From: Haloarcula rubra
Lineage (GTDB): Archaea; Halobacteriota; Halobacteria; Halobacteriales; Haloarculaceae
Reading direction: 5' to 3'
Length of the DNA: 64,000 nt
Assembly (NCBI RefSeq): GCF_019599465.1
Contig: NZ_RKLR01000004.1
Location: 186,001 to 250,000, forward strand
This document shows positions 1 to 64,000 of this stretch, piece after piece. The translations under genes and the position numbers were made by a program. Position 1 is the first letter of the stretch. Each line of letters opens with the position of its first letter. Below the pieces are notes generated by a model, which saw nothing but the letters and a program-made list of their open reading frames with translations, did no database searches and was not told where the DNA came from.

Positions 1-824
1 TCTGGGATGTCTGGAGGTTGATCCAGCTGATAGGCTGCGGCGGCACTCAGTCGCCATGACGGTGCATCGCCATGTACTGCCTGCCCGTTCGTCACCGATT
101 GAATAAACGTCCGGATCTCCTGCTGGAACTCAGTATCCCGCTCTTCGGCTATTTGAACTGGTGATTGGGGACGGTCCGGCCGTTTTGTGCCGCGGTTGAT
201 GACGTACGTTCGTGCAAACGCCAGTCGGAGGTGTTCCGGCCCGTTCAACAGATACAGCGGTAGTGAGAGCGGAGTCTCGCTGCTTTTCACGCCCTTCGGA
301 GCGCCCAATGCATACAACAGACGGCCCAGCACGCTTGCATCCGTCGCTGGGCGGAGTTCGGTTGCCCGTCCGTCGTCGGCCTCGCGAAACGCCACAGAAC
401 CGGTTCCGATTCGATCCAATGCTTCGGTGGCTACGCTTCTCGTCTCGTCCGTCACTGTCAACGCCGGGACCCAGTTATCGTTGATACTCCCGCCGCTGAA
501 GATCCAGGCGACGAGGACGTTCAACGTCTGGAGGGTAGGTGAGTCCCAGTCGAGATTAAACCAGCCGTTGCGCTGGGCTTTCTGCATCCCACGGACTGCA
601 TCCGGACGGCCGTCGCCGTCGACCCACGACCGGATTCGGCTTCGTGGCAGGTTCAATGCTGACGCGACGGCGGTCGACCCTTTGTTCGGGTTCTTCGCCG
701 TGTACTTCGTGACTTCGTGATACTGGCGGACGAGTTCGACTGGTGTGGCCTCGCTACTCGTCTTGTAGGTCTCGATGAAGGCCTGTATGAGAGTGTCTGT
801 GTCAGGTGGGTGCGATACAGGCAT
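1..824 (-). CDS. Partial hypothetical protein, possible LAGLIDADG-like DNA-binding protein
   Basis: An uninterrupted minus-strand reading frame starts at ATG 824 and runs off the left edge, giving about 274 residues without a stop. The N-terminal 75 residues contain a helical segment (STAVASALNLPRSRIRSW) that reads like a helix-turn-helix. Further in, segments such as GRLLYALGAPKG and LPLYLLNGPEHLRLAFARTY recall homing-endonuclease-type (LAGLIDADG-like) folds, but no canonical LAGLIDADG motif is visible. I do not recognise the family. It may be a DNA-binding protein or inactive endonuclease relative in an accessory region. The coding call rests on the open frame and haloarchaeal codon bias; function is unknown. 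Confidence 0.7.
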   Translation of the reverse strand, partial: MPVSHPPDTDTLIQAFIETYKTSSEATPVELVRQYHEVTKYTAKNPNKGSTAVASALNLPRSRIRSWVDGDGRPDAVRGMQKAQRNGWFNLDWDSPTLQTLNVLVAWIFSGGSINDNWVPALTVTDETRSVATEALDRIGTGSVAFREADDGRATELRPATDASVLGRLLYALGAPKGVKSSETPLSLPLYLLNGPEHLRLAFARTYVINRGTKRPDRPQSPVQIAEERDTEFQQEIRTFIQSVTNGQAVHGDAPSWRLSAAAAYQLDQPPDIP

Positions 825-874
825 CTGATAGCGTTGTTCTGAAGCGGGAACGCGAGGTAGAAAGCTGTTAGTGC

Positions 875-1348
875 TTAGGCGTCCGGACCGGACCACTCTG
901 CGAGCGTCGCCGAATTGTCGCCCTGTTCCGATCGGTACGTGACCCTGACGTTTGCCTGGTCGAAGTTGCTCCCGTCCTGTTCGATTGTTACCGAGGCGCC
1001 AGCAGAGATTTCGCTGCCGTCACCGTATGCGTCGAATTGGTCCCACGTAGCTGAACTCACTGGGCCAGATAAGCCGGTCCCGTCGAAATCTTCATTGGAA
1101 ATTACAGTGAGGGTCTGCGCCTCGATAGTGTCACCACCGTCATGCGTGATATCCAACTGTGGCGTACCGGAGCTATCGTAGTCGAAGCTGAAGCTCGCCT
1201 GTGGGGCTGTATTGCTGACCTGGTCGCCCAGACCGAGAACGAATGTTGCAATCACGGCCGCGAGGATCACGGTGATCGCGACCATGAGGATTACGCCTAT
1301 GACGGGTGAGACACCCTGGTCGTCGGAGAGTAGTTTGCGAATTTCCAT
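875..1348 (-). CDS. Type IV pilin-like protein
   Basis: This 157-residue protein begins with a short charged leader followed by [19 protein letters not shown], the class III signal and hydrophobic domain of haloarchaeal type IV pilins (Pilin_N family). A prepilin peptidase of the PibD type would cut before the hydrophobic stretch, which then packs into the filament core. The rest is an acidic, Thr/Ser-rich beta domain typical of surface-exposed pilin heads. A paralogue with nearly the same N-terminus lies divergently at 1678. No pilB or pilC assembly genes are nearby, so the subunit probably relies on assembly machinery encoded elsewhere. Its role in adhesion is inferred from the family. Confidence 0.9.
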
Positions 1349-1379
1349 TGTTGTTCAACGGAAAGCCGGCGACAGAGTT

Positions 1380-1397
1380 TTGTTAGTTCCCTAACAA
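1380..1397. promoter_or_regulatory. Inverted repeat upstream of pilin gene
   Basis: TTGTTAG and CTAACAA form perfect 7-base arms separated by TTCC, about 30 bases upstream of the pilin start at 1348. The distance places it over the expected leaderless promoter, so it may be an operator. No binding protein is known. The rest of the 329-base gap between the divergent pilins (1349-1677) is AT-rich and holds no convincing gene. Confidence 0.45.
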
Positions 1398-1637
1398 CCA
1401 CTGTTTGCTGTTGGGTGGTTCTGTCCACTCGACTTTCTCGTAGTATCCAAGTTAGTAGCCACATACTTAAACCCATCACGGTGATTACAGAGTCTGAGAA
1501 CGCCCACCGTTTCAAATGCCTGATAATCGGAGCGGTGCATTATTCGGACATATCAGGGTCTAAGAGTGGATTTCAACTCAGTCTTGAAGCGATGAAATCC
1601 AGACTTGAAAATGGGAAATTGCCGAACGGTAGTATAT

Positions 1638-1646
1638 CTTTATAAC
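1638..1646 (+). promoter_or_regulatory. TATA-like promoter of second pilin gene
   Basis: CTTTATAAC lies about 35 bases before the preferred ATG at 1678. This fits an archaeal TATA box with transcription starting a few bases before the start codon. It also argues for 1678 over the in-frame ATG at 1657, which would lie upstream of the predicted transcript start. Confidence 0.5.
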
Positions 1647-1677
1647 ATTCGATATTATGGTAGTTTACGTACAACCT

Positions 1678-2139
1678 ATGGACCTGAAAGCACTGATTAA
1701 CGACGACGATGCGGTTTCGCCTGTCATAGGCGTGATCCTCATGGTCGCCATCACCGTCATCCTCGCGGCCGTGATCGCGTCCTTCGTCCTTGGACTCGGA
1801 GACCAAGCACAGCAGACAACGCCTCAGGCGAGCTTCAGTTTCGACTACGAATCAAGTTCTCACAGCTTAGGCGGGACGACCTACGATGGATATCTTGATG
1901 TAACTCACGATGGAGGCGATTCCATCTCAATAGACGAAGTGTATATCCGTGGTAGTGGTTCCAACACTACTGATTCATGGGCGAACATCGGAAGTTCAAC
2001 CTCAACGAATAGTGAAGTGGCTGCTGGAAACTCACTCACGCTTTCGACTCAAAACGACTACAACATTCGAGTCGTCTACCAATCACAAGAAGGCGATAAT
2101 TCCGCAACCCTCGGTCAAGACAGCGGCCCTGAAGCATAG
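1678..2139 (+). CDS. Type IV pilin-like protein
   Basis: The 153-residue product starts MDLKALINDDDAVSPVIG, collinear with its paralogue at 875-1348, and continues into the same hydrophobic helix ending near FVLGLGD. The start at 1678 was chosen over ATG 1657 because it matches the paralogue leader length and the upstream TATA box. The C-terminal domain is acidic, rich in Ser/Thr/Gly, and diverges from the paralogue except for a shared QASFSFDY segment and an EGDNSATL-type ending. It is expected to be processed by a PibD-type peptidase and exported as a pilus or adhesin subunit. The pair looks like a duplication that was then inverted. Confidence 0.88.
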   Translation: MDLKALINDDDAVSPVIGVILMVAITVILAAVIASFVLGLGDQAQQTTPQASFSFDYESSSHSLGGTTYDGYLDVTHDGGDSISIDEVYIRGSGSNTTDSWANIGSSTSTNSEVAAGNSLTLSTQNDYNIRVVYQSQEGDNSATLGQDSGPEA

Positions 2140-2224
2140 CTAAGACGTTCAATCCTATTTTTAACACGCAAGTCACACACTCAGCAGTCGCTGAAGTATC
2201 ACTTTCACTCCGGACGTGGCTCAC

Positions 2225-2233
2225 TTTTTAATA
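2225..2233 (+). promoter_or_regulatory. TATA-like promoter of orc1/cdc6 gene
   Basis: TTTTTAATA is centred about 31 bases before ATG 2260, the spacing expected for a leaderless haloarchaeal transcript. There is no purine-rich ribosome-binding sequence before the ATG. Confidence 0.5.
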
Positions 2234-2259
2234 CGCATCTGGCAACCAGTCGGAATGTA

Positions 2260-3270
2260 ATGATCACCGACGCCCGTGCTATCGATCCCGAGTACGTACC
2301 TCGTGACCTCCACCACCGCGAAGGTCAGATAGATCATCTTTCGTCGATACTCGCGCCATCGTCGCTCGAATATGCAGAGGATATCTGTATCTTCGGCCCC
2401 TCTGGCGCTGGCAAGACGACCGTCACGAAGTACACGCTCGGCCAGCTCGAGCGCGAGATGGTGGACCTCCGGTGGGGCTACGTGAACTGCCTCCGTGACA
2501 ACTCCGCCGGCGCGGTCGTCCATGCCTTCGCCCGCGACGTCGGTGTCGGCGCGGATCTCCGGTCGGAAGGGACGCCGACGTCGACGGTCATCCGACGCCT
2601 TCGAGACCGCGACCAGCAGTTCATCGCCGTCCTCGACGAGGTCGCCGTGATCGATGAGGAACCACTGCTGGCGTTGTACGAAATCCCGAACGTCTCGCTC
2701 ATCTGTATCACGACTGCTGAAACGGAGTGGTTGAACTCGCTGGATCAAGCCGCCGCATCACGGATGCAAAGCGCTGCCACTGTCCGACTGGAGAAGTACA
2801 GCCACTCGGAACTGGTCGACATTCTCGACGCCCGTATCGTCCACGGGCTAATCTCCTCTCGCGTCGCCGATGGTGCGATCGAACACATCGCCGACCTTGC
2901 GGCTGGCGACGCCCGGGACGGTGTCGCACTTCTCCGGCGGGCAGCGCTTCACGTCGAAAGCAATGAGATGGGTGAGCTGACTCCGGAGGTCGTCGACGCG
3001 GTCGCGGACGACGCCGAACAGGATATCCACCAGCGTCGTGTCCGGTCGCTAGGGACGCATCAGCGGCTGCTGTTTCGCATCATCGACGAGGCGGGCGAAA
3101 TCGACGGCGGGACGCTTCACGCTCGATACGAAGAGCGGGCAGACTCGCCAAAATCCCAGTCGTCACGGAGTCGGTATCTCCGGCACCTCGAACGGTACGA
3201 CCTTATCGAATCCGAGGGGTCGACCCGAAATCGGTGCTACCGCTCGGTCTCGACTTTTACCCAATCGTAG
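2260..3270 (+). CDS. cdc6: Orc1/Cdc6-type AAA+ replication initiator
   Basis: The 336-residue protein has a Walker A motif (GPSGAGKTT, residues 46-54), Walker B (FIAVLDEV, 121-128), a sensor-like ITTAE segment, and a C-terminal winged-helix region from about residue 265. The opening PEYVPRDLHHREGQ is the usual Orc1/Cdc6 N-terminal signature. These proteins bind origin repeats and load the MCM helicase. It is somewhat shorter than main chromosomal Orc1 proteins (about 400 residues), like the accessory copies found on plasmids and integrated elements. Short direct repeats follow its 3' end. Whether it initiates replication here or is an island passenger cannot be told from sequence. Confidence 0.9.
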   Translation: MITDARAIDPEYVPRDLHHREGQIDHLSSILAPSSLEYAEDICIFGPSGAGKTTVTKYTLGQLEREMVDLRWGYVNCLRDNSAGAVVHAFARDVGVGADLRSEGTPTSTVIRRLRDRDQQFIAVLDEVAVIDEEPLLALYEIPNVSLICITTAETEWLNSLDQAAASRMQSAATVRLEKYSHSELVDILDARIVHGLISSRVADGAIEHIADLAAGDARDGVALLRRAALHVESNEMGELTPEVVDAVADDAEQDIHQRRVRSLGTHQRLLFRIIDEAGEIDGGTLHARYEERADSPKSQSSRSRYLRHLERYDLIESEGSTRNRCYRSVSTFTQS

Positions 3271-3319
3271 AATCGCCAGAGGGCGGTTCTTTTACCCACT
3301 TTCACCCATCATTTACCCA
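3255..3319. repeat. Cluster of four TTTACCCA-type direct repeats
   Basis: Four near-identical copies lie across the end of the orc1/cdc6 gene: TTTTACCCA at 3255 and 3290, TTTCACCCA at 3300 and ATTTACCCA at 3311. The last three are 10-11 bases apart, one DNA helical turn. The sequence does not match the haloarchaeal origin recognition box as I remember it. A related CTTTACCCCA occurs at 4211. The cluster could be a protein-binding array tied to the initiator gene or a chance T/C-rich run. Confidence 0.45.
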
Positions 3320-3439
3320 TTCGTTCTCCCTCTCAAACTCGGCCGTGTCAGTCCAGATTACGCATCCAGTCGCTCGAAATAGCACTTTCGCCCACGCGTC
3401 CGCCCCAGCGCTTTTACGAGGGGTTTCCTCGACCCGGAT

Positions 3440-3709
3440 ATGTCACGTGCAACGACGCCAGACCGCATCGAGCGCGAGAAAGTCGAGGGCAAGCAGGCGA
3501 CAGCGTACTTCTACCACACCGACCCCGACTACACCGCGCGCATCGAGGTCGAGCGCGAGGAGCGCTGGGAGTTCGGCATCGACGACAAGGCCGTCGCGAC
3601 GCTGCTGACGACGACCGACGTGGCTGACGACCTCCTCGTGGAGCCGGATATCCCCGAATGGCTGGTTGAGTCGCTGCACGGGTTCGGCATCGAGGAGGTT
3701 GAGGCGTGA
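3440..3709 (+). CDS. Small acidic hypothetical protein
   Basis: This 89-residue ORF from ATG 3440 has the acidic composition and codon use of haloarchaeal genes. The product mixes predicted beta segments (ATAYFYHTDPDYTARIEVE, WEFGIDDKAVATLLTTT) with a helical C-terminus. No signal peptide, membrane segment or cysteine is present. I do not recognise a function. It stands alone between the initiator gene and the repressor-like gene, and small proteins of this kind are common cargo of haloarchaeal mobile elements. Confidence 0.6.
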   Translation: MSRATTPDRIEREKVEGKQATAYFYHTDPDYTARIEVEREERWEFGIDDKAVATLLTTTDVADDLLVEPDIPEWLVESLHGFGIEEVEA

Positions 3710-3843
3710 GGATGGCAGGAAAACGGCCGTCGGCAGTGGGGGGTGGGGATGTCGGTGGGGTTCGTCGCCGACGGCCTGTTTCGACACCGACAGCCGCTCT
3801 TGAAAAACGTAGCGGAGTGGTCTATTCGAGAGTCCTGTGGAAT

Positions 3844-4131
3844 CTATTCGTTTGGATCAGGCTCTTCCCGGAGATCGGCCTCGCCACGGAGGTAGGCCTT
3901 CCCTTTCTCTGTGATTGCGAAGTATCTCCCCTCACCGGGAAGTACTCGAATAAGTTCCGCAGATTCAAGCTTTGGGACGCGACGAGTGACGGTCTTATAC
4001 GAGATTTCAATCCCTCGATCCTCGAAATTGTTAGCAATCCCGCGAAGATTGTGACCGGCACCAGTATCATCCAGAAATTCAAGGATGACATCGTCGCTTC
4101 CGGTCATCCACGGTGCTCGGTGCCGAGACAT
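3844..4131 (-). CDS. PhiH1-repressor-like winged-helix regulator
   Basis: The product, read from ATG 4131, is 95 residues and opens MSRHRAPWMTGSDDVILEFL. This matches the haloarchaeal family named after the phage PhiH1 repressor. A winged helix follows, with a recognition-helix region (ISYKTVTRRVPKLESAELI) and a wing ending in YFAITEKGKAYL. A longer in-frame start at 4200 was rejected because it would translate through the adjacent operator-like palindromes. The gene faces small zinc-ribbon genes and an integrase, so it probably represses its own promoter and perhaps the divergent cargo. The family assignment is good; target and inducer are inferred. Confidence 0.85.
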   Translation of the reverse strand: MSRHRAPWMTGSDDVILEFLDDTGAGHNLRGIANNFEDRGIEISYKTVTRRVPKLESAELIRVLPGEGRYFAITEKGKAYLRGEADLREEPDPNE

Positions 4132-4172
4132 AGAATCTTGGCCGAAGAGCCAGCTAAAACAATCTTCGGTGC

Positions 4173-4208
4173 TAGACACACTGTCCTTTCTATTAGACAT
4201 AGTGTCTA
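4173..4208. promoter_or_regulatory. Two tandem palindromic operators for the divergent repressor
   Basis: TAGACA-N3-TGTCTA is a perfect inverted repeat at 4194-4208. A second copy with one changed arm, TAGACA-N3-TGTCCT, lies at 4173-4187. Their starts are exactly 21 bases apart, two helical turns, so two dimers could bind side by side on one face. The sites sit 42-77 bases upstream of the repressor-like gene at 4131 and before the divergent zinc-ribbon genes. Confidence 0.65.
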
Positions 4209-4353
4209 TTCTTTACCCCAAATACTAATAGTAATGGCCAATCATTTGGACACACAGGTCGGCGCGACGCTCCTTCGGGGGTCGTACTCTCGTGAAAACG
4301 GATGCGACGCCGTGTCACCAGCACGGGCGTCGCGTCGGTCTACCTCAGACCGT

Positions 4354-4575
4354 ATGACTATCAACGAAACGGGGCTTGAAAAACGCCCCGCACGGTTCAC
4401 GACAGAGTCGATTGATAACCGAGCGGTTTCCAGTCCGTATCCATCGACTAGGGGCTACTGTCCGATCTGTGGCGAGCCCATCGATGGATTCGACGCCGAC
4501 GGGCGCACAACCATTACCCTGTGTGGCCACAGCGCCGCTGAGCGAACGCGAGACGAGATTTTGGAGTCAGCATGA
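4354..4575 (+). CDS. Small zinc-finger protein
   Basis: From ATG 4354 the product is 73 residues with a CPIC motif followed by a CGH, a possible single zinc site in the C-terminal half. An in-frame ATG at 4234 would add 40 residues, but the only TATA-like sequence (around 4221-4230) is too close to 4234 for that start to be transcribed, and the added segment is less gene-like. The stop overlaps the next ATG (ATGA), so the two genes are translationally coupled. Proteins with one or two CxxC knuckles are typical small cargo of haloarchaeal viruses and integrative elements. Specific function is unknown. Confidence 0.6.
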   Translation: MTINETGLEKRPARFTTESIDNRAVSSPYPSTRGYCPICGEPIDGFDADGRTTITLCGHSAAERTRDEILESA

Positions 4576-5015
4576 CTAGGAACACTTCGATAGAGGCGCG
4601 TAGCGACGACGAACTAGAGACCGTGCTGGCGTGCCCGGAGTGCGATACGACAGGTATCCGATCGACGGTTCGAGACACGACCGAGCACGGCTACGCGTGT
4701 CGACACTGTGGCGCGACGTTCGACGTGCCGGTCGAGCGCCAACCGTACGACCAGTCCGGTCTGCCCGGCGTCGCCGGCCGACTGGACCGGATGGACCCCG
4801 ACGACGTCGACGACCAGATGGTCACCGACGGCGGGCAAGAGCTGGTCATTGTCTCGTCGTCGGCCGGCCGCCGAGGGAACACGACGTACCACCGGAGCGA
4901 CCAGTGTGGGTACGTCCAGCGGATGGCTAAGACGACCGAGAAACCACTGGCCGCACTCGCTGGTCACTACGATCCGTGTTCGAGTTGTGCGGTCGGCGAC
5001 GTCGACGAGGAGTAG
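4572..5015 (+). CDS. Zinc-ribbon protein of unknown function
   Basis: This 147-residue protein overlaps the preceding gene by four bases. Residues around 20-45 form a classic zinc ribbon (CPECDTTGIRSTVRD then CRHCGATF). The C-terminal part holds His and Cys residues (YHRSDQCGYVQ and CSSC) that may form a second metal site. A ribbon followed by a His/Cys-rich tail suggests nucleic-acid binding, but I cannot name the family. It is codirectional with the integrase about 200 bases downstream and probably belongs to the same mobile element. Confidence 0.72.
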   Translation: MTRNTSIEARSDDELETVLACPECDTTGIRSTVRDTTEHGYACRHCGATFDVPVERQPYDQSGLPGVAGRLDRMDPDDVDDQMVTDGGQELVIVSSSAGRRGNTTYHRSDQCGYVQRMAKTTEKPLAALAGHYDPCSSCAVGDVDEE

Positions 5016-5055
5016 CGAAACGTCGGTTTCGGCGGTTCGGGCCCACAGGTGGCAG

Positions 5056-5080
5056 CTCGGTTCGAGTCCGAGCGGGTCCC
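5056..5080 (+). other. tRNA T-arm/acceptor-like sequence, candidate attachment-site remnant
   Basis: CTCGG-TTCGAGT-CCGAG folds into a perfect five-pair stem with a seven-base loop that satisfies the T-loop consensus. It is followed by CGGGTCC plus one base, the right length for a 3' acceptor strand. No matching 5' acceptor (GGACCCG) or anticodon arm was found upstream, so this is not a full tRNA. Such 3' fragments are what tyrosine recombinases leave after integrating into tRNA genes, and an integrase starts 137 bases downstream. A chance match is possible. Confidence 0.35.
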
Positions 5081-5082
5081 TC

Positions 5083-5128
5083 GACAGCGAGCGCGTGTCA
5101 GCTTGGAACCCTGGTCGCGCTCGCTGTC
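5083..5128. repeat. Perfect 13-bp inverted repeat upstream of integrase
   Basis: GACAGCGAGCGCG (5083-5095) is repeated as its exact reverse complement at 5116-5128, with 20 bases between. It lies between the tRNA-like fragment and the integrase start. It could be a recombinase arm- or core-binding site pair, a transcription terminator hairpin or an integrase operator. Confidence 0.6.
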
Positions 5129-5216
5129 ACGCAGAGAGACCCATGTACACAATCACAGACTACCGACACGAAACTGTCGGAGCGAAAAGCTGGGACAGCA
5201 GAGGAGGTTTCAAGTC

Positions 5217-6395
5217 GTGACCGACGGCGATGACGAGGATGTCGAGGAGCTCCTCGACGAGATGAGAGACATGCTGGGCGAGGACGACCTTGACAGCACA
5301 CCTCCTAACGAGGCCTTCGACCTCTGGATACAACAACAGGATAGGGCAGAGTCAACTCTCCAATCCTACCAGTACCGTGTCAAGCCGTTCCTGGAGTTCC
5401 TGACCGAGAAGGGTATCGACGACCTGAGTGAGCTGACAACGCGAGATGTCAAGGAGTTCGAGGCCCGGCGTTGGAACTCAGATCTCCAGCGGACGACAAT
5501 AAACAACCAGTTCGGGACGCTACGGCAGTTCCTCAAGTACTGCCGAGATCTGAATGCGGTGTCGGATGATGTCGTTGCAGCACTGGATGTTCCAGACTTG
5601 TCGAAGGAACAGCGCGTCAATACGGTAAAACTGGTTACGGACCGGGCTCAGGAGATTATCGAGAATCTGGACCGGTATCGGTATGCCTCACGTGAGCACG
5701 TTCTGACGTTGCTACTCTGGCGTACGACAGCTCGTATCGGGACGCTCCAGTCACTGGATCTGGACGACGTCTACCTAGATGATGAGGATCGTGAGAGGCT
5801 CCGAGCGGAGTTAGAGGGCGACGGATACGCCCCGCACGTCGTCGAGAACATCCTCAACGAGTCGTCATTACCGTTTCTCTTCCCGCGACACCGTCCTGAG
5901 AGTGAGACGCCGTTGAAGAACAAGGAGGATGGCGAGCGCGTCATCAATATCGCGGACTGGGTGGCTGAGGTCATCCAGGGCTACATACAGGTGAACCGTG
6001 ACGAGGTGACCGACGACTACGGACGGGAGCCGCTGCTGACTTCACAGAAGGGATCGGGACGACTGTCGAAGTCGGCGATGCGGAACTGGATTTACATCTT
6101 GACTCAACCCTGTGAGTTCGGTGGCCCGTGTCCGCACGACCGCGATCCGGAAGAGTGTGAGGCTCGCGAGCACGGTCACGGCTCGAAGTGTCCGAGTTCA
6201 CGGAGCCCGCATAAGATTCGAACTGGCGCGATTACGCATCACAGAGACCACGGCTGGCCGGTTCCAGCCATTTCGGAGAAGGCGAATACGAGTGAGAAGC
6301 TCATCGAGGGAGTGTACGACCAGCCGGAGCAGCTGGTCCGTGGCGCTTCTCGGCGTGAGCATCTTGACAAACTGGACGATTCGGACGAACCTTGA
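5217..6395 (+). CDS. Tyrosine recombinase (phage-type integrase)
   Basis: From GTG 5217 the product is 392 residues. The start is preceded by GAGGAGG nine bases upstream and removes an unlikely Arg-rich extension. An N-terminal SAM-like core-binding domain (about 30-125) precedes the catalytic domain. Catalytic residues are visible: Arg173 (TARIGTLQSL), His332 and Arg335 (PHKIR), a His/Trp site near HHRDHGW, and Tyr367 (EGVYDQ). Four cysteines at about 299, 305, 314 and 325 make a zinc-finger-like insertion just before the HxxR motif. The enzyme cuts and rejoins attachment sites to move an element in or out of the chromosome. All key residues remain, so it may be active. Confidence 0.92.
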   Translation: MTDGDDEDVEELLDEMRDMLGEDDLDSTPPNEAFDLWIQQQDRAESTLQSYQYRVKPFLEFLTEKGIDDLSELTTRDVKEFEARRWNSDLQRTTINNQFGTLRQFLKYCRDLNAVSDDVVAALDVPDLSKEQRVNTVKLVTDRAQEIIENLDRYRYASREHVLTLLLWRTTARIGTLQSLDLDDVYLDDEDRERLRAELEGDGYAPHVVENILNESSLPFLFPRHRPESETPLKNKEDGERVINIADWVAEVIQGYIQVNRDEVTDDYGREPLLTSQKGSGRLSKSAMRNWIYILTQPCEFGGPCPHDRDPEECEAREHGHGSKCPSSRSPHKIRTGAITHHRDHGWPVPAISEKANTSEKLIEGVYDQPEQLVRGASRREHLDKLDDSDEP

Positions 6396-6647
6396 TCATG
6401 ATACTGGCATTCGGAACGGGTAGTTTTGGATGGGATTCGCTAGACAGCAAGCCAATGAACTCGGCGGTCCCACTCCAACTTATACGACAGCGGCGCCGTG
6501 TCCGCTGTCTCGTTCCTCAGCCGGGTAGCACGAGCAGTCTCGTTCGCACCGGTGCAAGACGCGACAGTACACGACCCACGGAACTGCCGTCGTCACCGAC
6601 GCGACGACGGTCACACGACTCGCGTCAGCGGTCGCTCGGTACCGGAT

Positions 6648-6890
6648 TCAGCTCCGCGTCAGTTGAATCAGGCCCTGTTTCAGCGCCGCCTCGAACCGTT
6701 CGTCTAGGCGCATGGACTCCCAGCCGTCGGGCAGTTCCTCGGCGGGCAGCGACTCCAGCGAGTCGACGAGCGAGCGGTGGAGAAAGCGGCCGTTCTGCCC
6801 GCACTCGTCACAGGTCCGGATGATGGACCGAATCTGGAACGGGCGGGTGACCGTCGTTTGGCAGTTCGAACAGACGTACGTCTCGGACAC
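6648..6890 (-). CDS. Conserved haloarchaeal zinc-ribbon protein
   Basis: The 80-residue product from GTG 6890 opens SETYVCSNCQTTV and later has CDECGQNGRFLH, forming a four-cysteine ribbon. The tail FLHRSLVDSLESLP and DERFEAALKQGLI is recognisable as a small conserved haloarchaeal family. An earlier GTG at 6911 would add seven residues. The protein is probably a nucleic-acid-binding or adaptor ribbon. It lies between the integrase and the duplicated ilvD end, on the strand of ilvD, so it may be a chromosomal gene beside the element rather than cargo. Confidence 0.75.
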   Translation of the reverse strand: MSETYVCSNCQTTVTRPFQIRSIIRTCDECGQNGRFLHRSLVDSLESLPAEELPDGWESMRLDERFEAALKQGLIQLTRS

Positions 6891-7012
6891 GAGACACTGT
6901 ACTACCCCCACCCAGTCGTATGTTACGTCTCACGGTCCGGCCGTCGATTCGGCCGGCACGGACCGCCGCTCGGTACTGTACTGCCGATAGACCGAGCGAG
7001 AGCGACGCGTTC

Positions 7013-7090
7013 GGTCGCTCCCGTCTCAGTCCCACTTCGCACCGGGGTTGGTCACGGCGCCGTTGGCGGCCGACCCGAAGTCACGGTAGT
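7013..7090. repeat. Displaced copy of the ilvD 3' end
   Basis: This 78-base segment matches 7201-7278 at 75 of 78 positions, with changes at 7050, 7083 and 7088. Read on the minus strand it encodes the last residues of IlvD ([19 protein letters not shown]) and the stop, plus 13 bases beyond it. Two of the three differences are synonymous. It is detached from any ilvD reading frame. Confidence 0.9.
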
Positions 7091-7200
7091 CCACCTTTTT
7101 CGTCGTTGGGTGCGCTCACGGTGTTCGCGCACCACGCCTCGAAAAACGTGGGCGAAAACGACGGGACGCTCACTCAGTTCGCGTCCCGTGGAATCGGTCG

Positions 7201-7278
7201 GGTCGCTCCCGTCTCAGTCCCACTTCGCACCGGGGTTCGTCACGGCGCCGTTGGCGGCCGACCCGAAGTCGCGGTGGT
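7201..7278. repeat. ilvD 3' end, matching partner of the displaced copy
   Basis: This is the in-gene copy of the 78-base direct repeat. It spans the final codons and stop of ilvD and 13 downstream bases. The two copies are 188 bases apart, start to start, with 110 bases of unrelated sequence between them that holds no gene. Confidence 0.9.
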
Positions 7279-8953
7279 ACTTCGCCAACACGCCGTTCGT
7301 GTAGTTCGGCTCGGGGTCGTCGCGCGCTTCGAGGCGCTGTGCTATCTCCTCGTCGGAGAGGTCGATAGACAGTTCGTGGTCGTCGACGTCGATGGTGATG
7401 GTGTCGCCGTCTTCCAGTGCCGCGATGGGGCCGCCGACGAAGGCTTCGGGGGCGACGTGACCGATGGAGAAGCCACGCGTCGCGCCGGAGAAGCGCCCGT
7501 CGGTCAGCAGTGCCACGTCCTCGGAGTGGCCCTGTCCGGCGACGGCGCTCGTGACCCCCAACATCTCGCGCATTCCGGGGCCGCCCTGCGGCCCTTCGTT
7601 GCGGATGACGATGGCGTCGCCGCTCTCGACGTTGCCCTCCTGAACGTACTCCATGGCGCTCGACTCCTCCTCGAAGACGCGGACCGGCCCCTCGTGGTGG
7701 AGGTGGTCCTCGCCGGTGATCTTGATGACCGCGCCGTCGGGCGCGAGGTTGCCCGAGAGGATGCGGATGGCCCCGCGCTCGTGGATGGGGTCGTCGACCG
7801 GGTAGAGGTAGTCCACGTCCAGTTCCTCGATGCTCGGCGGGTCGACGGCTTCGAGTTCCTCGGCCATCGTGTTGCCGGTGACGGTGAGCGCGTCGCCGTG
7901 GAGCAGGTCCGCGTCGAGCAGTGCCTGCAGCACCACGGGAACGCCGCCGACCTCGTGGAGGTCGTTCATCACGCGCTCGCCGCCGGGCTGGAGGTCGGCG
8001 ATCTTCGGCGTCCGTGCGCTGATCTCGTTGAACGTCTCGATGTCTAAGTCGACGCCGGCTTCCGCCGCGAGCGCCAGCAGGTGGAGGACGGCGTTGGTCG
8101 ACCCACCGACGGCGACCTGCAGGGCGATGGCGTTCTCGAAGCTCTCGATGGAGAGGAAATCGGAGGGCCGGCGGTCGTTCTCGACGACGTCTAAGACGAG
8201 TTCGCCGCTCTCGCGGGCCACGTCGTAGCGGGACTCGTGTTCGGCCGGCGGCGACGCCGACCCCAGCGGCGCGAACCCGAGTGCCTCGGAGATGGAGGCC
8301 ATCGTGTTCGCGGTGAACATCCCGCCACAGGACCCGGCACCGGGACAGGCCTGTCGCTCCATCTCGTCGAGTTCGTCCTCGGACATCTCGCCGTCGGCGA
8401 CGGCGCCGACGCCCTCGAAGACGTTCTGGATGGTAATCTCGCGGCCGTCGTGCTCCCCGGGCATGATAGAACCGCCGTAGAGGAAGACGCTCGGGAGGTC
8501 CGTGCGGATGGAGGCCATCATCATCCCGGGCATGTTCTTGTCACAGCCACCGATGGTGACGAGGCCGTCCATGCGCTCGCCGAAGGAGACCAGTTCGACG
8601 GAGTCGGCGATGACCTCACGGGAGATGAGCGAGGCCTTCATGCCCTCGGTCCCCATCGAGATGGCGTCCGAGATGGTGATGGTGCCGAACTCGATGGGCA
8701 TCCCGCCGGCGGCGTCGATGCCTTCGTAGGCGGCGTCGGCCACGTCGTCCAGGTGGACGTTACACGGCGTGATGTCGGCGGCGGGGTTGGCGACGCCGAC
8801 CATCGGCGAGGCGAGGTCCTCGTCGTCGTAGCCCATCGCGCGGAACATCGCTCGGTGGGGCGCCCGTTCGGTGCCCTCGGTGACTTCGTTGGAACGGAGG
8901 CTCGGGTCCTTCTCACCGGGCTCCGACGTCTCGTGGTGTTCCTGCTGGCTCAT
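7214..8953 (-). CDS. ilvD: Dihydroxy-acid dehydratase
   Basis: The 579-residue product is full length for IlvD/Edd enzymes, which convert 2,3-dihydroxy-isovalerate and -methylvalerate to the 2-keto acids of valine and isoleucine synthesis. The iron-sulfur cysteine motifs are present: [16 protein letters not shown] and [16 protein letters not shown]. Also visible are [12 protein letters not shown] and [14 protein letters not shown] near the C-terminus. A CTTAAA box (TTTAAG on this strand) lies about 28 bases before the ATG. It appears monocistronic and transcribed toward the integrase. Its last 20 codons are duplicated just downstream, so this 3' end may have been used as an integration site without damaging the gene. 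Confidence 0.97.
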
Positions 8954-8977
8954 ACACCGACGAAAGCCACCAGTCGT

Positions 8978-8983
8978 CTTAAA
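8978..8983 (-). promoter_or_regulatory. TATA-like promoter of ilvD
   Basis: TTTAAG on the minus strand lies about 28 bases before the ilvD ATG at 8953, consistent with a leaderless transcript. Confidence 0.5.
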
Positions 8984-9081
8984 CGCCCTGACTATCGCCT
9001 TCGGTCGGGTGCTGGCGACCGTCGCTGGCGAATCCCTCCGGTGACAGTAGGTTCTTTCCCCGGCGTCTCTAACGCCGCCGT

Positions 9082-10047
9082 ATGGCGACGGTCACGACGG
9101 CGGCGCGACTCCACTTCGGCTTCCAGAACCTCTCGCTCGCACACGAACGCCTCTACGGCGGGGTCGGACTGGCGCTCGACGAGCCACGGTTGGTCGTGGA
9201 GGCCACCCCGGCCGACGGGGTGGACTGTGACGACGACGAGGCGACGCCGTACGCCGAACGCGTCGTCGAGGCGCTGGACGTCCCCGGCGCACGCGTCCGC
9301 GTCGAGGACCGGTTCCCGCGCCACGTCGGTCTGGGGAGCGGGACGCAACTCGCACTCGCCACACTCGTCGCCGTCGCTCGCGCCCACGAGACGACGGCCG
9401 ACGCCCGCACGTACGCGCCTGCACTGGGTCGCGGCGGTCGGAGCGGCATCGGCGTCGCCACGTTCGAACGGGGCGGGTTCGTGGTCGACGGCGGCCACCC
9501 GACCGAGCGGTTCACCGCCGAACCGCCGGCGGAGGGCGACTGGGAGGTACCGCCGATTCTGGCCCGCCACGACGTGCCCGCCCACTGGCGGTTCGTCCTC
9601 GTCGTCCCGGACAGCGACCCGGGACAGAGCGGCAGCGAGGAGGACCAGAGCATGCGACAGGCCGTCGAACGGGCCGACCCCGGCATCGCCGACCAGATAG
9701 CGACGTTGCTCACCCGCCGCCTCCTCCCCGCTATCGGGACCCGTGACCGCCGGCAGTTCGGACAGGCCGCGGCCCGCCTCGGACGACTCAACGGCGCGTG
9801 GTACGCCGACGAGCAGGGCGGCGTCTACCGCCCGCCCGCCGGCACCATCGTCGAGCGTCTCGCCGAGGCACCCGCCGTCACGGGCGCCGGGCAGTCCTCG
9901 TGGGGGCCGACGGTGTGGGGCCTGACCGACACCGACGGCGTCGCCGCGGCCCGGGAGGCAGGCCGAACCGCGCTCGACGCCGCCGGCGTCGGCGGCGAGG
10001 TCCACGTCGCCGCCCCGCGGAACACGGGCGCGAAACTGGACGAGTAG
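9082..10047 (+). CDS. Beta-ribofuranosylaminobenzene 5'-phosphate synthase family protein (GHMP fold)
   Basis: The 321-residue protein begins [14 protein letters not shown] and carries [15 protein letters not shown] near residue 83, the glycine-rich phosphate-binding loop of the GHMP superfamily as it appears in the MptG/RFAP synthase group. That enzyme joins 4-hydroxybenzoate or 4-aminobenzoate to PRPP in methanopterin synthesis. Haloarchaea use folates rather than methanopterin, so the substrate may differ or the product may feed an alternative pterin. Conserved C-terminal segments [11 protein letters not shown] and [11 protein letters not shown] fit the family. The gene stands alone, divergent from ilvD. 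The family call is strong, the exact reaction less so. Confidence 0.82.
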
Positions 10048-10155
10048 GACCGTCTCCGGCCCGTGAGACGGCCGACGGGCGGGACTGTCTGGCCGGGTGT
10101 TCGGGCGCCATCGGCGACGCCGCGGTAAGCCACAGTTACTACGAGAGGGCAAGCG

Positions 10156-10161
10156 TTTAAG
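10156..10161 (+). promoter_or_regulatory. TATA-like promoter of the RecA-like ATPase operon
   Basis: TTTAAG lies about 28 bases before ATG 10185, the usual leaderless spacing in this window. Confidence 0.5.
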
Positions 10162-10184
10162 CGACCACACGGGTCAATGCGTGT

Positions 10185-11021
10185 ATGGAGCGCATCCCGT
10201 TCGGTGTGAAGCAACTGGACGGCATCATCAACGGCGGCGCACCGGCCGGTAGTGTCGTCCTGTTGGCCGGCGAGGCGGGGGCCGGGTCGCGGGAGTTCAT
10301 GCACACGAGCGCGGTCATCAACGGACTCAGCCACGTCGACGAGGAACTGTACGACCTCTACTACGGGACGCCCTCCGAGTCGGCGGTGCCGCCGGAGGAG
10401 GTCCACTACATCTCGTTCACCGCCAGCGAGGCGCAACTGGCCGACGAGATGCGACTGGCGATGGACGAGGACCTGTTGGAGACGGCGCTCTCGGGCGTCG
10501 AGTTCCACGACATGTCCGAGCGGTTCTTCCACATGAGTCCGGTACCGCGGTCGTGGTACGCGGAGCAGACGCCCAACATCAAGGACCTGCGGGCCCGCCA
10601 CGAACGCGACGACCTGTTGGGGGCGCTGGGGTCGAAACTTAGCGAGGTGGCGTCGGGCAACCTCGTCGTCATCGACTCGCTGTCGGACCTCGTCAGCGCG
10701 ATGGGCGAGGACATCGACTGGGTCGACATCACCTTCCTCGTCGCCGGCCTCCAGAAGGCGGCCCACAAGTGGGGCGGCCTCATCCTCCTGCATCTCAACT
10801 ACGAGACGCTCTCGGACACCCGAGAGGGGCAGTTGAGCGACGCCGCCCACGGGACGATGGAGTTCTCGTGGGAGTCCGGCGGGTCCACGCGGGCACGGAC
10901 GCTCGTCGTCAAGCAGTTCCGCGGCGTCCTCTCCCAGATAGAGGACGAGGACATCGTCCAGTTCGAGACGGAACTCGGCGACGCTGGCTTCGACATCAGC
11001 GACGTGCGCAAGATTCGCTGA
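10185..11021 (+). CDS. RecA-superfamily ATPase-like protein (HTR-like)
   Basis: The 278-residue protein starts like KaiC/RadA-type ATPases (ERIPFGVKQLDGIINGGAPAGSVVLLAGE), but its P-loop reads GEAGAGSRE (residues 29-37). The invariant lysine and following Ser/Thr are gone. The Walker B strand (NLVVIDSLSDLV) and later beta strands remain. It belongs to the haloarchaeal group often labelled HTR-like, although it has no transducer domains. Without the lysine it probably binds nucleotide weakly or acts as a regulatory scaffold. It heads a codirectional run with two zinc-binding proteins and transcription factor S, which hints at a role in DNA or RNA processes (inference). Confidence 0.82.
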   Translation: MERIPFGVKQLDGIINGGAPAGSVVLLAGEAGAGSREFMHTSAVINGLSHVDEELYDLYYGTPSESAVPPEEVHYISFTASEAQLADEMRLAMDEDLLETALSGVEFHDMSERFFHMSPVPRSWYAEQTPNIKDLRARHERDDLLGALGSKLSEVASGNLVVIDSLSDLVSAMGEDIDWVDITFLVAGLQKAAHKWGGLILLHLNYETLSDTREGQLSDAAHGTMEFSWESGGSTRARTLVVKQFRGVLSQIEDEDIVQFETELGDAGFDISDVRKIR

Positions 11022-11117
11022 GCGCCGACAGACGCCCGACCCGACCACTCGCTGGTAGTTTCGCGGTGTGAAAGAGGCGGCAAACCCTTAACTATCTAGT
11101 TCGTGAAGTGGAACGTA

Positions 11118-12038
11118 ATGGCCAGTGAGTCGACGGAGGAGGGGGCCGTCACCGTCGAGTTGCCGCCGGAACTCGACGAGTGGCTCGACGAACGGGCGAG
11201 CGCGCTCGGGGTGGACCGCGCGGAACTCGTCCAGCAGTTGCTGGCGTCGTACCGTGTGACGGCCGAGCGCGACGACGCCGAGTCGGTGGCCGAGTTGGTC
11301 GAGGTCGACCGGGCCGTCGAAGACGCGATGGACGACCAGCTAGACGCCGTCGTCGCCGCCACCGTCGACGACGCCGTCGACAGGCGCGTCCCACCGGCCG
11401 TCGAGTCCGCCGTCGGCGACCGTCTCCCGGACATCACCGACGCCGTCGAGGGGCGTCTCGACGCCCGATTCGAGGCCGTCGAAGACGACTTCCAGGAGAA
11501 GCTAGACGACGTGCGGAGCCGGGTCGTCCAGCTCAAACGCGAACTCGACGGCAAGGCGACGGCCGACCACGACCACGAGGAACTGGCGGCTATCGAGGAC
11601 CTCGAATCCGAACTGGCGTCGTTGAACCGCGAACTCGTCGCGGCCCGGGACGAACTCGAAGACGACGTCGAAGACCAGTCGGCCCGCGTCGACGACGTGG
11701 AGCGCGGACTCGAGGACGTCGACGACCGACTGGACGACGTCGAGGAGAAACTCACGCGCGTCGCGTGGGTCGTCAGCGACCTCCGGAACGACCAGGGGGG
11801 CCGTGACTCCCACCAGAAGGCCGTCGACCGTATCAAACGCGCCGCCGCTCAGGAGGGCGTCTCGTCGGCGTCCTGTGAGAACTGCGGCGAGTCGGTCGAC
11901 ATCGGCCTGCTGACGGACCCGCAGTGCCCTCACTGCGGGTCGACGGTCTCCGACGTCCGACCCGAAGGCGGCATCATCCGCAAGAAAGCGCGGCTCGTGA
12001 CCGCCGCACAGTTGGAGGCTGGCCCGACAGATGAGTGA
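11118..12038 (+). CDS. Ribbon-helix-helix/coiled-coil/zinc-ribbon protein
   Basis: Read from ATG 11118, the protein is 306 residues. The N-terminus (VTVELPPELDEWLDERASAL) resembles a ribbon-helix-helix DNA-binding unit. A long acidic heptad-rich coiled coil spans roughly 130-230, and a four-cysteine ribbon (CENCGESVD then CPHCGSTV) follows near 250-275. An in-frame GTG at 11103 would add five residues. The arrangement suggests a dimeric DNA- or RNA-binding structural protein. It overlaps the next gene by eight bases and follows the RecA-like gene by about 100 bases, so the three are probably expressed together. The domains are seen; the biological role is not known. Confidence 0.78.
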   Translation: MASESTEEGAVTVELPPELDEWLDERASALGVDRAELVQQLLASYRVTAERDDAESVAELVEVDRAVEDAMDDQLDAVVAATVDDAVDRRVPPAVESAVGDRLPDITDAVEGRLDARFEAVEDDFQEKLDDVRSRVVQLKRELDGKATADHDHEELAAIEDLESELASLNRELVAARDELEDDVEDQSARVDDVERGLEDVDDRLDDVEEKLTRVAWVVSDLRNDQGGRDSHQKAVDRIKRAAAQEGVSSASCENCGESVDIGLLTDPQCPHCGSTVSDVRPEGGIIRKKARLVTAAQLEAGPTDE

Positions 12039-12633
12039 GGACGACCCCGAGGACCCCTTCGAGCAGTTGGACGTCCCCGACGACCGGGAGGGCGACCCGT
12101 TCGAGGAACTGGATGGGCCGGCCGAGGGCGACGCCGAGCGACCGACCGACCCGCCGGACCCGGTGGCCGACGTGACGGCGGACACGGACACCGGCCAAGA
12201 CGAAGCCACCTCGCCGGACGACCAACCGCCGACCGACCCGGTATCGGCCGTCGACACGGCGTCGACCGTAGACCCGCCACAGTCTGGCGAGCGCGACTCG
12301 GACCCGTTCTCGGAGATGGGTGAACGCGGTGGCGACCCCTTCGACGACGCAGAGAGCGTCTTCGAGTCGGTGGACGTCGGCTCTGTCGACCCGGACGAGG
12401 TGTGGGAGTCCCTCGGCGAGGACGAGGCGGCCACCTCGCACTCCGGGGGGAAGCGCTACGCCGAGGTGTCGAAACACCGCTACTGCGAACAGTGCGAGCA
12501 CTTTTCGGGACCACCGGAGGTCCGCTGTACGCACGAGGACACCGAGATTCTGGAGTTCCTCGACATGGAGACGGTTCGCCTGCTGAACTGCCCGGTCGTC
12601 GCCGAACAGCGAGCACTCGGCAACGAGGAGTAA
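12031..12633 (+). CDS. Acidic protein with C-terminal zinc-binding module
   Basis: The 200-residue protein has a low-complexity acidic N-terminus with repeated DPFE(E/Q)LD-type elements (EDPFEQLD, GDPFEELD, SDPFSEMG, GDPFDDAE). The compact C-terminal module KHRYCEQCEHFS, VRCTHED and LNCPVV carries four cysteines, a likely metal site. Its start overlaps the upstream coiled-coil gene by eight bases, implying translational coupling. The repeated short motifs could be docking peptides for a partner, perhaps the preceding protein. I recognise it only as a conserved haloarchaeal hypothetical. Confidence 0.75.
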   Translation: MSEDDPEDPFEQLDVPDDREGDPFEELDGPAEGDAERPTDPPDPVADVTADTDTGQDEATSPDDQPPTDPVSAVDTASTVDPPQSGERDSDPFSEMGERGGDPFDDAESVFESVDVGSVDPDEVWESLGEDEAATSHSGGKRYAEVSKHRYCEQCEHFSGPPEVRCTHEDTEILEFLDMETVRLLNCPVVAEQRALGNEE

Positions 12634-12643
12634 GAGTAACGTC

Positions 12644-12648
12644 TTTTT
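12644..12648 (+). terminator. Possible T-tract terminator
   Basis: TTTTT follows 10 bases after the stop of the acidic zinc-module gene and precedes transcription factor S. Archaeal termination often needs only such a tract, but one this short is weak evidence. Confidence 0.25.
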
Positions 12649-12671
12649 GTCGCCGTCGCGGATGGGCGGGC

Positions 12672-12995
12672 ATGCAGTTCTGCGACGACTGTGGCTCGAT
12701 GATGCACGCCGACGGCGACGAGATGGTCTGTCAGTCCTGCGGCGCTCGCGTCGCCAAGGACACGGACAGAGCCGCCGACTTCGTCAGCACGGCCGAACAG
12801 AGCGACGACGACGTCATCGAGACGGAGGAGGGCGCCGACTTCGAGGGGAAACCGACGGCCGACGACGTCACCTGTGAGGAGTGTGGCCACGGGAAGGCGT
12901 GGTACACCATCAAACAGACCGGGTCCGCCGACGAACCGCCGACGCGGTTCTTCAAGTGTCAGGACTGTGGCTACCGCTGGCGGGAGTACAACTAA
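12672..12995 (+). CDS. tfs: Transcription factor S (TFIIS/RPA12-like)
   Basis: The 107-residue protein is full length for archaeal TFS, which enters the RNA polymerase funnel and stimulates transcript cleavage in stalled complexes. The N-terminal ribbon uses Cys4, 7, 20 and 23, and the C-terminal ribbon Cys69, 72, 97 and 100 (CEECGH, CQDCGY). The catalytic acidic pair Asp88-Glu89 sits in GSADEPPTRFF, as in TFIIS. The linker is acidic, as usual in haloarchaea. The start at 12672 puts the first cysteine at residue 4, matching the family. Confidence 0.95.
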   Translation: MQFCDDCGSMMHADGDEMVCQSCGARVAKDTDRAADFVSTAEQSDDDVIETEEGADFEGKPTADDVTCEECGHGKAWYTIKQTGSADEPPTRFFKCQDCGYRWREYN

Positions 12996-13019
12996 GCCGT
13001 CCCCGGTCCGCCATCACCC

Positions 13020-13556
13020 ATGACACTCGAATCGCGGACCCGCGACGCGGTCCGTGCGGAACTCGAACGACTCGTCGACACCTACGGCGACGTCCCGGTC
13101 CGGCGCGACACCGTCACCAACGACCCCGCGTTCTTCGAACGGGGCGAGAAACTCGCCGAGGAGGGGTGGCTGGGCGACGCCGGCGCGTGGGTCACCGACG
13201 ACGCGGGGCGCGTCCTCCTCATCAGACACCGCGGCGCACCGGAGACGTGGGGGACGCCCGGTGGCGGCCACGAACCCGGCGAAGGGCTGGACGACACCGC
13301 TCGCCGCGAGGTCCGCGAGGAGACCGGTGTCGACTGTACGCTGACGGGGCTGTACTACGCCCGCTGGAAGACCATCGTCCACGCCGAGGACGCGGACCGT
13401 CGCCTCCACATGCTGACCGTGGAGTTCGACGCCGAGGCGACCGCCGACGACCTCGCCGTGGACGACGACGAGGTGCTAGACGCACGGTGGTTCGAGACGG
13501 TCCCCGAGGAGTTACACGAGATACCGGCCACGCGGAGCACCGACGAGTCGGCCTGA
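13020..13556 (+). CDS. Nudix hydrolase
   Basis: The 178-residue protein has a complete Nudix box (GGHEPGEGLDDT followed by ARREVREETGVD, residues about 82-105) with the metal-binding REVREE core. A N-terminal helical extension of 50 residues precedes the fold, and a WFETVPEEL segment closes it. Nudix enzymes cleave nucleoside diphosphates linked to another group; the exact substrate cannot be read from sequence. It lies 24 bases after transcription factor S in the same direction and may share its transcript. Confidence 0.9.
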   Translation: MTLESRTRDAVRAELERLVDTYGDVPVRRDTVTNDPAFFERGEKLAEEGWLGDAGAWVTDDAGRVLLIRHRGAPETWGTPGGGHEPGEGLDDTARREVREETGVDCTLTGLYYARWKTIVHAEDADRRLHMLTVEFDAEATADDLAVDDDEVLDARWFETVPEELHEIPATRSTDESA

Positions 13557-13621
13557 GGGACGCTCAAAACGCGGTCGAACCCTTCTGAAAGCACTTATCG
13601 TGGACGGCGGTAGTCACGGGT

Positions 13622-14506
13622 ATGCGCCGCCGGACCCTCCTCGCGCTCTGTGGCTCGCTCGTCGCCGGCAGCGGCTGTCTGGACCTGACTCCCGACACTG
13701 CGCCGGGCGACGAGAGCGTAACGCCGGTCCCCGAACCGACGACCGAGAGCGGCACGCACGACGACCAGATTCCGACCGTCGACGTCGCCTCGGCAGTCGT
13801 CCAACCGGGCGTCGTCGCACCGGATAGCCCCGACTCAATCGGCGTCTTCGCCGACGCCGGCCAGTATCTCCTCGTCGACGTCGCCGTCGACGGCCCCCTG
13901 CCCGACCGCTCGGCGTTCGAGTGTCACTTCGACGGCGAGACGCACAGACCGACGGCGTTCACAAGCGGCCTCTACCGGAACGGTGAGTGGGGCGCCGGCT
14001 ACGGCGACGGGAGCGACGGCGTTCTCGTCTTCGAACTGCCGGAGACGGGCGACGCCAGCGACGCTCGCCTCACGTGGGACCACGGCGAGTGGGTTCCGCC
14101 GGCGCGGGTGCGCTCTCGCCTCGAAGCCCCACTCCCCTCCTTCTCGGTCGCCCTCGACGGCCCGACGACCGTGACGGCAGAGGACGACCCGACCGTCAGC
14201 GTCCGTGTCACCAACGAGGGCGACCGAACTGGCCGGTACGCCCTCGCGCTGAACCGGACCGGGCCACGCGTCGCGTACGCGCCGGTGGCACGCATCGCCG
14301 GTGAACTGGGTCCCGGTGCGTCCACGACGCGGGAGGTTGACGCCGAGAGCCCCTACGTCGCCGACCCGCCCCGAGAGGCCGTCTACCGACTGGACGCGGC
14401 CGACGACGACAACGACGCTCGGCTGACTATCTCGCCGGCCGAGGCGGGGACGGCGACCCGAACGGCCGAGGAACTCGGCGAGAGCACCGCCACCGACAGC
14501 GAGTGA
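13622..14506 (+). CDS. Exported lipoprotein of unknown function
   Basis: The N-terminus MRRRTLLALCGSLVAGSGCL shows an Arg-rich start, hydrophobic core and lipobox-like AGSGC, so the 294-residue product is probably exported, possibly by Tat, and lipid-anchored at Cys19. A Thr/Pro/Ser-rich spacer follows (30-60). The remainder is all beta with a late segment (PTVSVRVTNEGDRTGRYALA) resembling CARDB-type cell-surface Ig-like domains. It has no recognised enzymatic motif. It follows the Nudix gene by 65 bases. Confidence 0.8.
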   Translation: MRRRTLLALCGSLVAGSGCLDLTPDTAPGDESVTPVPEPTTESGTHDDQIPTVDVASAVVQPGVVAPDSPDSIGVFADAGQYLLVDVAVDGPLPDRSAFECHFDGETHRPTAFTSGLYRNGEWGAGYGDGSDGVLVFELPETGDASDARLTWDHGEWVPPARVRSRLEAPLPSFSVALDGPTTVTAEDDPTVSVRVTNEGDRTGRYALALNRTGPRVAYAPVARIAGELGPGASTTREVDAESPYVADPPREAVYRLDAADDDNDARLTISPAEAGTATRTAEELGESTATDSE

Positions 14507-14561
14507 GTCCTGCAGCCATACGGGTTCGCATCGCCCCCTCCCGAACGACGGCGCCACGCCC

Positions 14562-14579
14562 ACGGAGCAGTTGCTCCGT
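14562..14579. repeat. Perfect 8-bp inverted repeat, possible hairpin
   Basis: ACGGAGCA-GT-TGCTCCGT lies in the 246-base gap between the lipoprotein and the cupin gene. It could form a short hairpin after the lipoprotein gene or be a dimeric binding site. No T-tract follows it. Confidence 0.4.
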
Positions 14580-14752
14580 CACAGGACGTCTATCCGCCCG
14601 CTATTGGTGACGGAATCCCGATTTAGTCGGGTGTATCTCGGTCGTGTCGTGTGACAACTCTTAACAAACTCTCTAACGAACTGTACTCGGAGCGTTCGAG
14701 ACCACGTCGGGGACAGATTGCCTCGGTTCGAGCGCTCACTCGGAGGAGACCG

Positions 14753-15145
14753 ATGAAAGTAGCTTCAGCAGAGATACCAGCCAAGATAGAGAGTCCGGGT
14801 GCAGTGGCGCGCCAGCAACTGGACTTCGGAGACGCGACCGACTACGGAGACATCGCCGCGGAACATTTCGAACTCGACGCGGGGACCGACATCGTCGCGC
14901 TGCTCGAAGGACTGGAAGACGACCTCTGTCAGTCGCCCCACTGGGGATACATCGTCGAGGGTGCACTGACGGTTACCTACAGCGACGGCAGCGAGGAGGT
15001 CGACGAGGGCGGCGACATGTTCTACTGGCCACCGGGACACACTGTCCGGGCCGACGAGGACTCGGAGTTCGTCCTGTTCAGTCCACAGCACGAACACGAG
15101 CCAGTCCTCGACCACATTCGAGACAAGATGGCCGAGAGTGCCTAG
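14753..15145 (+). CDS. Cupin-domain protein
   Basis: The 130-residue product from ATG 14753 folds as a single cupin. SPHWGYIVEGALTVTYSDG and GGDMFYWPPGHTVRADED correspond to the two conserved cupin motifs, though only part of the usual His/Glu metal set is present. The start is marked by GGAGGAG a few bases upstream, an unusually strong ribosome-binding sequence for this genome and decisive over a longer in-frame extension to 14651. Small cupins of this type are often stress or signalling proteins. The substrate is unknown. Confidence 0.8.
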   Translation: MKVASAEIPAKIESPGAVARQQLDFGDATDYGDIAAEHFELDAGTDIVALLEGLEDDLCQSPHWGYIVEGALTVTYSDGSEEVDEGGDMFYWPPGHTVRADEDSEFVLFSPQHEHEPVLDHIRDKMAESA

Positions 15146-15192
15146 CCGCACTCGCTTCCGCACGGAAGTCTGGCCTCGGCGTTTCTCGCCGG

Positions 15193-16065
15193 TCAGGCGG
15201 CGATGGCGACCCACGCGAGGACGACGAGCGCCGCGCCGGCGACGGTCGACCCGACGGCGTGGGTCCGGAGTTCGTCCAGCAGGTCGTGGGAGTGTTCGTG
15301 GAGGGAGCAGACCTCGTCGATTTCGCTCCCGGCCTCGCAGTTCGGCAGGAAGTCCATCGCGACGTGGAGGAAGATACCGGCGGCGAAGCCGAACACGACG
15401 GCGTTGACCACCGGAGTCTGTGGCACCGGCAGGAGTGCCGAGGGAATCGCGGTCAGGCCGACGCCGGCCGCCGGGAGGAGGAGTGCGGTCGCGGACTTCC
15501 CGTCGCGGTTGAGACGGCGAGCGGCGGCGTAGCCGGCGGGGCCCTTGTGCGAGACGATGGCGAGGCCGAGGAGCAGTCCCAGCGTCGGCATCGACGCGTA
15601 GACGAGGCCGATGATGAGGCCCGCCGAGAGGGCGTGGGCGGCGATAGCGGCCGTCGTCGTGTCGAAGGCCGTGTCGACGTGGGTCAGGCGATGCCCGACG
15701 GTGTGGGTACCGTACCCGGCCACGATGCCGGTGGCGATGCCGATACCCCCGATTCGGGGCGTGCCGGCGGCGGTCCCGAGGCCCATCGCCTGCGGGACGA
15801 GGAACATCGTCGCCGAGGTGACCATCGCACCGCTCGCGAGGCCGTACCCCCAGACGAGGCGGTGAGGGTTCGTCTCCGCCGCCCGGGCACCGAGCCACGC
15901 GCCCAGCCCCATCGCCACGAACGCGACCCACGAGATGACCAGTACCTTCCGGAGGCCACCGGTGACCCCGACGGCCGAGAGCGCGAGGAGGCCGACGACG
16001 CTCGCGAGGCCGACGAGCGACAGTCGCCCGCTGTTATTAACTATACTGGTGATGTTAATAGCCAT
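15193..16065 (-). CDS. ZIP family metal transporter
   Basis: The 290-residue protein has about eight hydrophobic segments. It carries the paired ZIP signature region (AAHALSAGLIIGLVYAS and AIVSHKGPAGYAAA) and a later HVAMDFLPNC, so His, Asp and Cys line a likely metal path. A His-rich loop (SLHEHSHDLLDE) lies on one face. ZIP proteins import divalent metals such as zinc, iron or manganese into the cytoplasm. A promoter-like palindrome lies about 25 bases upstream. Metal specificity and whether a DtxR-type regulator acts here cannot be judged. Confidence 0.88.
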   Translation of the reverse strand: MAINITSIVNNSGRLSLVGLASVVGLLALSAVGVTGGLRKVLVISWVAFVAMGLGAWLGARAAETNPHRLVWGYGLASGAMVTSATMFLVPQAMGLGTAAGTPRIGGIGIATGIVAGYGTHTVGHRLTHVDTAFDTTTAAIAAHALSAGLIIGLVYASMPTLGLLLGLAIVSHKGPAGYAAARRLNRDGKSATALLLPAAGVGLTAIPSALLPVPQTPVVNAVVFGFAAGIFLHVAMDFLPNCEAGSEIDEVCSLHEHSHDLLDELRTHAVGSTVAGAALVVLAWVAIAA

Positions 16066-16083
16066 TGACTAATGCAACCGCAG

Positions 16084-16094
16084 TATTACTAATA
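16084..16094 (-). promoter_or_regulatory. Promoter/palindrome upstream of ZIP transporter
   Basis: TATTACTAATA is a perfect odd-length palindrome overlapping a TATA-like TTTATTAGTAATA on the minus strand, about 25 bases before the ATG at 16065. The overlap would let a dimeric repressor block the promoter, as metal regulators do, but no regulator is identified. Confidence 0.4.
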
Positions 16095-16111
16095 AACCCG
16101 TCGGTCGCCGG

Positions 16112-16804
16112 TTAGCGGGTCGCTCGGCGGTAGTCGCCCCAGTCGAGTATCGCGCCGTCCAGTTCGTCGGCGAGGGCGTCGGTGAGCGCCCACACCACCA
16201 TCTCGGCCACGTCGGCGGGGTCACGGCCGCCGTCGCCCGAGAGGTCGGTCCCGACCTTCCCCGGGTCGACGGCGCCGACCGACACCTCGACGTCGGCGGC
16301 GAACCCGCGCGCGACGGCCTCTGCCGCGGCCTTCGAGACGGCGTAGGAACCGTACCCGGGCATCCCCTCTCTGGCCACGGCCCCCGTCGGGACGACGACC
16401 CGGGCGTCCGGCGCGAGGTGGGGGACGGCCTCTCGGACCGTGGCGAACACGCCGCGAGCGTTCGTCCGGAGGTGGTCGTCGAACGCCGCGTACGACTCCT
16501 CGGAGAGCGGCGTCTCGCCGGCCTCGCCGTGGTAGACGCCGGCGTTGGCGACGACGCCGTCGACGTCGCCGTGTATCCGGGCGGCCGTCTCGAGGAGCCG
16601 CTCGACGTCGAACTCGTCGCGGACGTCGGCCCGCATCGCGGTGACTGCGCCACCGTCGTCCGCGATGTCGTCTGCCACCGCCTCCAGTGCGGCCCTGTCG
16701 CGGGCACAGACGACGACGTGTCCGCCCGCCGCCGCGACGGCGCGGGCGACCTGCTCCCCGATGCCCCGACTGGCGCCGGTCACGACCACTGTCGTGTCCT
16801 CCAT
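16112..16804 (-). CDS. Short-chain dehydrogenase/reductase
   Basis: Read from ATG 16804, the 230-residue protein is a classical SDR. TTVVVTGASRGIGEQVARA is the NAD(P)-binding loop, NAG appears mid-protein (VVANAGVYHG), and the active-site pair is Tyr/Lys in YGSYAVSKAAAEA. A segment VGAVDPGKVGTDLSG matches the usual PG motif after the active site. The substrate is unknown. It is divergent from the carotenoid operon with 147 bases between and precedes the ZIP gene by 46 bases on the same strand. Confidence 0.9.
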   Translation of the reverse strand: MEDTTVVVTGASRGIGEQVARAVAAAGGHVVVCARDRAALEAVADDIADDGGAVTAMRADVRDEFDVERLLETAARIHGDVDGVVANAGVYHGEAGETPLSEESYAAFDDHLRTNARGVFATVREAVPHLAPDARVVVPTGAVAREGMPGYGSYAVSKAAAEAVARGFAADVEVSVGAVDPGKVGTDLSGDGGRDPADVAEMVVWALTDALADELDGAILDWGDYRRATR

Positions 16805-16918
16805 GGGATCGTGTTCGGCCCCCAGCCACATCCCCGTTGTCACTGTCTGGACCGGGTCGGCCGGTCGGCGTCGCGCTCCCGTGCCCCAGATTGCCACACC
16901 AATCCAGTTTGGCCGCGT

Positions 16919-16926
16919 GTTTATTG
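16919..16926 (+). promoter_or_regulatory. TATA-like promoter of carotenoid operon
   Basis: The GTTTATTG sequence lies about 30 bases before ATG 16952, matching the leaderless pattern. The same gap must also drive the divergent SDR. Confidence 0.45.
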
Positions 16927-16951
16927 TCCGTCCGGGCCTCAGAGACGCACA

Positions 16952-18439
16952 ATGAGTGATCTGTCCGGAGAAGACGTGGTCGTCGTCGGCGGTGGGTTCG
17001 GTGGCCTCTCGGCCGCGTGTTATCTGGCCGACGCCGGTGCTGACGTGCGGTTGCTGGAGAAGAACGAGCAGTTGGGCGGCCGTGCCTCCCGTCTGGAGGC
17101 CGAGGGATTCAAGTTCGACATGGGCCCGTCGTGGTACCTCATGCCCGACGTCTTCGAGCGGTTCTTCGCGTACTTCGGGAAGGAACCGCGCGACTACTAC
17201 GACCTGACCCGACTGGACCCGCACTACCGCATCTTCTTCAAGGACGGCGACCGGTTGGACGTGACCGGCAACAACGACGAGATGCGCGAGAAGTTCGAGG
17301 AGTACGAACCCGGCGCCGCCGAGGCGTTCGACGAGTACCTCGCCACGAGCGAACAGCACTACGAGACGGCGATGAACAAGTTCGTCTACGAGGACCGCTC
17401 GCGCCTGCGGGACTGGGTGGATCTGGACGTGATGACGGCGGCGCCCATCGGCCTCCAACTGCTCGGGTCGATGCAGGGCCACGTCGAGGACTACTTCGAG
17501 CACCCGAAACTCCAGCAGATAATGCAGTACACGCTGGTCTTCCTCGGCGGGTCGCCGAAGAACACGCCCGCGCTGTACAACATGATGAGCCACGTCGACT
17601 TCAACCTCGGCGTCTACTACCCCGACGGCGGCATCGGCGCCGTCGTCGACGGCCTCGTGGAACTCGGCGAGAGTCTCGGCGTCACCTACGAGACGGACAG
17701 CGAAGTGCGGGAGATTTCCCGCCGGAAGGAGGGCTTTCTGGTCGAGACGGTCCACGGCGAGACGTTCCACCCCGACGAGGTGGTCGTCAACGCCGACTAC
17801 GCCCACGCCGAACGCGAACTCCTCCCCGACCACGAGCGACAGTACGACGACGACTACTGGGACGACCGGACCTACGCGCCGTCGGCGTTCCTCATGTACA
17901 TGGGCGTCGAGGGCGACGTCGACCCCCTGGAGCACCACACGCTGGTCCTGCCGACGGACTGGGAACCGCACTTCGACGACATCTTCGAGGAGGCCGACTG
18001 GCCCGACGAACCGGCCTACTACCTCTGTGTCCCGAGCGAGACGGACCCCACGGTCGCCCCGGAGGGGCACTCGAACCTGTTCGTCCTCGTCCCCATCGCG
18101 CCCGGACTGCACGACGGCGACGCGATTCGCGAGGAGTACCGCGAGAAGATTCTGGCCGACATCGCCGACAACACCGGCGTGGACCTGCGCGACCGCATCG
18201 TCTACGAGAAGCAGTTCGCCGTCTCGGACTTCGGGGAGCGGTACAACGCCACCGAGGGCACGGCGCTGGGACTGGCCCACACCCTCCGCCAGACCGCGCT
18301 CCTGCGCCCGAACAACCGCTCGTCGGCCGTCGACGGCCTCTACTTCACGGGGTCCTTTACCACGCCCGGTATCGGCGTCCCGATGTGTCTCATCAGCGGC
18401 GAACACACCGCACAGCGCCTCATCAGCGACCACGAATGA
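16952..18439 (+). CDS. crtD: Carotenoid 3,4-desaturase (phytoene desaturase family)
   Basis: The 495-residue protein has the FAD-binding VVVVGGGFGGLSAACYLA at its start and the C-terminal GSFTTPGIGVPMCLISG typical of CrtI-family desaturases. In Haloarcula japonica the gene order crtD-lyeJ-cruF makes bacterioruberin, and the same three genes occur here in that order. CrtD introduces the 3,4 double bonds into C45 and C50 intermediates. A general phytoene desaturase is possible from sequence alone, but the neighbours favour CrtD. The stop overlaps the next start by four bases. Confidence 0.88.
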   Translation: MSDLSGEDVVVVGGGFGGLSAACYLADAGADVRLLEKNEQLGGRASRLEAEGFKFDMGPSWYLMPDVFERFFAYFGKEPRDYYDLTRLDPHYRIFFKDGDRLDVTGNNDEMREKFEEYEPGAAEAFDEYLATSEQHYETAMNKFVYEDRSRLRDWVDLDVMTAAPIGLQLLGSMQGHVEDYFEHPKLQQIMQYTLVFLGGSPKNTPALYNMMSHVDFNLGVYYPDGGIGAVVDGLVELGESLGVTYETDSEVREISRRKEGFLVETVHGETFHPDEVVVNADYAHAERELLPDHERQYDDDYWDDRTYAPSAFLMYMGVEGDVDPLEHHTLVLPTDWEPHFDDIFEEADWPDEPAYYLCVPSETDPTVAPEGHSNLFVLVPIAPGLHDGDAIREEYREKILADIADNTGVDLRDRIVYEKQFAVSDFGERYNATEGTALGLAHTLRQTALLRPNNRSSAVDGLYFTGSFTTPGIGVPMCLISGEHTAQRLISDHE

Positions 18440-19317
18440 GCACCGTCACGGACCGTCTGAGCGAGGTCGCCCCCTCCGAGGACTCCCGCCTAGGCTACCT
18501 GTTCTGGCTCTCGCGGCCGCGGTTCTGGCTGTATCAGGGCGGCCCCGTCGTCGTCGCGGTGACCTACGCGGCCGACGGGCCGGGCGAACTGTTCTCGCCG
18601 CTGGCCGTCGCGCTGTTCCTGTACTTCACGATACCCGCGAACGTCTTCCTCTACGGCGTCAACGACGTCTTCGACCGGGACGTCGACGAGCACAACCCGA
18701 AGAAAGACGAGGGCCGCGAGGTCAGCTATCGCGGTGACTCGGTGGTGGTGGCGGCCATCGTCGGGTCGGGACTGCTCGCGGCGGCGTTCCTCCCGTGGCT
18801 CCCGACGCTGGGCGTCGTCGCACTGCTCGCGTGGGCCGCCCTCTCGGTGGAGTACTCTGCCCCGCCGCTCCGGTTCAAGACGACGCCGTTTCTTGACTCG
18901 CTGTCGAACGGCCTGTACATCCTCCCCGGTGTCGTCGCCTACGCCGCAATCGAAGGCGTCGCGCCGCCCGCCTCGGCCGTCGCGGGCGCGTGGCTCTGGA
19001 CGATGGGGATGCACACGTTCTCGGCCATCCCGGACATCGAACCGGACCGCGAGGCGGGCATCCAGACGACGGCGACGTTCCTCGGGGAGTCCAACACCTA
19101 CTACTACTGCGTGATGTGCTGGCTCACCGCCGCGTTCGTGTTCACCTACACCCACTGGGTGTTCGGGGCGCTCTTGCTCGTCTACCCCGGCCTCGTCTTC
19201 GGCATCCTCGCCGTCGGCGTCGACATCGACGAGGCCTACTGGTGGTACCCGGCCATCAACTCGCTCGTCGGCATGGTGTTCACGCTCGTCGGCCTGTGGG
19301 TGATGCTGTATGGCTGA
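18436..19317 (+). CDS. lyeJ: Lycopene elongase/hydratase (UbiA family prenyltransferase)
   Basis: The 293-residue membrane protein has two Asp-rich motifs of UbiA prenyltransferases: NDVFDRDVDEHN (76-87) and DIEPDREAG (around 200). Seven to nine hydrophobic helices surround them. In bacterioruberin synthesis this enzyme adds C5 isoprenyl units from dimethylallyl diphosphate to lycopene and hydrates the ends. It overlaps crtD by four bases and cruF by eight, so the three are translationally coupled. Motif spacing and context make the assignment firm. Confidence 0.92.
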   Translation: MSTVTDRLSEVAPSEDSRLGYLFWLSRPRFWLYQGGPVVVAVTYAADGPGELFSPLAVALFLYFTIPANVFLYGVNDVFDRDVDEHNPKKDEGREVSYRGDSVVVAAIVGSGLLAAAFLPWLPTLGVVALLAWAALSVEYSAPPLRFKTTPFLDSLSNGLYILPGVVAYAAIEGVAPPASAVAGAWLWTMGMHTFSAIPDIEPDREAGIQTTATFLGESNTYYYCVMCWLTAAFVFTYTHWVFGALLLVYPGLVFGILAVGVDIDEAYWWYPAINSLVGMVFTLVGLWVMLYG

Positions 19318-20173
19318 GCGGGCGTGGCAGGTCCCGACCGACCGGACCGAAGCGACCGCCCGACTGGACGCACTCGTCCGCGAACATCGGTTCACTATCG
19401 CCGTGGTCTTCCCACTCGTTGGCGCGGTCACGCTACTGGCGAGCGCCGAGGGCCTGCTCCCGCCGCCGCTGGCGTTCAACCCCTTCTTCGTCCTGTTCGG
19501 GACGCTCGTCATGCGTCTGCCGCTGGTCGCCGGCGTCTTCCCCCTACTCGACCGGAAGGCGACGGCCGCGCTCGTCGCGCTGACCGCGTACTCCTACGGC
19601 ATCGAACTGTACGGCGTGACGACCGGGTGGCCCTACGGCGAGTTCGGCTACGGCGTCGACCTAGGACCGATGCTGTTCGGGGAGGTACCACTCGGTCTGC
19701 CGGTGTTCTTCTTCCCGCTGGTGCTGAACGCCTATCTGCTCGTCCTCCTGTTGCTCGGTCGACGGGCCGAGTCGACGCCGGTGCGCCTGCTGGCGACGCT
19801 GGCGACGGTCATGCTCGTGGACCTCGTACTGGACCCCGGCGCCGTCGCCATCGGCTTCTGGAGCTACGAGATAGAGCAGTTCTACGGCGTCCCGTGGCAG
19901 AACTATCAGGGGTGGCTCCTCTCGGGGACCGTCGCAGTCCTGCTGTTCGACTGGGGGTTCGACCGGGCCGGCCTTCGCCGCCGCCTCGAACAGTGTGAGT
20001 TCATGCTCGACGACCTCGTGAGCTTCGTCCTCCTCTGGGGCGGCATCAACGCCTTCTACGCGAACTGGGTGCCGGTCGGCCTCGCGATGCTACTGGGTGC
20101 CGGCCTGCTGTGGACCGACCGCTTCGACTTCGACCTCTCGGAGACGCGTCTCGGGCGGGCCGTCTGGCGGTAG
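19310..20173 (+). CDS. cruF: Bisanhydrobacterioruberin hydratase
   Basis: The 287-residue protein is highly hydrophobic, with about eight membrane helices, and carries the CruF-type (DUF422) segments PYGEFGYGVDLGPMLFGEVP and DLVLDPGAVAIGFWSYE. CruF adds water to the C45/C50 psi ends to complete bacterioruberin, the red pigment that rigidifies haloarchaeal membranes. It closes the three-gene operon. Family and position agree. Confidence 0.9.
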   Translation: MAERAWQVPTDRTEATARLDALVREHRFTIAVVFPLVGAVTLLASAEGLLPPPLAFNPFFVLFGTLVMRLPLVAGVFPLLDRKATAALVALTAYSYGIELYGVTTGWPYGEFGYGVDLGPMLFGEVPLGLPVFFFPLVLNAYLLVLLLLGRRAESTPVRLLATLATVMLVDLVLDPGAVAIGFWSYEIEQFYGVPWQNYQGWLLSGTVAVLLFDWGFDRAGLRRRLEQCEFMLDDLVSFVLLWGGINAFYANWVPVGLAMLLGAGLLWTDRFDFDLSETRLGRAVWR

Positions 20174-20239
20174 GACGGGGTTCCGGCAACGACGGCGTTC
20201 GCCCCTGTGGTTATCCGACTCCGCCGCCAACCCCCGCCG

Positions 20240-21343
20240 ATGACAGCGCTGTTCTCTCCGCTCGACCTTCGGGAGACGACGATACCGAACCGCGTGATGG
20301 TCTCGCCGATGTGCCAGTACTCCTGTGAGAACCGCGACGGCCTCGCCACCGACTGGCACCGCACGCACCTCGGGTCGCGGGCCGTCGGCGGCGCCGGCCT
20401 CGTGATGACCGAAGCCACCGCCGTCGAACCGCGGGGGCGCATCTCGCCGGAGGACCTCGGCATCTGGAGCGACGAGCACGCCGCGGCGCTCGAGCCCGTC
20501 ACCGAGTTCGCCCGCGGGCAGGGGTCCGTGCCGGCCATCCAACTGGCCCACGCCGGGCGGAAGGCCTCGACGAGTCGTCCGTGGGACGGCCACGACCCCC
20601 TCCAACCGGAGGAGGGCGGGTGGGAGACGGTCGGTCCCAGCGGTGAGCCGTGGCCCTACGAGGACGGCGAGGCCCCGCCGACCGAGAAACTGGACCAAGA
20701 CGGCATCGAGGGCGTGATTCGGTCGTTCCGCGCGGCCGCCGAGCGCGCCCGCGACGCCGGCTTCGAGATTGCAGAGGTCCACGCCGCCCACGGCTACCTC
20801 CTCCACGAGTTCTGCTCGCCGGTGACCAACCACCGCGAGGACGACTACGGCGGCGACTTCGAGGGCCGCACCCGTCTCGTCCGCGAGGTCACGGCCGCCG
20901 TCCGCGAGGTGTGGCCCGACGGCAAGCCGGTGTTCGTCCGCATCTCCGCGACCGACTGGCTCCCCGACCGCGAGTCGTGGACCGTCGACGACTCCGTGCG
21001 ACTCGCCGACCGCCTCGCCGCGGCCGGTGCGGACCTGATAGACGTGAGCGGCGGCGGCATCCACCCCGACTCGCGCCCCGACTACGCCGGCCCGAACTAC
21101 CAACTCCGCTACGCCGAGCGCATCCGCGCGGAGACCGAGTCGGACGTCGCCGTCGGCGCCGTCGGCGGCATCACGACGGCCGAGCAAGCGGAGGCCATCG
21201 TCGCCAACGACCGGGCCGACCTCGCTATCGTCGGTCGCGAACACCTGCGGGACCCGTACTTCGCGATGCACGCCGCCGAGGCACTCGACGCGACCGACGA
21301 AATCGAGGGGCCGCCGCAGTACCGGCGCGCGTTCGGGTTCTGA
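20240..21343 (+). CDS. Old yellow enzyme family NADH:flavin oxidoreductase
   Basis: The 367-residue TIM-barrel flavoprotein resembles YqjM-type ene reductases. It has the FMN region VMVSPMCQYSC with a conserved Cys near 25, HAGRKAS (104-110), and the substrate-binding His pair in HGYLLHEF (His184, His189) followed by SPVTNHREDDYGG. These enzymes reduce activated C=C bonds using NAD(P)H. The start at 20240 begins exactly at the family's N-terminal LFSPL motif; an upstream in-frame extension lacks similarity. Physiological substrate is unknown. It follows cruF by 66 bases in the same direction. Confidence 0.92.
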   Translation: MTALFSPLDLRETTIPNRVMVSPMCQYSCENRDGLATDWHRTHLGSRAVGGAGLVMTEATAVEPRGRISPEDLGIWSDEHAAALEPVTEFARGQGSVPAIQLAHAGRKASTSRPWDGHDPLQPEEGGWETVGPSGEPWPYEDGEAPPTEKLDQDGIEGVIRSFRAAAERARDAGFEIAEVHAAHGYLLHEFCSPVTNHREDDYGGDFEGRTRLVREVTAAVREVWPDGKPVFVRISATDWLPDRESWTVDDSVRLADRLAAAGADLIDVSGGGIHPDSRPDYAGPNYQLRYAERIRAETESDVAVGAVGGITTAEQAEAIVANDRADLAIVGREHLRDPYFAMHAAEALDATDEIEGPPQYRRAFGF

Positions 21344-21406
21344 GAGCGGACAACTGCGAGACTTCGACTGCGAGAAGCACTCGGTACGGTCACCGCCTCT
21401 GCCGTC

Positions 21407-22411
21407 TCACACCGAGTCGAGGTCGAGGTCGACGGCGTACCAGTCCAGCACCAGCAGGAGCGCCGCGCCGACCACGGCCGCACCGGCAAAGGCCACCAGC
21501 ACGTCGGTCGAGAAGCCGACCTCGGTCCGGACCTCGAACACCGGCGCGCGGAGCGCCCCGACGACGAGGGCGACGAGGAACGCCATCGTCGCCCGTCGGT
21601 TCCGGTCCAGCGCACGGCGGACGGCCCGCGAGATAGTGAACAGGCCGACCAGTCCGCCGAGGACGAACGTCACGACGACGACGCCGACGTCGACGACCTG
21701 CGTCAGGGAACCGCCGGTCGCGAGGCCGACGAGGGCGTCGACGAACTCGCTCAGCGCCGTCGACATCCGGGTGTACTGGCCGAGGATGACGAGCAGGAGC
21801 GACCCGGAGATGCCGGGCAGAATCATCGCGCTGACGGCGATGGCGCCGGCGACGAACACCAGCAGGAGGCCGTCGCTGGCGAGGAACGGCGTGGGGCCCG
21901 AGAGGACGAACGCGAGGAGGAAGCCGACGACGGCGGCGCCGACCTGAAACGCCGACTCGAAGCTGAGTTCCTTCAACAGGACGATAGCCGAGGCGGCGAT
22001 GAGGCCGAAGAAGAAGCCGAAGAGGAGCGTCGGCGCGTCCTCACTGAGGACGTGGACGGCCCGGGTGACGACGACGACGGCGGTGGCGACGCCGGCCAGC
22101 AGTGCGAGGCCGAACCAGCCGTCTATCTCCTCCCAGACCCCGAGCGCCGTCCGGACCGAGACGCCGCCGTCCGTCGGCACGAACGCAGTGAGAAAGTCCC
22201 AGACGCGTTGGGGCGTGATGGCCGTCACCATGGCGATGAGGCGGCCGTAGATGCCGGCGATGAGAGCGATGGTCCCGCCGGAGACGCCCGGCACGGCGTC
22301 GGCGCTCCCCATGCAGATACCGATGGCGAACGTCCGCGCCCACTCGCGGAGCGGCGGGACCGAGCCACGGAGGGTCGGCGACGCGTCGGCGGTCTGGTCG
22401 GCGGCAGTCAT
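21407..22411 (-). CDS. DUF368 membrane protein, polyprenyl-phosphate translocase family
   Basis: The 334-residue integral membrane protein contains the DUF368 hallmark GICMGSADAVPGVSGGTIAL near its N-terminus and a repeated pseudo-symmetrical copy (ILPGISGSLLLVILGQY) in the second half. Bacterial members of this family were shown to move undecaprenyl phosphate across the membrane. By homology this protein may recycle dolichyl phosphate used for S-layer glycosylation (inference). It is convergent with the OYE gene and divergent from a small membrane protein. Confidence 0.88.
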   Translation of the reverse strand: MTAADQTADASPTLRGSVPPLREWARTFAIGICMGSADAVPGVSGGTIALIAGIYGRLIAMVTAITPQRVWDFLTAFVPTDGGVSVRTALGVWEEIDGWFGLALLAGVATAVVVVTRAVHVLSEDAPTLLFGFFFGLIAASAIVLLKELSFESAFQVGAAVVGFLLAFVLSGPTPFLASDGLLLVFVAGAIAVSAMILPGISGSLLLVILGQYTRMSTALSEFVDALVGLATGGSLTQVVDVGVVVVTFVLGGLVGLFTISRAVRRALDRNRRATMAFLVALVVGALRAPVFEVRTEVGFSTDVLVAFAGAAVVGAALLLVLDWYAVDLDLDSV

Positions 22412-22504
22412 TGCCTCATCGTACCGCCATCTGTCTCAAGTCTCTTGTGGAGTCAGGTCACCGCCACCCAAACGGGAATGTGGCTGGCACGCCAAACGGT
22501 GACG

Positions 22505-22882
22505 ATGCCTTCGCTGGACCTCGATAGACCGGACGGCGTAATCTTCGCTGGTGTACTCCTCACCGTGGTGTCGACGTTCCTACCGTGGCGGCGACCCGGC
22601 GGGGCCCTGCCCGACGCCACCGCGACGGCCGGCTACGAAGGACTCGGGTTTCTCGCCGTCGTCGCCGCACTCGCCGTCTTCGCCACGGCGGCGGTGATGC
22701 GGCACGACCGGACGAGCGCACTGGTCGCCGTCGGCGGGGGCCTCGGTGTACTGGCACTCGCGCTCGTCGAGTTCCTCCGCCTCGGCGGCCCGATGCGGCC
22801 CGGTGTCGGCCTGTTTCTGGCGCTGGTCGCCGGCGTCGTCGTGAGCGCGGGCGGTCTGCTCGGCGTGCGGGCCTACGCCTGA
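22505..22882 (+). CDS. Small four-helix membrane protein
   Basis: The 125-residue protein has four hydrophobic segments (VIFAGVLLTVVSTFLPW, LGFLAVVAALAVFATAAVM, ALVAVGGGLGVLALALVEF and a C-terminal one). It has short charged loops and no catalytic motif. ATG 22505 was chosen because MPSLDLDRPDG is a typical acidic lead-in; an in-frame ATG 24 bases upstream is possible. Conserved among haloarchaea as far as I recall, with unknown role. The stop nearly touches that of the convergent gene at 22884. Confidence 0.65.
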   Translation: MPSLDLDRPDGVIFAGVLLTVVSTFLPWRRPGGALPDATATAGYEGLGFLAVVAALAVFATAAVMRHDRTSALVAVGGGLGVLALALVEFLRLGGPMRPGVGLFLALVAGVVVSAGGLLGVRAYA

Positions 22883-22883
22883 G

Positions 22884-23129
22884 TCAGTCGTCGCCGGCGA
22901 CGACGAGGACGCCGTTGTTGAGCGACGCCGTCCCACCGGACTCCGGGAGCGAGACGTCGTACTCCGTGTGGTAGACGGGCGTATCGACGGCGACGACGGC
23001 CGTGTCGCCGAGCAGTTCGACGGTCACCGCCTCGTCGTCGACGGGGTAGAGGTCGACGGCGACGGTCCAGCCGTCGTCGTGTTCTGACCGCGAGACGTCC
23101 AGCGCGTCGGTGTCGTGTGTCGCGTCCAT
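22884..23129 (-). CDS. Small Hsp20-like beta-sandwich protein
   Basis: The 81-residue product, starting at ATG 23129, alternates beta strands (GWTVAVDLYPVD, AVTVELLGDTAVVAVD) and ends with SLNNGVLVVAGDD, which resembles the C-terminal strand of alpha-crystallin/Hsp20 domains. It is far smaller than true Hsp20 proteins and lacks the oligomerisation tail. An in-frame ATG at 23153 would add eight residues. Possibly a single-domain chaperone-like protein; function unproved. Confidence 0.65.
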   Translation of the reverse strand: MDATHDTDALDVSRSEHDDGWTVAVDLYPVDDEAVTVELLGDTAVVAVDTPVYHTEYDVSLPESGGTASLNNGVLVVAGDD

Positions 23130-23186
23130 CGGACGGGTGTGGGTTGGTGCCACAGAGGCATATGGAACCGTTCGGCGCGTGCCGAA

Positions 23187-24560
23187 TCAGAGGTAGCCCC
23201 ACGCCTGCAGGCGGTCGCCGTCGCCGCCGGGTCGGTCGCTGGCGTCGGTGTACCACCGGTCGCCGATGTCCGTCCGGTAGAAGCAGTTCGGCATGAGGAC
23301 GTTGCGCGCCCGGTCGTACGCCCGCTCCTGTGCCTCGCGCATCGTCTCGCCCTTGCCGGTGGCGACGAGGACGATGCCCGAGGTGCCGGCGACGCGCCAC
23401 TGGCCGTCGGGGTAGACGGCGCCCGCTGTGGCCGGGGGGTCCTCGCCCACCGGCACCCGCTTGACGTCCTCGATGTGGTACTCGTCTCGCACCGAGTCGT
23501 CGTCCAGCGCCACGGGCGCGTTCCGCGTCGTCTCGTCGAACAGTCGCTCGTCGTCGTAGGGGAACGGCGGCATACACACCCGGACGCCGACCTGATACCC
23601 CGAGTGGACCTGCAAGTCGGGGTCCCGACCGTTCGCGATGGCCTCGAAGAACTCGCCGATGGGCGTCTCCATCCCCTCCTCCTGGATGTAGATGGACGGG
23701 TAGCCGAAGCGCGGCGTGAACTCCAGCGGGTAGACGCCGTCGGCGTTGACGATGCAGTTGACGTCCATGCTCCCGACGTACCCCTCCTCGGCCAGCAGCG
23801 GTTCGAGTTTGCCGAGGGTCTGTTCGAACAGCGGACACCGGTCGGTCCAGAACATGCTCGTCCCCATCTCGCCCGTCGAGGGACCGATGTTCGAGGGGAA
23901 CAGTTTCTTGTGCTCGAAGTTGACGTTTATCGGTTCGACGAACCCGTCGCCGTTGCAGAAGCCACAGATCGCGACTTCGACGCCCTCGACGCGCCGTTGC
24001 AACTGGAACCCCTTCATCCGGTGGCCCCACGCCTTCTCGTAGGCTTCGAGCACGGAGACCACGTCGGAGCCGTCGTCCTCCCGGCCGACGTACAGCAGGC
24101 GCTTGACGTTCTGGACCTCGCCGAGCGGTTTCACGACGTAGGGGGCGGGGTTCTCGCGGACGTACTCGATACCGGCCTGGAAACTCTCGAACTCGCGGTG
24201 CGGGAGCGTCTCCACGCCGTGTTCCTCTAGCGTCTCCATGGCGAACCCGCGGTCGTCCTCCAGTCGGTCGGTGAGTTCGGTGCCGCCGACGACGGCGTGG
24301 CCCTCGGCCCGGAGCCCCTCGGAAATCTTGCCGGTACCTACGTCGCTGCCGTCCCAGATGTCGTCGAAGACGACGACGTCGGCCCACTCTACGTCGGCCC
24401 GCCAGTCCTCGCTCTTGGTGACGAAGCCGTCGCCTATCTCCCGTTCGGCCGGGTGGTGGTTGCTGATGAAGTACCGCACGTCGTGGCCCTCGCGCTCGAC
24501 GCGCCACGCGATATCGGCGATAAGTGGGGCGTCGAGCGAGCAGAACAGAAAGTTCGTCAT
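23187..24560 (-). CDS. PurD-like ATP-grasp ligase
   Basis: The 457-residue protein has the ATP-grasp core (YVVKPLGEVQNVKRLLYVG, LQRRVEGVEVAICGFCNG, SMDVNCIVNADGVYPLEF) and resembles phosphoribosylamine-glycine ligase in its middle and C-terminal parts. The N-terminus (MTNFLFCSLDAPLIADIAW) lacks the GGGREHA loop that PurD uses to bind phosphoribosylamine. It may therefore act on another carboxylate/amine pair. Metal-binding E and N residues of the grasp fold (PLEFTPRFGYPS) are present. The gene stands alone on the minus strand. The ATP-grasp assignment is strong; purine synthesis is less certain. Confidence 0.75.
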   Translation of the reverse strand: MTNFLFCSLDAPLIADIAWRVEREGHDVRYFISNHHPAEREIGDGFVTKSEDWRADVEWADVVVFDDIWDGSDVGTGKISEGLRAEGHAVVGGTELTDRLEDDRGFAMETLEEHGVETLPHREFESFQAGIEYVRENPAPYVVKPLGEVQNVKRLLYVGREDDGSDVVSVLEAYEKAWGHRMKGFQLQRRVEGVEVAICGFCNGDGFVEPINVNFEHKKLFPSNIGPSTGEMGTSMFWTDRCPLFEQTLGKLEPLLAEEGYVGSMDVNCIVNADGVYPLEFTPRFGYPSIYIQEEGMETPIGEFFEAIANGRDPDLQVHSGYQVGVRVCMPPFPYDDERLFDETTRNAPVALDDDSVRDEYHIEDVKRVPVGEDPPATAGAVYPDGQWRVAGTSGIVLVATGKGETMREAQERAYDRARNVLMPNCFYRTDIGDRWYTDASDRPGGDGDRLQAWGYL

Positions 24561-24665
24561 ACGTCACGTGCACCCCCTGGCGGCCTAAACGTTCGCCCGT
24601 CAGCGACAGGCGCAACATTCTGCACCAAGGGAACCGTTTTAACCTCGTTGGCTGAATCGTCGAGT

Positions 24666-24938
24666 ATGACACGAGAAGAACTCGCGACAGCGAGCGACCT
24701 GCTCGAATCGGCCGCCGACGACACCGCCAACGACGATGCGAGCGAGCGACTCGGTGACCTCGCCGACCAGCTCGACCGCCTCTCGACGGCGGACCAGGGC
24801 CCCGACCACGGCCGTCTCGCCCGCATCCAGTCGGCGCTGAACGACGTCGCCACGGGCGACGGCGAGGACGTCGCCGACACCATCGACGAGGCCGACGACG
24901 CCATCAACGAGTACCGCTCCGACCTCGAAGGGGTCTGA
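24666..24938 (+). CDS. Small acidic helical haloarchaeal protein
   Basis: The 90-residue product is nearly all helical, very acidic, and has two predicted hairpin-like helix pairs (EELATASDLLESAADD, ERLGDLADQLDRLSTADQG, HGRLARIQSALNDVATGD). It has no cysteine, signal or membrane segment. The QGPDHGRLARIQ stretch marks a conserved haloarchaeal family of unknown function, as I recall it. It is divergent from the ATP-grasp gene with 105 bases between. Confidence 0.75.
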   Translation: MTREELATASDLLESAADDTANDDASERLGDLADQLDRLSTADQGPDHGRLARIQSALNDVATGDGEDVADTIDEADDAINEYRSDLEGV

Positions 24939-24967
24939 CGCGCCGGAACACACCGACTTCTCGCAGT

Positions 24968-25867
24968 TCAGTACCGCCGGACGTCCGTGACCAGACTCGA
25001 TAGCCGCGCACGGACCGTCGTCTCGGCGTCCCCAACCGGTCGCGATGCGGTCGCGGTCCCGTACTCGTCGAACTCGGTGACGATTCGGTAGCTGACGGTC
25101 CGGGGACCGTCGTCCGTGCCGTCCGGGTCGTCGCCCCGGGGCCGAACGACGAGCACTCGCTCGTCGACGACGCGTGCGAGGCGGCCCGCGTCGTCGAGCG
25201 TCACCGTGACCCGACAGTCGTCGCCGAGTCGCCCGACCCCGAACGGGAGTGTGACGATCTGCGCGTAGCCGTCGCGGTCCGCGACGAGGAAGGTCCGGTC
25301 GCCGCCGGCGTCCCACTCGGTTCGGTGCGGGCGTATCCACTCGCCGCCCATCCCCGACGCCACGGCCTGGTTCGCGGCGCGGATGGCGTCGGACCCCAGT
25401 TCCGGCCGGGCCGTCACCGACGCCGGCGTCGGTGCGTCCCAACTGGCGAGGTTCGACCCGTCGGTGAGGTGGACCACAGACGTGTGGGGCAGGTCGTCCC
25501 TATCGACGATTCCCCAGTGGAAGTGGCCGAACAGACCGTAGAAGGGGTTCGGGACCCGTCCGGGCGGTTGCCGGCGCGTCGTGAAGACGTGGGTGTGCCG
25601 GCGCCGCGAGTGCTGGTGGCGCTCGCAGTAGGTCGCGGCGTCGTACCCGGCCGGCCCCGCCGAGTCCTCGGTTATCCGGACCCGAGTCACCGCCCGGTGG
25701 TCGGCAGCGTAGCGGTGCCGCGCCGCCGCGACGACGCGCTCTCGCGGTGTCTCGCCGGTCGGCGGGTCGGGGTCGTACGGTCTGATGTCGGTCACCCGGA
25801 GGCCGAGGTATCCGCCGACGGCGGCTACCGCTCCGCCGGCCCCGGCGAGGAACTGCCGTCGGTTCAT
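24968..25867 (-). CDS. Tat-exported protein of unknown function
   Basis: The N-terminus MNRRQFLAGAGGAVAAVGGYLG is a twin-arginine signal peptide or signal anchor without a lipobox cysteine. The 299-residue mature part has His-rich HQHSRRRHTHVF (around 103-115) and FGHFHWGIVD, which could bind metal, then alternating beta strands. I do not recognise the fold. The start codon overlaps the stop of the upstream lipoprotein gene by four bases, so the two exported proteins are coupled and may work together at the cell surface. Confidence 0.78.
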   Translation of the reverse strand: MNRRQFLAGAGGAVAAVGGYLGLRVTDIRPYDPDPPTGETPRERVVAAARHRYAADHRAVTRVRITEDSAGPAGYDAATYCERHQHSRRRHTHVFTTRRQPPGRVPNPFYGLFGHFHWGIVDRDDLPHTSVVHLTDGSNLASWDAPTPASVTARPELGSDAIRAANQAVASGMGGEWIRPHRTEWDAGGDRTFLVADRDGYAQIVTLPFGVGRLGDDCRVTVTLDDAGRLARVVDERVLVVRPRGDDPDGTDDGPRTVSYRIVTEFDEYGTATASRPVGDAETTVRARLSSLVTDVRRY

Positions 25868-26277
25868 CGCTCGCGCTCCGTCGACGTCGGCCGGTCGGCG
25901 GCGGCGACGAGCGCGCTGTTCGTTCCGTCCGGCGCGGTCCAGACGACCCGCACGTCGGCCGTCTCGCCGAGGGAGTGGCGCAGGGTCGCGCCGGGCGTCA
26001 GCGGATACTCGGCCTCGCCGTCGCGCTCACGGCTGACCCACACCGTCGCGCGGTCGCTCTCGGCCGAGCGGACGAGCAGTTCGGCCGTGTTATCGGGTGT
26101 CACGTGGTTCCCGCGGACGAACGTGACGTCGACGGCGGACTCGGCGTCGCGCCAGTCGAACGAGAGGAAGACGTTCGGGGGCGATTCCGGGTACGATTCG
26201 GTGGAGGGCCCCGACGGCGCGAGGCCGCACCCGGCGAGGGCGGCCGACGCACCCGTCAGGAACGAGCGACGGAACAC
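25864..26277 (-). CDS. Small Tat lipoprotein
   Basis: From GTG 26277 the protein is 137 residues. It starts with FRRSFLTGASAALAGCG, a twin-arginine signal ending in a lipobox, so Cys17 is probably lipid-modified. The mature part is a single beta-rich domain (NVFLSFDWRDAESAVDVTF, TAELLVRSAESDRATVWVS) consistent with an Ig-like surface module. A GTG start fits because translation further upstream runs into low-complexity sequence. It overlaps the next exported-protein gene by four bases. Bases 26278-26456 upstream hold no gene. Confidence 0.72.
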   Translation of the reverse strand: MFRRSFLTGASAALAGCGLAPSGPSTESYPESPPNVFLSFDWRDAESAVDVTFVRGNHVTPDNTAELLVRSAESDRATVWVSRERDGEAEYPLTPGATLRHSLGETADVRVVWTAPDGTNSALVAAADRPTSTERER

Positions 26278-26456
26278 AGTCGCAGTTTCCGGTCGCTCAG
26301 AATAAGTCTTGCTCCGCCACGTACTGTAAATTGGCCGTCGGGGCGAGAGGCGTTCGCTCGGATACCTTCCGTTGGGTCGGCCCTCGCTCCCGCTCTGCGG
26401 CTTCCTTCGGTCACCGCGTCGCTTTCGAGGGCCGTTCTTTTCAGTCGCGCCCCTCG

Positions 26457-27677
26457 CTACTCCAACTGCTCGGCCAGCATCGGGACGAACGTCCCGATGT
26501 CGGTGACCATCCCGACGGCCTGCGCACTGCCGCGGTCCAGAAGTTGCGTGACCGTCGAGGGGTTGATGTCGACACAGACGACCCGCGTCGTCGAGGGGAG
26601 GCAGTTGCCGACGGCGACGGAGTGCAGGAGCGTCGACAGCATCAGCACCATGTCGGCCTCGTGGGCCTGTTCGCGGATGGCGTTCTGGGCCTCGACGGCG
26701 TCGGTGATGGTGTCGGGCAGGGGCCCGTCGTCGCGGATGGACCCGGCCAGCACGAACGGGCGGTCGTTCTCGATACACTCGTACATCACGCCGGACTCGA
26801 TGGTGCCCGACTCGACGGCCGCCTCGATGCCGCCCTCGCGGATGACCTCGCTGATGGCGTAGATGTGGTGTTTGTGGCCGTGGCGGGCGTGGTCGAGCGT
26901 CTCGGTGTCGACGCCCAGCGACGTGCCGTAGAGGTCACGCTCGATGTCGTGGACTGCGAAGCCGTTGCCGGCCGAGAGCATGTCGACGTACCCCTCGCGG
27001 ACGAGATGGGCCATATCCTCCCGGGCGCCGGAGTGGATGAGCGCCGGACCACAGACCGCCAACACCTTGCCGCCGTCCCGCTTCGTCTCCTCGATGGCGC
27101 CGGCTATCTTCTGGATGGTCGACTCGGAGGGTCGCTCGGCGGAGACGCCACCCTGCATGAACCCGAAGGCGCCGCCGGAGTCGCGGGGCCGAGAGGGCGG
27201 GTCGACCCTGATGCCCGTCTCGCCGGTGACGATGCGGTCGCCCTCCTCGACGGCGTTGAGGACCTTGGTGTAGGCTCGTGGCTCCCCACCGTCTTCCACG
27301 ACCACGGCACAGTCCATCTCCATATGTTCGACTTCGAGCCACGCCCCGTCGTAGCGGATGTACGTCGGGTGGTTCGTCGTCGAGTAGAACCCCTTCGGGA
27401 CGACCTGGTCGGCGGGGGCCGACTGGAGTTTCGCGTCCTTCGGGTCGGCGGGGTTCGCGCCGTGCTGGTGGAGTTCGTGGAGTATCGACTGGAGCGTCGC
27501 CTCGTCCTCGGCCTCCACCAACAGGCGGGCGTAGGACTCCTCGTCCTTGCGCCGGCCGATGTCGAACTCCTCGACGGTGAACGACCCCCCGAGGTCCATG
27601 ATGGTCCCGAAACTGGACTCCATCATCCCCGAGTCGATGATGTGGCCCTCGAGTACCACTTCGCGAGAGACAGTCAT
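26457..27677 (-). CDS. TIGR00300 family protein, probable archaeal ornithine cyclodeaminase
   Basis: The 406-residue product begins SREVVLEGHIIDSGMM and matches the LOR/SDH bifunctional-enzyme-like TIGR00300 family. Members in methanogens convert ornithine to proline. The C-terminal Rossmann-like half has GKVLAVCGPALIHSGA and MLSTLLHSVAVGNCLPS. If active here it would supply proline from ornithine, in addition to or instead of glutamate-based synthesis. The start at 27677 excludes an upstream extension with no similarity. The gene is monocistronic on the minus strand. Confidence 0.82.
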   Translation of the reverse strand: MTVSREVVLEGHIIDSGMMESSFGTIMDLGGSFTVEEFDIGRRKDEESYARLLVEAEDEATLQSILHELHQHGANPADPKDAKLQSAPADQVVPKGFYSTTNHPTYIRYDGAWLEVEHMEMDCAVVVEDGGEPRAYTKVLNAVEEGDRIVTGETGIRVDPPSRPRDSGGAFGFMQGGVSAERPSESTIQKIAGAIEETKRDGGKVLAVCGPALIHSGAREDMAHLVREGYVDMLSAGNGFAVHDIERDLYGTSLGVDTETLDHARHGHKHHIYAISEVIREGGIEAAVESGTIESGVMYECIENDRPFVLAGSIRDDGPLPDTITDAVEAQNAIREQAHEADMVLMLSTLLHSVAVGNCLPSTTRVVCVDINPSTVTQLLDRGSAQAVGMVTDIGTFVPMLAEQLE

Positions 27678-27723
27678 GCACGGGAAATGGCGACAGCCGC
27701 GTAAGACGGTTTTGGGTGTGGCG

Positions 27724-28113
27724 CTACTCCGACCGGCGACGCACCACGACGTCGTTCCCGTCACAGTAGGCCCGGAGTCGCTGTTCGAACGCGCCCTCGC
27801 CGGGCCACTCGACCGGTGCCCCGAGCGCGGAGGGGTCGCCGACGTAACACTCGACGGTCCCGTCGCCGGACGCGAGCGGTACCGAGAGCCGAACGTACAG
27901 CCCCCGGTCGACACCTTCGTACTCGTCCAGCGCCGCGACGTCGGGCGTCCGGAGTATCCGGCCCTCCGTGGTACCGCCCGGCGCCAGCGTCGGGTAGCGC
28001 CCGTCGGTTCGCCGGAGACCGACCAGTTCCGCGGCCCCGCGGTACTCGTAGGTGTCGAGTAGCGACCGCGCCGTCGCGTGGTCGGTCAGCGTCCCGTAGA
28101 CGAACACGTCCAT
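27724..28113 (-). CDS. Gamma-glutamylcyclotransferase-like protein
   Basis: The 129-residue protein starts MDVFVYGTLTDHATARSLL, the YGTL loop of the GGCT/AIG2 superfamily, and includes the conserved Glu in ALDEYEGVDRGLYVR that acts as general acid/base. Length is typical for the single-domain family. It removes gamma-glutamyl groups as 5-oxoproline in characterised members. Haloarchaea use gamma-glutamylcysteine as a thiol, which makes such a substrate plausible. It follows the cyclophilin-like gene with a two-base gap, so the two form an operon. Confidence 0.85.
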   Translation of the reverse strand: MDVFVYGTLTDHATARSLLDTYEYRGAAELVGLRRTDGRYPTLAPGGTTEGRILRTPDVAALDEYEGVDRGLYVRLSVPLASGDGTVECYVGDPSALGAPVEWPGEGAFEQRLRAYCDGNDVVVRRRSE

Positions 28114-28115
28114 CG

Positions 28116-28487
28116 TTATCCCCGTTCGACTCGGACCGTCGCCCCGCCCGTGACGGCCGAGAGCGGACCCACGTCGTCTATCTCGGCGACGACGGTCACC
28201 GGCGAGGCGGCCCGTGGTTCGTCGTCGCGACTGGCCGGCGTCGGCCCCCAGAACAGACACAGCGCGTTCCCCTGTGGCCAGTAGGCGACGGCGCCGACGG
28301 GGACCTCGGTCTGTGTGTCCTCCGGCGGCACGTCGACCGGCACCGAGAGATACAGTTCGTCGCCCCATCGCGTCCCGTCTCCCGCGAGCGGCAACGCGCC
28401 GGCGAGGCCGTCTCGCGTCTCGTGGTTCGCGTCGGTCCACGACGCGGTGAGCGTCGCGTCGCCGACCCATACTCGAAGGTCGCTCAT
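28116..28487 (-). CDS. Cyclophilin-like fold protein
   Basis: The 123-residue product resembles the cyclophilin-like (TM1367-type) family. GDELYLSVPVDVP, VPVGAVAYWPQGNALCLFWGPTPAS and a C-terminal VTVVAEIDDVGPLSAV follow the barrel strands seen in that group. Family members keep the cyclophilin barrel but lack the proline-isomerase active site. Start at ATG 28487 (SDLRVWVGDATLTASW). It is two bases from the GGCT-like gene and surely cotranscribed with it. The biochemical role is unknown. Confidence 0.75.
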   Translation of the reverse strand: MSDLRVWVGDATLTASWTDANHETRDGLAGALPLAGDGTRWGDELYLSVPVDVPPEDTQTEVPVGAVAYWPQGNALCLFWGPTPASRDDEPRAASPVTVVAEIDDVGPLSAVTGGATVRVERG

Positions 28488-28558
28488 GGCCGCAGGTGTG
28501 GGTGGCAGGCCCAAAGCTTCACTGGACGAGCGCCCCGGACCCGACGCGCCCGCGCCGG

Positions 28559-28945
28559 TCAGGCCTCGTCGACGAACCGCTCGACGCGCCACGAGCGGTC
28601 CGGGTCACGCGCGCAGAGTCGCTCGTAGAACCGTCGCAGCCCCGGCGGCTCCGTCGTCGGGAGGACGTGCAGGCGGACGGTGCCGTCACGCACGGCCACC
28701 CGGAACACGTCGGCGGTGCCCTCGTCCCGGACCAGCCACAGCGGCATCGGGAGGTCGTGGAAGTCGCCGTACCGGTACGGTCCGTCGGCGAGGATGTCGG
28801 CCACCACGCCTGCGAGGTCCGACGTCGACAGGGCCGCGTCCGGGAGCAGTTCGAACTCCGTCCCGCCCTCGTACTCGACCCCGCTCCCGTGGGGAAACCG
28901 ACGTTCGGGGCGCCGCGGAATCGAGAACGAGGGGTCGGTCGTCAT
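28559..28945 (-). CDS. Hypothetical haloarchaeal protein
   Basis: The 128-residue product from ATG 28945 has a Pro/Arg-rich lead (FSIPRRPERRFPHG) and a mixed alpha/beta domain with PMPLWLVRDEGTADVFRVAV and a C-terminal helix. No cysteine in a metal arrangement, signal peptide or membrane segment is seen. An in-frame start 15 bases upstream is possible. Codon use and acidic composition support a real gene. It lies 71 bases upstream of the cyclophilin-like gene on the same strand and may share its transcript. Confidence 0.65.
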   Translation of the reverse strand: MTTDPSFSIPRRPERRFPHGSGVEYEGGTEFELLPDAALSTSDLAGVVADILADGPYRYGDFHDLPMPLWLVRDEGTADVFRVAVRDGTVRLHVLPTTEPPGLRRFYERLCARDPDRSWRVERFVDEA

Positions 28946-29010
28946 GTGCCTTCGTGCCACGGTAGGGCGTCGTCCCGTTTAAATTCGCGGGCGGACGCCA
29001 CTCCGTCCGC

Positions 29011-29763
29011 TCAGGGGGTCTCGTCGCCCTCGCGGCGCGTCATCGCGACGCTGTACATCGTCCCGGCGAACTCCTCGCCGATGGCCTCGGCCAACCGCTC
29101 GGCCCGCCGTTCCAGCGGGTCGCCCAGTTCCGGCGGGAGGTCTTCGGTGGCGTCCGTGACGACGCCCGCGTGTGCAGACAGGTGGCTCGCGGTCCACGGC
29201 ACCGGGTCCAACAGCGTCGTCTCCCGGTCGAACGTCCAGCCGTGTCCGGTGAAGAGTCGCCTGAGTAGGGACGCCGGGTAGAACGTCAGCGCCGAGCGGC
29301 CGGTCGCCAGTTCGCTGGCGGCGTTCTCGACGGCGAAGAGGTCACGGACGGCGGCGCTCTCGGGGAGCGGTTCGTAGTCGTCGACGACGAGGTGACACCC
29401 GGCGGTCGCGACCCGCGAGAGTTCCGCCGCGACGGCCGCCAGCGCCGCGGGGTCGAGCAGGTTACAGAGGCCGTGGGCGGTGACGAGGTCCACCGAGTCC
29501 GGGCGAAGGGGCGTCTGTCGAAGGTCGGCCTCGACGACGACGAGACGGTCGGTCGCGTCGTCACAGCGGTCCCGCACCGTCGCGGCGTGGTCGGGGTCGT
29601 CCGTGACCGCGTAGACGCGTTCGGCCCCGGCGGCCAGCAGGCCGGCCGTCGCGTTGCCGACGCCGGCGCCCGCTTCGAGACAGACCCGTCCCTCCACCAG
29701 CCGGTCGGCGAGCGCCGTCTCGACCGTCTCGGGCACGGCCTGCGACGGTGACTCCCCGGCCAC
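29011..29763 (-). CDS. Class I SAM-dependent methyltransferase
   Basis: The 250-residue protein has the SAM-binding glycine loop (CLEAGAGVGNATAGLLAAG, motif I, about residues 28-46), an acidic motif II (VYAVTDDPDHAATV), and later VDLVTAHGLCNLLDP (motif IV). The N-terminal SQAVPETVETALADRLVEG is typical of the haloarchaeal family. The start is GTG 29763, three bases past the aldo/keto reductase stop, so the two genes are cotranscribed. The substrate, small molecule or RNA, cannot be read. Confidence 0.85.
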   Translation of the reverse strand: MAGESPSQAVPETVETALADRLVEGRVCLEAGAGVGNATAGLLAAGAERVYAVTDDPDHAATVRDRCDDATDRLVVVEADLRQTPLRPDSVDLVTAHGLCNLLDPAALAAVAAELSRVATAGCHLVVDDYEPLPESAAVRDLFAVENAASELATGRSALTFYPASLLRRLFTGHGWTFDRETTLLDPVPWTASHLSAHAGVVTDATEDLPPELGDPLERRAERLAEAIGEEFAGTMYSVAMTRREGDETP

Positions 29764-29766
29764 GAG

Positions 29767-30651
29767 TCAGTGGTGGAGTTGTTCCGGCACGGGGCTGTCG
29801 TCGTGCCGCGACTGCTCGACGAGGCTCCGCTGGGTGGCTTCGTCCATCCCGTCGTAGCGACCGGCGGCGTCCAGCACCATCGAGACGAGTTTCGGGTCGC
29901 CCGGCGTCACGACGGTGCTCAGGCCCTGCGACGCGGCGAAGTCGAACCGGTCGCGAATCTCCTCGGGCGTGTCGACCGGCTCGTACCAGTTCGCGTACGG
30001 GCGGTCCTTTTCGGGGAGGTCCGACGTGGGCGGCCACGACCCCTTCGCGAACGCCTTGATGCCCAGCGTGCCGATGTCTTCCTCCTCGGCCCGCTCCAGT
30101 ACCGCCTCGTAGTCGTGTTCGTCGTCGTCCTTCCCGGCGACCACGGGGTTCAGTGGGAACATCAGCGTCTCCAAATCGTCGATGCGGTCGATGGCGTCCC
30201 GAATCAGCCCGGGGTTGCCGTGGCTCGTCAGCCCGACGTGGTCGACTTTGCCGTCGTCTTTCGCCTCGCGGATGGCCGCGAGCGCGCCGTCGTCGCCCGT
30301 AATCTCGTCCAGTTCCGACTCGTACTCCAGTCCGTGAATCTGGTAGAGGTCGATGGTGTCGACGCCGAGGCGGTCCAGCGACCGCTCCAGTTTGTGGGCC
30401 GCGCCCTCGTAGTCCCGCTCCTGGGTCTTACAGCCGAGGAAGATGTCCTCGCGGTGTTGCCGGAGTTTCGGGCCGAGTTTCAGTTCGGCGTCGCCGTAGG
30501 TCGGTGCCACGTCGAAGTGGTTGACGCCGTGGTCGAGGACGTGTTCGACCATCTGGTTCGCACCCTCCTGTTCCAGCCAGTTCAGGGCGATAGCGCCGAA
30601 CGTCGCCACGGTGCTCTCCTGCCCCGTCGCGCCGAGTGGTCGGGTCTCCAT
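29767..30651 (-). CDS. Aldo/keto reductase
   Basis: The 294-residue TIM-barrel protein begins METRPLGATGQESTVATFG and shows NHFDVAPTYGDAE with Asp and Tyr of the catalytic tetrad. DTIDLYQIHGLE (strand beta-4) and VDHVGLTSHGN follow. The usual catalytic His is in the QIHG segment. NADPH is the likely cofactor. It is three bases upstream of the methyltransferase and divergent from the SRAP gene with 81 bases between. Substrate specificity is unknown. Confidence 0.9.
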   Translation of the reverse strand: METRPLGATGQESTVATFGAIALNWLEQEGANQMVEHVLDHGVNHFDVAPTYGDAELKLGPKLRQHREDIFLGCKTQERDYEGAAHKLERSLDRLGVDTIDLYQIHGLEYESELDEITGDDGALAAIREAKDDGKVDHVGLTSHGNPGLIRDAIDRIDDLETLMFPLNPVVAGKDDDEHDYEAVLERAEEEDIGTLGIKAFAKGSWPPTSDLPEKDRPYANWYEPVDTPEEIRDRFDFAASQGLSTVVTPGDPKLVSMVLDAAGRYDGMDEATQRSLVEQSRHDDSPVPEQLHH

Positions 30652-30732
30652 ATCGGGGCGTCGGCCCGGACGCGCAAAACTGTTGGTGGCCCCACGGTGA
30701 GACTTTTGCCCGTCGCCGCCCTCGCTCGGGAC

Positions 30733-31431
30733 ATGTGTGGCCGTTACAGTCTGTTCGCGCCGCCGGCGGACGTCGAAGCCCGGTTCGACGCGTCCTTCGA
30801 CTTCGCGTTCGAGCCCCGCTACAACGCCGCGCCGAGTCAGTCCCTGCCGGTCGTCACGAACGAGGACCCCGACACCATCCAGCGGATGGAGTGGGGACTG
30901 ATTCCCTCGTGGGCAGATTCGCGCTCCGATCACGGCTACATCAACGCCCGCGCCGAGACGCTCGGTCAAAAGCGGTCGTTCGCCGACGCCTACGAGTCGC
31001 GGCGGTGTCTGGTGCCCGCCGACGGCTTCTACGAGTGGACTCGACGAAACGGAGGGAAACAGCCCTACCGCGTCGCCCTCCCCGACGACGACGTCTTCGC
31101 GATGGCCGGCCTCTACGAGCGGTGGGAACCGCCACGGCGCCAGACCGGTCTCGGCGAGTTCGGCGGAGGCGGCGACGGCGGCGAGGACGACGTGATAGAG
31201 ACGTTCACCGTCGTCACGACGGACCCCAACGACGCCGTCCGCGACCTCCACCACCGGATGGCCGTGATTCTCGACCCCAACGAGGAGGAGACGTGGCTGA
31301 CCGCCGACACCGACACCGCAGCGGACCTGCTGGACCCGTACGACGGGCCGATGCAAACCTACCCCGTCTCGACGGCGGTCAACAGCCCCAGTAACGACCG
31401 CCCGGAGCTAATCGAGGAACTCGACACGTAG
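30733..31431 (+). CDS. SRAP domain protein (YedK/HMCES family)
   Basis: The 232-residue protein starts MCGRYSLFAPP. After Met removal, Cys2 is the nucleophile that forms a covalent thiazolidine link with abasic sites in single-stranded DNA. Supporting residues are visible: Asn in PRYNAAPSQ, Glu in PADGFYEW and His in LHHRMAVIL. The family protects abasic DNA during replication and can release itself. A Gly-rich loop (EFGGGGDGGEDD) near 140 is an insertion not needed for the fold. It is monocistronic and complete. Confidence 0.95.
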   Translation: MCGRYSLFAPPADVEARFDASFDFAFEPRYNAAPSQSLPVVTNEDPDTIQRMEWGLIPSWADSRSDHGYINARAETLGQKRSFADAYESRRCLVPADGFYEWTRRNGGKQPYRVALPDDDVFAMAGLYERWEPPRRQTGLGEFGGGGDGGEDDVIETFTVVTTDPNDAVRDLHHRMAVILDPNEEETWLTADTDTAADLLDPYDGPMQTYPVSTAVNSPSNDRPELIEELDT

Positions 31432-31493
31432 GCCTTCGACACCCACAGTTTTCTGGTGGGGGGCTTACCCCGACCAATCGTGAAGCCCGCGAT

Positions 31494-32432
31494 ATGCAAT
31501 CGGTCGCGGCGTCACCGGAGACACGCACAGTCGCATCGGACGTGACGGACCTCGTCGGCGACACGCCACTCGTCCGTCTCGACTCGTTCGCCGAGAACCT
31601 GCTGGGGAAGTACGAGGCGGCCAATCCCTACTCGGTCAAGGACCGCATCGCGGCGTACATGATAGAGGCAGCGGCCGAGGTCGGCGAACTGCCCGATGGC
31701 GGGACCGTCGTCGAGGCGACCAGCGGCAACACGGGCATCGGACTCGCGGCGGTGTCGGCGGCCCGTGGTTACGACTGCGTGCTGACGATGCCCGAGTCGA
31801 TGAGCGAGGAACGGCGGCGTCTGCTGTCGGGACTCGGTGCCGAGTTGGAACTGACGCCCGCCGACGACGGCATGAGCGGGGCCATCGACCGGGCGGACGA
31901 ACTCGCGGCGGCCGACGACGCCGTGCGGGCCAGCCAGTTCGAGAACGCGGCCAACCCGCGCGCCCACCGGGAGACGACCGGCCCCGAAATCTGGCGGGAC
32001 ACGGACGGGGACGTGGACGCCGTCGTCGCCGGCGTCGGCACCGGCGGCACCATCACCGGCGTCTCCGAGTACATCAAAGAGGAGGAAGGGGCGTCCCTCA
32101 CGTCCGTCGCCGTCGAACCCGAGGCCTCCCGACTGCTGTCGGACGACGACCCGGACAGCCACGGGATTCAGGGCATCGGCCCGGGGTTCGTCCCGGACGT
32201 CCTCCGGACCGAACTGCTGGACGAGGTGCGCGTCGCCGCCGAGGACGAGGCCGTCGCGGCGGCCCGCCGCCTCGCCGAGAGCGCGGGGCTGATGGTCGGT
32301 ATCTCGGCCGGCGCGGCCCTGCACGCCGCCACCGAGTACGCCGACGACAACCCCGACGAGACGGTCGTGGTGGTCCTGCCGGACACCGGCGAGCGCTACC
32401 TCTCGACCGACCTCTGGGACGGTGGCGAGTAA
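31494..32432 (+). CDS. cysK: Cysteine synthase (O-acetylserine sulfhydrylase family)
   Basis: The 312-residue PLP enzyme has the lysine-containing NPYSVKDRIA (Lys49), the substrate loop EATSGNTGIGLAAV, the phosphate-binding GVGTGGTITGVSEYI and a C-terminal VVVLPDTGERYLST, all classic for CysK/CysM. It makes cysteine from O-acetylserine, or O-phosphoserine in some archaea, plus sulfide. A lead of about 15 residues precedes the core. The gene is single, with 62 bases from the SRAP gene. Confidence 0.95.
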   Translation: MQSVAASPETRTVASDVTDLVGDTPLVRLDSFAENLLGKYEAANPYSVKDRIAAYMIEAAAEVGELPDGGTVVEATSGNTGIGLAAVSAARGYDCVLTMPESMSEERRRLLSGLGAELELTPADDGMSGAIDRADELAAADDAVRASQFENAANPRAHRETTGPEIWRDTDGDVDAVVAGVGTGGTITGVSEYIKEEEGASLTSVAVEPEASRLLSDDDPDSHGIQGIGPGFVPDVLRTELLDEVRVAAEDEAVAAARRLAESAGLMVGISAGAALHAATEYADDNPDETVVVVLPDTGERYLSTDLWDGGE

Positions 32433-32534
32433 CTCGGACTTGCCGGCCGGACACGTGGGCCTCCGCCGCCGAGAGCGAGCGCTCGGTGTGATAGAGAACG
32501 GATAGACGCAGTGGAGACCCGACCGCAGAACCGC

Positions 32535-33146
32535 TTACTGGACGCGACCGAACGCGAGCGTCCCGCTGATGCTCTCGATGTAGGCGTTGACGACCTGCCC
32601 CTCGCGAGCGCCGGAGACGAAGATGGTGTACTTGCCCTTCTCGGCGACGCCGTCGCCCTCGCGGCCGGTGCCGGTAATCTTGACCTCGTAGGTCTCTCCT
32701 TCTTCGAGCGTGGGCGTCTGCTGTTGGGTGTTCTTGCTCGCGCTCTTCGAGACGGGCCGGAACGCACCACAGGCCTGACAGCGGAGCATGTCGACGCCGT
32801 CCTCGGTCTTGAGGACGGTGTCGGGGAGGCCACACTCCGAACACGTCACGTACTCGGCGACGTAGGCGTCGATGGCGGCCTGGAAGTCGGCCACGTCGAA
32901 CGACCCGTTGTAGCGGGCTTCGCCGCCGTCGAACTGGCCGTTGGTCCCGAACTCGCGCTGGATACTACTGTGGAGGTGCTGGGCGTCTCGCGAGAGAGCG
33001 TCGGCGATGGACTCGAGGTTGGTCAACCGTGTGAACGCCCCGTCTGTCTGTCCCTCGGGGTCGGGGATGGAGAGTCGCTCACCCGCCTCTCTGGGCTGGT
33101 CTGGAAGCACGTCGTACGCTCGCTGGAGTGCGGCCTCGTAGTTCAT
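32535..33146 (-). CDS. Translation initiation factor aIF2 subunit beta with TRAM domain
   Basis: The 203-residue protein starts MNYEAALQRAYDVLPDQP and has the aIF2 beta/aIF5 zinc ribbon with Cys102, 105, 123 and 126 (CSECGLPD, RCQACGA). aIF2 beta is part of the heterotrimer that brings initiator tRNA to the small ribosomal subunit. A C-terminal TRAM domain follows (about 148-203, ETYEVKITGTGREGDGVA), the RNA-binding fusion that characterises haloarchaeal versions. The paralogous aIF5 is absent from this window. Full length and intact. Confidence 0.95.
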   Translation of the reverse strand: MNYEAALQRAYDVLPDQPREAGERLSIPDPEGQTDGAFTRLTNLESIADALSRDAQHLHSSIQREFGTNGQFDGGEARYNGSFDVADFQAAIDAYVAEYVTCSECGLPDTVLKTEDGVDMLRCQACGAFRPVSKSASKNTQQQTPTLEEGETYEVKITGTGREGDGVAEKGKYTIFVSGAREGQVVNAYIESISGTLAFGRVQ

Positions 33147-33309
33147 ACCTGCTAGAGCGCGTTCTGACGTAAATGGGTTCCGTGATAGCCGCTGTCAGTT
33201 CCCGTCGGCGGGGCCCAGCACCCCGTAGCCGGCGGGTAAGCCCGGCTTCACGAATCACCGCCGAGATATGCGCAGTATAACAAATGCCTACTCTCCGGTT
33301 GCGTTCAGT

Positions 33310-34398
33310 ATGACGGATACTCCGCCCGAATCGTTGAACCGACGCCAGTTCCTCGCGACGACGGCGACGGCCGCCGGTGGCCTCGCCCTCGCCGCGGGGT
33401 CGGTCAGCGGCCACGACGACCGCTTCGTCGTCGAACAGGGCGACCGGTGTTTCCGCGTCGAACCGCTCTCGGGTGAGGAGTCAGTTCGGGACCTCTACCG
33501 CTGGGGAAAGGAGGACTTCTACTACAGTTCCACTGGGACGACAGACCTCCAGCGCGAGGACACGACCATCCTGTTTCTCTACGACGGGCCCGACGGCCTG
33601 AGTCTCGTCGTCGTCCACGACAAACTCGACGACGGTACCGACGGCGGGTCCGTCTCGTTCACCATCGAGAGCGTCCCAGTCGAAGCGAAGTGGGTCGTAA
33701 AAGACGACTTCTACGACGGGGACTCGAACTACGACCGCTGGGACATCGACGACACGGAGACGACCGTCGATTGGACGTGGGCCGCCGAGCGAACCGACGG
33801 CGGGGCGCTCCGTGGCCTCGACGTCGACGACCTCTCGCTGGTCATCAAGCCGCGGTTCAACGAGGACGCGGCCCTGTTCGAAGAGTACTACGACGGCCGC
33901 ATCGACCGCTGGGAGGTCCTCTCGGGCGACATTGACGACCCGGACCGGTACACACTGGACCGCGGGAGGCGTCTGCGCCTCCGTCGAGGGTCCTGTGACG
34001 ACGACCATCACCACGACGACGATGACGACGACCACGACGACCGCGACCGGGACGACCACGACGACCACGACGACGATGACGACGATGATGACCACGACGA
34101 CGATGATGACCACGACGACGATGATGACCACGACGACGATGATGACCACGACGACGATGATGACCACGACGACGATGATGACCACGACGACGATGATGAC
34201 CACGACGACCGCAGGAAGCGCGAGCGTGACGAGAAGGACGAAGATGACGAGAAGGAACGGGGGCCGCCGGACCACGCTGGGCCGCCCGACCACGCCGGCC
34301 CGAAGGAAGACTCGAACGCCCCCGATCACGCCGGTCCGCCCGACCACGCGGGCCCGCCGGACCACGCCGGCCCGAAGGACGACGAGGACGACGACTGA
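33310..34398 (+). CDS. Tat-exported protein with Asp/His repeat tail
   Basis: From ATG 33310 the 362-residue protein has a twin-arginine signal (LNRRQFLATTATAAGGLAL) ending AGSVSG. A folded acidic beta domain spans about 35-230. The C-terminal third is low complexity: a run of six DHDDDD units and related DDH stretches (about 235-300), a charged KRERDEKDEDDEKER linker, then repeated PPDHAGP units. The Asp/His block could bind calcium, magnesium or transition metals, or be a glycosylation-free spacer in the cell wall (inference). An earlier in-frame ATG at 33268 would put residues before the signal. The stop is four bases from the convergent CapA gene. Confidence 0.85.
   Translation: MTDTPPESLNRRQFLATTATAAGGLALAAGSVSGHDDRFVVEQGDRCFRVEPLSGEESVRDLYRWGKEDFYYSSTGTTDLQREDTTILFLYDGPDGLSLVVVHDKLDDGTDGGSVSFTIESVPVEAKWVVKDDFYDGDSNYDRWDIDDTETTVDWTWAAERTDGGALRGLDVDDLSLVIKPRFNEDAALFEEYYDGRIDRWEVLSGDIDDPDRYTLDRGRRLRLRRGSCDDDHHHDDDDDDHDDRDRDDHDDHDDDDDDDDHDDDDDHDDDDDHDDDDDHDDDDDHDDDDDHDDDDDHDDRRKRERDEKDEDDEKERGPPDHAGPPDHAGPKEDSNAPDHAGPPDHAGPPDHAGPKDDEDDD
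34090..34197. repeat. Six perfect 18-bp tandem repeats
   Basis: GACCACGACGACGATGAT is repeated six times without a mismatch, with partial copies on both sides. Each unit encodes DHDDDD. The exact identity, down to the use of GAT and GAC for Asp, shows recent expansion by slippage or recombination. Copy number is likely to vary between strains. Confidence 0.95.
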
Positions 34399-34402
34399 CC
34401 GC

Positions 34403-35500
34403 TCAGCAGTCGCCGAGCGGAATCCGGAGGCCGGCACCGTCCCGTTCGACGCTGGTCCCGAACGGGGCCGAGAGCGAGCGCATCCGGTCGCGTAGCCACC
34501 GGGCCGCGACGTCGTCGGCCGGCGTCACCCGCGAGTTCGTGATTTCGACCGGCACCAGTTCGAGCGCCGAGAGCGTCCCGTCGGTGACGACCAGTTCGAA
34601 CAGGAAACTCCGGTCGTTGTGGAGGCCGTCCTTGACGAGGTAGTCGTCGACGAAGTCGCCGGCGTCGTAGACGATGGGGCGGCCTCGATACGTCTCGACG
34701 CCCTGTATCACGTGTGCGCTGTGGCCGTGGACGACGTCCGCGCCGCGGTCGACGAGCCACCGCGCGAACGACTGCTGGGTCTCCGAGGGCGCAGTCTCCC
34801 AGTTCGGGCCCCAGTGGAGCGAGACGACCAGCAGGTCCGGGTCGCGCTCGCGGGCCCGTGCCAGTGCGCCCCCGACCCAGTGACGCGTGAGTCGGTCGCT
34901 CGGTCGCAGCGGCGCGTAGGCGGCCCCTGCGGCGTCCGCACGGGCGGCGTAACTGGGCGACTGGTCCGTGACGGCGACGACGGCGACGTCGAGACCACCG
35001 ACTGCGAGGTGGGCCGGTTCGAAGGCCGACGCTCTGTCCGGTCCAGCGCCGGCCGTGGGAACGCCGGCGTCCTCGAGGTGAGTGAGCGTGTCGGTCAGCG
35101 CTCGCGGACCGAAGTCGAGGACGTGGTTGTTCGCCAGACTGGCGAACACCGTCCCGGCGCTGTCGAGGGCGGGAACTGCCCACGAGGGGTGGGCCCGGAA
35201 GTGGAAGGTCCGGCCCGGGCGCGGGTCGCCGCGCGCGGAGACGCAACACTCCAGATTCAGGAACAGGCCGTCGAGGGCGTCGAGGCGGTCGGCCATCCCG
35301 TCCCAGACGCCGGTCGGGTCGTCGCGCCAGCGCTCGTCGACGTTGCGGCCGAGCATCACGTCGCCGACGAAGCCCAGTCGAGCGGCCCCGTCGGCGTCGA
35401 CGGGAACCGGGCACTCGACGGACACCTCGTCAGCACTGCCCAGACAGCCACCGAGACCGGCGAGTGACGACACGAGGACGGCGCGGCGCGTCGGAGTCAT
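34403..35500 (-). CDS. CapA family lipoprotein (metallophosphoesterase fold)
   Basis: The 365-residue product begins MTPTRRAVLVSSLAGLGGC, a Tat-type signal ending in a lipobox. The mature part carries the PGA_cap/CapA motifs LGFVGDVMLGRNVDERW, LFLNLECCVS, LANNHVLDFG, LVVSLHWGPNWE and VVHGHSAHVIQG. These residues bind two metals in calcineurin-like folds. CapA proteins act in poly-gamma-glutamate capsule synthesis in bacteria. In haloarchaea the polymer is known only in some species, and the function is inferred. No other capsule genes (capB, capC) are adjacent. Confidence 0.88.
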   Translation of the reverse strand: MTPTRRAVLVSSLAGLGGCLGSADEVSVECPVPVDADGAARLGFVGDVMLGRNVDERWRDDPTGVWDGMADRLDALDGLFLNLECCVSARGDPRPGRTFHFRAHPSWAVPALDSAGTVFASLANNHVLDFGPRALTDTLTHLEDAGVPTAGAGPDRASAFEPAHLAVGGLDVAVVAVTDQSPSYAARADAAGAAYAPLRPSDRLTRHWVGGALARARERDPDLLVVSLHWGPNWETAPSETQQSFARWLVDRGADVVHGHSAHVIQGVETYRGRPIVYDAGDFVDDYLVKDGLHNDRSFLFELVVTDGTLSALELVPVEITNSRVTPADDVAARWLRDRMRSLSAPFGTSVERDGAGLRIPLGDC

Positions 35501-35548
35501 CGTCAGTCACGAAACGCGGCACCCTCTTGAACCCGGTCCCCGAGACGG

Positions 35549-37345
35549 CTATTCGAGGTGGTGGTAGTCCAGTTCGTAGCCGGCGTCCAGCGCCCGCTGG
35601 ACCGCCTCGCTCGGGTCGCCGACGCCCCGCGTCCACAGCGAGAGCCCCGTGTCGTCCGCGCCGACGAGGACGTTCCGCCGCCAGTCGGGGTCCGTCTCGG
35701 GGAAGTCCGTGCGGTAGTGCGCGCCCCGTGATTCCTCGCGTTCGAGGGCACTCAGCAGGAGCGCTTCGGCCAGCGTCAGACTGAACGAGAGGTCGACGGC
35801 GAACTCGAAGGCGCGCCCGGTCCGGTCCCCGTCGACCCGGAGGTCGGCCGTCCGTTCGCGAATCTCGTCGAGTTCGGCCAGTCCCTCGCGGAGCGAGGCC
35901 TCGTCACGGAGGATTCCGGCGTGGTCCCACAGGCAGTCCCCGAGCGCTTCGAGGAGCGCCCGCGGCGTCACGTCGCCGTCGCTCGCTTCGAGGTCGGCTA
36001 GCGCCCGGAACTCGCGTTCCGCGAGAGCGCGGACGCTGTCGGGGAGCGACGGCCCCTCGTCGCCGACCTGTGTGGCGACGTGGTCACCGACGAGTTTCCC
36101 GACGGCGACCGTCTCGGCCAGCGAGTTGCCGCCCAGACGGTTCGCGCCGTGGACCCCCGCCACCGTCTCGCCGACGGCGTGGAGGCCCTCGACGCCGGTC
36201 TCGCCGGTGTGGAAGTCGATGTCGACGCCGCCCATCGAGTAGTGGGCGGTCGGCGCCACCTCCATCGGGGCCTCGGTGATGTCGACGCCCAGCGCCGCGA
36301 ACCGCTCGTACATCCGCGGCAGACGCTCCCGGACGTACTCGTCGTCCCGGTGTGAGATGTCGAGGTAGACGCCGCCGTTCTCTGTGCCGCGCCCTTCACG
36401 CACCTCCTGTGCGATGGCGCGGGCGACCACGTCGCGGGCGTCGAGTTCCATCTGGTCGGGCGAGTACCGCTCCATGAACCGCTCGCCGTCGGCGTTGAAC
36501 AGGCGGCCGCCCTCGCCGCGGACGGCCTCCGTGACGAGGCGGCCGTCCCACTCCTCGCCGTAACGGTCCCCGACCATCCCGGTCGGGTGGAACTGGACGA
36601 ACTCGACGTCCAGGAGCGACGCGCCGGCCTGCAGGGCCAGCGCCGGGCCGTCGCCGTTGTTCTCGTCGTCCCGCGAAGAGTGGCGGTGGTACAGCGCGGA
36701 GTACCCGCCCGCGGCGAGCACCACGTGGTCGGCGACGAAACAGACGAACTCGCCGCTCTCCATGTGGTAGCCGGCGGCCCCGTGCACTCGCTCGCCGTCC
36801 GAGAGCAGTCTCGTGACCAGCACGTTGTCGCGGTACGGAATCTCCAGCGACTGGGCCTTCGCGACCAGCGTATCGAGCATCGCCTCGCCGGTCCGATCGC
36901 CGACGAAGCAGGTCCGGCGGAACGACTGGGCGCCGAAGTACCGCTGGTTGATGCGGCCGTCCTCGGTCCGGTCGAACGGCATCCCCCACTCCTCGAGTTC
37001 CCGAATCCGGTCGGGCATGTGCTTCGTCGTCACCTCGACGGCTTCCGGGTCGTTGATGTAGTGGCCCTCGTCCAGCGTGTCAGCGGCGTGGATAGTCCAG
37101 TCGTCATCCGGGTCCAGCGACCCCAGCGAGGCGTTGATGCCGCCAGCGGCCCACGTCGTGTGTGCGTCCCCGTGGTCCCGTTTCCCGACGACCAGCGGCT
37201 CGACGCCCTGTTCGGACAGTTCGATGGCGACGCGGGCCCCTGCGGCCCCTGCCCCGACGACGAGTACCGGCACCGACACCTCCTCGTACTCGACGTCGTG
37301 GTCCCGCGTCGCCGGCGCACTGCCTGTCTGGAGTCGGTCTCGCAT
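35549..37345 (-). CDS. Succinate dehydrogenase/fumarate reductase/aspartate oxidase family flavoprotein
   Basis: The 598-residue protein has the FAD-binding VSVPVLVVGAGAAGARVAIEL near residue 25. It also carries the covalent-flavin-family motifs HTTWAAGGINASLG, FVQFHPTGMVGD, LVTEAVRGEGGRLFN, HYSMGGVDIDFHTGE and GANRLGGNSLAETVAVG. These fit fumarate reductase, succinate dehydrogenase SdhA or L-aspartate oxidase (NadB). No iron-sulfur (SdhB) or membrane anchor subunit and no nadA/nadC lies beside it, so it stands alone. An extra C-terminal helical domain with WDHAGILRDEASLREGL resembles NadB and SdhA ends. The specific substrate is unresolved. Confidence 0.85.
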   Translation of the reverse strand: MRDRLQTGSAPATRDHDVEYEEVSVPVLVVGAGAAGARVAIELSEQGVEPLVVGKRDHGDAHTTWAAGGINASLGSLDPDDDWTIHAADTLDEGHYINDPEAVEVTTKHMPDRIRELEEWGMPFDRTEDGRINQRYFGAQSFRRTCFVGDRTGEAMLDTLVAKAQSLEIPYRDNVLVTRLLSDGERVHGAAGYHMESGEFVCFVADHVVLAAGGYSALYHRHSSRDDENNGDGPALALQAGASLLDVEFVQFHPTGMVGDRYGEEWDGRLVTEAVRGEGGRLFNADGERFMERYSPDQMELDARDVVARAIAQEVREGRGTENGGVYLDISHRDDEYVRERLPRMYERFAALGVDITEAPMEVAPTAHYSMGGVDIDFHTGETGVEGLHAVGETVAGVHGANRLGGNSLAETVAVGKLVGDHVATQVGDEGPSLPDSVRALAEREFRALADLEASDGDVTPRALLEALGDCLWDHAGILRDEASLREGLAELDEIRERTADLRVDGDRTGRAFEFAVDLSFSLTLAEALLLSALEREESRGAHYRTDFPETDPDWRRNVLVGADDTGLSLWTRGVGDPSEAVQRALDAGYELDYHHLE

Positions 37346-37485
37346 GGTCGAACGTAGGTGCCGGAGCAGTTTAAACGGCTTGCGCGCGTGCGCGCACGGG
37401 CTGGCGAACTTCCGGTTGTCCTGCACACGCTCGACCCCGGACCCCACAAGAATTTCAGGCCGCCACGTCTACCGAACCGGTCTAG

Positions 37486-39042
37486 ATGGAGTCGGACCGC
37501 CGCGCCCTCCTCGGTGCCCTGACGCTCGTATCGCTCGGTCTCGTGATGGCGGCTGTCGCGTCCTACGACGTCGCCGAGGACGTCCTCGTACAGGGGGACC
37601 TCGTCGTCCTGACCCTGCTCGAAAACGCCGTCCCGTTCGCGCTCGCCTTGCTCGTCGTGGGCGCCGGCGTCCGCGTCTACACCGACGACGGACCGCTCGA
37701 GGACCGCCTGACGGTGGTTCGGTGGGCGCTGGTCGGGACCGGCGGCGTCGCGCTCATGGTGCTGTGGACGCTCGGGTTCCAGCTCTGGCAAGGCACGGTC
37801 AAACCCGCGTTCATCGTCTCGTACACCGCTATCTGGGGCTGTGTCGCCGGCTTGCTCGTCGGCGTGTACGCAGTGCGACAGCGCAGACGCGAGCGGACCA
37901 TCGAACGGGTCACCGACGTCACCGCCGAACTGTGGAACGTCGACACGGCGCTGGTCGGGGCGTCCTCTCGCCCGGCGATGGAACGGGCCGTCTGTAACCG
38001 ACTGACAGAGGTCGACCGGTTCGACTACGCCTGGATAGGCGATACGACAGCGGAGAGCGACACCGTCGAACCGCGCGTCGAGAGCGGGCTGGACGGTTCG
38101 CCCGACGGCCCCGCCGTCACCGACGGCGGGAGCACCATCCAGCAGGCGGCCCGGCGCGACGGCGAACCGAGGGTGGACCTGTCCCCGCGGGACTCCCTCA
38201 CCGCGAGAATCGCCGTCCCGGTCCGGTACGACGGCGCGCCCTACGGCGTCCTCACGGTCGGTATCGACAGCGAAGCCGCGTTCGGGAAGTTCGAGCGCGA
38301 GGCCCTCGACAACCTCGGACGGCGTCTCGGCGACGCCATCCACGCACTCCGCTCGCGGGAGGCGCTCCTCTCGGACACGCTCGTCGAGTTCACCGTCGAA
38401 GTCACCGGGGCCGAGCAGTTCTGTACGTCCGCGACGGCGGCCACCGACGCGACGCTCGAACTGTCGGCGGCCGACGCCACGGCGGACGCGCCGCTGGCCT
38501 TCTTCACCGTCGTCGAGGGGGACCCGGACGCGGTCGCGTCGGCCGCCGAGGCCCACGACAGCGTCGCGGAGGTCGTCACGCTCACGGGCCGCGAGGGGGG
38601 CCCCGGACTGCAAGTGGTCTACGACGACGCCCCCTTCTTCACTACCGTCACGGAGGGGGCAGGTCGCCTAGCGGACGTGCGCGTCGACGACGGCACGGCG
38701 ACGGTGGAAGTCTGGTACCCCCGGTCGGCCGACACTGCCGACGCGACGCAGTTGCTCGACACGCCGCCCGAGCGAACGGAACTGGTCGGCCGCCAGACCG
38801 TCGAGGTCGACCCCGACCACGTCGAGAGCGTCGAAGACCGGGTCCTCGACTCGCTCACCGAGCGACAGGCGACCGTCGCGCGCACGGCGTACTACGGCGG
38901 GTACTTCGAGACGCCCCGGGAACGCACCGGCGAGGAACTCGCCGCGTCGCTGGACATCACGTCACCGACGTTTCACGACCACCTGCGTGCGGCCGAATCC
39001 AAACTGTTCGAGGCGGTGTTCGAACCCGAACAGCGGGACTGA
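37486..39042 (+). CDS. Membrane-anchored GAF and Bat-type HTH regulator
   Basis: The 518-residue protein opens with four hydrophobic helices (about 5-130). A GAF-like sensor domain follows (about 155-310, including ARIAVPVRYDGAPYGVLTVG), then a bacterio-opsin-activator-like (Bat) domain and a C-terminal HTH_10 (around 455-510, SLTERQATVARTAYYGGYFE and ITSPTFHDHLRAAESKLFEAVF). This family couples sensed ligands or redox state to transcription in haloarchaea. A membrane anchor on a Bat-type regulator is uncommon and may tie it to envelope signals. A HalOD1 protein follows by 53 bases in the same direction. The domains are clear; regulated genes are unknown. Confidence 0.88.
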   Translation: MESDRRALLGALTLVSLGLVMAAVASYDVAEDVLVQGDLVVLTLLENAVPFALALLVVGAGVRVYTDDGPLEDRLTVVRWALVGTGGVALMVLWTLGFQLWQGTVKPAFIVSYTAIWGCVAGLLVGVYAVRQRRRERTIERVTDVTAELWNVDTALVGASSRPAMERAVCNRLTEVDRFDYAWIGDTTAESDTVEPRVESGLDGSPDGPAVTDGGSTIQQAARRDGEPRVDLSPRDSLTARIAVPVRYDGAPYGVLTVGIDSEAAFGKFEREALDNLGRRLGDAIHALRSREALLSDTLVEFTVEVTGAEQFCTSATAATDATLELSAADATADAPLAFFTVVEGDPDAVASAAEAHDSVAEVVTLTGREGGPGLQVVYDDAPFFTTVTEGAGRLADVRVDDGTATVEVWYPRSADTADATQLLDTPPERTELVGRQTVEVDPDHVESVEDRVLDSLTERQATVARTAYYGGYFETPRERTGEELAASLDITSPTFHDHLRAAESKLFEAVFEPEQRD

Positions 39043-39095
39043 CACTAATTTATGAGCCATGGCCTCTTTCAGGTAGGGGAGTGAAGTGTGACGAC

Positions 39096-39374
39096 ATGTT
39101 CCCCGAAACCGACCCTCGGGTCCGTCGCGACGTCGACGAGCCGGAGGCGTCACTCGCCGTCGTCGTCACGCGCGCCGTGGCCGACGCGAAGGGGGTCGAC
39201 CCGACGGTGCTCCGTCCGTTCGACACCATCGTCCCGAGCGACGCGCTCTCGACGCTCTACGAGGACTCGGAGACGGAACTCGCCGTCCAGTTCGAGTACG
39301 CGGACCACCCCGTCGCCGTCCACGAGGAAGGGGAAATCTGTGTCTACCCTGCCGACGCCTCGCTGGGAGACTGA
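39096..39374 (+). CDS. HalOD1 output-domain protein
   Basis: From ATG 39096 the product is 92 residues. LAVVVTRAVADAKGVDPTVLRPFDTIVPSDALSTL, quoted here only in part as VTRAVADAKGVDP and LRPFDTIVPSDAL, is typical of HalOD1, an output domain found alone or fused to haloarchaeal response regulators. It is expected to bind partner proteins or DNA in signalling, but its mechanism is unproved. It lies downstream of the Bat-type regulator in the same direction, making it a probable partner. An upstream in-frame GTG at 39081 is possible. Confidence 0.82.
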   Translation: MFPETDPRVRRDVDEPEASLAVVVTRAVADAKGVDPTVLRPFDTIVPSDALSTLYEDSETELAVQFEYADHPVAVHEEGEICVYPADASLGD

Positions 39375-39375
39375 G

Positions 39376-40458
39376 TCAGCGCTCGACGGCGACGACGTGC
39401 GCGTCGGCCGGGTCGAACCCGACGACGACGTCGCCGTCCGGTGGGTCGGTGGTCCGTAGCCGGAGCGTCCCGCCGCCCCAGTCGAGGTGCGCGCGCGTCG
39501 TCTCGCCGAGGAACTCCGTACTCGTCACCGTCGCCGACAGCGTCGTCTCGCCGCCCGACAGCGAGAGTCGCTCGGGCCGGAGACAGAAGGTGAGGCGGTC
39601 GCCGACGCTGGCGTCGCGCCGGCCGTCGAGGCCGACCGCGAGCGACTCGCCGCTCACGTCGACGGTCGCGACGGGGCCGTCCGACTCCGAACCGACGTCG
39701 GTCACGGGCCCCGAGAGGACGTTGTTGTCGCCCACGAACGAGGCGACGAAACGGGTGGCCGGTCGGCGGTATATCTCGCGGGGCGTCCCGACCTGCTCGA
39801 CGGTCCCGTCGCGGACGACGGCTACGCGGTCCGAGACGGCCAGCGCCTCCTCTTGGTCGTGGGTGACGTACACCGTCGTGATGCCCAGTTCCTGCTGAAT
39901 CTCGCGGACCTGTACCCGGAGGCGCTCCCGGAGTTTCGCGTCCAGCGCGCTCATCGGTTCGTCCAGCAGGAGCAGGTCCGGCCCGGGTGCGAGCGCCCGG
40001 GCCATCGCGACGCGTTGCTGTTGCCCGCCCGAGAGCGTGTCCGGGTCGCGGTGTTCGGCCCCGCCGAGGTCGACCAGTTCCAGCAGGGTCGACACCCGTT
40101 CGTCCCGGGCGACGCCGCCCGGCGGGTCGGTGAAGCGCAGGCCGTAGGCGACGTTCTCGCCGACGCTCATGTGGGGGAACAGCGCGTAGTTCTGGAAGAC
40201 GACGCCCACGTCGCGGTCCTCGGGCGGGACGCCGGCGACGCTCTCGCCGCCGAACCTGACGGTTCCCGCCGTGGGCGTCTCGAACCCCGCGAGCAGGCGG
40301 AGCGTCGTCGTCTTGCCACAGCCAGAGGGGCCGACGAGCGTGAAGAACTCGCCCTCCCGGACCGACAGCGAGACGTCTCTCAGCGCGGTGGTGTCTCCGT
40401 AGCGTCGCGTGACCCCGTCGAGCGCCACCGCCGGCGTCTCAGAAGCCACCGTCGGCAC
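39376..40458 (-). CDS. thiQ: ABC transporter ATP-binding protein, thiamine importer
   Basis: The 360-residue ATPase has Walker A (VGPSGCGKTTTLRLL, about 43-57), Q-loop (FQNYALFPHMSV), signature LSGGQQQRVAMARAL, Walker B LLLLDEPMSALD and the His switch VTHDQEEAL. A C-terminal TOBE-like domain of about 120 residues follows, absent from short ThiQ proteins but common in CUT1/MOI-type ATPases. Its start overlaps the permease end by 20 bases. With thiP and thiB upstream it completes an importer. The thiamine assignment rests mainly on the binding protein. Confidence 0.85.
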   Translation of the reverse strand: MPTVASETPAVALDGVTRRYGDTTALRDVSLSVREGEFFTLVGPSGCGKTTTLRLLAGFETPTAGTVRFGGESVAGVPPEDRDVGVVFQNYALFPHMSVGENVAYGLRFTDPPGGVARDERVSTLLELVDLGGAEHRDPDTLSGGQQQRVAMARALAPGPDLLLLDEPMSALDAKLRERLRVQVREIQQELGITTVYVTHDQEEALAVSDRVAVVRDGTVEQVGTPREIYRRPATRFVASFVGDNNVLSGPVTDVGSESDGPVATVDVSGESLAVGLDGRRDASVGDRLTFCLRPERLSLSGGETTLSATVTSTEFLGETTRAHLDWGGGTLRLRTTDPPDGDVVVGFDPADAHVVAVER

Positions 40459-42256
40459 CTCCCAGTCGGTCGATGACGACGAAACTCCCGGCCGTCACCA
40501 CGAGCAAGACGACGCCCATCGCCGTCGCGGGGCCGAGCCGCCGGCCGATGAACCGCTCGATGGCGACGGGCATCGTGAACTGGTCGGTGCCTGTCGCCAG
40601 CACCACCGTCGCGGAGAACTCTCCCACCGAGATGGCAAACGCGAAGGCGGCGCCGGCGACGACGGCCGGCCACACCAGCGGCAACTCCACGTCGCTGATG
40701 ACCCGGGCGCGCGGCGCACCCAGCGCCCGCGCGGACTCCACGAGCGACTGGTCCATCCCCTCCAGTCCGGGGGCGACGGTGCGGACGACGAACGGGTACC
40801 CCGAGACGGCGTGGGCGGCGACGATGGCAAGGGCGCCGCCGATAGCGAGGCGTGTCCCGCCGATTTCCACGCCGAAGACCAGTCCCCGGAGGAGGCCGAT
40901 GCCGACGACGATGCTCGACACCGCGAGCGGTGCCATCCCGACGGCGTCGACGAGTTTCCGCCCGCGGTACTCGCGGGTCGTGAGGACGGCGACGACGACG
41001 CCCATGGGCAGGGCCAGCAGGAGGGACCCGACGCCGAACAGGAGCGAGTTGCGCACGGCGTCCCACGGCGTCACCTGAAAGGCGGCGGCCGTCGCCTGTC
41101 TCCGGACGAGGAACTCGTAGTGGGCCAGCGTCAGTCCGTCCGGCCCGCTCACGCTCGCGTACACCATGCTCGCGATGGGGGCGACGAAGACGGCGAGAGC
41201 GACGACGCCGTACACCGCGAGGCCCGCTCTCGGGAGCAGGTCACCGAGCGAGCGCGACGGCGGGCGGAGCGGCCGCCGCGGGAGCGGTCGGATGCCGCGC
41301 GACCGGACGCTGTGGCGCGCCTCGTACCGGAGGTAGGCGTACAGCAGACCCAGCGAGACGACGAGTTCGACGATGGCCAGCGCCGCGGCCTCGGCGTACT
41401 CGAAGTCCCGAATCAGTTGGTAGACGAACACCTCGACCGTCGCGAGTTGGAACCCGCCCAGCGCGAGGACGATGGGGAAGGTGCCGAAGGTGAACACGAA
41501 GGTCAGCGCCGCGCCCATCAGCACCGAGGGGTACAGTTGCGGCGCGACCACGTCGAGGAACGCCCGACGCGGACTCGCCCCCAGACTCCGGGCCGTCTCG
41601 ACGGCGCTGGCGTCGACGGACTCCCACGCCGCCGTCGTCACGCGGGCGACCAGCGGCGCGTTGTAGAAGGCGTGAGCGATAATCACGGCCTCCAGCGTGA
41701 ACAGCAGGTCGACCTCGCCGAGACCGAGTGTGCCCAGCACGGCGTTCAGCGTCCCGTTCTGGCCGAACGTGGCGACGAACCCCACCGCGACCATGATGGA
41801 GGGGAGGACGAACGGCAGGATGGTCAGCGAGCGCAGAGTCCGCCGGCCGGGGAACTCGTAGCGGGCCAGCAGGTACGCCGCCGGCAGTCCGAGGACGACG
41901 CTCGCCACCGAGGAGAGCGCGGCCTGATACGCGGTGAAGCCGACGACGCCGAGGCGTCGGTCCGGCGAGAGGAGGTCGCCCAGCACCGACAGCGGCGACT
42001 CACCGGCCGCCAGCCCCGCGAGGTCACCGACGTAGAACGGGTCGGTGAGGATGCCGACGAACACCGACAGCGTCGCCCGTCCCTCGACGACGACGCTGTC
42101 GACGAACACCGTCGCTACCGGGTAGTAGAAGATGCCGAGCAGGAGCGCTACCGTCCCGGCGGCCAGCACCGGGAGTGCGTGCCGTTCGAGACGTGCTCGG
42201 ACCTGCTCCTCCCCGGCTTCGCGTCCGCTGTCCGTCCCCTCGTCGGCGTCGGTCAC
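40439..42256 (-). CDS. thiP: ABC transporter permease, fused ThiP-type
   Basis: The 605-residue protein carries two complete binding-protein-dependent permease domains in one chain, as ThiP does. The two EAA coupling loops are visible: ETARSLGASPRRAFLDVVAP near 235 and ESARALGAPRARVISDVELP near 525. About twelve hydrophobic helices are present. It sits between the binding protein (one base after its stop) and the ATPase (20-base overlap), so all three are one operon. Import of thiamine or thiamine phosphates into the cell is inferred from thiB. Confidence 0.88.
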   Translation of the reverse strand: MTDADEGTDSGREAGEEQVRARLERHALPVLAAGTVALLLGIFYYPVATVFVDSVVVEGRATLSVFVGILTDPFYVGDLAGLAAGESPLSVLGDLLSPDRRLGVVGFTAYQAALSSVASVVLGLPAAYLLARYEFPGRRTLRSLTILPFVLPSIMVAVGFVATFGQNGTLNAVLGTLGLGEVDLLFTLEAVIIAHAFYNAPLVARVTTAAWESVDASAVETARSLGASPRRAFLDVVAPQLYPSVLMGAALTFVFTFGTFPIVLALGGFQLATVEVFVYQLIRDFEYAEAAALAIVELVVSLGLLYAYLRYEARHSVRSRGIRPLPRRPLRPPSRSLGDLLPRAGLAVYGVVALAVFVAPIASMVYASVSGPDGLTLAHYEFLVRRQATAAAFQVTPWDAVRNSLLFGVGSLLLALPMGVVVAVLTTREYRGRKLVDAVGMAPLAVSSIVVGIGLLRGLVFGVEIGGTRLAIGGALAIVAAHAVSGYPFVVRTVAPGLEGMDQSLVESARALGAPRARVISDVELPLVWPAVVAGAAFAFAISVGEFSATVVLATGTDQFTMPVAIERFIGRRLGPATAMGVVLLVVTAGSFVVIDRLGGADGGF

Positions 42257-42257
42257 G

Positions 42258-43328
42258 TCAGTTCTGGGCGAACTGCTGGCTCCAGTCTTTCACCCACTCG
42301 CCGACCGAGCCCTGCAGTTCGTCGTAGGTGAACGTCACCGGTTCGGGCGGTTCCAGCGCGAACTTCGCGTAGTCGCTGGGGAGGTCGGCGTTCGTCGTCG
42401 CCGGGAACGCGACGTTGCGCACCGCGATTTCGCCCTGTACCTCGGGGCGCAGGAGGAACTGCATGAACTCGCGGGCGAGGTCGGGTTCGTTCGCGCCCTC
42501 GAAGACGGCCATCCCCTCGGGGTTGGCGTAGCCCTGGTCGTTCAGGAACCGAATCCGGTGTTTCTCCAGATTCTGGTCGTAGCGGTCGGCGTACACCCGG
42601 TCGGTGGAGTAGGAGGTGACGATGGGGGCCTCGCCCTCAGACCACGCGCTGTACGAGTCGTCCCACGACCCCAGCACGCGGACGTCGTTGGCCTGTAGGT
42701 CGGCCCAGTAGTCGAGGTAGCCGTCGGCGCCGAACTGCTTGACGGTGTGGAGCATGAACGCGCGCCCGGTGTCGGAACTGCTCGGGTTCTGCGTGATGAG
42801 GTCGCCGGCGTGGTCCTCGGTCAGTAGTCCGTCGAACGTCTCCGGGGCCGTCGTCGACGTGCCGTCGAAGACGAGGCTGACGTAGCCGGTGTCGAACGGG
42901 ACCGCGCGACCCTCCGGGTCGAAGGAGAGGCCGTCTTTCACGTCGCTCTGGCCGTTCAGGTCGCCGGCGTCGGCGAACAGCGACTCGTCGAGTGTCTCGT
43001 CGACGCGGACGAGGTCGTCGGCGTTCAGCCCCACGTAGAGATCGGCTTCGACGTCGACGCCGGCCTTCCTGCGCTCGATGTAGTGGTTGAGTTCGTTGCT
43101 CGGCGTCTGCCACACCAGTCGGGCGTCGAACTCGCTCTCGAACTGCTCTTTGAGCCACGCGCCGGGGCTGGAGGAGGGCGCGTCGATGAACGGGCTGTAG
43201 GTCCCGACCACGAGCGTCCGTCGGCCGCTCTCGGTGCTCGTCTCGCCCGTGGTCCCGATACCGCTACACCCTGTTAGCGACGTGGCGACCGTCGCGCCGG
43301 CCGCCGCGAGGAAACTGCGTCTCTCCAT
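42258..43328 (-). CDS. thiB: Thiamine-binding lipoprotein of ABC importer
   Basis: The 356-residue protein starts MERRSFLAAAGATVATSLTG with a following Cys lipobox, a Tat lipoprotein signal. The mature part resembles bacterial ThiB: RRTLVVGTYSPFID, EADLYVGLNADDLV, PFDTGYVSLVFDG, VRVLGSWDDSYSAW, and a C-terminal end with SVGEWVKDWSQQF. It captures thiamine outside the membrane and delivers it to the permease. It heads the operon; the 106 bases upstream hold its promoter, with no recognisable TPP riboswitch. Two TPP-related genes thus lie within 1.5 kb, the importer and an E1 alpha subunit. Confidence 0.88.
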   Translation of the reverse strand: MERRSFLAAAGATVATSLTGCSGIGTTGETSTESGRRTLVVGTYSPFIDAPSSSPGAWLKEQFESEFDARLVWQTPSNELNHYIERRKAGVDVEADLYVGLNADDLVRVDETLDESLFADAGDLNGQSDVKDGLSFDPEGRAVPFDTGYVSLVFDGTSTTAPETFDGLLTEDHAGDLITQNPSSSDTGRAFMLHTVKQFGADGYLDYWADLQANDVRVLGSWDDSYSAWSEGEAPIVTSYSTDRVYADRYDQNLEKHRIRFLNDQGYANPEGMAVFEGANEPDLAREFMQFLLRPEVQGEIAVRNVAFPATTNADLPSDYAKFALEPPEPVTFTYDELQGSVGEWVKDWSQQFAQN

Positions 43329-43434
43329 TACGCCGTGGTCACACCCAGTGGTACTTAACCCCCGTGTTCTCCGAAGACGGGGTTTCGGGCCGCAGAGACG
43401 ACCGTTCGGCGACGGACTCGCTCTGTCGCTCTCC

Positions 43435-43818
43435 TCAGCCGAACAGGAGGACGGCGTTGTAGCCGGCGACGCCGACGGTGACCGCGGCGAACAGCGCGAG
43501 GAAGACGGCCGCGTCGCGGTCCGAGAGCAGGGCCCACCCACCGACGAGCCACAGCATCGCCGCGAACTTCACGAGCCACAGGCCCGCCACGCCGAACTCC
43601 GAGACGAGCGCCGCCACGACGACGTTCCCCTCGCGATAGCCGGCCGCCAGCCCCGAGAGCGTCAAGAGGACGTCGGCCACCGTCGAGGCGAGGACGAGCG
43701 CCCACAGGACGGCGTGGACTCGGGTCATCCGCCGCTCCCGACGGAGGGTGAACAGCGCGTCGTCGTCCTCGTCGGTGGACACCACGGGCATCGGCGGACC
43801 CAAGGACTGGACCGACAT
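43435..43818 (-). CDS. DUF5658-like small membrane protein
   Basis: The 127-residue product has three to four hydrophobic segments (VHAVLWALVLASTVADVLLTL, LWLVKFAAMLWLVGGWALL and a C-terminal AAVTVGVAGYNAVLLFG) and the conserved NVVVAALVSEFGVAGLW loop. This fits the haloarchaeal DUF5658 type. The start at 43818 adds a cytosolic lead; ATG starts nearer the first helix are also possible. It is divergent from the TIM-barrel gene at 43883. Function unknown. Confidence 0.7.
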   Translation of the reverse strand: MSVQSLGPPMPVVSTDEDDDALFTLRRERRMTRVHAVLWALVLASTVADVLLTLSGLAAGYREGNVVVAALVSEFGVAGLWLVKFAAMLWLVGGWALLSDRDAAVFLALFAAVTVGVAGYNAVLLFG

Positions 43819-43882
43819 GAGCGCTCGGGTCGCCGAGGGCTCGGGGCCGAGTTTTAGGACCCGGGCGGCGTAGCCCGGGGCG

Positions 43883-44539
43883 ATGGACCTCGTCGGCAAG
43901 TGCCCGCCGGACCCCGACTCGCTCGCCGCGGCCGCCGACCGCGGCTTCGACAGCGTCGAACTCCACCTGCGACCCGCCGACCTCGACGACGTGGCGGCGA
44001 CGGCCGCGACGGTCGAGGCCTCGCCCGTCGACGCCGCCACGGTACACACGCTCCACGCCCGCCCGGACGACGCCGAACCGTTCCGTCGGAGCGACGCACT
44101 GGCCACCCGCCTCGACGCCTACCTCGTCGTCCACAGCCAGTACGCCCAGCACACGCATATCGAGACGCTGGAGCGCTACGATTTCGCGGCCCCGTACGGC
44201 TACGAGAACAACCCCGGCGCGACCCCGTTCCACCTGCGGAACCTCGTGCTGGACCGGGGCCACGACCTCCTGCTGGACACGGCGCACCTGTTCATGTCAC
44301 AACCGGACTACATCGACGGGCTGACGGACCTCCTTCGGGCCGACGGCGACCGGATTCGGGTGGTCCACTTCAACGACGCGACACCGACGGAGGACGGACT
44401 CCCGGTCGGCGACGGCGAGATGCCACTCGAACGCACCGCCCGACTCCTCTCCGCCCACTTCGACGGGCGCGTCGTCCTCGAAGTGATGCCCGACTATCAG
44501 GCCGACGCGCTCCGGCAGGTCCGGGAGTGGGTGGGCTGA
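43883..44539 (+). CDS. Sugar phosphate isomerase/epimerase-like TIM-barrel protein
   Basis: The 218-residue protein resembles the AP-endonuclease-2-type TIM barrel used by xylose-isomerase-like enzymes. Metal-site residues appear in APYGYENNPG (Glu), LLLDTAHLFMSQ (Asp and His), VVHFNDA (His and Asp) and VLEVMPDY (Glu). It is shorter than most family members (270-290 residues). It could isomerise or epimerise a sugar, inosose or hydroxypyruvate. It is followed by the E1 alpha gene 50 bases downstream in the same direction. The fold is likely; the substrate is unknown. Confidence 0.78.
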   Translation: MDLVGKCPPDPDSLAAAADRGFDSVELHLRPADLDDVAATAATVEASPVDAATVHTLHARPDDAEPFRRSDALATRLDAYLVVHSQYAQHTHIETLERYDFAAPYGYENNPGATPFHLRNLVLDRGHDLLLDTAHLFMSQPDYIDGLTDLLRADGDRIRVVHFNDATPTEDGLPVGDGEMPLERTARLLSAHFDGRVVLEVMPDYQADALRQVREWVG

Positions 44540-44589
44540 CCCCGTTCCCACGCACCTTTTTGCCGGTCTACCCCGATTGTCCCGACAGG

Positions 44590-45699
44590 ATGCCAGCCGA
44601 CGTGCTCGACCGGGCGCCGGACGACCGTGTGCAGGTACTCGACGCCGACGGCGAGGTGGTCGCACCGGACCTCCTCCCGGACCTCGACGACGAGGAACTG
44701 GTCGAGATGTACCGGGACATGCGCTTCGCTCGCCGGTTCGACGAGCGGATGATAAGCCTCCAGCGACAGGGCCGACTGGGGACCTACTCCTCGCTGGCCG
44801 GTCAGGAGGGCGCACAGGTCGGGTCGACGTACGCGCTGGCCGACACGGATACGCTGTTCTACCAGTACCGCGAACACGGGGCGCTGGTCGCCCGCGGCCT
44901 CCCGTGGGAGTACCTGCTGTACTGGATGGGCCACGAACGGGGTAACGCCGCGCTCGCCGACGTGAACGTCTTCCCGCTGAACATCTCCATCGCCGGCCAC
45001 ATCCCCCACGCAGTCGGGTGGTCGTGGGCGGCCAAACGCGACGGCGACGAACAGGTCGGCGTCGTCCACTTCGGGGACGGTGCCACCTCGGAGGGGGACT
45101 TCCACGAGGCGATGAACTTCGCCGGGGTGTTCGACACCCCGACCGTCTTCGTCTGTAACAACAACCAGTGGGCCATCTCGGTGCCCAGAGAGCGCCAGAC
45201 GGCCAGCGCCACCATCGCACAGAAAGCCGCCGCCTACGGGTTCGACGGCGTGCAGGTCGACGGGATGGACCCACTGGCCACCTACGTCGTCACGAAGGCG
45301 GCCCGGGAGCGAGCGCTGGACCCGGCCGAGGGCGAACTGCGGCCGACGCTGATAGAGGCGGTCCAGTACCGCTTCGGCGCCCACACGACCGCCGACGACC
45401 CGGATGTGTACCGAGACGAGGACGAAGTCGAGGAGTGGCGCGACCGGGGCCCACTGGCCCGGTTCGGCGCGTTCCTCTGGGACCGGGGCCTGCTGGACCA
45501 GGAGCGCCTCGACGCGATGAACGAGGCGATAGACGACGAGTTGGCCGACATCGTCGACCGGGCCGAGGACGTGGCCGCCGACCCGACGGACCTCTTCGCC
45601 GACGTCTACGCCGAGTCGACCGACGAACTCGACGCACAGCGCGCGTATCTGACCGACCTGCGGGCGCGCCACGGCGACGAGACCCTGCTTGACGAGTGA
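44590..45699 (+). CDS. pdhA: 2-oxoacid dehydrogenase E1 component, alpha subunit
   Basis: The 369-residue protein has the TPP-binding motif starting GDGATSEGDFHEAMNFAGVF and ending CNNNQWAIS, and an R-rich FARRFDERMISLQRQGR start. IGTY-type residues are replaced by LGTYSSLAGQEGAQVG. This is the alpha half of branched E1 enzymes that decarboxylate pyruvate or branched-chain oxoacids. No beta subunit, E2 or E3 gene is adjacent, so it must pair with a distant partner or be a specialised copy. A thiamine importer lies 1.3-5.2 kb upstream on the opposite strand. Confidence 0.9.
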   Translation: MPADVLDRAPDDRVQVLDADGEVVAPDLLPDLDDEELVEMYRDMRFARRFDERMISLQRQGRLGTYSSLAGQEGAQVGSTYALADTDTLFYQYREHGALVARGLPWEYLLYWMGHERGNAALADVNVFPLNISIAGHIPHAVGWSWAAKRDGDEQVGVVHFGDGATSEGDFHEAMNFAGVFDTPTVFVCNNNQWAISVPRERQTASATIAQKAAAYGFDGVQVDGMDPLATYVVTKAARERALDPAEGELRPTLIEAVQYRFGAHTTADDPDVYRDEDEVEEWRDRGPLARFGAFLWDRGLLDQERLDAMNEAIDDELADIVDRAEDVAADPTDLFADVYAESTDELDAQRAYLTDLRARHGDETLLDE

Positions 45700-45794
45700 G
45701 CACGGGCCCGGTGGATTCGAGAGACGGCGACCGGACCGGTCGCCAATCGTGCGCGTATCCACACTTACATGAGCGTGGTTGTGGTAGGACCCGT

Positions 45795-46322
45795 ATGGTC
45801 CAAATCGACCTGACCACCAGTCAGGAGCAGACGCTGACTGCGCTGGTCAACCACCACGGCTCCGCGGACGGGCCGGTGAAAGGCCAGACCATCGCCGACG
45901 ACGTCGACCGGAGTCTGGGCACCGTCCAGAACCAGATGCAGAGCCTCGCCCAACTCGGCCTCGTCGAGGGCCACTCCGGTCCGGAAGGGGGCTACGTCCC
46001 GACCGAACAGGCCTACGCGTCGCTCGGTCGCGACCCCGACGCCGAGACCGAATCGCTCACGCTCGCCCGGGAGTTCGAGCGACTCGACGTCACCGTCGAC
46101 GGGATACGGTTCACGACCGTCAACCACCCAGAGGAGTGTCGCGCACAACTGCACCTCCAGCAGTCCGTCGGGCAGTTCTCGACCGGGCAGGCCGTCGCCG
46201 TCGGGCCGACGCCGAAACACAACCTCGTCGTCGCCGGGACCGTCGTCGCCGTCGACGACACACAGAACACGCTCATCCTCGACGTCGCGCAGGTCGAAGC
46301 GCCGGTCGAACCCCCGGAGTGA
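45795..46322 (+). CDS. Rrf2-like HTH transcriptional regulator
   Basis: The 175-residue protein starts with a winged helix (MVQIDLTTSQEQTLTALVN, then AVKG-type VKGQTIADDVDRSLGTVQNQM and LGLVEGHSGPEGGYVPT). It matches the haloarchaeal group annotated as Rrf2-like. A C-terminal beta domain of about 90 residues follows, with one His- and Cys-containing segment (VNHPEECRAQLHLQQ) that may bind a small ligand or metal. The site sits after the E1 alpha gene, 95 bases downstream, but its targets are unknown. Confidence 0.82.
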   Translation: MVQIDLTTSQEQTLTALVNHHGSADGPVKGQTIADDVDRSLGTVQNQMQSLAQLGLVEGHSGPEGGYVPTEQAYASLGRDPDAETESLTLAREFERLDVTVDGIRFTTVNHPEECRAQLHLQQSVGQFSTGQAVAVGPTPKHNLVVAGTVVAVDDTQNTLILDVAQVEAPVEPPE

Positions 46323-46337
46323 GCCGTCGTGGTGGCG

Positions 46338-46583
46338 TCAGCCGCCGCGTTTCCGGTACCAGACGCGCTCGCCGACCGGTGACGCCCCCGCTTCGACGTC
46401 CAACCTGCTCGAGAAGAGGTCCCGCACGGCGAACGTGACGGCCAACTCGACCGTCTCGCCGTCGGCGGCCTCGACGTCGACGACGCAGTGCCCGTCGCGT
46501 TCGCCGATTCGTTCGATGGTCCCGACCGACCACTTCTCGACGTGGTGGCTCGGCTCCCGTGCGTGGATTCGGTCGTGGTTCAC
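46338..46583 (-). CDS. Small hypothetical haloarchaeal protein
   Basis: The 81-residue product has a His-rich start (NHDRIHAREPSHHVEKW) and then a small beta domain (SVGTIERIGERDGHCVVDVEA, VELAVTFAVRDLF), ending VWYRKRGG. The family is conserved in haloarchaea as far as I recall, with no assigned role. It is convergent with the Rrf2-like gene and divergent from the deaminase gene 88 bases away. Confidence 0.65.
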   Translation of the reverse strand: MNHDRIHAREPSHHVEKWSVGTIERIGERDGHCVVDVEAADGETVELAVTFAVRDLFSSRLDVEAGASPVGERVWYRKRGG

Positions 46584-46671
46584 GGTCGTTCTAGGTCCAG
46601 CCCGGTGTTGAGCGTACTGCTCTCGCCGCCGAAGACGGTCGATTTACCCGCCTGCGGGCCGACCGGCGGGT

Positions 46672-47133
46672 ATGGGAGACTCGTTCGACGACTTCGACCA
46701 CGAGACGCACATGCGTCGGGCGTTCGAACTCGCTCGCGAGGCGGCCGACCGCGGGGACCGGCCGTTCGGGTCCGTCCTCGTCAGAGACGACGAGATACTG
46801 ATGGCGGCGTCGAACCGCGTCGTCACCGAGGACGACGTGCGACGCCACCCCGAACTCGACCTCGCGATGCGGGCCCGCCGCGAGTTGTCGCCCGCGGAGC
46901 GCGCCGAGACGGTCATGTACACCAGCACGGAGCCGTGTCCGATGTGCGCCGGCGGCATCCGGCACGCCGGTCTCGGCCGGGTCGTCTACAGCGTCGGCGG
47001 CCGGGACATCGGCGACTTCACGGACCAGAGCGCGCCGGTCCAGTCGGCGGCGATTCTGGCCGGCGTCACGGAGGTGGTCGGACCGGTGCTCCACGAGGAG
47101 GGCCGGGCGATACACGAGGCGTTCGACTGGTAG
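46672..47133 (+). CDS. Nucleoside deaminase (tRNA/guanine deaminase-like)
   Basis: The 153-residue zinc enzyme has the CDA-fold motif set: HPE (His59, Glu61) in place of the common HAE, then EPCPMCAGGI (Cys89, Cys92). His59 and the two Cys bind zinc, and Glu61 shuttles protons. SVLVRDDEILMAASNRV precedes the first motif, as in guanine deaminases and TadA. Substrate may be guanine, adenosine in tRNA or cytosine; sequence alone does not decide. Stop and downstream convergent stop are adjacent with no gap. Confidence 0.88.
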   Translation: MGDSFDDFDHETHMRRAFELAREAADRGDRPFGSVLVRDDEILMAASNRVVTEDDVRRHPELDLAMRARRELSPAERAETVMYTSTEPCPMCAGGIRHAGLGRVVYSVGGRDIGDFTDQSAPVQSAAILAGVTEVVGPVLHEEGRAIHEAFDW

Positions 47134-47289
47134 TCACCGCTGCCACTCGTAGAACCACCACGCGCTCCCGAGCAACATGAGACCCGCGCCGAGCGCGGAG
47201 GTGGCCGGTTCGGGGATGACGAACAGGACGAAACCGACGACCAGCATCGTCACGGGCTCTATCTCGTCGTAGTAGTCGGCGAGGGACAT
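47134..47289 (-). CDS. Very small membrane protein
   Basis: The 51-residue product begins MSLADYYDEIEPVTMLVVG and has a single to double hydrophobic span (TMLVVGFVLFVIPEPATSALGAG quoted in part as MLVVGFVLFVIPEP and LGAGLMLLGSAWWFY). This type is common in haloarchaea. Its stop abuts that of the deaminase with no spacing, an unusually tight convergent arrangement. Function unknown. Confidence 0.68.
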   Translation of the reverse strand: MSLADYYDEIEPVTMLVVGFVLFVIPEPATSALGAGLMLLGSAWWFYEWQR

Positions 47290-47382
47290 GCGGCACAGTA
47301 CGACGGCCCCCCTCAAAGCGGTTGGTGTGGCACTCGCAGGTGGGAAAGAGACTTGGGACAGCTGGCCGAGCTCGGTGACACG

Positions 47383-48111
47383 ATGGCTCGCGCCGACGAC
47401 GTCGACCGGTTCTACGACCTGCTCGCGACGCTCCAGCGACGGGTGGGCGGTCCCAGAAAGCTGAAACACTGTACCGGCTACGTGGACTGGCCCGACCGCG
47501 GCGTCTACTTCTTCCTCGAACCCGGCGAGACGCACGGCGACAGTGACCAGCATCGTGTCACCCGCATCGGCACGCACGCCGTCTCGGCCGGGAGTAGCAC
47601 GACGCTCTGGGACCGTCTGAAACAGCACTCCGGGACCGGCGACGGCAGTGCTGCCCACCCCCACGGCGGCAACCATCGCGGGTCGGTCTACCGGAAACGC
47701 GTCGGCGAGGCGCTCGTCGAGCGACACGCGCTCCACGACGACTACCCGAGTTGGGACGACCGCTGGGCCGGCATCGACCGGGACCGCGGCGCGGTACGAG
47801 ACGAGGAGTACCCGCTGGAACGCTGGGTGAGCGCGTACGTCCGCGACCAGCCGTTCCTCTGGGTCGCCGTCGACGACGAACCGGCCCCCACCAGCGACCG
47901 GGCCTACCTCGAACAGAACGCCATCGCCCTCCTCAGCAACGTCGGCGGGTCGACTATCGACTCGCGCCCGGACCACTGGCTCGGACACCACAGCAGGAGC
48001 CCCGAGATTCGCGCGTCGGGGCTCTGGAACGTGAACCACGTCGAGGCGACGTACGACCCGGCGTTTCTCGACCGGTTCGAGCGGGCCGTCGGCGCGACGA
48101 CACCACCGTGA
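47383..48111 (+). CDS. GIY-YIG-like nuclease
   Basis: The 242-residue protein has a degenerate GIY-YIG signature: RGVYFFLEPGE (GVYFF, 40-44) and RVTRIGTHAVS (RIGT, 61-64). The catalytic Arg lies in TLWDRLKQH, and a Glu-Asn pair in a later YLEQNAIALLSN, matching the fold's conserved residues. It is much larger than Slx4-partner or UvrC domains and has His-rich loops (AAHPHGGNHRG). It could be a restriction-type or repair nuclease. The ATG at 47383 was preferred to a TTG at 47353. No methylase is nearby. Confidence 0.72.
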   Translation: MARADDVDRFYDLLATLQRRVGGPRKLKHCTGYVDWPDRGVYFFLEPGETHGDSDQHRVTRIGTHAVSAGSSTTLWDRLKQHSGTGDGSAAHPHGGNHRGSVYRKRVGEALVERHALHDDYPSWDDRWAGIDRDRGAVRDEEYPLERWVSAYVRDQPFLWVAVDDEPAPTSDRAYLEQNAIALLSNVGGSTIDSRPDHWLGHHSRSPEIRASGLWNVNHVEATYDPAFLDRFERAVGATTPP

Positions 48112-48190
48112 CCCGCCGGCCGCGTCGCCGACGGCTTGCATACTCCGGGTGGGGCTATATCCGCTCGGCCGTGGTAGCTACGGCCGAGAC

Positions 48191-48385
48191 ATGACTACTG
48201 TCCAAGGCTCGCCGCTGAACAGACTCAGCGTGCTCTCGACGCTCGTCGACGCCGCGTTCGCCTTCGTCCGGGGTCGGACGAAGAGCGGCCTCGTACTGCT
48301 CGGTGCCGCCGCCCTCTCCAGACGCGTCCCCGGCATCGGAACCGCCGTCTCGGTGTTGCTCAGGCTGATTCGCCGGCTCCGGTGA
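48191..48385 (+). CDS. Small conserved haloarchaeal protein
   Basis: The 64-residue product has a mildly hydrophobic middle (LSTLVDAAFAFVRGRTKSGLV in part, SGLVLLGAAALSRRVPG) and a basic C-terminal LLRLIRRLR, suggesting an amphipathic membrane-associated peptide. I recall similar small proteins in other haloarchaea. The start at 48191 is preferred because the codons upstream have no similarity. Function unknown. Confidence 0.62.
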   Translation: MTTVQGSPLNRLSVLSTLVDAAFAFVRGRTKSGLVLLGAAALSRRVPGIGTAVSVLLRLIRRLR

Positions 48386-48503
48386 CGGAGTCAGCGAGCG
48401 CCCGCGACGCGGTGCCGTCGCTCGGTGGGTGGTCACTGCTCCGAAAGCCGTCCACGGACGCCCTCCCACAGGCCGCTCCCGTGGTGAGGCGTCTCGGCGT
48501 CGG

Positions 48504-49085
48504 TTACGCGTCGGTCTGTTCGACGCAGTCGTCGTCGCTGTCGTCGCCGGCGCTCTCCGCGACGGCGAGCGAGGCGTCGGTCGTGGTCCCAGCGCTCTGG
48601 GCGTTGACCGTCAGTTCGACGGGGTAGTCGCCAGCCGACGCGGGGTTCTGCGTGTCCTCGAAGACGAGGACGACTTCGTCACCCTGCTGGAGCTGGTAGT
48701 TCCCGCCGAAACCGACGGTCAGCGTCGACCCGTCGTCGCTGGCGCCGACGCTGCTCACGTCGTCGGCGACCGACTCGTCGACGCTCGCCCCGTCGGCGTC
48801 GTCACCGCGGTCGATACCGACGACTCGAACGTCTCCCTGACCGACGTTCGAGATGTCGGTGCCGCTCTCCCCGTAGGAGACGGCGAGTGAGTTCAGGGAG
48901 CTCCCGACCGCGTCACCGTCAACGGTGACTGTCGCCGTGTGAGCGGCGGTCGAATCGGGCGTCGCGGGGTCGGCGACGATACTTCCGTCGGTCGCTGCGC
49001 TGGCGACGAGCGGACCAGCGGCGACGAGCGAGACGACTACGGCAACCGTGACTCCGAACTGTCGGAGCCGGGACGTGTCGGACAT
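48504..49085 (-). CDS. Secreted acidic surface protein
   Basis: The 193-residue protein has an N-terminal signal peptide (LRQFGVTVAVVVSLVAAGP, cleavage around ASA) and no lipobox. The mature part is a repetitive acidic, Ser/Thr/Gly-rich beta sandwich (TATVTVDGDAVGSSLNSLAV, YQLQQGDEVVLVFED) resembling the surface-glycoprotein-type domains of haloarchaea. The tail AESAGDDSDDDCVEQTDA holds the only cysteine. It may be a cell-wall or biofilm-associated protein. Bases 49086-49303 upstream hold no gene. Confidence 0.75.
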   Translation of the reverse strand: MSDTSRLRQFGVTVAVVVSLVAAGPLVASAATDGSIVADPATPDSTAAHTATVTVDGDAVGSSLNSLAVSYGESGTDISNVGQGDVRVVGIDRGDDADGASVDESVADDVSSVGASDDGSTLTVGFGGNYQLQQGDEVVLVFEDTQNPASAGDYPVELTVNAQSAGTTTDASLAVAESAGDDSDDDCVEQTDA

Positions 49086-49303
49086 TGCGTGTCGAAGGGC
49101 TCGGGGACGTCAGAACGGCAGTGCGTGACGCCGTGCGAGCGAGTCGAACACTCGGAGGGGGACCGGAATATTATCGGCGAGATAAGGGCTGTATACCCGG
49201 TTATTGTCGTATTAACGCAACGTGGCTTCCACTCGGTTGCACGGTAGATTGGCGGCAACGGACGCTCGGCGGGACGCCGCTCCGGTACGGCTACCGCCCG
49301 GCC

Positions 49304-49540
49304 TCACTCCATGTAGCCCAGCGATTCGAGACGGCTCTCGACCTCCTCGCGGTCGACGGCGTCGTAGTTCACGTCTTCGCCGTCCGAGACGGCGGCGAGG
49401 ACTTCCTCGACGACGAACTCGATGTAGGCGCTCGCGTCGTCGAAGTCGGTGTACTGGAGGCGCTGTTCGACGTCGTCGACGAGGGCCGTCGGCAGTTCGA
49501 CGCGGGTGACGCTCTCGGCGGGGACATCGGACCGTGACAT
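49304..49540 (-). CDS. Ribbon-helix-helix-like small protein
   Basis: The 78-residue product starts with a possible ribbon (VTRVELPTALVDDVEQRL) followed by helices (DASAYIEFVVEEVLAAVSD, REEVESRLESLGYME). Small proteins with this architecture often occur beside sulfatase-type genes in haloarchaea, and here the sulfatase lies divergently 140 bases away. It might regulate or assist that enzyme. Assignment as ribbon-helix-helix rests on pattern only. Confidence 0.6.
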   Translation of the reverse strand: MSRSDVPAESVTRVELPTALVDDVEQRLQYTDFDDASAYIEFVVEEVLAAVSDGEDVNYDAVDREEVESRLESLGYME

Positions 49541-49679
49541 GGACGACGGGACCGCGGGCTAGCATAAAAACGGCACCTACTGTTCAGCCGTACTCTCGTA
49601 CAAATAGCGCGTTTACCGGCTGAAACAGCCGGATTACGTGCTGAATAATAACCCCTGCTCTCCGACTCCGGGAGGGCAC

Positions 49680-50927
49680 ATGCCCGACGACCAGAGCGTG
49701 GTCCTCGTCACTATCGACAGTTTCAGAACCGACTACTGCGGCGTCGCGGCCGGCGATACTGACACGATGCCGACACTCGCGTCCCACGCGGCGGACGGAC
49801 TCGTGTTCGAGAACGCCGTCGCCCCGGGCGCGGCGACGTTCGCCTCCGCCACCTCCTTCCTGACCGGGACGGACCCGGTCGAACGCCCGGACGCCGACGG
49901 CGCGACCCGCGAGGACACGAAAGCGCACGTCCGCGAACACATGGCCGCCCGGCGGAGCGTCGCCGAGGAGTTCTCGGAGCGCGGCTACGAGACGGCCGCG
50001 TTCACCGCCAACCCGTGGACCTCGCGGTACTTCGGGTTCGACGAGGGGTTCGACCACTTCGAGGACTTCATGGAGGACGACGCGTCGAGCGACCTCCTCG
50101 AAGGCGGCGAACAGGAGAGCACCGTCGGAACGCTGGCGATGAACGCCGCCAACTGGTGGCAGGGACAGGACATGTTCATGTCGTGGGAGGCCCTCGCCGA
50201 CGAAATTCGCGAGTGGACGGCACAGGCCGACGACCCGTACTTCCTCTGGGTCTTTCTGGTCGACAGCCACCTCCCCTACCTCCCGCCCGAGGAGTACCGC
50301 ACCCAGTCCCGCCTCAAGACCTATCCGGCGAACATGGGGCTGTTCCTCAGTCGGGACCTGCCGTTCGAGTCACTCCTCCACGACGTGTTGACGACGGCCT
50401 ACGAGAACTCGCTGGAGTACACCGACGAGTTCCTCTCCTTCCTCACCGAGGAGGTGGGCGAGGACCCTCTGTTCGTCGTCCACGGCGACCACGGGGAGGC
50501 CTTCGGCGAACACGGGATGTACGGCCACGGCCGGCAACTGTACGACGAACTCGTGAACGTCCCGCTCGTGGTCTGTAACGGGCCGTCTGGGCGGGTCGAA
50601 GAACCGTTCTCGCTCGGCCGACTGCCGGCCCTCTTACACGGCCTCGCCAGCGGCGACGAGACGGTCCCCGAGCGACTCACCGAACCCTACGTGTATTCCT
50701 CGACGCGGATGCCGAACGTCGCCGTCCGCGGGAAAGACTGGAAGTACATCTGGTCGCCCGAGGACCGGGAACTGTACGACCTGACAGACGGCGAGGACGT
50801 GGAACTCGACGACGAGGAACTCCGGGAGGTCGGGCAGGACCTTGTCGACTTCTGGCGCGGGTCACAGGCCGAGAAAGAGCGGGTCGTCGCCGCCGCACAG
50901 GACCTCGCCGAGAGCGGGCAAGTGTAG
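49680..50927 (+). CDS. Sulfatase/alkaline phosphatase superfamily hydrolase
   Basis: The 415-residue protein has the first metal site VLVTIDSFRTDYCG (residues about 8-20) and the second in VVHGDHGEAFGEHGMYGHG (around 262-280). At the position of the bacterial sulfatase nucleophile (CxPxR) it reads ATFASATSFLTG, so formylglycine chemistry is excluded; a Thr or Ser may serve, as in phosphoethanolamine transferases and many archaeal members. No signal peptide is present, so it is probably cytosolic or membrane-associated. The substrate could be a sulfated or phosphorylated glycan or lipid. A small RHH-like gene lies divergently upstream. Confidence 0.85.
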   Translation: MPDDQSVVLVTIDSFRTDYCGVAAGDTDTMPTLASHAADGLVFENAVAPGAATFASATSFLTGTDPVERPDADGATREDTKAHVREHMAARRSVAEEFSERGYETAAFTANPWTSRYFGFDEGFDHFEDFMEDDASSDLLEGGEQESTVGTLAMNAANWWQGQDMFMSWEALADEIREWTAQADDPYFLWVFLVDSHLPYLPPEEYRTQSRLKTYPANMGLFLSRDLPFESLLHDVLTTAYENSLEYTDEFLSFLTEEVGEDPLFVVHGDHGEAFGEHGMYGHGRQLYDELVNVPLVVCNGPSGRVEEPFSLGRLPALLHGLASGDETVPERLTEPYVYSSTRMPNVAVRGKDWKYIWSPEDRELYDLTDGEDVELDDEELREVGQDLVDFWRGSQAEKERVVAAAQDLAESGQV

Positions 50928-50954
50928 GTCACCCAAACTGCGACGCCGGGCGGT

Positions 50955-51911
50955 TCACAGCGACCGCTCCGGGTCGCCGTGGAGGAGCATGTCCGCGACC
51001 ATCTGGTCGAAGGCGTCCTCGTCGACCGATTCGACGACGCGAGTCCGTGGCTCGCCGTCGGTGATGCCCAGTTCGTCGACGAGGCTGTACCCACGGGTCA
51101 TCCCCTCGCGCTCGTCCACGTCGACGAAGTACGTCCCCGCCTCCGTCACGATGTCGGGGTCGAGGAGACACGCCATCGCGAGCGTGTCGGGTTGGGTGGC
51201 CGCGTCGACGCCGAACCGCTCCTGTGAGAACTCGCGGGCGTGGCTCGTGATCTCGGTGAAGAACTCGGCGTAGGGCGTCTCCGCCGCCGCGAACCGGTCG
51301 AGTGCCTCCCCGTCGATGGTCCCGTGGCGAACCGTCAGTCCCCAGTCGACGAGCGTCAGGTCCAGTTCGTTCACGACGATCTTCGCGGCGTCGGGGTCGA
51401 CCCAGAAGTTGAACTCCGCCGAGGGCGTGTCGTTGCCCAGCGTGTTCACCGCACCCCCCATCACCCACACCTCGTCCAGCAACTCGTTCAGGTCTGGTTC
51501 GCGCCGAATCGCCATCGCCACGTTGGTCAGCGGCCCGATACAGGCCAGACTCACCTCGCCCGGCGACGCCCGAACGGTCTCGACGATGGCGTCGACGGCG
51601 TGGTCGTCCGCGGAGGGGATGCCCGTGTCTGGGTAGAGGTCGCCGCCCAACCCCCCGTCGCCGTGGACGTGGTCGACGTGGTCGAACTCCTTGAGCAGTG
51701 GCCGGCGTGCCCCCTCGTAGACCGGCACCGCGTCGGCGACGCCCGCGAGGTCGAGCGTGTACTTCGCGTTCTCGACCTCGTAGTCGAACTCGACGTTGCC
51801 CGCGACGATGGTCAGCGCCTCGACGTCGACGGAGTCGGCGAGTGCGGCCATGAGGATGGCCTGCGTGTCGTCGCCCGCGGTGTCAGTGTCGATAATGAGT
51901 CTCTGTACCAC
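50955..51911 (-). CDS. Inosine-uridine preferring nucleoside hydrolase
   Basis: The 318-residue protein from GTG 51911 opens VQRLIIDTDTAGDDTQAIL, the calcium-binding DxDxxxDD loop of the family. It continues with VSLACIGPLTNVAMAI, EVWVMGGAV and AEFNFWVDPDAAKIV (Asn and Asp ligands), then SLVDELG. It hydrolyses ribonucleosides to base and ribose. An upstream GTG at 51926 adds five residues and is less likely. The gene is convergent with the sulfatase, 27 bases away. Confidence 0.92.
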   Translation of the reverse strand: MVQRLIIDTDTAGDDTQAILMAALADSVDVEALTIVAGNVEFDYEVENAKYTLDLAGVADAVPVYEGARRPLLKEFDHVDHVHGDGGLGGDLYPDTGIPSADDHAVDAIVETVRASPGEVSLACIGPLTNVAMAIRREPDLNELLDEVWVMGGAVNTLGNDTPSAEFNFWVDPDAAKIVVNELDLTLVDWGLTVRHGTIDGEALDRFAAAETPYAEFFTEITSHAREFSQERFGVDAATQPDTLAMACLLDPDIVTEAGTYFVDVDEREGMTRGYSLVDELGITDGEPRTRVVESVDEDAFDQMVADMLLHGDPERSL

Positions 51912-52037
51912 GGCAGTGATTCGCACGGGATTTACTTAATCCTCCCGACAAGACGTGTCGGGTCCCGACAGACCGGCCAGACGTGTCGGGTCCGGGGCCC
52001 GGTGACTCGTACAGTGAATAGGTCGTGACTGGTTTGA

Positions 52038-52434
52038 CTGCCCACGACCGGCGACTCGGCCGACCCGGAGTTTCGCCGTCGTCTCCGTACCCGCCTCCGT
52101 GACTACGTCCGAGCGGAGCAGACGCCGTCAGCACGGACCAGCACGCGGACCGAGGGCCGTCGATACTCGTCGTCGAATCGGACCGACTCGGTGGGTTGGC
52201 CGTCGCCGTCACGAGCGATTCGGTGCCGCCGCTCGACGCCGACGTCGTCGACGCTGGCCGACCCGACGCCACAGACCCGTCCTACTACCACGCCGCCCTC
52301 CGTCCCGTTCTCTCGCGCGAGGCGTACGACGGGACCCCGGGGTCGCGGCACGGTTCGACGACTACGACCTGGACTCGTTGATTCCCGAGTACGGACCCGA
52401 GAGCGACCGGAACGCGAGTCCGAGGGAGTTCTGA
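52038..52434 (+). pseudogene. Probable frameshifted gene remnant
   Basis: Three frames each carry acidic, haloarchaeal-looking protein fragments that line up end to end. The first is DPEFRRRLRTRLRDYVRAEQ; near 52110 it passes to ILVVESDRLGGLAVAVTSD and then PSYYHAALRPVLSREAYDG. Near 52340 it passes to VAARFDDYDLDSLIPEYGPE, ending with a stop at 52434. A -1/+1 indel at each point would restore one ORF. No start codon is evident before the first segment, which follows an in-frame TGA. The flanking bases 51912-52037 and 52435-52616 show no gene. The source family is unknown. Confidence 0.4.
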
Positions 52435-52616
52435 GCGGCAGGTACGGAAAGGGGCCTCGGCACTCATAGGGTTCGTCACCGCCGGGGAGTCACCCCGACT
52501 CGGAACGCGTCGTCGTCATCGGCCATCGGAGCTACCCCCTCCGACGGCAAGACGGTTCCCCCTCGCCGCCGCACAGGAGAACAAACGATAAACCGAGTGG
52601 AACCCTTCCAGCGACC

Positions 52617-53273
52617 ATGAAGCGACGACGCTTGCTGGCGCTGGTGGGGACGGGGACCGTCGGCGCACTCGCGGGGTGTGGCGGTGGCAGCGACGCCACG
52701 GGCGAGTCCATCGAGGACCACCCGGCGGCGGCGGACTACCGCGAGCAACCGCGACTGGGCGACCTTGGTGGCCACGTCGTCCTCGCGTTCGAGGACCCCT
52801 CCTGCGAGCGGTGTGCGGCGTTCCACGAGAACACGGTGCCGCGGATTCGCTCGAACCTCGTCGACTCGGGAGCGGGCGCGTACGTCGTCCGCACGTACCC
52901 GGTCGTCTTCCCGTGGGGCGAGCCGGCGACGCAGGCGCTCGAAGCGACCTACGCTCGCGACGCCGACGCGTTCTGGTCGCTGTTCGAGCACTACTTCGCG
53001 ACGCGGTCGCAGTTCGACGTCGACAACGTCCTCGACCGGACGGCGTCGTTCCTGAACGCCGAGACGTCGCTGGACGGCGACGCCGTGGCCGCGGACGCAC
53101 GCGAGGAGGCCTACGACGACGCCGTGCAGGCCGACATCGCGGCCGCCGAGGACGCGGGACTGGGCGAGACGACGCCCGTCGTCCTCCTCTTCCGGGACGG
53201 TGACTTCGTCACGAAGGTCAACGGGAGCGTCGGATACGAGGTCATCGCCGAAGCGCTCGGGGAGGCCGACTGA
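52617..53273 (+). CDS. DsbA/thioredoxin-fold lipoprotein
   Basis: The 218-residue product starts MKRRRLLALVGTGTVGALAGC, with an Arg-rich Tat-like signal and lipobox Cys21. The mature part is a DsbA-type thioredoxin fold with an active-site CERC (Cys63-Cys66) in FEDPSCERCAAFHENTVP and a later cis-Pro-like GETTPVVLLFRDGDF. It is expected to make or shuffle disulfides outside the membrane. Its stop overlaps the start of a membrane protein with its own CxxC, probably its electron partner. Haloarchaeal surface proteins carrying Cys would be substrates (inference). Confidence 0.85.
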   Translation: MKRRRLLALVGTGTVGALAGCGGGSDATGESIEDHPAAADYREQPRLGDLGGHVVLAFEDPSCERCAAFHENTVPRIRSNLVDSGAGAYVVRTYPVVFPWGEPATQALEATYARDADAFWSLFEHYFATRSQFDVDNVLDRTASFLNAETSLDGDAVAADAREEAYDDAVQADIAAAEDAGLGETTPVVLLFRDGDFVTKVNGSVGYEVIAEALGEAD

Positions 53274-53875
53274 TGAGCGCAGTCCGAATCCGTCGGCGGT
53301 TGCCGGTTCGGGGCCGCGACTGGCGGCTGATGGGTCGGACGGCGCGACTCGTGCTGACGCTCCCGGTGTACGCCGCCGTCGCCGTCCTCGCCGGCGTGGC
53401 CTCGCTGACGGCGTTCGTCGTCTCGCTGAACGTCCCGCTGGTGCTCGACCTCGTGGTCGGTGGGTCGCTCCCGCTGGCGAGTCGACTGACGGTCCTCGTC
53501 GAACTCTACCCGTTCGTCGGCACGTTCTTCCACCCGGCACAGGGCCTGTTGCTGGTGGCCGTCGCCGCGCTGACCGGCGTGGACGTGGCGATGGCGACCT
53601 ACCACTTCCGCGAACACGGCCTCCAGATTCGACAGGGCGGGGCCGGCGCCGCGGGCGTCCTCCTCGGAACGCTCGGTGCTGGCTGTGCGGCCTGCGGGTC
53701 GGCCGTCCTGCTCGGCTTGCTCTCGCTGCTGGGCGTCTCGACGTCGCTGCTCTTCCTCCCGCTCGACGGGCTGGAGTTCGCCGTCGGCGCGCTCGTCGTC
53801 CTCACGCTCTCTATCTACTGGCTCGCCGACGGGATGCGCGGCGGCGAGATAAACGGCTGTCCGGTCGATATCTGA
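53273..53875 (+). CDS. Membrane protein with CxxC, likely DsbA partner
   Basis: The 200-residue protein has about five hydrophobic helices. The CAAC motif (Cys138-Cys141 in LGAGCAACGSAVLLG) sits at the start of a helix, the geometry of DsbB/VKOR or thioredoxin-like electron carriers in membranes. It overlaps the DsbA-like lipoprotein gene by one base (ATGA). It is not recognisably VKOR or DsbB by sequence. A role reoxidising or reducing the lipoprotein is inferred from fusion-like coupling and the shared motif. Confidence 0.75.
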   Translation: MSAVRIRRRLPVRGRDWRLMGRTARLVLTLPVYAAVAVLAGVASLTAFVVSLNVPLVLDLVVGGSLPLASRLTVLVELYPFVGTFFHPAQGLLLVAVAALTGVDVAMATYHFREHGLQIRQGGAGAAGVLLGTLGAGCAACGSAVLLGLLSLLGVSTSLLFLPLDGLEFAVGALVVLTLSIYWLADGMRGGEINGCPVDI

Positions 53876-53957
53876 CGCTCGGGCTCAGTCGGTCGTCGCC
53901 CGTTCCCCGACGGCGCGCTCTTCGACTGCGTCGGTCTCTTCGCGGGTGGCCGGCCGC

Positions 53958-55145
53958 TCAGTTCGTCGTCGTAATCTCGACCACGTCGCGGTGGTCCAGT
54001 TCCGTGTCGGCGCCGACCTGCCGCCCCGAGCGCACGTCGTGCGCGTGGAGGAACCCGTCGCCGATGTCGGTGTGCAGGAAGTACGCGAAGTCCTCGGCGG
54101 TCGACCCGTCGGGCAGGACGAAACAGTCCTGCAGGAAGGTGCCGTCGTCCTGTGGCTTTCGCGCACCCGGGAAGACGGCGATGGCGTCCAGCTCCTCGAA
54201 CAGCGCCGTCTCCAGTGCCTGCTGGACGCCGGTGCCGTCGAACTCGTCTACGAACTCCCGAATCTGTTCGAGGCCGGCGGCCTTCTCCTCGGGGAGGTCG
54301 GCCGTCACCTCGAAGTCGTCGTCGCCGGGCCGGTAGTCGAGGACGCCCTGTTCGTCGCCGTTCTTCAGGGCCTTCTCGGCGTGGGCCGAGACGGGGACGA
54401 ACGTGAGGTGTTCGTACTCGGGGTCGGAGGTGACCGCCTCCCAGTTGTCCTGTGCCGCCGGGGTGTCCATCTTGTTGGCCGCGATGACCATCGGCTTGGT
54501 GCGGATGCGAATCTCCCGGGCCAGCGCTTCACGGTCCTCATCGTCCCAGGCGTCGGGGTCGAGTTCCATGTCCAGCGAGAGGACGACCTGCTTGATCTCG
54601 TCCTCGCTGATCTTGAACGCCGACATCTGCTCCGCGAGGTCGGCCTCGACGTCCTTGTCCTCGCCGTGGTAGCCCGAGCGGTAGCGCTCGATGCCTTTCT
54701 CCAGGATGTCGAGGTACCACATGTCGAGTTCGTTCTCCAGGAAGTCGATGTCCTCGCGTGGGTCGTGGTCCTCGGTCGGTTCGCCTTCGAGGTCCGTCTC
54801 GCCGGTGAAGTCGACGACGTGGACGAGTACGTCGGCCTCGTTGAGGTCGGAGAGGAACTGGTTGCCGAGTCCCTTGCCCTCGTGGGCCCCGGGAACGAGG
54901 CCGGCGACGTCGACCAGTTTCGTCGGGACGAAGCGGACGCCGTCGGCGCAGTAGCCGTGGTTGGGCGTACAGCTATGTTCGAACTCCGGGGCCGCACACT
55001 CCACGCGGACGTACGCCTCGCCAATCGAGGGGTCGATGGTCGTGAACGGGTACGCCCCTTCGGGGACGTCGTTCATCGTCGCCGCGTTGAAGAAGGTGGA
55101 CTTGCCGACGGAGGGCTTGCCGACGAGTCCGATCTTGTAACTCAT
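53958..55145 (-). CDS. ychF: YchF-type GTPase/ATPase
   Basis: The 395-residue protein has the G1 loop GLVGKPSVGKSTFFNAATM, G3 DVAGLVPGAHEGKGLG, a G4-type NKMD and a C-terminal TGS-like domain with the FVLPDGSTAEDFAYFLHTD segment. YchF proteins bind ribosomes and hydrolyse ATP or GTP; the G4 NKMD here fits the GTP-preferring archaeal form rather than bacterial NxxE. A helical insertion follows G3. The gene is monocistronic and convergent with the membrane CxxC gene. Confidence 0.93.
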   Translation of the reverse strand: MSYKIGLVGKPSVGKSTFFNAATMNDVPEGAYPFTTIDPSIGEAYVRVECAAPEFEHSCTPNHGYCADGVRFVPTKLVDVAGLVPGAHEGKGLGNQFLSDLNEADVLVHVVDFTGETDLEGEPTEDHDPREDIDFLENELDMWYLDILEKGIERYRSGYHGEDKDVEADLAEQMSAFKISEDEIKQVVLSLDMELDPDAWDDEDREALAREIRIRTKPMVIAANKMDTPAAQDNWEAVTSDPEYEHLTFVPVSAHAEKALKNGDEQGVLDYRPGDDDFEVTADLPEEKAAGLEQIREFVDEFDGTGVQQALETALFEELDAIAVFPGARKPQDDGTFLQDCFVLPDGSTAEDFAYFLHTDIGDGFLHAHDVRSGRQVGADTELDHRDVVEITTTN

Positions 55146-55336
55146 TGGGACCTAGGAGACGAATCGGCGGCTAAAACGTTGTCAAACGGACCGAGAGAGT
55201 GTGTGAGTGGCAGGCACGGTGTGAGCAGGAACGCAGCGAGAACTTTCGAATCGGGACGGGAGGAATCAGCGACTCGTGAGGTGGAGCACCTATCACCCTC
55301 TCACGGCGAGGGTCTGCGCCGTCGCTCGGACCCTCG

Positions 55337-55840
55337 CTAGCCCCACAGCGATAGTTCGTACACGTTCACCGGCAGTTTCTCGCCGCCGAACTCGGCCGTT
55401 CGCTCGCCGACGTGGTCGAAGTGTTTCCGGTAGAACGCGTTCCCGACGTCGTTGTCGACGAGCACCTCGTCACGAACCTTCCGGACCGAGAGGCTCTGGA
55501 GGTGTTTCTCGCCGCGGTTCAGGAGGCGGGTCCCGATGCCCTCGCCCCAGTAGTCCGGGTGGACGTAGAGGTCGAGGTCGCCGATGCCGGCGGGGTCGGT
55601 CATCCCGCAACTGGCGTACCCAACCACGTCGTCGTCCGCCGTCGCGACGAACAGGCCGATGTCGTCGAGGTCGACCATCTCTCCGAGGAGGTCGTCGTCG
55701 TACCCCTCCGCGAGCAGTTGCTCTACCCGCTCTCGGCCGAGGATGTCGTCGTAGATGGCGTGCCACGAGGCACGGGCGACCTGCCGAATCGGCGAGATGT
55801 CCGTCTCGTCTGCCGGTCGGATGTTCAGCTGGAACGACAT
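55337..55840 (-). CDS. GNAT family acetyltransferase
   Basis: The 167-residue protein from ATG 55840 has the acetyl-CoA loop in YWGEGIGTRLLNRGEKHLQ (the Q/RxxGxG/A motif as WGEGIG) preceded by the beta strand DLDLYVHPDY. NVYELSLWG ends the fold. An in-frame start 27 bases upstream is possible. The acceptor, protein N-terminus, amine or small molecule, is unknown. It lies between ychF and the deoxyhypusine synthase gene, both on the same strand. Confidence 0.88.
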   Translation of the reverse strand: MSFQLNIRPADETDISPIRQVARASWHAIYDDILGRERVEQLLAEGYDDDLLGEMVDLDDIGLFVATADDDVVGYASCGMTDPAGIGDLDLYVHPDYWGEGIGTRLLNRGEKHLQSLSVRKVRDEVLVDNDVGNAFYRKHFDHVGERTAEFGGEKLPVNVYELSLWG

Positions 55841-55903
55841 ATGTGAACGTATCACGCCCACACCCATAGAACTAGCCCGGCGACCCCGGAGACGGCGGCC
55901 GCG

Positions 55904-56908
55904 CTATTCACCGACGCGTTCGCGGGCGGCGGCGACGACCAGCGGCAGGGTGATAGTCGCGTCGGCGTACACCGAGACGTTCCGGGCGTCCTTCTCCAGT
56001 TTGCCCCACGACCGCGCCTCGTCGAGCGTCGCGCCCGAGAGGCCGCCGGTGTTCGAGGAGTCCATCGTCAACTGGACGGCGTAGTCGTAGGCGTCCGGGG
56101 AGACGAGCATCGTCTGGAGGACGTAGTTCTTCGGGACGCCGCCGCCGACGAGCATCGCGCCGGCGCTGTCGGCCTCGTAGGCGATGTCCGTAATCTCGGT
56201 CATGTCCGCCAGCGCGTCCACGGTGAACTCGCTCGTCTGGGAGTACATCCACGCTTGCAGGCCCAACACGGAGTCCTGGAAGGCGGGACAGTACACCGGC
56301 ACGTCGTTCTCGTAGGCCGCCGCCAGCACCCCGGCGTCCTCGGCGACGTCCTCGCTGGCGTTGACCTCGCTGTTGGCCCGCCCCAGCTCCTCGGTCATCC
56401 GCTGGATGGACACCGCGCCCTCGTCCTCGAGGACCGAGAACACGTCCTCGCGGAGGTGGTTCTCGAACAGCGCGAAGTGTTCCTGCGGGAGGTAGACGTT
56501 GTAGATGCGGTCGACGCCCTCGTCGCGCAGGGTCTCGTCGTGTTCGCGCTCGGTTCGCTCCGGCGGCGTGACCTCGCCGTGGTGGTGCTTCCCGCCGATG
56601 GCCTCGATGGTGTCGTGGGTCAGGTTCGCGCCCGTCGTCACCAACACGTCGACGTGGCCGTCCCGAATCAACTCGGAGACGATAGCGCGCATCCCGGTCG
56701 GTACCATCGCGCCGGCCAGTCCGAAGAACGTCGTCACGTCGTCGTCGAGCATCTCGGCGTAGACGTCGACGGCCTCGTGGAGGTCGTTCGCGCCGATACC
56801 GGCCTCGCCGTAGCTCTCGGCCAGTTCGCCGACGGTCATCCCGGCACGGGCCTCCGCGTGTCCGATAGGGTCGTGACAGAACGTCTCGCGGTCCTCGTGG
56901 TCGCTCAT
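55904..56908 (-). CDS. dys: Deoxyhypusine synthase
   Basis: The 334-residue protein carries the family's NAD-binding and active-site segments, including VTTFFGLAGAMVPTGMRAIV, VLVTTGANLTHDTIEAIGG, DSVLGLQAWMYSQTSEF and the catalytic lysine in SWGKLEKDARNVSVYADAT. It transfers the aminobutyl group of spermidine, or agmatine-derived groups in haloarchaea, to a lysine of aIF5A. That modification is essential for translation. Length is normal for archaeal homologues and no truncation is seen. Confidence 0.93.
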   Translation of the reverse strand: MSDHEDRETFCHDPIGHAEARAGMTVGELAESYGEAGIGANDLHEAVDVYAEMLDDDVTTFFGLAGAMVPTGMRAIVSELIRDGHVDVLVTTGANLTHDTIEAIGGKHHHGEVTPPERTEREHDETLRDEGVDRIYNVYLPQEHFALFENHLREDVFSVLEDEGAVSIQRMTEELGRANSEVNASEDVAEDAGVLAAAYENDVPVYCPAFQDSVLGLQAWMYSQTSEFTVDALADMTEITDIAYEADSAGAMLVGGGVPKNYVLQTMLVSPDAYDYAVQLTMDSSNTGGLSGATLDEARSWGKLEKDARNVSVYADATITLPLVVAAARERVGE

Positions 56909-57093
56909 TGTCGGTCCGGAGTCGGCCCGACGGCTTGAACGACGTGGTTCGTCCCAGTGTTGCGACCGCCGCCGTTCCGTGCCCGGTCCCGGCTATCTGT
57001 CGAACGGTAGACGGAATCTACGTGCAAAATTCGCGACACGAGAGGGTGCAACCGCCACAAGACCATTGACCCTCCCGCCCGTCCGACGGAACG

Positions 57094-58677
57094 ATGCCCG
57101 CGTCGAACGTCTCGTCGTCGCTGTCCGAGCGCACACGGACACGGTTACAGGGTGGGGTTACACACGTCGCCGACCGCGACCCGCTGACGGTCCGGAGTCC
57201 GTTCACCGGCGAGGAGATAGGGACCGTCCCGGCGTGCCAGTCGGCCGACGTCGCCGAGGCCGTCCGCACGGCACGGGCGGCACAGACCGACTGGGCCGAG
57301 CGTCCCGTCGAGGAGCGAGCGGCCGTCCTCCAGCGGTTCGCCGACGAGGTACTCGACCACCGCGAGGAGTTGCTCGACCTCGTCCAGTTGGAGGCCGGGA
57401 AGGCGAGACTCGACGCCCACGTCGAACTGCTCGACGTCGTCCTCAACGCCGACTACTACGCCCGCGAGGGCCCCGGTCACGTCGCGTCGACCCGGAGAGG
57501 CGGCGGGTTTCCACTGCTGACGACGGCCGTCGAACACCACGACCCGGTCGGCGTCGTCGGCCTCGTCGAACCGTGGAACTACCCCCTGACGCTCGCGATT
57601 TCGGACATGCTACCGGCGTTGCTCGCGGGCAACGGCGCGGTGCTGAAACCGGCCGAAGCGACGCCGTTCTGCGCGCTCCGGGCGGTCGAACTGCTCGTCG
57701 ACGCCGGCGTCCCCGAGGACCTCGTGCAGGTCGTCACCGGCCACGGGTCGACGCTTGGCGAACCGCTGATTTCGAGCGTCGACTACGTCACCTTCACCGG
57801 CAGTACGGAGACCGGCCGGACCGTGGCGTCGTTGGCCGGCGAACACCTCGTCGACGCCTCGCTGGAACTCGGCGGGAAGAACGCCGCGGTGGTGCTGGCC
57901 GACGCCGACGTCTCGCAGGCGGTCAGGGGAACGGTCCACGGGAGCTACGCCAACGCGGGCCAACTGTGTATCTCCTTCGAGCGAATCTTCGTCCACGAGG
58001 ACGTCTACGACGAGTTCGTCGACCGGTTCGTCGACGCGACCGAGGCGCTCGACCTCGGTGCGTCGCTCGCCTTCGGCCCGGACGTGGGGTCGCTCGTCGG
58101 CCAGCACCAACTCGACACGGTCGAGGCCCACGTCGCCGACGCCCGGGAGCGCGGTGCCACCGTCGAGACCGGCGGGCGCCGACGCGAGGAAGTCGGACCG
58201 CTGTTCTACGAACCGACGGTGCTGACGGACCTGCCCGACGACGCCACCGCCGCCTGCGAGGAGACGTTCGGCCCCGTCGTCTCGATAACGCCGGTCGCGG
58301 ACGCCGACGAGGCGGTCGAGCGCGCCAACGACACCGACTACGGCCTCCACGCGAGCGTCTGGACCGAGGACGCCGACCGCGGCGAGGCACTGGCCCGCCG
58401 TATCGATGCCGGGTCGGTCTGTGTCAACGACGCCTACCTCGGCATGTGGGCGTCGACGGACGCGCCGATGGGCGGCGTCGACGACTCCGGTATCGGCCGC
58501 CGCCACGGGGCCGACGGTATCCGAAAGTACACGGAGTCACAGACGGTCACGACCCAGCGCCTCCATCCGCTGGTGCCCGTCGACGGCCTCCCGAACCGCG
58601 TCGCCGCCGCTGGCGCGACGCTGAGCATCCGGGCGCTCCGGCGACTCCGACGCCTCTCCCCACTGGGCGGACGCTGA
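57094..58677 (+). CDS. NAD(P)-dependent aldehyde dehydrogenase
   Basis: The 527-residue protein has the ALDH catalytic set: Glu258 in ASLELGGKNAAVV and Cys292 in YANAGQLCISFERIF. The NAD fold GLVEPWNYPLTLAI and the C-terminal GVDDSGIGRRHGADGIRKYT are also typical. Its subgroup resembles succinate-semialdehyde dehydrogenases. A basic tail (LRRLRRLSPLGGR) may sit near the membrane or RNA. The stop overlaps the start of the next gene, so a reductase/dehydrogenase pair is coexpressed. Confidence 0.92.
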   Translation: MPASNVSSSLSERTRTRLQGGVTHVADRDPLTVRSPFTGEEIGTVPACQSADVAEAVRTARAAQTDWAERPVEERAAVLQRFADEVLDHREELLDLVQLEAGKARLDAHVELLDVVLNADYYAREGPGHVASTRRGGGFPLLTTAVEHHDPVGVVGLVEPWNYPLTLAISDMLPALLAGNGAVLKPAEATPFCALRAVELLVDAGVPEDLVQVVTGHGSTLGEPLISSVDYVTFTGSTETGRTVASLAGEHLVDASLELGGKNAAVVLADADVSQAVRGTVHGSYANAGQLCISFERIFVHEDVYDEFVDRFVDATEALDLGASLAFGPDVGSLVGQHQLDTVEAHVADARERGATVETGGRRREEVGPLFYEPTVLTDLPDDATAACEETFGPVVSITPVADADEAVERANDTDYGLHASVWTEDADRGEALARRIDAGSVCVNDAYLGMWASTDAPMGGVDDSGIGRRHGADGIRKYTESQTVTTQRLHPLVPVDGLPNRVAAAGATLSIRALRRLRRLSPLGGR

Positions 58678-59753
58678 TGCAGTTTTGCACCGGTTTCCCC
58701 GGCTTTCTGGGGTCGGCACTCGTCGGCCGACTGCTCGCCCGGAGCGACGACACCGTCACCTGTCTGGTCCAACCCGCCTACCGCGAGACGGCCGAACGGC
58801 GGGCCGGCGAACTGACCGACGAGGCGGGCGTCCCCCGTGAGCGTGTCCGCCTCGTCGAGGGCGACGTGACCGACCCGGACCTCGGACTCACCGCCTACGA
58901 CCGCCTCGCCGAGGCCACGGCGACGGTGTACCACCTCGCCGCCGTCTACGACCTCGGCGTCGACGCCGAGGTGGCCGACCGGGTCAACGTCGTGGGGACC
59001 GACCACGTCCTGGCCTTCGCCGAGGCCGCCGACGTCGAGCGGTTCCACTACGTCAGCACCTGTTACGTCAGCGGCCGCTACGACGGGACCTTCACCCACG
59101 CCGACCTCGACGTGGGCCAGGAGTTCCACAACCACTACGAGCGCACCAAGTTCGAGGCGGAGGTCGCCGTCCAAGCGCGGATGGCCGACGGGTTCCCGGC
59201 GACGATATACCGCCCGGCCATCGCCGTCGGCGACAGCAGGACCGGCGAGACACAGAAGTACGACGGCCCGTACTACCTCCTGTCGCTGTTGCGCCGCCAG
59301 CCACGACTCGCGTTCGCACCGGCGCCCGCCACCCCGGACCGCTACCACCTGAACGTCGTCCCCCGGGAGTTCGTCGTCGACGCTATCGCCGAACTCTCCG
59401 GGCGGGACGAGACCGTCGGCGAGGTGTACCAACTCTGCAACCCGCATCCGCCGACTATCGGCCGACTGGTGCGCGCGCTGGGTCGGGCCAGCGACCGCTG
59501 GGCCGTCCCGGTGCCCGGCACGGTCGGACTCTCCTACGCGGCGCTGTCTCGCCTGCCGCGACTGGCCGACCGACTCGGCGTCGAACCCGAAGCGCTCCCG
59601 TATCTCTCGCACGCGACGAGGTACACCGACGAGAACACGCGGCGGGCGCTCGCGGGAACCGGTGTCAGATGTCCGCTGTTCGAGGCGTACGTCGACACGC
59701 TGGTCGCGTACGTCCGCGAGCACCCGGCCGTCGACGACGCGGCGATGGTGTGA
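58677..59753 (+). CDS. Extended SDR/fatty acyl reductase-like enzyme
   Basis: The 358-residue protein has the NAD(P)-binding GFPGFLGSALVGRLLARS (residues 6-23), VYHLAAVYDLG and the catalytic YxxxK in HYERTKFEAEVA. The fold and length match the NAD_binding_4 branch that includes male-sterility/fatty acyl-CoA reductases and dTDP-hexose-type epimerases. Beginning directly with the glycine motif is a feature of this branch. The ALDH gene overlaps it, so the pair may interconvert an aldehyde and acid or alcohol, for example in lipid turnover (inference). Confidence 0.82.
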   Translation: MQFCTGFPGFLGSALVGRLLARSDDTVTCLVQPAYRETAERRAGELTDEAGVPRERVRLVEGDVTDPDLGLTAYDRLAEATATVYHLAAVYDLGVDAEVADRVNVVGTDHVLAFAEAADVERFHYVSTCYVSGRYDGTFTHADLDVGQEFHNHYERTKFEAEVAVQARMADGFPATIYRPAIAVGDSRTGETQKYDGPYYLLSLLRRQPRLAFAPAPATPDRYHLNVVPREFVVDAIAELSGRDETVGEVYQLCNPHPPTIGRLVRALGRASDRWAVPVPGTVGLSYAALSRLPRLADRLGVEPEALPYLSHATRYTDENTRRALAGTGVRCPLFEAYVDTLVAYVREHPAVDDAAMV

Positions 59754-59820
59754 CACCGCGGCCACCGTCGCGTGTGCCACGTCCCGTAGAGTTATGTCGC
59801 CCGGTTGTCTACTCCCGACG

Positions 59821-59982
59821 ATGGAGTCCGAGTACGCGTTCCTGCCCCTGTTCGCGGTCGTGCTCTCGCTCGGCGTCACCGGTCTTCTGGTAGTGCCCTC
59901 GTGGTCGATGGTGTTCGCGGCCCTCGCGGCGCTCTCGTGTCTCGGCATCGGCGTCGTCGTCTACGCCACGTACTGGTGTTGA
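59821..59982 (+). CDS. Very small membrane protein
   Basis: The 53-residue product starts MESEYAFLPLFAVVLSLGVTG and has two hydrophobic segments with a short loop, ending VVVYATYWC. The gene sits between the SDR and threonine synthase genes and is convergent with the latter, whose stop is six bases away. Only the composition and codon use support it; function is unknown. Confidence 0.6.
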   Translation: MESEYAFLPLFAVVLSLGVTGLLVVPSWSMVFAALAALSCLGIGVVVYATYWC

Positions 59983-59988
59983 CTCCGG

Positions 59989-61176
59989 TCAGACGACGCG
60001 CGTCACGGTCTCGGCCAGCGCCGACAGCGGGACCGTCTCCGCGTCCACACCGGGCGCGTCTACCTCGCGTTCGGTGAACCCCGTTCCGGTGGCGACGAGC
60101 ACGACGTCGTCGTCTGTCACGAGGTCGCCACGGTCGCCCAGCCGGCGAGCGCCCGCCAGCGCCGTCGCACAGGCGCTCTCGACGAACAGGCCCGCACTGC
60201 TCGCCAGCGCGCGGCGGGCCTCGAGGATGGCGTCGTCGTCGACGGCGAGCACACCGCCCTCGGTCTCGCTGGCGGCCGCCAGCACCCGATTGCCGCTCGG
60301 CGGGTCGGCGTTCGCGATGGAGTAGGCGACCGTCTCCCCCGCCTCGACGGGTTCGACGACATCGTCGCCCCGGCCCCACGCCTCGGCGATGGGCGCACAG
60401 GCCGCCGCCTGCACGAAGTACAGTCGCGGTACTCGGTCGAGCACACCCGCGGTCGACAGGTCTCGAAATGCCTTCCAGACGCCGCTCGCGTGGCCGCCGC
60501 TGGAGACGGGGAGCACGACGGCGTCGGGGGTGTCGGGCGCGAACGACTCCGCGATTTCGAGCGCCGTCGTCCCCTGGCCGGCCACGCGGAGCGGCGCGTC
60601 CGAGTTGACGAACCGAACGCCGGCCTCGGACCCGATTCGAAGCGACTCGCGGTAGAGGCGACCGTAGTCGCCGTCGACCCGGAGTATCGTCGGGTCGTAG
60701 CGAGCGAGGAGCGACAGTCGTTCGGTGGGGACGTCCGCCGGGACCAGCACCAGACAGTCCACCCCGGCGCTGGCGGCGTGGGCGGCCATCGACCGGGCCA
60801 TGTTGCCGTGGGAGACGGTGCCGACGGCGTCGTCTCCTGTTTCTGCGGCCGCCGCGACGCCGACGGCGCTCCCGCGGTCTTTGAACGTCCCCGTCGGGTT
60901 CGCCCCCTCGTACTTCACGTGGACGGTCGCGCCCACGTCGTCGTCCAGTCGCGGCGCGCGCACCAGCGGCGTGCCGCCAGCACCGGCGGCCAGTCCGCTC
61001 GGGTCGACGTCGGGCAACAGGTCCCGATACCGCCACAGCGACCGCTCCGGGGTCGCGGGCCAGTCGAACCCCGACGGTTCGGTCCGGACCCAGTACGGTT
61101 CGCCGCAGTCACAGCGGGGCCCGTCAGCGAGCGTCGCCGTCGCCCCGCAGGCGTAACAGGAGAGCGACAGGTCCAT
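59989..61176 (-). CDS. thrC: Threonine synthase
   Basis: The 395-residue PLP enzyme has a N-terminal zinc ribbon (CYACG near 7-11, RCDCGE near 21-26) found in archaeal ThrC, the PLP lysine in PTGTFKDRGSAVG (Lys99), the SGGHASGVWKAF phosphate loop and a C-terminal VVLVATGTGFTEREVDA. It converts O-phosphohomoserine to threonine. Its stop is six bases from the convergent small membrane gene. It may be cotranscribed with the downstream-numbered neighbours, from which it is separated by 40 bases. Confidence 0.93.
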   Translation of the reverse strand: MDLSLSCYACGATATLADGPRCDCGEPYWVRTEPSGFDWPATPERSLWRYRDLLPDVDPSGLAAGAGGTPLVRAPRLDDDVGATVHVKYEGANPTGTFKDRGSAVGVAAAAETGDDAVGTVSHGNMARSMAAHAASAGVDCLVLVPADVPTERLSLLARYDPTILRVDGDYGRLYRESLRIGSEAGVRFVNSDAPLRVAGQGTTALEIAESFAPDTPDAVVLPVSSGGHASGVWKAFRDLSTAGVLDRVPRLYFVQAAACAPIAEAWGRGDDVVEPVEAGETVAYSIANADPPSGNRVLAAASETEGGVLAVDDDAILEARRALASSAGLFVESACATALAGARRLGDRGDLVTDDDVVLVATGTGFTEREVDAPGVDAETVPLSALAETVTRVV

Positions 61177-61216
61177 ACCGGCGGTTCGGCCGTGGGGGAC
61201 CTAACCCTGCCGCCGG

Positions 61217-61780
61217 TCAGTCCAGCGCCAGTTCGGCGCCACAGCAGTCCGAGCGGTAGCGCGCTCGCTCCCGGACCAGTTTGCAGTCCCGGTAGCGTCG
61301 GGCGACGAGGCCACCGCAGTCGGTACACGACAGCACGTACTTCGGGTCGGCGAACGTGGGACAGTGGACGTCGGTTTCGAGGTCGGCGGCACGCGTCCGG
61401 AAGGCCGCGCCGTGGTCCGTCGTGCCGTCGCGCTGGTACTGCTCGACGTGGACCAGTTCGTGGCGGAGGGTCGCCTCCCACTCGCCGCGGTCGAACGCCT
61501 CGAACGCCTCGCGGGTGAGCGACAGCGTACAGGGGAGCGGCCGGCCGTCGGCACCGTCGACACCCGCCCAGTCGTAGGGGTCGCCGACCGTGGCATCGGG
61601 GAGTTTCGGCCGTTTGACCGCCGCCGCGCGCCGCTTCGCGCGGGTCGACACCTCCCAGTCGACGAGGTCGAAGCGCACGTCGACGCCCCACTCCCGCCGC
61701 ACGTCCCGGCAGTACTCGCGGGACCACGCGACGACGTCGGCGTCCGAGGTCACGTCCTCGTAGGCGACGCTCTGGCCCAT
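61217..61780 (-). CDS. SprT-like zinc metalloprotease
   Basis: The 187-residue protein from ATG 61780 has the zinc-binding HELVH (107-111) in WEATLRHELVHVEQYQ, a further His in TDHGAAFRTRA and a C-terminal ribbon (CTDCGGLVARRYRDC, then CCGAEL). This is the SprT/Spartan layout, a protease that removes DNA-protein crosslinks in eukaryotes. Its start codon overlaps the stop of the Nif3-like gene by one base, so the two are cotranscribed. Role in haloarchaeal crosslink repair is an inference from the family. Confidence 0.82.
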   Translation of the reverse strand: MGQSVAYEDVTSDADVVAWSREYCRDVRREWGVDVRFDLVDWEVSTRAKRRAAAVKRPKLPDATVGDPYDWAGVDGADGRPLPCTLSLTREAFEAFDRGEWEATLRHELVHVEQYQRDGTTDHGAAFRTRAADLETDVHCPTFADPKYVLSCTDCGGLVARRYRDCKLVRERARYRSDCCGAELALD

Positions 61781-62547
61781 CAGAGCCCGGTCGGACAGTC
61801 GACGAACGTCGTCTCCAGCCCCCACTCGTCCAGTCTCGACTGGAGCGAGCGGACGCCGAACGTCTCGGTGGCGTAGTGGCCCGCCAGCACGACGCCGATG
61901 CCGGCCTCGCGGGCCTCGTGGTACACCTGCTGTTTGCCCTCGCCGGTGACGAGGACGTCCGCCCCCGCCTCGACTGCTTCGCCCACCCAGTCGACGCCGC
62001 TCCCGGTGACGATGGCGACGTCCTCGACGAGCGACGGGCCGAAGTCCAGCGTCCGGACCGACTGTCCGCCGGTGTCGAGTTCGCCTTCGAGCGTCTCGGC
62101 GAGTTCGGAGGGGGTGGTCGCCTCGGCCAGTGTCCCGCGCTGGCCGACGTACTCCGGCCCCATCTGGCCGAACGGCGCGCGGTTGTCGAGGTCCAGCAGG
62201 TCCGCGAGGCCGGCGGCGTTGCCGAGCGACTGGTGGCCGTCGAGCGGGAGGTGGGCGACGTACAGCGAGAGGTCGTCGTCGACGAGCGGCGCGACCCGCT
62301 CGTAGGTCGTCCCGGTGAGTCGCTCGACGCTCCCCCAGACGATGCCGTGGTGTGTCACGAGGAGGTCCGCGCCGGCGTCCTTGGCTCGCTCGATGGTCTC
62401 GACGGCCGCGTCGACGGCGACGGCGACGTGGTCGACCGGTTGCTCGGCCGGGCCGACCTGTAGCCCGTTGGGGCTGGCGTCCACGTCGGCGTACGCGGCT
62501 ACGTCGAGTTCGTCGTCGAGTCGGGCGGCGATGTCGCCTGCGTGCAT
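61780..62547 (-). CDS. Nif3-like dinuclear-metal protein
   Basis: The 255-residue protein has the Nif3/DUF34 metal-binding residues DLLVTHHGIVWG near 62-73, and a later VVLAGHYATETFGVRSL, where two His and Glu complete the site. Members form hexamers with two metals per subunit. Some are named GTP cyclohydrolase 1 type 2, though the biochemical role is disputed. Length is typical for a single-domain member without the PII insert. It overlaps sprT by one base, and a zinc-ribbon gene lies 33 bases upstream. Confidence 0.88.
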   Translation of the reverse strand: MHAGDIAARLDDELDVAAYADVDASPNGLQVGPAEQPVDHVAVAVDAAVETIERAKDAGADLLVTHHGIVWGSVERLTGTTYERVAPLVDDDLSLYVAHLPLDGHQSLGNAAGLADLLDLDNRAPFGQMGPEYVGQRGTLAEATTPSELAETLEGELDTGGQSVRTLDFGPSLVEDVAIVTGSGVDWVGEAVEAGADVLVTGEGKQQVYHEAREAGIGVVLAGHYATETFGVRSLQSRLDEWGLETTFVDCPTGL

Positions 62548-62579
62548 GGCCGGGTGTTCAGCCGCCGGGTTGGTAGGCC

Positions 62580-63305
62580 TTACTCCGTCTCGACGAACTG
62601 GCCGTTCTCCTCGGCGATGAGGCCGCGGTCGACGGCCGCGTCGATGATGGCGTCGAACTCCTCGGGTTCGATGTCGTAGGCGTTGACGGCGACCGCCCGA
62701 ATCTCGTCGCGGTCGACCGGTAGCTGGCGGTTCTGGAGCAGGCGCATCACCTTACTGTACTCCAGTCGGGTCAGCGACGGGCCGTCGTCGCTGGCCTCGT
62801 CGGCCGTGTCGTGTCGGCTATCGGTGGACTCGCTCGCAGACCCGGCCTGCGTCCCCGTCGTCTCGGCCGTGCCCGAGGAGGCCGTCCCTGTGGGCGTCGT
62901 CTCGCTCCGCTCGTCCGTGTCGGCCGGTTCGTCGGCTCCCGCCATCGGGTGTGTGCGGTCGGGGGCTGTCTCCGAACTCGCGTCGTCCTCAGTATCGAGC
63001 AGTCCCTCCTCGTCGACGTCTGACTCGCTCTCGCCGGTCTCACTGGCGTCCCCGACGGCCATCGGGTCTGGCTGGGGTTCCATCCCGGACTCGTCCATCA
63101 GGCCGCTCTGGTCGTCCGGGTCCTCGTCGGCCGCGGCCACGACCCGCTTCAGCACCGTCGCGAGCTTTCGCCGACAGGTCGGACAGAGCGTGACCTGCTG
63201 GTCGGGCGTCGCCTCCGTCTGGAGGGACTTCGGAACGACGGGGTACTCGGAGAGCGAGGCGTCGAGGGCCGCACCGCAGAAGTAACACGACGAGAGTCGG
63301 TCCAT
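62580..63305 (-). CDS. Zinc-ribbon protein with acidic disordered middle and C-terminal HTH-like domain
   Basis: The 241-residue protein starts with a four-cysteine ribbon (CYFCGAALD and CPTCRRKLA). A low-complexity Ser/Thr/Asp/Glu/Pro middle runs from about 60 to 165. The C-terminal 75 residues are helical (LTRLEYSKVMRLLQNRQLPVD, AVAVNAYDIEPEEFDAIIDAA), reminiscent of a winged helix without a clear wing. It is in the same direction as the Nif3-like gene and likely in the same operon. Zinc-ribbon proteins of this layout are conserved in haloarchaea, with no assigned function. Confidence 0.75.
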   Translation of the reverse strand: MDRLSSCYFCGAALDASLSEYPVVPKSLQTEATPDQQVTLCPTCRRKLATVLKRVVAAADEDPDDQSGLMDESGMEPQPDPMAVGDASETGESESDVDEEGLLDTEDDASSETAPDRTHPMAGADEPADTDERSETTPTGTASSGTAETTGTQAGSASESTDSRHDTADEASDDGPSLTRLEYSKVMRLLQNRQLPVDRDEIRAVAVNAYDIEPEEFDAIIDAAVDRGLIAEENGQFVETE

Positions 63306-63346
63306 GCCGACACGTCCTCGCCCCTCGGTCTTAAAACCGGCACGCC

Positions 63347-64000
63347 CTAGGTCGGACAGCCCCCTCGCATGGCCTTCTCCCGGACCTCGGCGGGAACCGT
63401 CACCTCGACGCGCTCCCCGTAGTCACGGTACCGAGTGGTGAGCGTCGCCGTGGCCGTCTCGCCGTCCCCCGAGACCACGACGGTCACCTCGCTGCGGACC
63501 GGTCTGTTCGTCCGTTCGTCCAGCCAGAGCGAGACCGTGAGGCTGTCGACGTTCGGTGACCCGAACAGCGGCCGACTACCGGCGCCCGCGCCGTAGCGGT
63601 CCAGTTCCGACTTGGAGGGCGCGCCAGTGAGGTGCACTACCTCGCGACCGTCGATGGTCTCCGTGCCGTTGTAGTAGAGGTCGCCCGTCGAGAGCATCGC
63701 CAACTGGCGGCCTATGGGGGTCGTCTCGCGCCAGTCGTGCTCGGTCGGGACGTCCTCCTGCCCCCAGAAGACGCTCGGCCCCCCGGCGACGCCGGGACAC
63801 TGGACGTAGGCCGTCCGGTTGTCGACGTAGGACCGTCTGGTGGTCCCGTCGACGGTGAGGTTGGTGGTGGCGTGTCGCGTCGTCAGGTTGATCCGGCCCG
63901 TCCCGCTGCCCCCGACGCGACGACTGCTCGCCGAGGACTCGACGGTGAACGAGAGATCGTAGCGGTACGACTCGAGCGTGGCGGCGCGCTCGCTGGCGGC
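63347..64000 (-). CDS. Secreted or lipoprotein domain, cut by window edge
   Basis: The open frame ends at 63347 and continues past the right edge, giving 217 visible residues without a start. The visible C-terminal part is all beta with a LolA-like feel (GDLYYNGTETIDGREVVHL, ASTVSLWLDERTNRPVRSEV in outline). It matches haloarchaeal lipoproteins of the outer-lipoprotein-sorting type as I recall them. A single Cys pair (YVQCPG and GGCPT) may form a disulfide. The N-terminal signal would lie beyond 64,000. Confidence 0.7.
   Translation of the reverse strand, partial: AASERAATLESYRYDLSFTVESSASSRRVGGSGTGRINLTTRHATTNLTVDGTTRRSYVDNRTAYVQCPGVAGGPSVFWGQEDVPTEHDWRETTPIGRQLAMLSTGDLYYNGTETIDGREVVHLTGAPSKSELDRYGAGAGSRPLFGSPNVDSLTVSLWLDERTNRPVRSEVTVVVSGDGETATATLTTRYRDYGERVEVTVPAEVREKAMRGGCPT

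Follow-up and report, generated by a model that had tools for sequence, protein, structure and literature searches.

Our comparisons point to a locus in Haloarcula rubra that we read as an immunity-type switch of a Haloarcula-like integrative element, composed of a repressor, three phased sites and a two-state leader RNA. We put the probability of this reading at roughly 0.6. It draws on evidence from sequence, namely conservation, spacing, co-change of the sites between clades, covariation on the + strand and synteny. Coordinates refer to the window, by which we mean the whole stretch of 64,000 nucleotides that was analysed (contig NZ_RKLR01000004.1, positions 186,001 to 250,000).

In the proposed mechanism, a small winged-helix repressor related to RepR of phiH1 would bind 18-bp sites of the form TG-N14-CA. 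Three such sites are predicted two or three helical turns apart, with O1 and O2 flanking a promoter box and O3 covering the start of the repressor gene itself. When occupied, they would block the basal factors at the promoter box, so that the rightward operon stays silent and the repressor limits its own level. The rightward operon would consist of the leader RNA, the zinc-ribbon genes and, probably, the integrase. Upon loss of the repressor, the rightward message would start near 4253 with the leader, whose 3' strand C has two possible partners, 5' strand A and a segment B further inside, and the two resulting folds would set the translation or the stability of the message, which has its start codon at 4354.

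The repressor and the genes it faces

3844..4200, - strand: winged-helix repressor gene, PhiH1 RepR-like, with its start at ATG 4200-4198 or at GTG 4179-4177, the conserved position
4354..4575, + strand: small zinc-ribbon gene of 73 aa, directly after the leader, an ORF with CPxC...CGH
4572..5015, + strand: second zinc-ribbon gene, 147 aa, with weak Zn-ribbon matches below cut-off
5217..6395, + strand: tyrosine integrase of the element, with Phage_int_SAM_1 passing the cut-off and a match to phrog_1 integrase, some 200 bp beyond the zinc-ribbon gene

The initial annotation had assigned the regulator to the PhiH1 repressor type, which is borne out by sequence and profile similarity to both phiH1 RepR and 3b73. 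The latter, a 'PhiH1 repressor-like protein', is the best solved relative (E 5.3e-9 with the single sequence, 5.3e-12 with a profile), and phiH1 RepR aligns to a profile of 11 homologues with an hhalign probability of 97 (E 4.6e-11). A second RepR-like trait, one of layout only, is that the gene faces a divergent message. The phiH1 record (MK002701) has the same layout, a RepR-like winged-helix protein opposite a divergent rightward message with a long leader; the start of T6 (repR) is annotated there at the repR start codon, that of T4 174 nt before the first rightward gene and that of T5 8 nt before the same gene. According to a review (PMC4284463), Rep shuts off the divergent T4 promoter, and rep and T4 are mutually exclusive. 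PMC4284463 also describes phiH1 as a virus with an extrachromosomal lysogen, in which it differs from the present element; its operator-like repeats, CTTCTCGACTTAAGGAA present twice and 22 bp apart, also differ.

At the position of 4179-4177, an ATG, GTG or TTG is found in all eight close sequences, the window included. The start at 4200-4198 is ATG in four and GTG in one of the five clade-A members and is absent from clade B. Matches to the repressor occur in 17 of 146 genomes of the family (E 1e-10) and in 131 of 391 genomes of the class (E 1e-8), and a protein scan of viral contigs found no relative of it. The Halomicrobium urmianum plasmid NZ_CP084093.1 (L124, 75.8 kb) carries four copies of a related repressor, approximately 14 and 24 kb apart, with one more on the chromosome; the plasmid copies may reflect a concatemer or an assembly effect.

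A predicted structured leader RNA

4250..4359, + strand: structured leader RNA (models R1/R2), recognized by covariation and adjoining O1
4256-4270 with 4327-4341, + strand: leader P1, strand A with strand C (model)
4310-4315 with 4321-4326, + strand: leader P3 (model)
4298-4309, + strand: leader segment B, alternative partner of C (model)
4337-4351, + strand: leader mini-hairpin (model)
4370..4390, + strand: second hairpin, CGGGGC-UUGAAAAAC-GCCCCG, just inside the reading frame

Folding 11 homologues with RNAalifold gives -31.75 kcal/mol on the + strand (26 pairs, nine with compensatory changes) versus -15.39 on the - strand (18 pairs, four compensatory), and shuffling the leader region yields z scores of -3.2 and -0.05, respectively. 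At E 1e-3, covariance model R1 locates the leader in 37 of the 146 genomes of the family (31 at E 1e-5), and three times in the window's own genome. Among 391 class genomes it matches 30, including ten from outside the family with weak matches (E no better than 3.2e-5); the 22 class genomes matched by the broader model R2 at E 1e-4 all belong to the family. The two further copies in the window's genome, at C25:2980-3086 (-) and C8:47411-47509 (+), each lie beside a different divergent gene that is winged-helix-like by eye.

In an alignment of 40 copies, 85.9% of cells are paired and 19 of the 26 pairs show changes on both sides. Covariation amounts to 0.307, compared with 0.162 for shuffled alignments and 0.04-0.08 for slid controls, the alignments being fitted to the model and the shuffles ignoring relatedness. 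The alternative pairings were compared with permuted partners in 39 of the 40 rows: strand A with C scores -23.56 against -19.06 permuted (sd 0.51), and segment B with C -11.19 against -9.92 (sd 0.29), the own value being reached in 0 of 500 permutations in either case. These two tests are not independent, because A and B resemble each other. The model's P2 is weak (74.3% of cells paired), and an alternative hairpin around GGAAAA may fit better. As for the second hairpin, a stem of at least five pairs recurs at about the same place in 29 of the 40 copies with differing sequences; the mean best stem of the region over the 40 copies is 5.5, versus 4.4 when shuffled.

Rfam 15 returned no match on the window leader (E up to 1) or at five other loci (E up to 0.1). 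A pattern scan of viral contigs picked out 41 stretches, and R1 gave no strong score for any of them (at best 18.1 bits, E 0.0027). As far as literature searches and Rfam 15 reach, the leader is an undescribed RNA family, to which the role given above is putatively assigned. A weak copy (30.2 bits, E 8.6e-8) lies on plasmid CP050018.1 of Haloarcula sp. JP-L23 (L166:5280-5389, -), directly before an annotated hypothetical gene.

A different role for the same transcript appears doubtful, in which it would not be a cis leader but a free regulatory RNA with targets in trans, such as the repressor or a host target. This role would accommodate the fact that the leader is not always followed by a zinc-ribbon frame: there are seven of 40 copies (L104-L107, L111, L114, L123) with a dissimilar frame and six more (L085, L087, L088, L090, L092, L093) with yet another frame, the folded region being kept in all of them. 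However, an ATG or GTG stands at the model's end (-20 to +12 nt) in 38 of the 40 copies, including 26 of 26 with more than 44 bits, though the chance of this is not small, and no T run is seen by eye after the second hairpin in the window. The frame after the leader measures only 36 aa in L072 and 6 aa in L073.

By eye, and on predicted folds, the T4 leaders of phiH and phiCh1 have the position and the three-helix layout of the window leader. That of phiH1 carries an inverted-repeat arm at its start (fold z -6.3 over 89 nt), has a long 5'-3' helix beginning at the annotated start point, and contains both an inner CCGUG-N7-CACGG hairpin and a GGAAAA stretch. In the Rep/ORF49 region of phiCh1 (NC_004084), there is again a divergent regulator (ORF48), and the leader folds as that of phiH1 does, with a compensatory change in P3. 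The R2 placement on phiH1 14556-14648 (+) runs end to end but reaches only 8.1 bits (E 1.5), ranking 28 of 80, and R2 did not recover the phiCh1 leader on the + strand. Our claim is therefore restricted to a likeness in position and fold and does not extend to common descent. The covariance models of the window's RNA did not recover the phiH1 leader significantly, and it was rejected as a member. Beyond the core of the leader, phiCh1 (L241, 4044-4183) and phiH1 (L240, 14557-14696) have another hairpin downstream, with covarying arms (GCGGACG/CGUCCGC and GCGGGCG/CGCCCGC).

It is unlikely that the + strand element is a feature of the DNA, such as inverted repeats for attachment, replication or protein binding, and not an RNA. 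Its GC-rich repeated arms do adjoin the integrase and a Cdc6-like gene, and three observations on the phiH1 leader also speak for it: the leader has a 12-letter string in common with the leaders described here on each strand (null maximum 11 in 60 + strand letter shuffles), it folds well on both strands (z -4.96 and -3.26), and the better R2 match within it is a short one on the - strand (9.8 bits, above the 8.1 on the + strand). In the family itself, however, the + strand cells hold 113 G-U against 31 A-C combinations, as expected for an RNA of the + strand, and both the consensus energies and the shuffle z scores given above favour that strand.

Predicted operator sites

4235..4252, - strand: O1, 18-bp candidate site TGTCCAAATGATTGGCCA, a block kept in 14 homologues and the reference of the offset profile
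4221..4234, no strand assigned: AT-rich promoter box, TTACTATTAGTATT on the - strand, at fixed spacing between O1 and O2 in 14 of 14
4203..4220, - strand: O2, 18-bp candidate site TGGGGTAAAGAATAGACA, offset +32, similarity to O1 z 7.3 over 14 homologues
4182..4199, - strand: O3, 18-bp candidate site TGTCTAATAGAAAGGACA, offset +53, z 4.3 over 14 homologues
4194..4208, no strand assigned: palindrome 1, TAGACATAGTGTCTA (TAGACA-N3-TGTCTA), formed by the right half of O2, N3 and the left half of O3
4173..4187, no strand assigned: palindrome 2, TAGACACACTGTCCT (TAGACA-N3-TGTCCT), formed by the right half of O3, N3 and TGTCTA (- strand)

The upstream regions of 14 homologues align in two blocks at constant spacing with an AT-rich box between them, an arrangement found in the window as O1 and O2 on either side of the box, which we take as a putative TATA element for one or both directions. 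Within-sequence similarity in these 14 promoters, with O1 as the reference and its place taken from the alignment, identifies conserved units of 18 bp, mostly TG-N14-CA, at offsets 0, +32 and +53. The latter two are the best-ranked offsets in each of clades A, B and C taken alone; clade D has +32 in first place and +53 in a tie for second. Three similar sites are thus spaced by whole turns across the divergent promoter, with O3 clear in clade A and the other clades having only weak half-sites at its place. All three sites of the window begin with TG and end with CA. The window is a member of clade A, where the palindromic character of O1 and O2 is poor.

A pair scan blind to the aligned blocks (spacings 24-40, 37 homologues) placed spacing 32 first in ten homologues, eight of them (L010-L017) at the aligned blocks and two (L030, L031) with a dissimilar partner site; in all five clade-A members, the O1/O2 pair fell outside the top three. 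Dyads of the form TG-N14-CA, 18 bp long, occur in 16 of 77 upstream regions, against a mean of 1.0 and a maximum of 4 in 200 shuffles, whereas lengths of 16, 17, 19 and 20 bp give 3, 5, 0 and 1. This set joins the 37 homologues to 40 from class-wide matches, with near-duplicates left in. Having imperfect dyads as its sites, the window's own region does not count among the 16, and L006 is the only clade-A member that does.

Between clades, O2 changes together with O1: similarity is 0.706 for own pairs, 0.708 within the same clade and 0.534 across clades, the true pairing ranking first of 24. For O3 the co-change is weak (0.532, 0.532 and 0.443), the true pairing again being first of 24. Where a dyad was found, its inner letters go by eye with the recognition helix of the protein: SYSTIKRR with TGACC..GGTCA, VSHPTVKRR with TGATAC..GTATCA and, in the window's clade, SYKT(V/I)TRR with TGTCY..RGACA. 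A genome-wide search for TGTCY-N8-RGACA targets gave 14 places versus seven for the reversed pattern; O3 alone lies near the element, and no clear regulon was apparent.

The initial annotation had taken the two palindromes for the operators of the repressor. It gave their letters correctly (0 and 2 mismatches) as well as the 21 bp between their starts, and its claim of phased sites holds in the form of the +32 and +53 offsets in 14 homologues. Register and number were wrong, in that homologues keep 18-bp sites at three offsets, and neither O1 nor the structured leader on its far side had figured in it. Given that O1, O2 and O3 each start with TG and end with CA, both palindromes are seams, one between O2 and O3 and the other downstream of O3. 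They were described as lying upstream of the protein, which is partly correct: palindrome 1 contains ATG 4200-4198, the start of the longest frame, and palindrome 2 contains the shared start, GTG 4179-4177. Palindrome 1 is the sole exact copy of TAGACA-N3-TGTCTA in the 4.67-Mb genome (37 contigs). With up to two mismatches, there are 50 places genome-wide, fewer than the 67 for the reversed control, and with up to three there are 11 matches in the window versus 7.3 expected. Perfect 6-N3-6 dyads number 44 in the window (block-shuffle mean 34.2). Two have a second copy 15-45 bp off with up to two mismatches, against a null mean of 0.78 and a maximum of 4 in 40 shuffles, so that the palindrome pair alone is not beyond chance in the window.

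We consider it improbable that the repressor's sites are nonetheless two TAGACA-N3-TGTCTA operators 21 bp apart. The palindromes exist exactly as written, and all five members of clade A keep the seam of O2-right and O3-left, (GACA or TACA)-N3-TGTC, so that a 15-bp seam site retains a small probability there. However, the four nearest relatives (L006-L009) lack the far half of palindrome 2, clades B-D have neither palindrome upstream of their homologues, and the dyads found family-wide are 18 bp long with TG..CA ends; as relatives do not keep the palindromes, we rejected them as the units. That another host or element protein binds the three sites while the winged-helix protein acts elsewhere is very unlikely, considering that the sites adjoin the repressor gene in the 14 homologues compared and that their letters change, by eye, with its recognition helix. 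Apart from the register and number of its sites, the lysogeny-like switch of the initial annotation is supported as a reading: a RepR-like protein faces divergent zinc-ribbon genes followed by the integrase, and an autoregulatory arrangement is the best reading of the sequence.

Context of the element

2260..3270, + strand: AAA ATPase of the element, Cdc6-like, with AAA_22 and Cdc6_lid both passing the cut-off and a match to phrog_7998
3440..3709, + strand: small element protein, 89 aa, between the AAA gene and the repressor

Thirteen neighbourhoods of relatives were compared beside the window's own, L056 being a plasmid copy of L055. An integrase match is present in all 13 (in L062 about 6 kb away), and tblastn matches were obtained for the 89-aa protein in nine, the AAA ATPase in eight and the 73-aa zinc-ribbon protein in seven. 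The last, which has no Pfam match at 0.01, also matched in five of 20 further RNA loci.

At 18 of these 20 RNA loci a divergent frame starts within 300 bp upstream; L121 has no divergent frame of 50 aa and L123 is at a contig end. Ten of these 18 frames were scanned. Seven match helix-turn-helix families (E 0.1), with three passing the curated cut-off, and the other three match nothing. The leader therefore keeps its place while the facing gene differs. L109 lies beside the same ilvD gene as the window and has an 82% identical integrase, and tblastn with the window's repressor (E 0.01) did not find its facing regulator, which suggests an exchange of the repressor cassette. At the same ilvD gene, L054 has an 83% identical integrase and a clade-B repressor homologue (65%).

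Pfam and PHROGs scans of the neighbouring proteins revealed no structural viral protein, and the identity of the element as a virus was dropped as without support. In the search for the ends of the element, the left flank of the empty site mapped to another contig. A duplicate of the ilvD 3' end lies next to the gene (7030-7090 and 7218-7278), and the stretch between the duplicates, approximately 7090-7200, recurs in many of the 32 Haloarcula-like genomes searched. Near the AAA gene are two archaeal type IV pilin-like genes (875-1348, -; 1657-2139, +), and such pairs also occur near the AAA gene in L053, L054, L112 and L113. About 1 kb before the window begins, to the left of the genes of the element, there is a second integrase-like gene (L049:12363-12959, -).

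Comparison with other systems

In the OR region of bacteriophage lambda, three phased repressor sites lie between divergent promoters. The three sites predicted here resemble it in layout, and layout alone is compared, the protein being unrelated and the promoter archaeal.

Among phage records searched by tblastn at E 0.01, the repressor matched only HHPV4 and HRPV9; phiH1 was not listed. The 'PhiH1-like repressors' of these betapleolipoviruses are distantly related to the protein, that of HHPV4 with 40.0% identity over 71% and that of HRPV9 with 33.7% over 80%. HHPV4 differs in having two adjacent repressor genes, and R1 finds no leader in it at E 0.01.

A further parallel comes from haloarchaeal proviruses, in which, according to PMC7911831, a CxxC-protein gene lies beside the integrase and is proposed to act in the temperate state. 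The likeness, drawn without sequence comparison, is that of a small zinc-type protein gene near an integrase; in that account, attP lies between the two genes, whereas here the zinc-ribbon genes precede the integrase.

Conclusions

Our best reading is that the repressor-site layer is a variant of the known RepR-type arrangement and that the leader RNA is undescribed within the reach of the literature searches and Rfam 15. More speculatively, and with rather low expectation, one may picture an ancient switch chassis common to haloarchaeal elements and viruses, in which a bistable leader RNA heading the divergent early message stays constant, whereas the immunity cassette of repressor and operators is exchanged; it would then be the RNA, and not the repressor, that forms the conserved heart of the decision, with the T4 leader of phiH1 and phiCh1 its viral form.

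RepR-type switches are the classical archaeal lysogeny system, and in the accessible portions of the literature on these switches we found no statement of the family's site code. The 18-bp TG-N14-CA rule, with inner letters that depend on the recognition helix, would provide a direct and testable one. A covarying leader that holds its place opposite differing regulators, and whose position and fold are like those of the phiH1 and phiCh1 T4 leader, would bring an RNA layer into the regulation of archaeal immunity regions. The leader RNA also offers a concrete object for mutational tests in laboratory haloarchaea.
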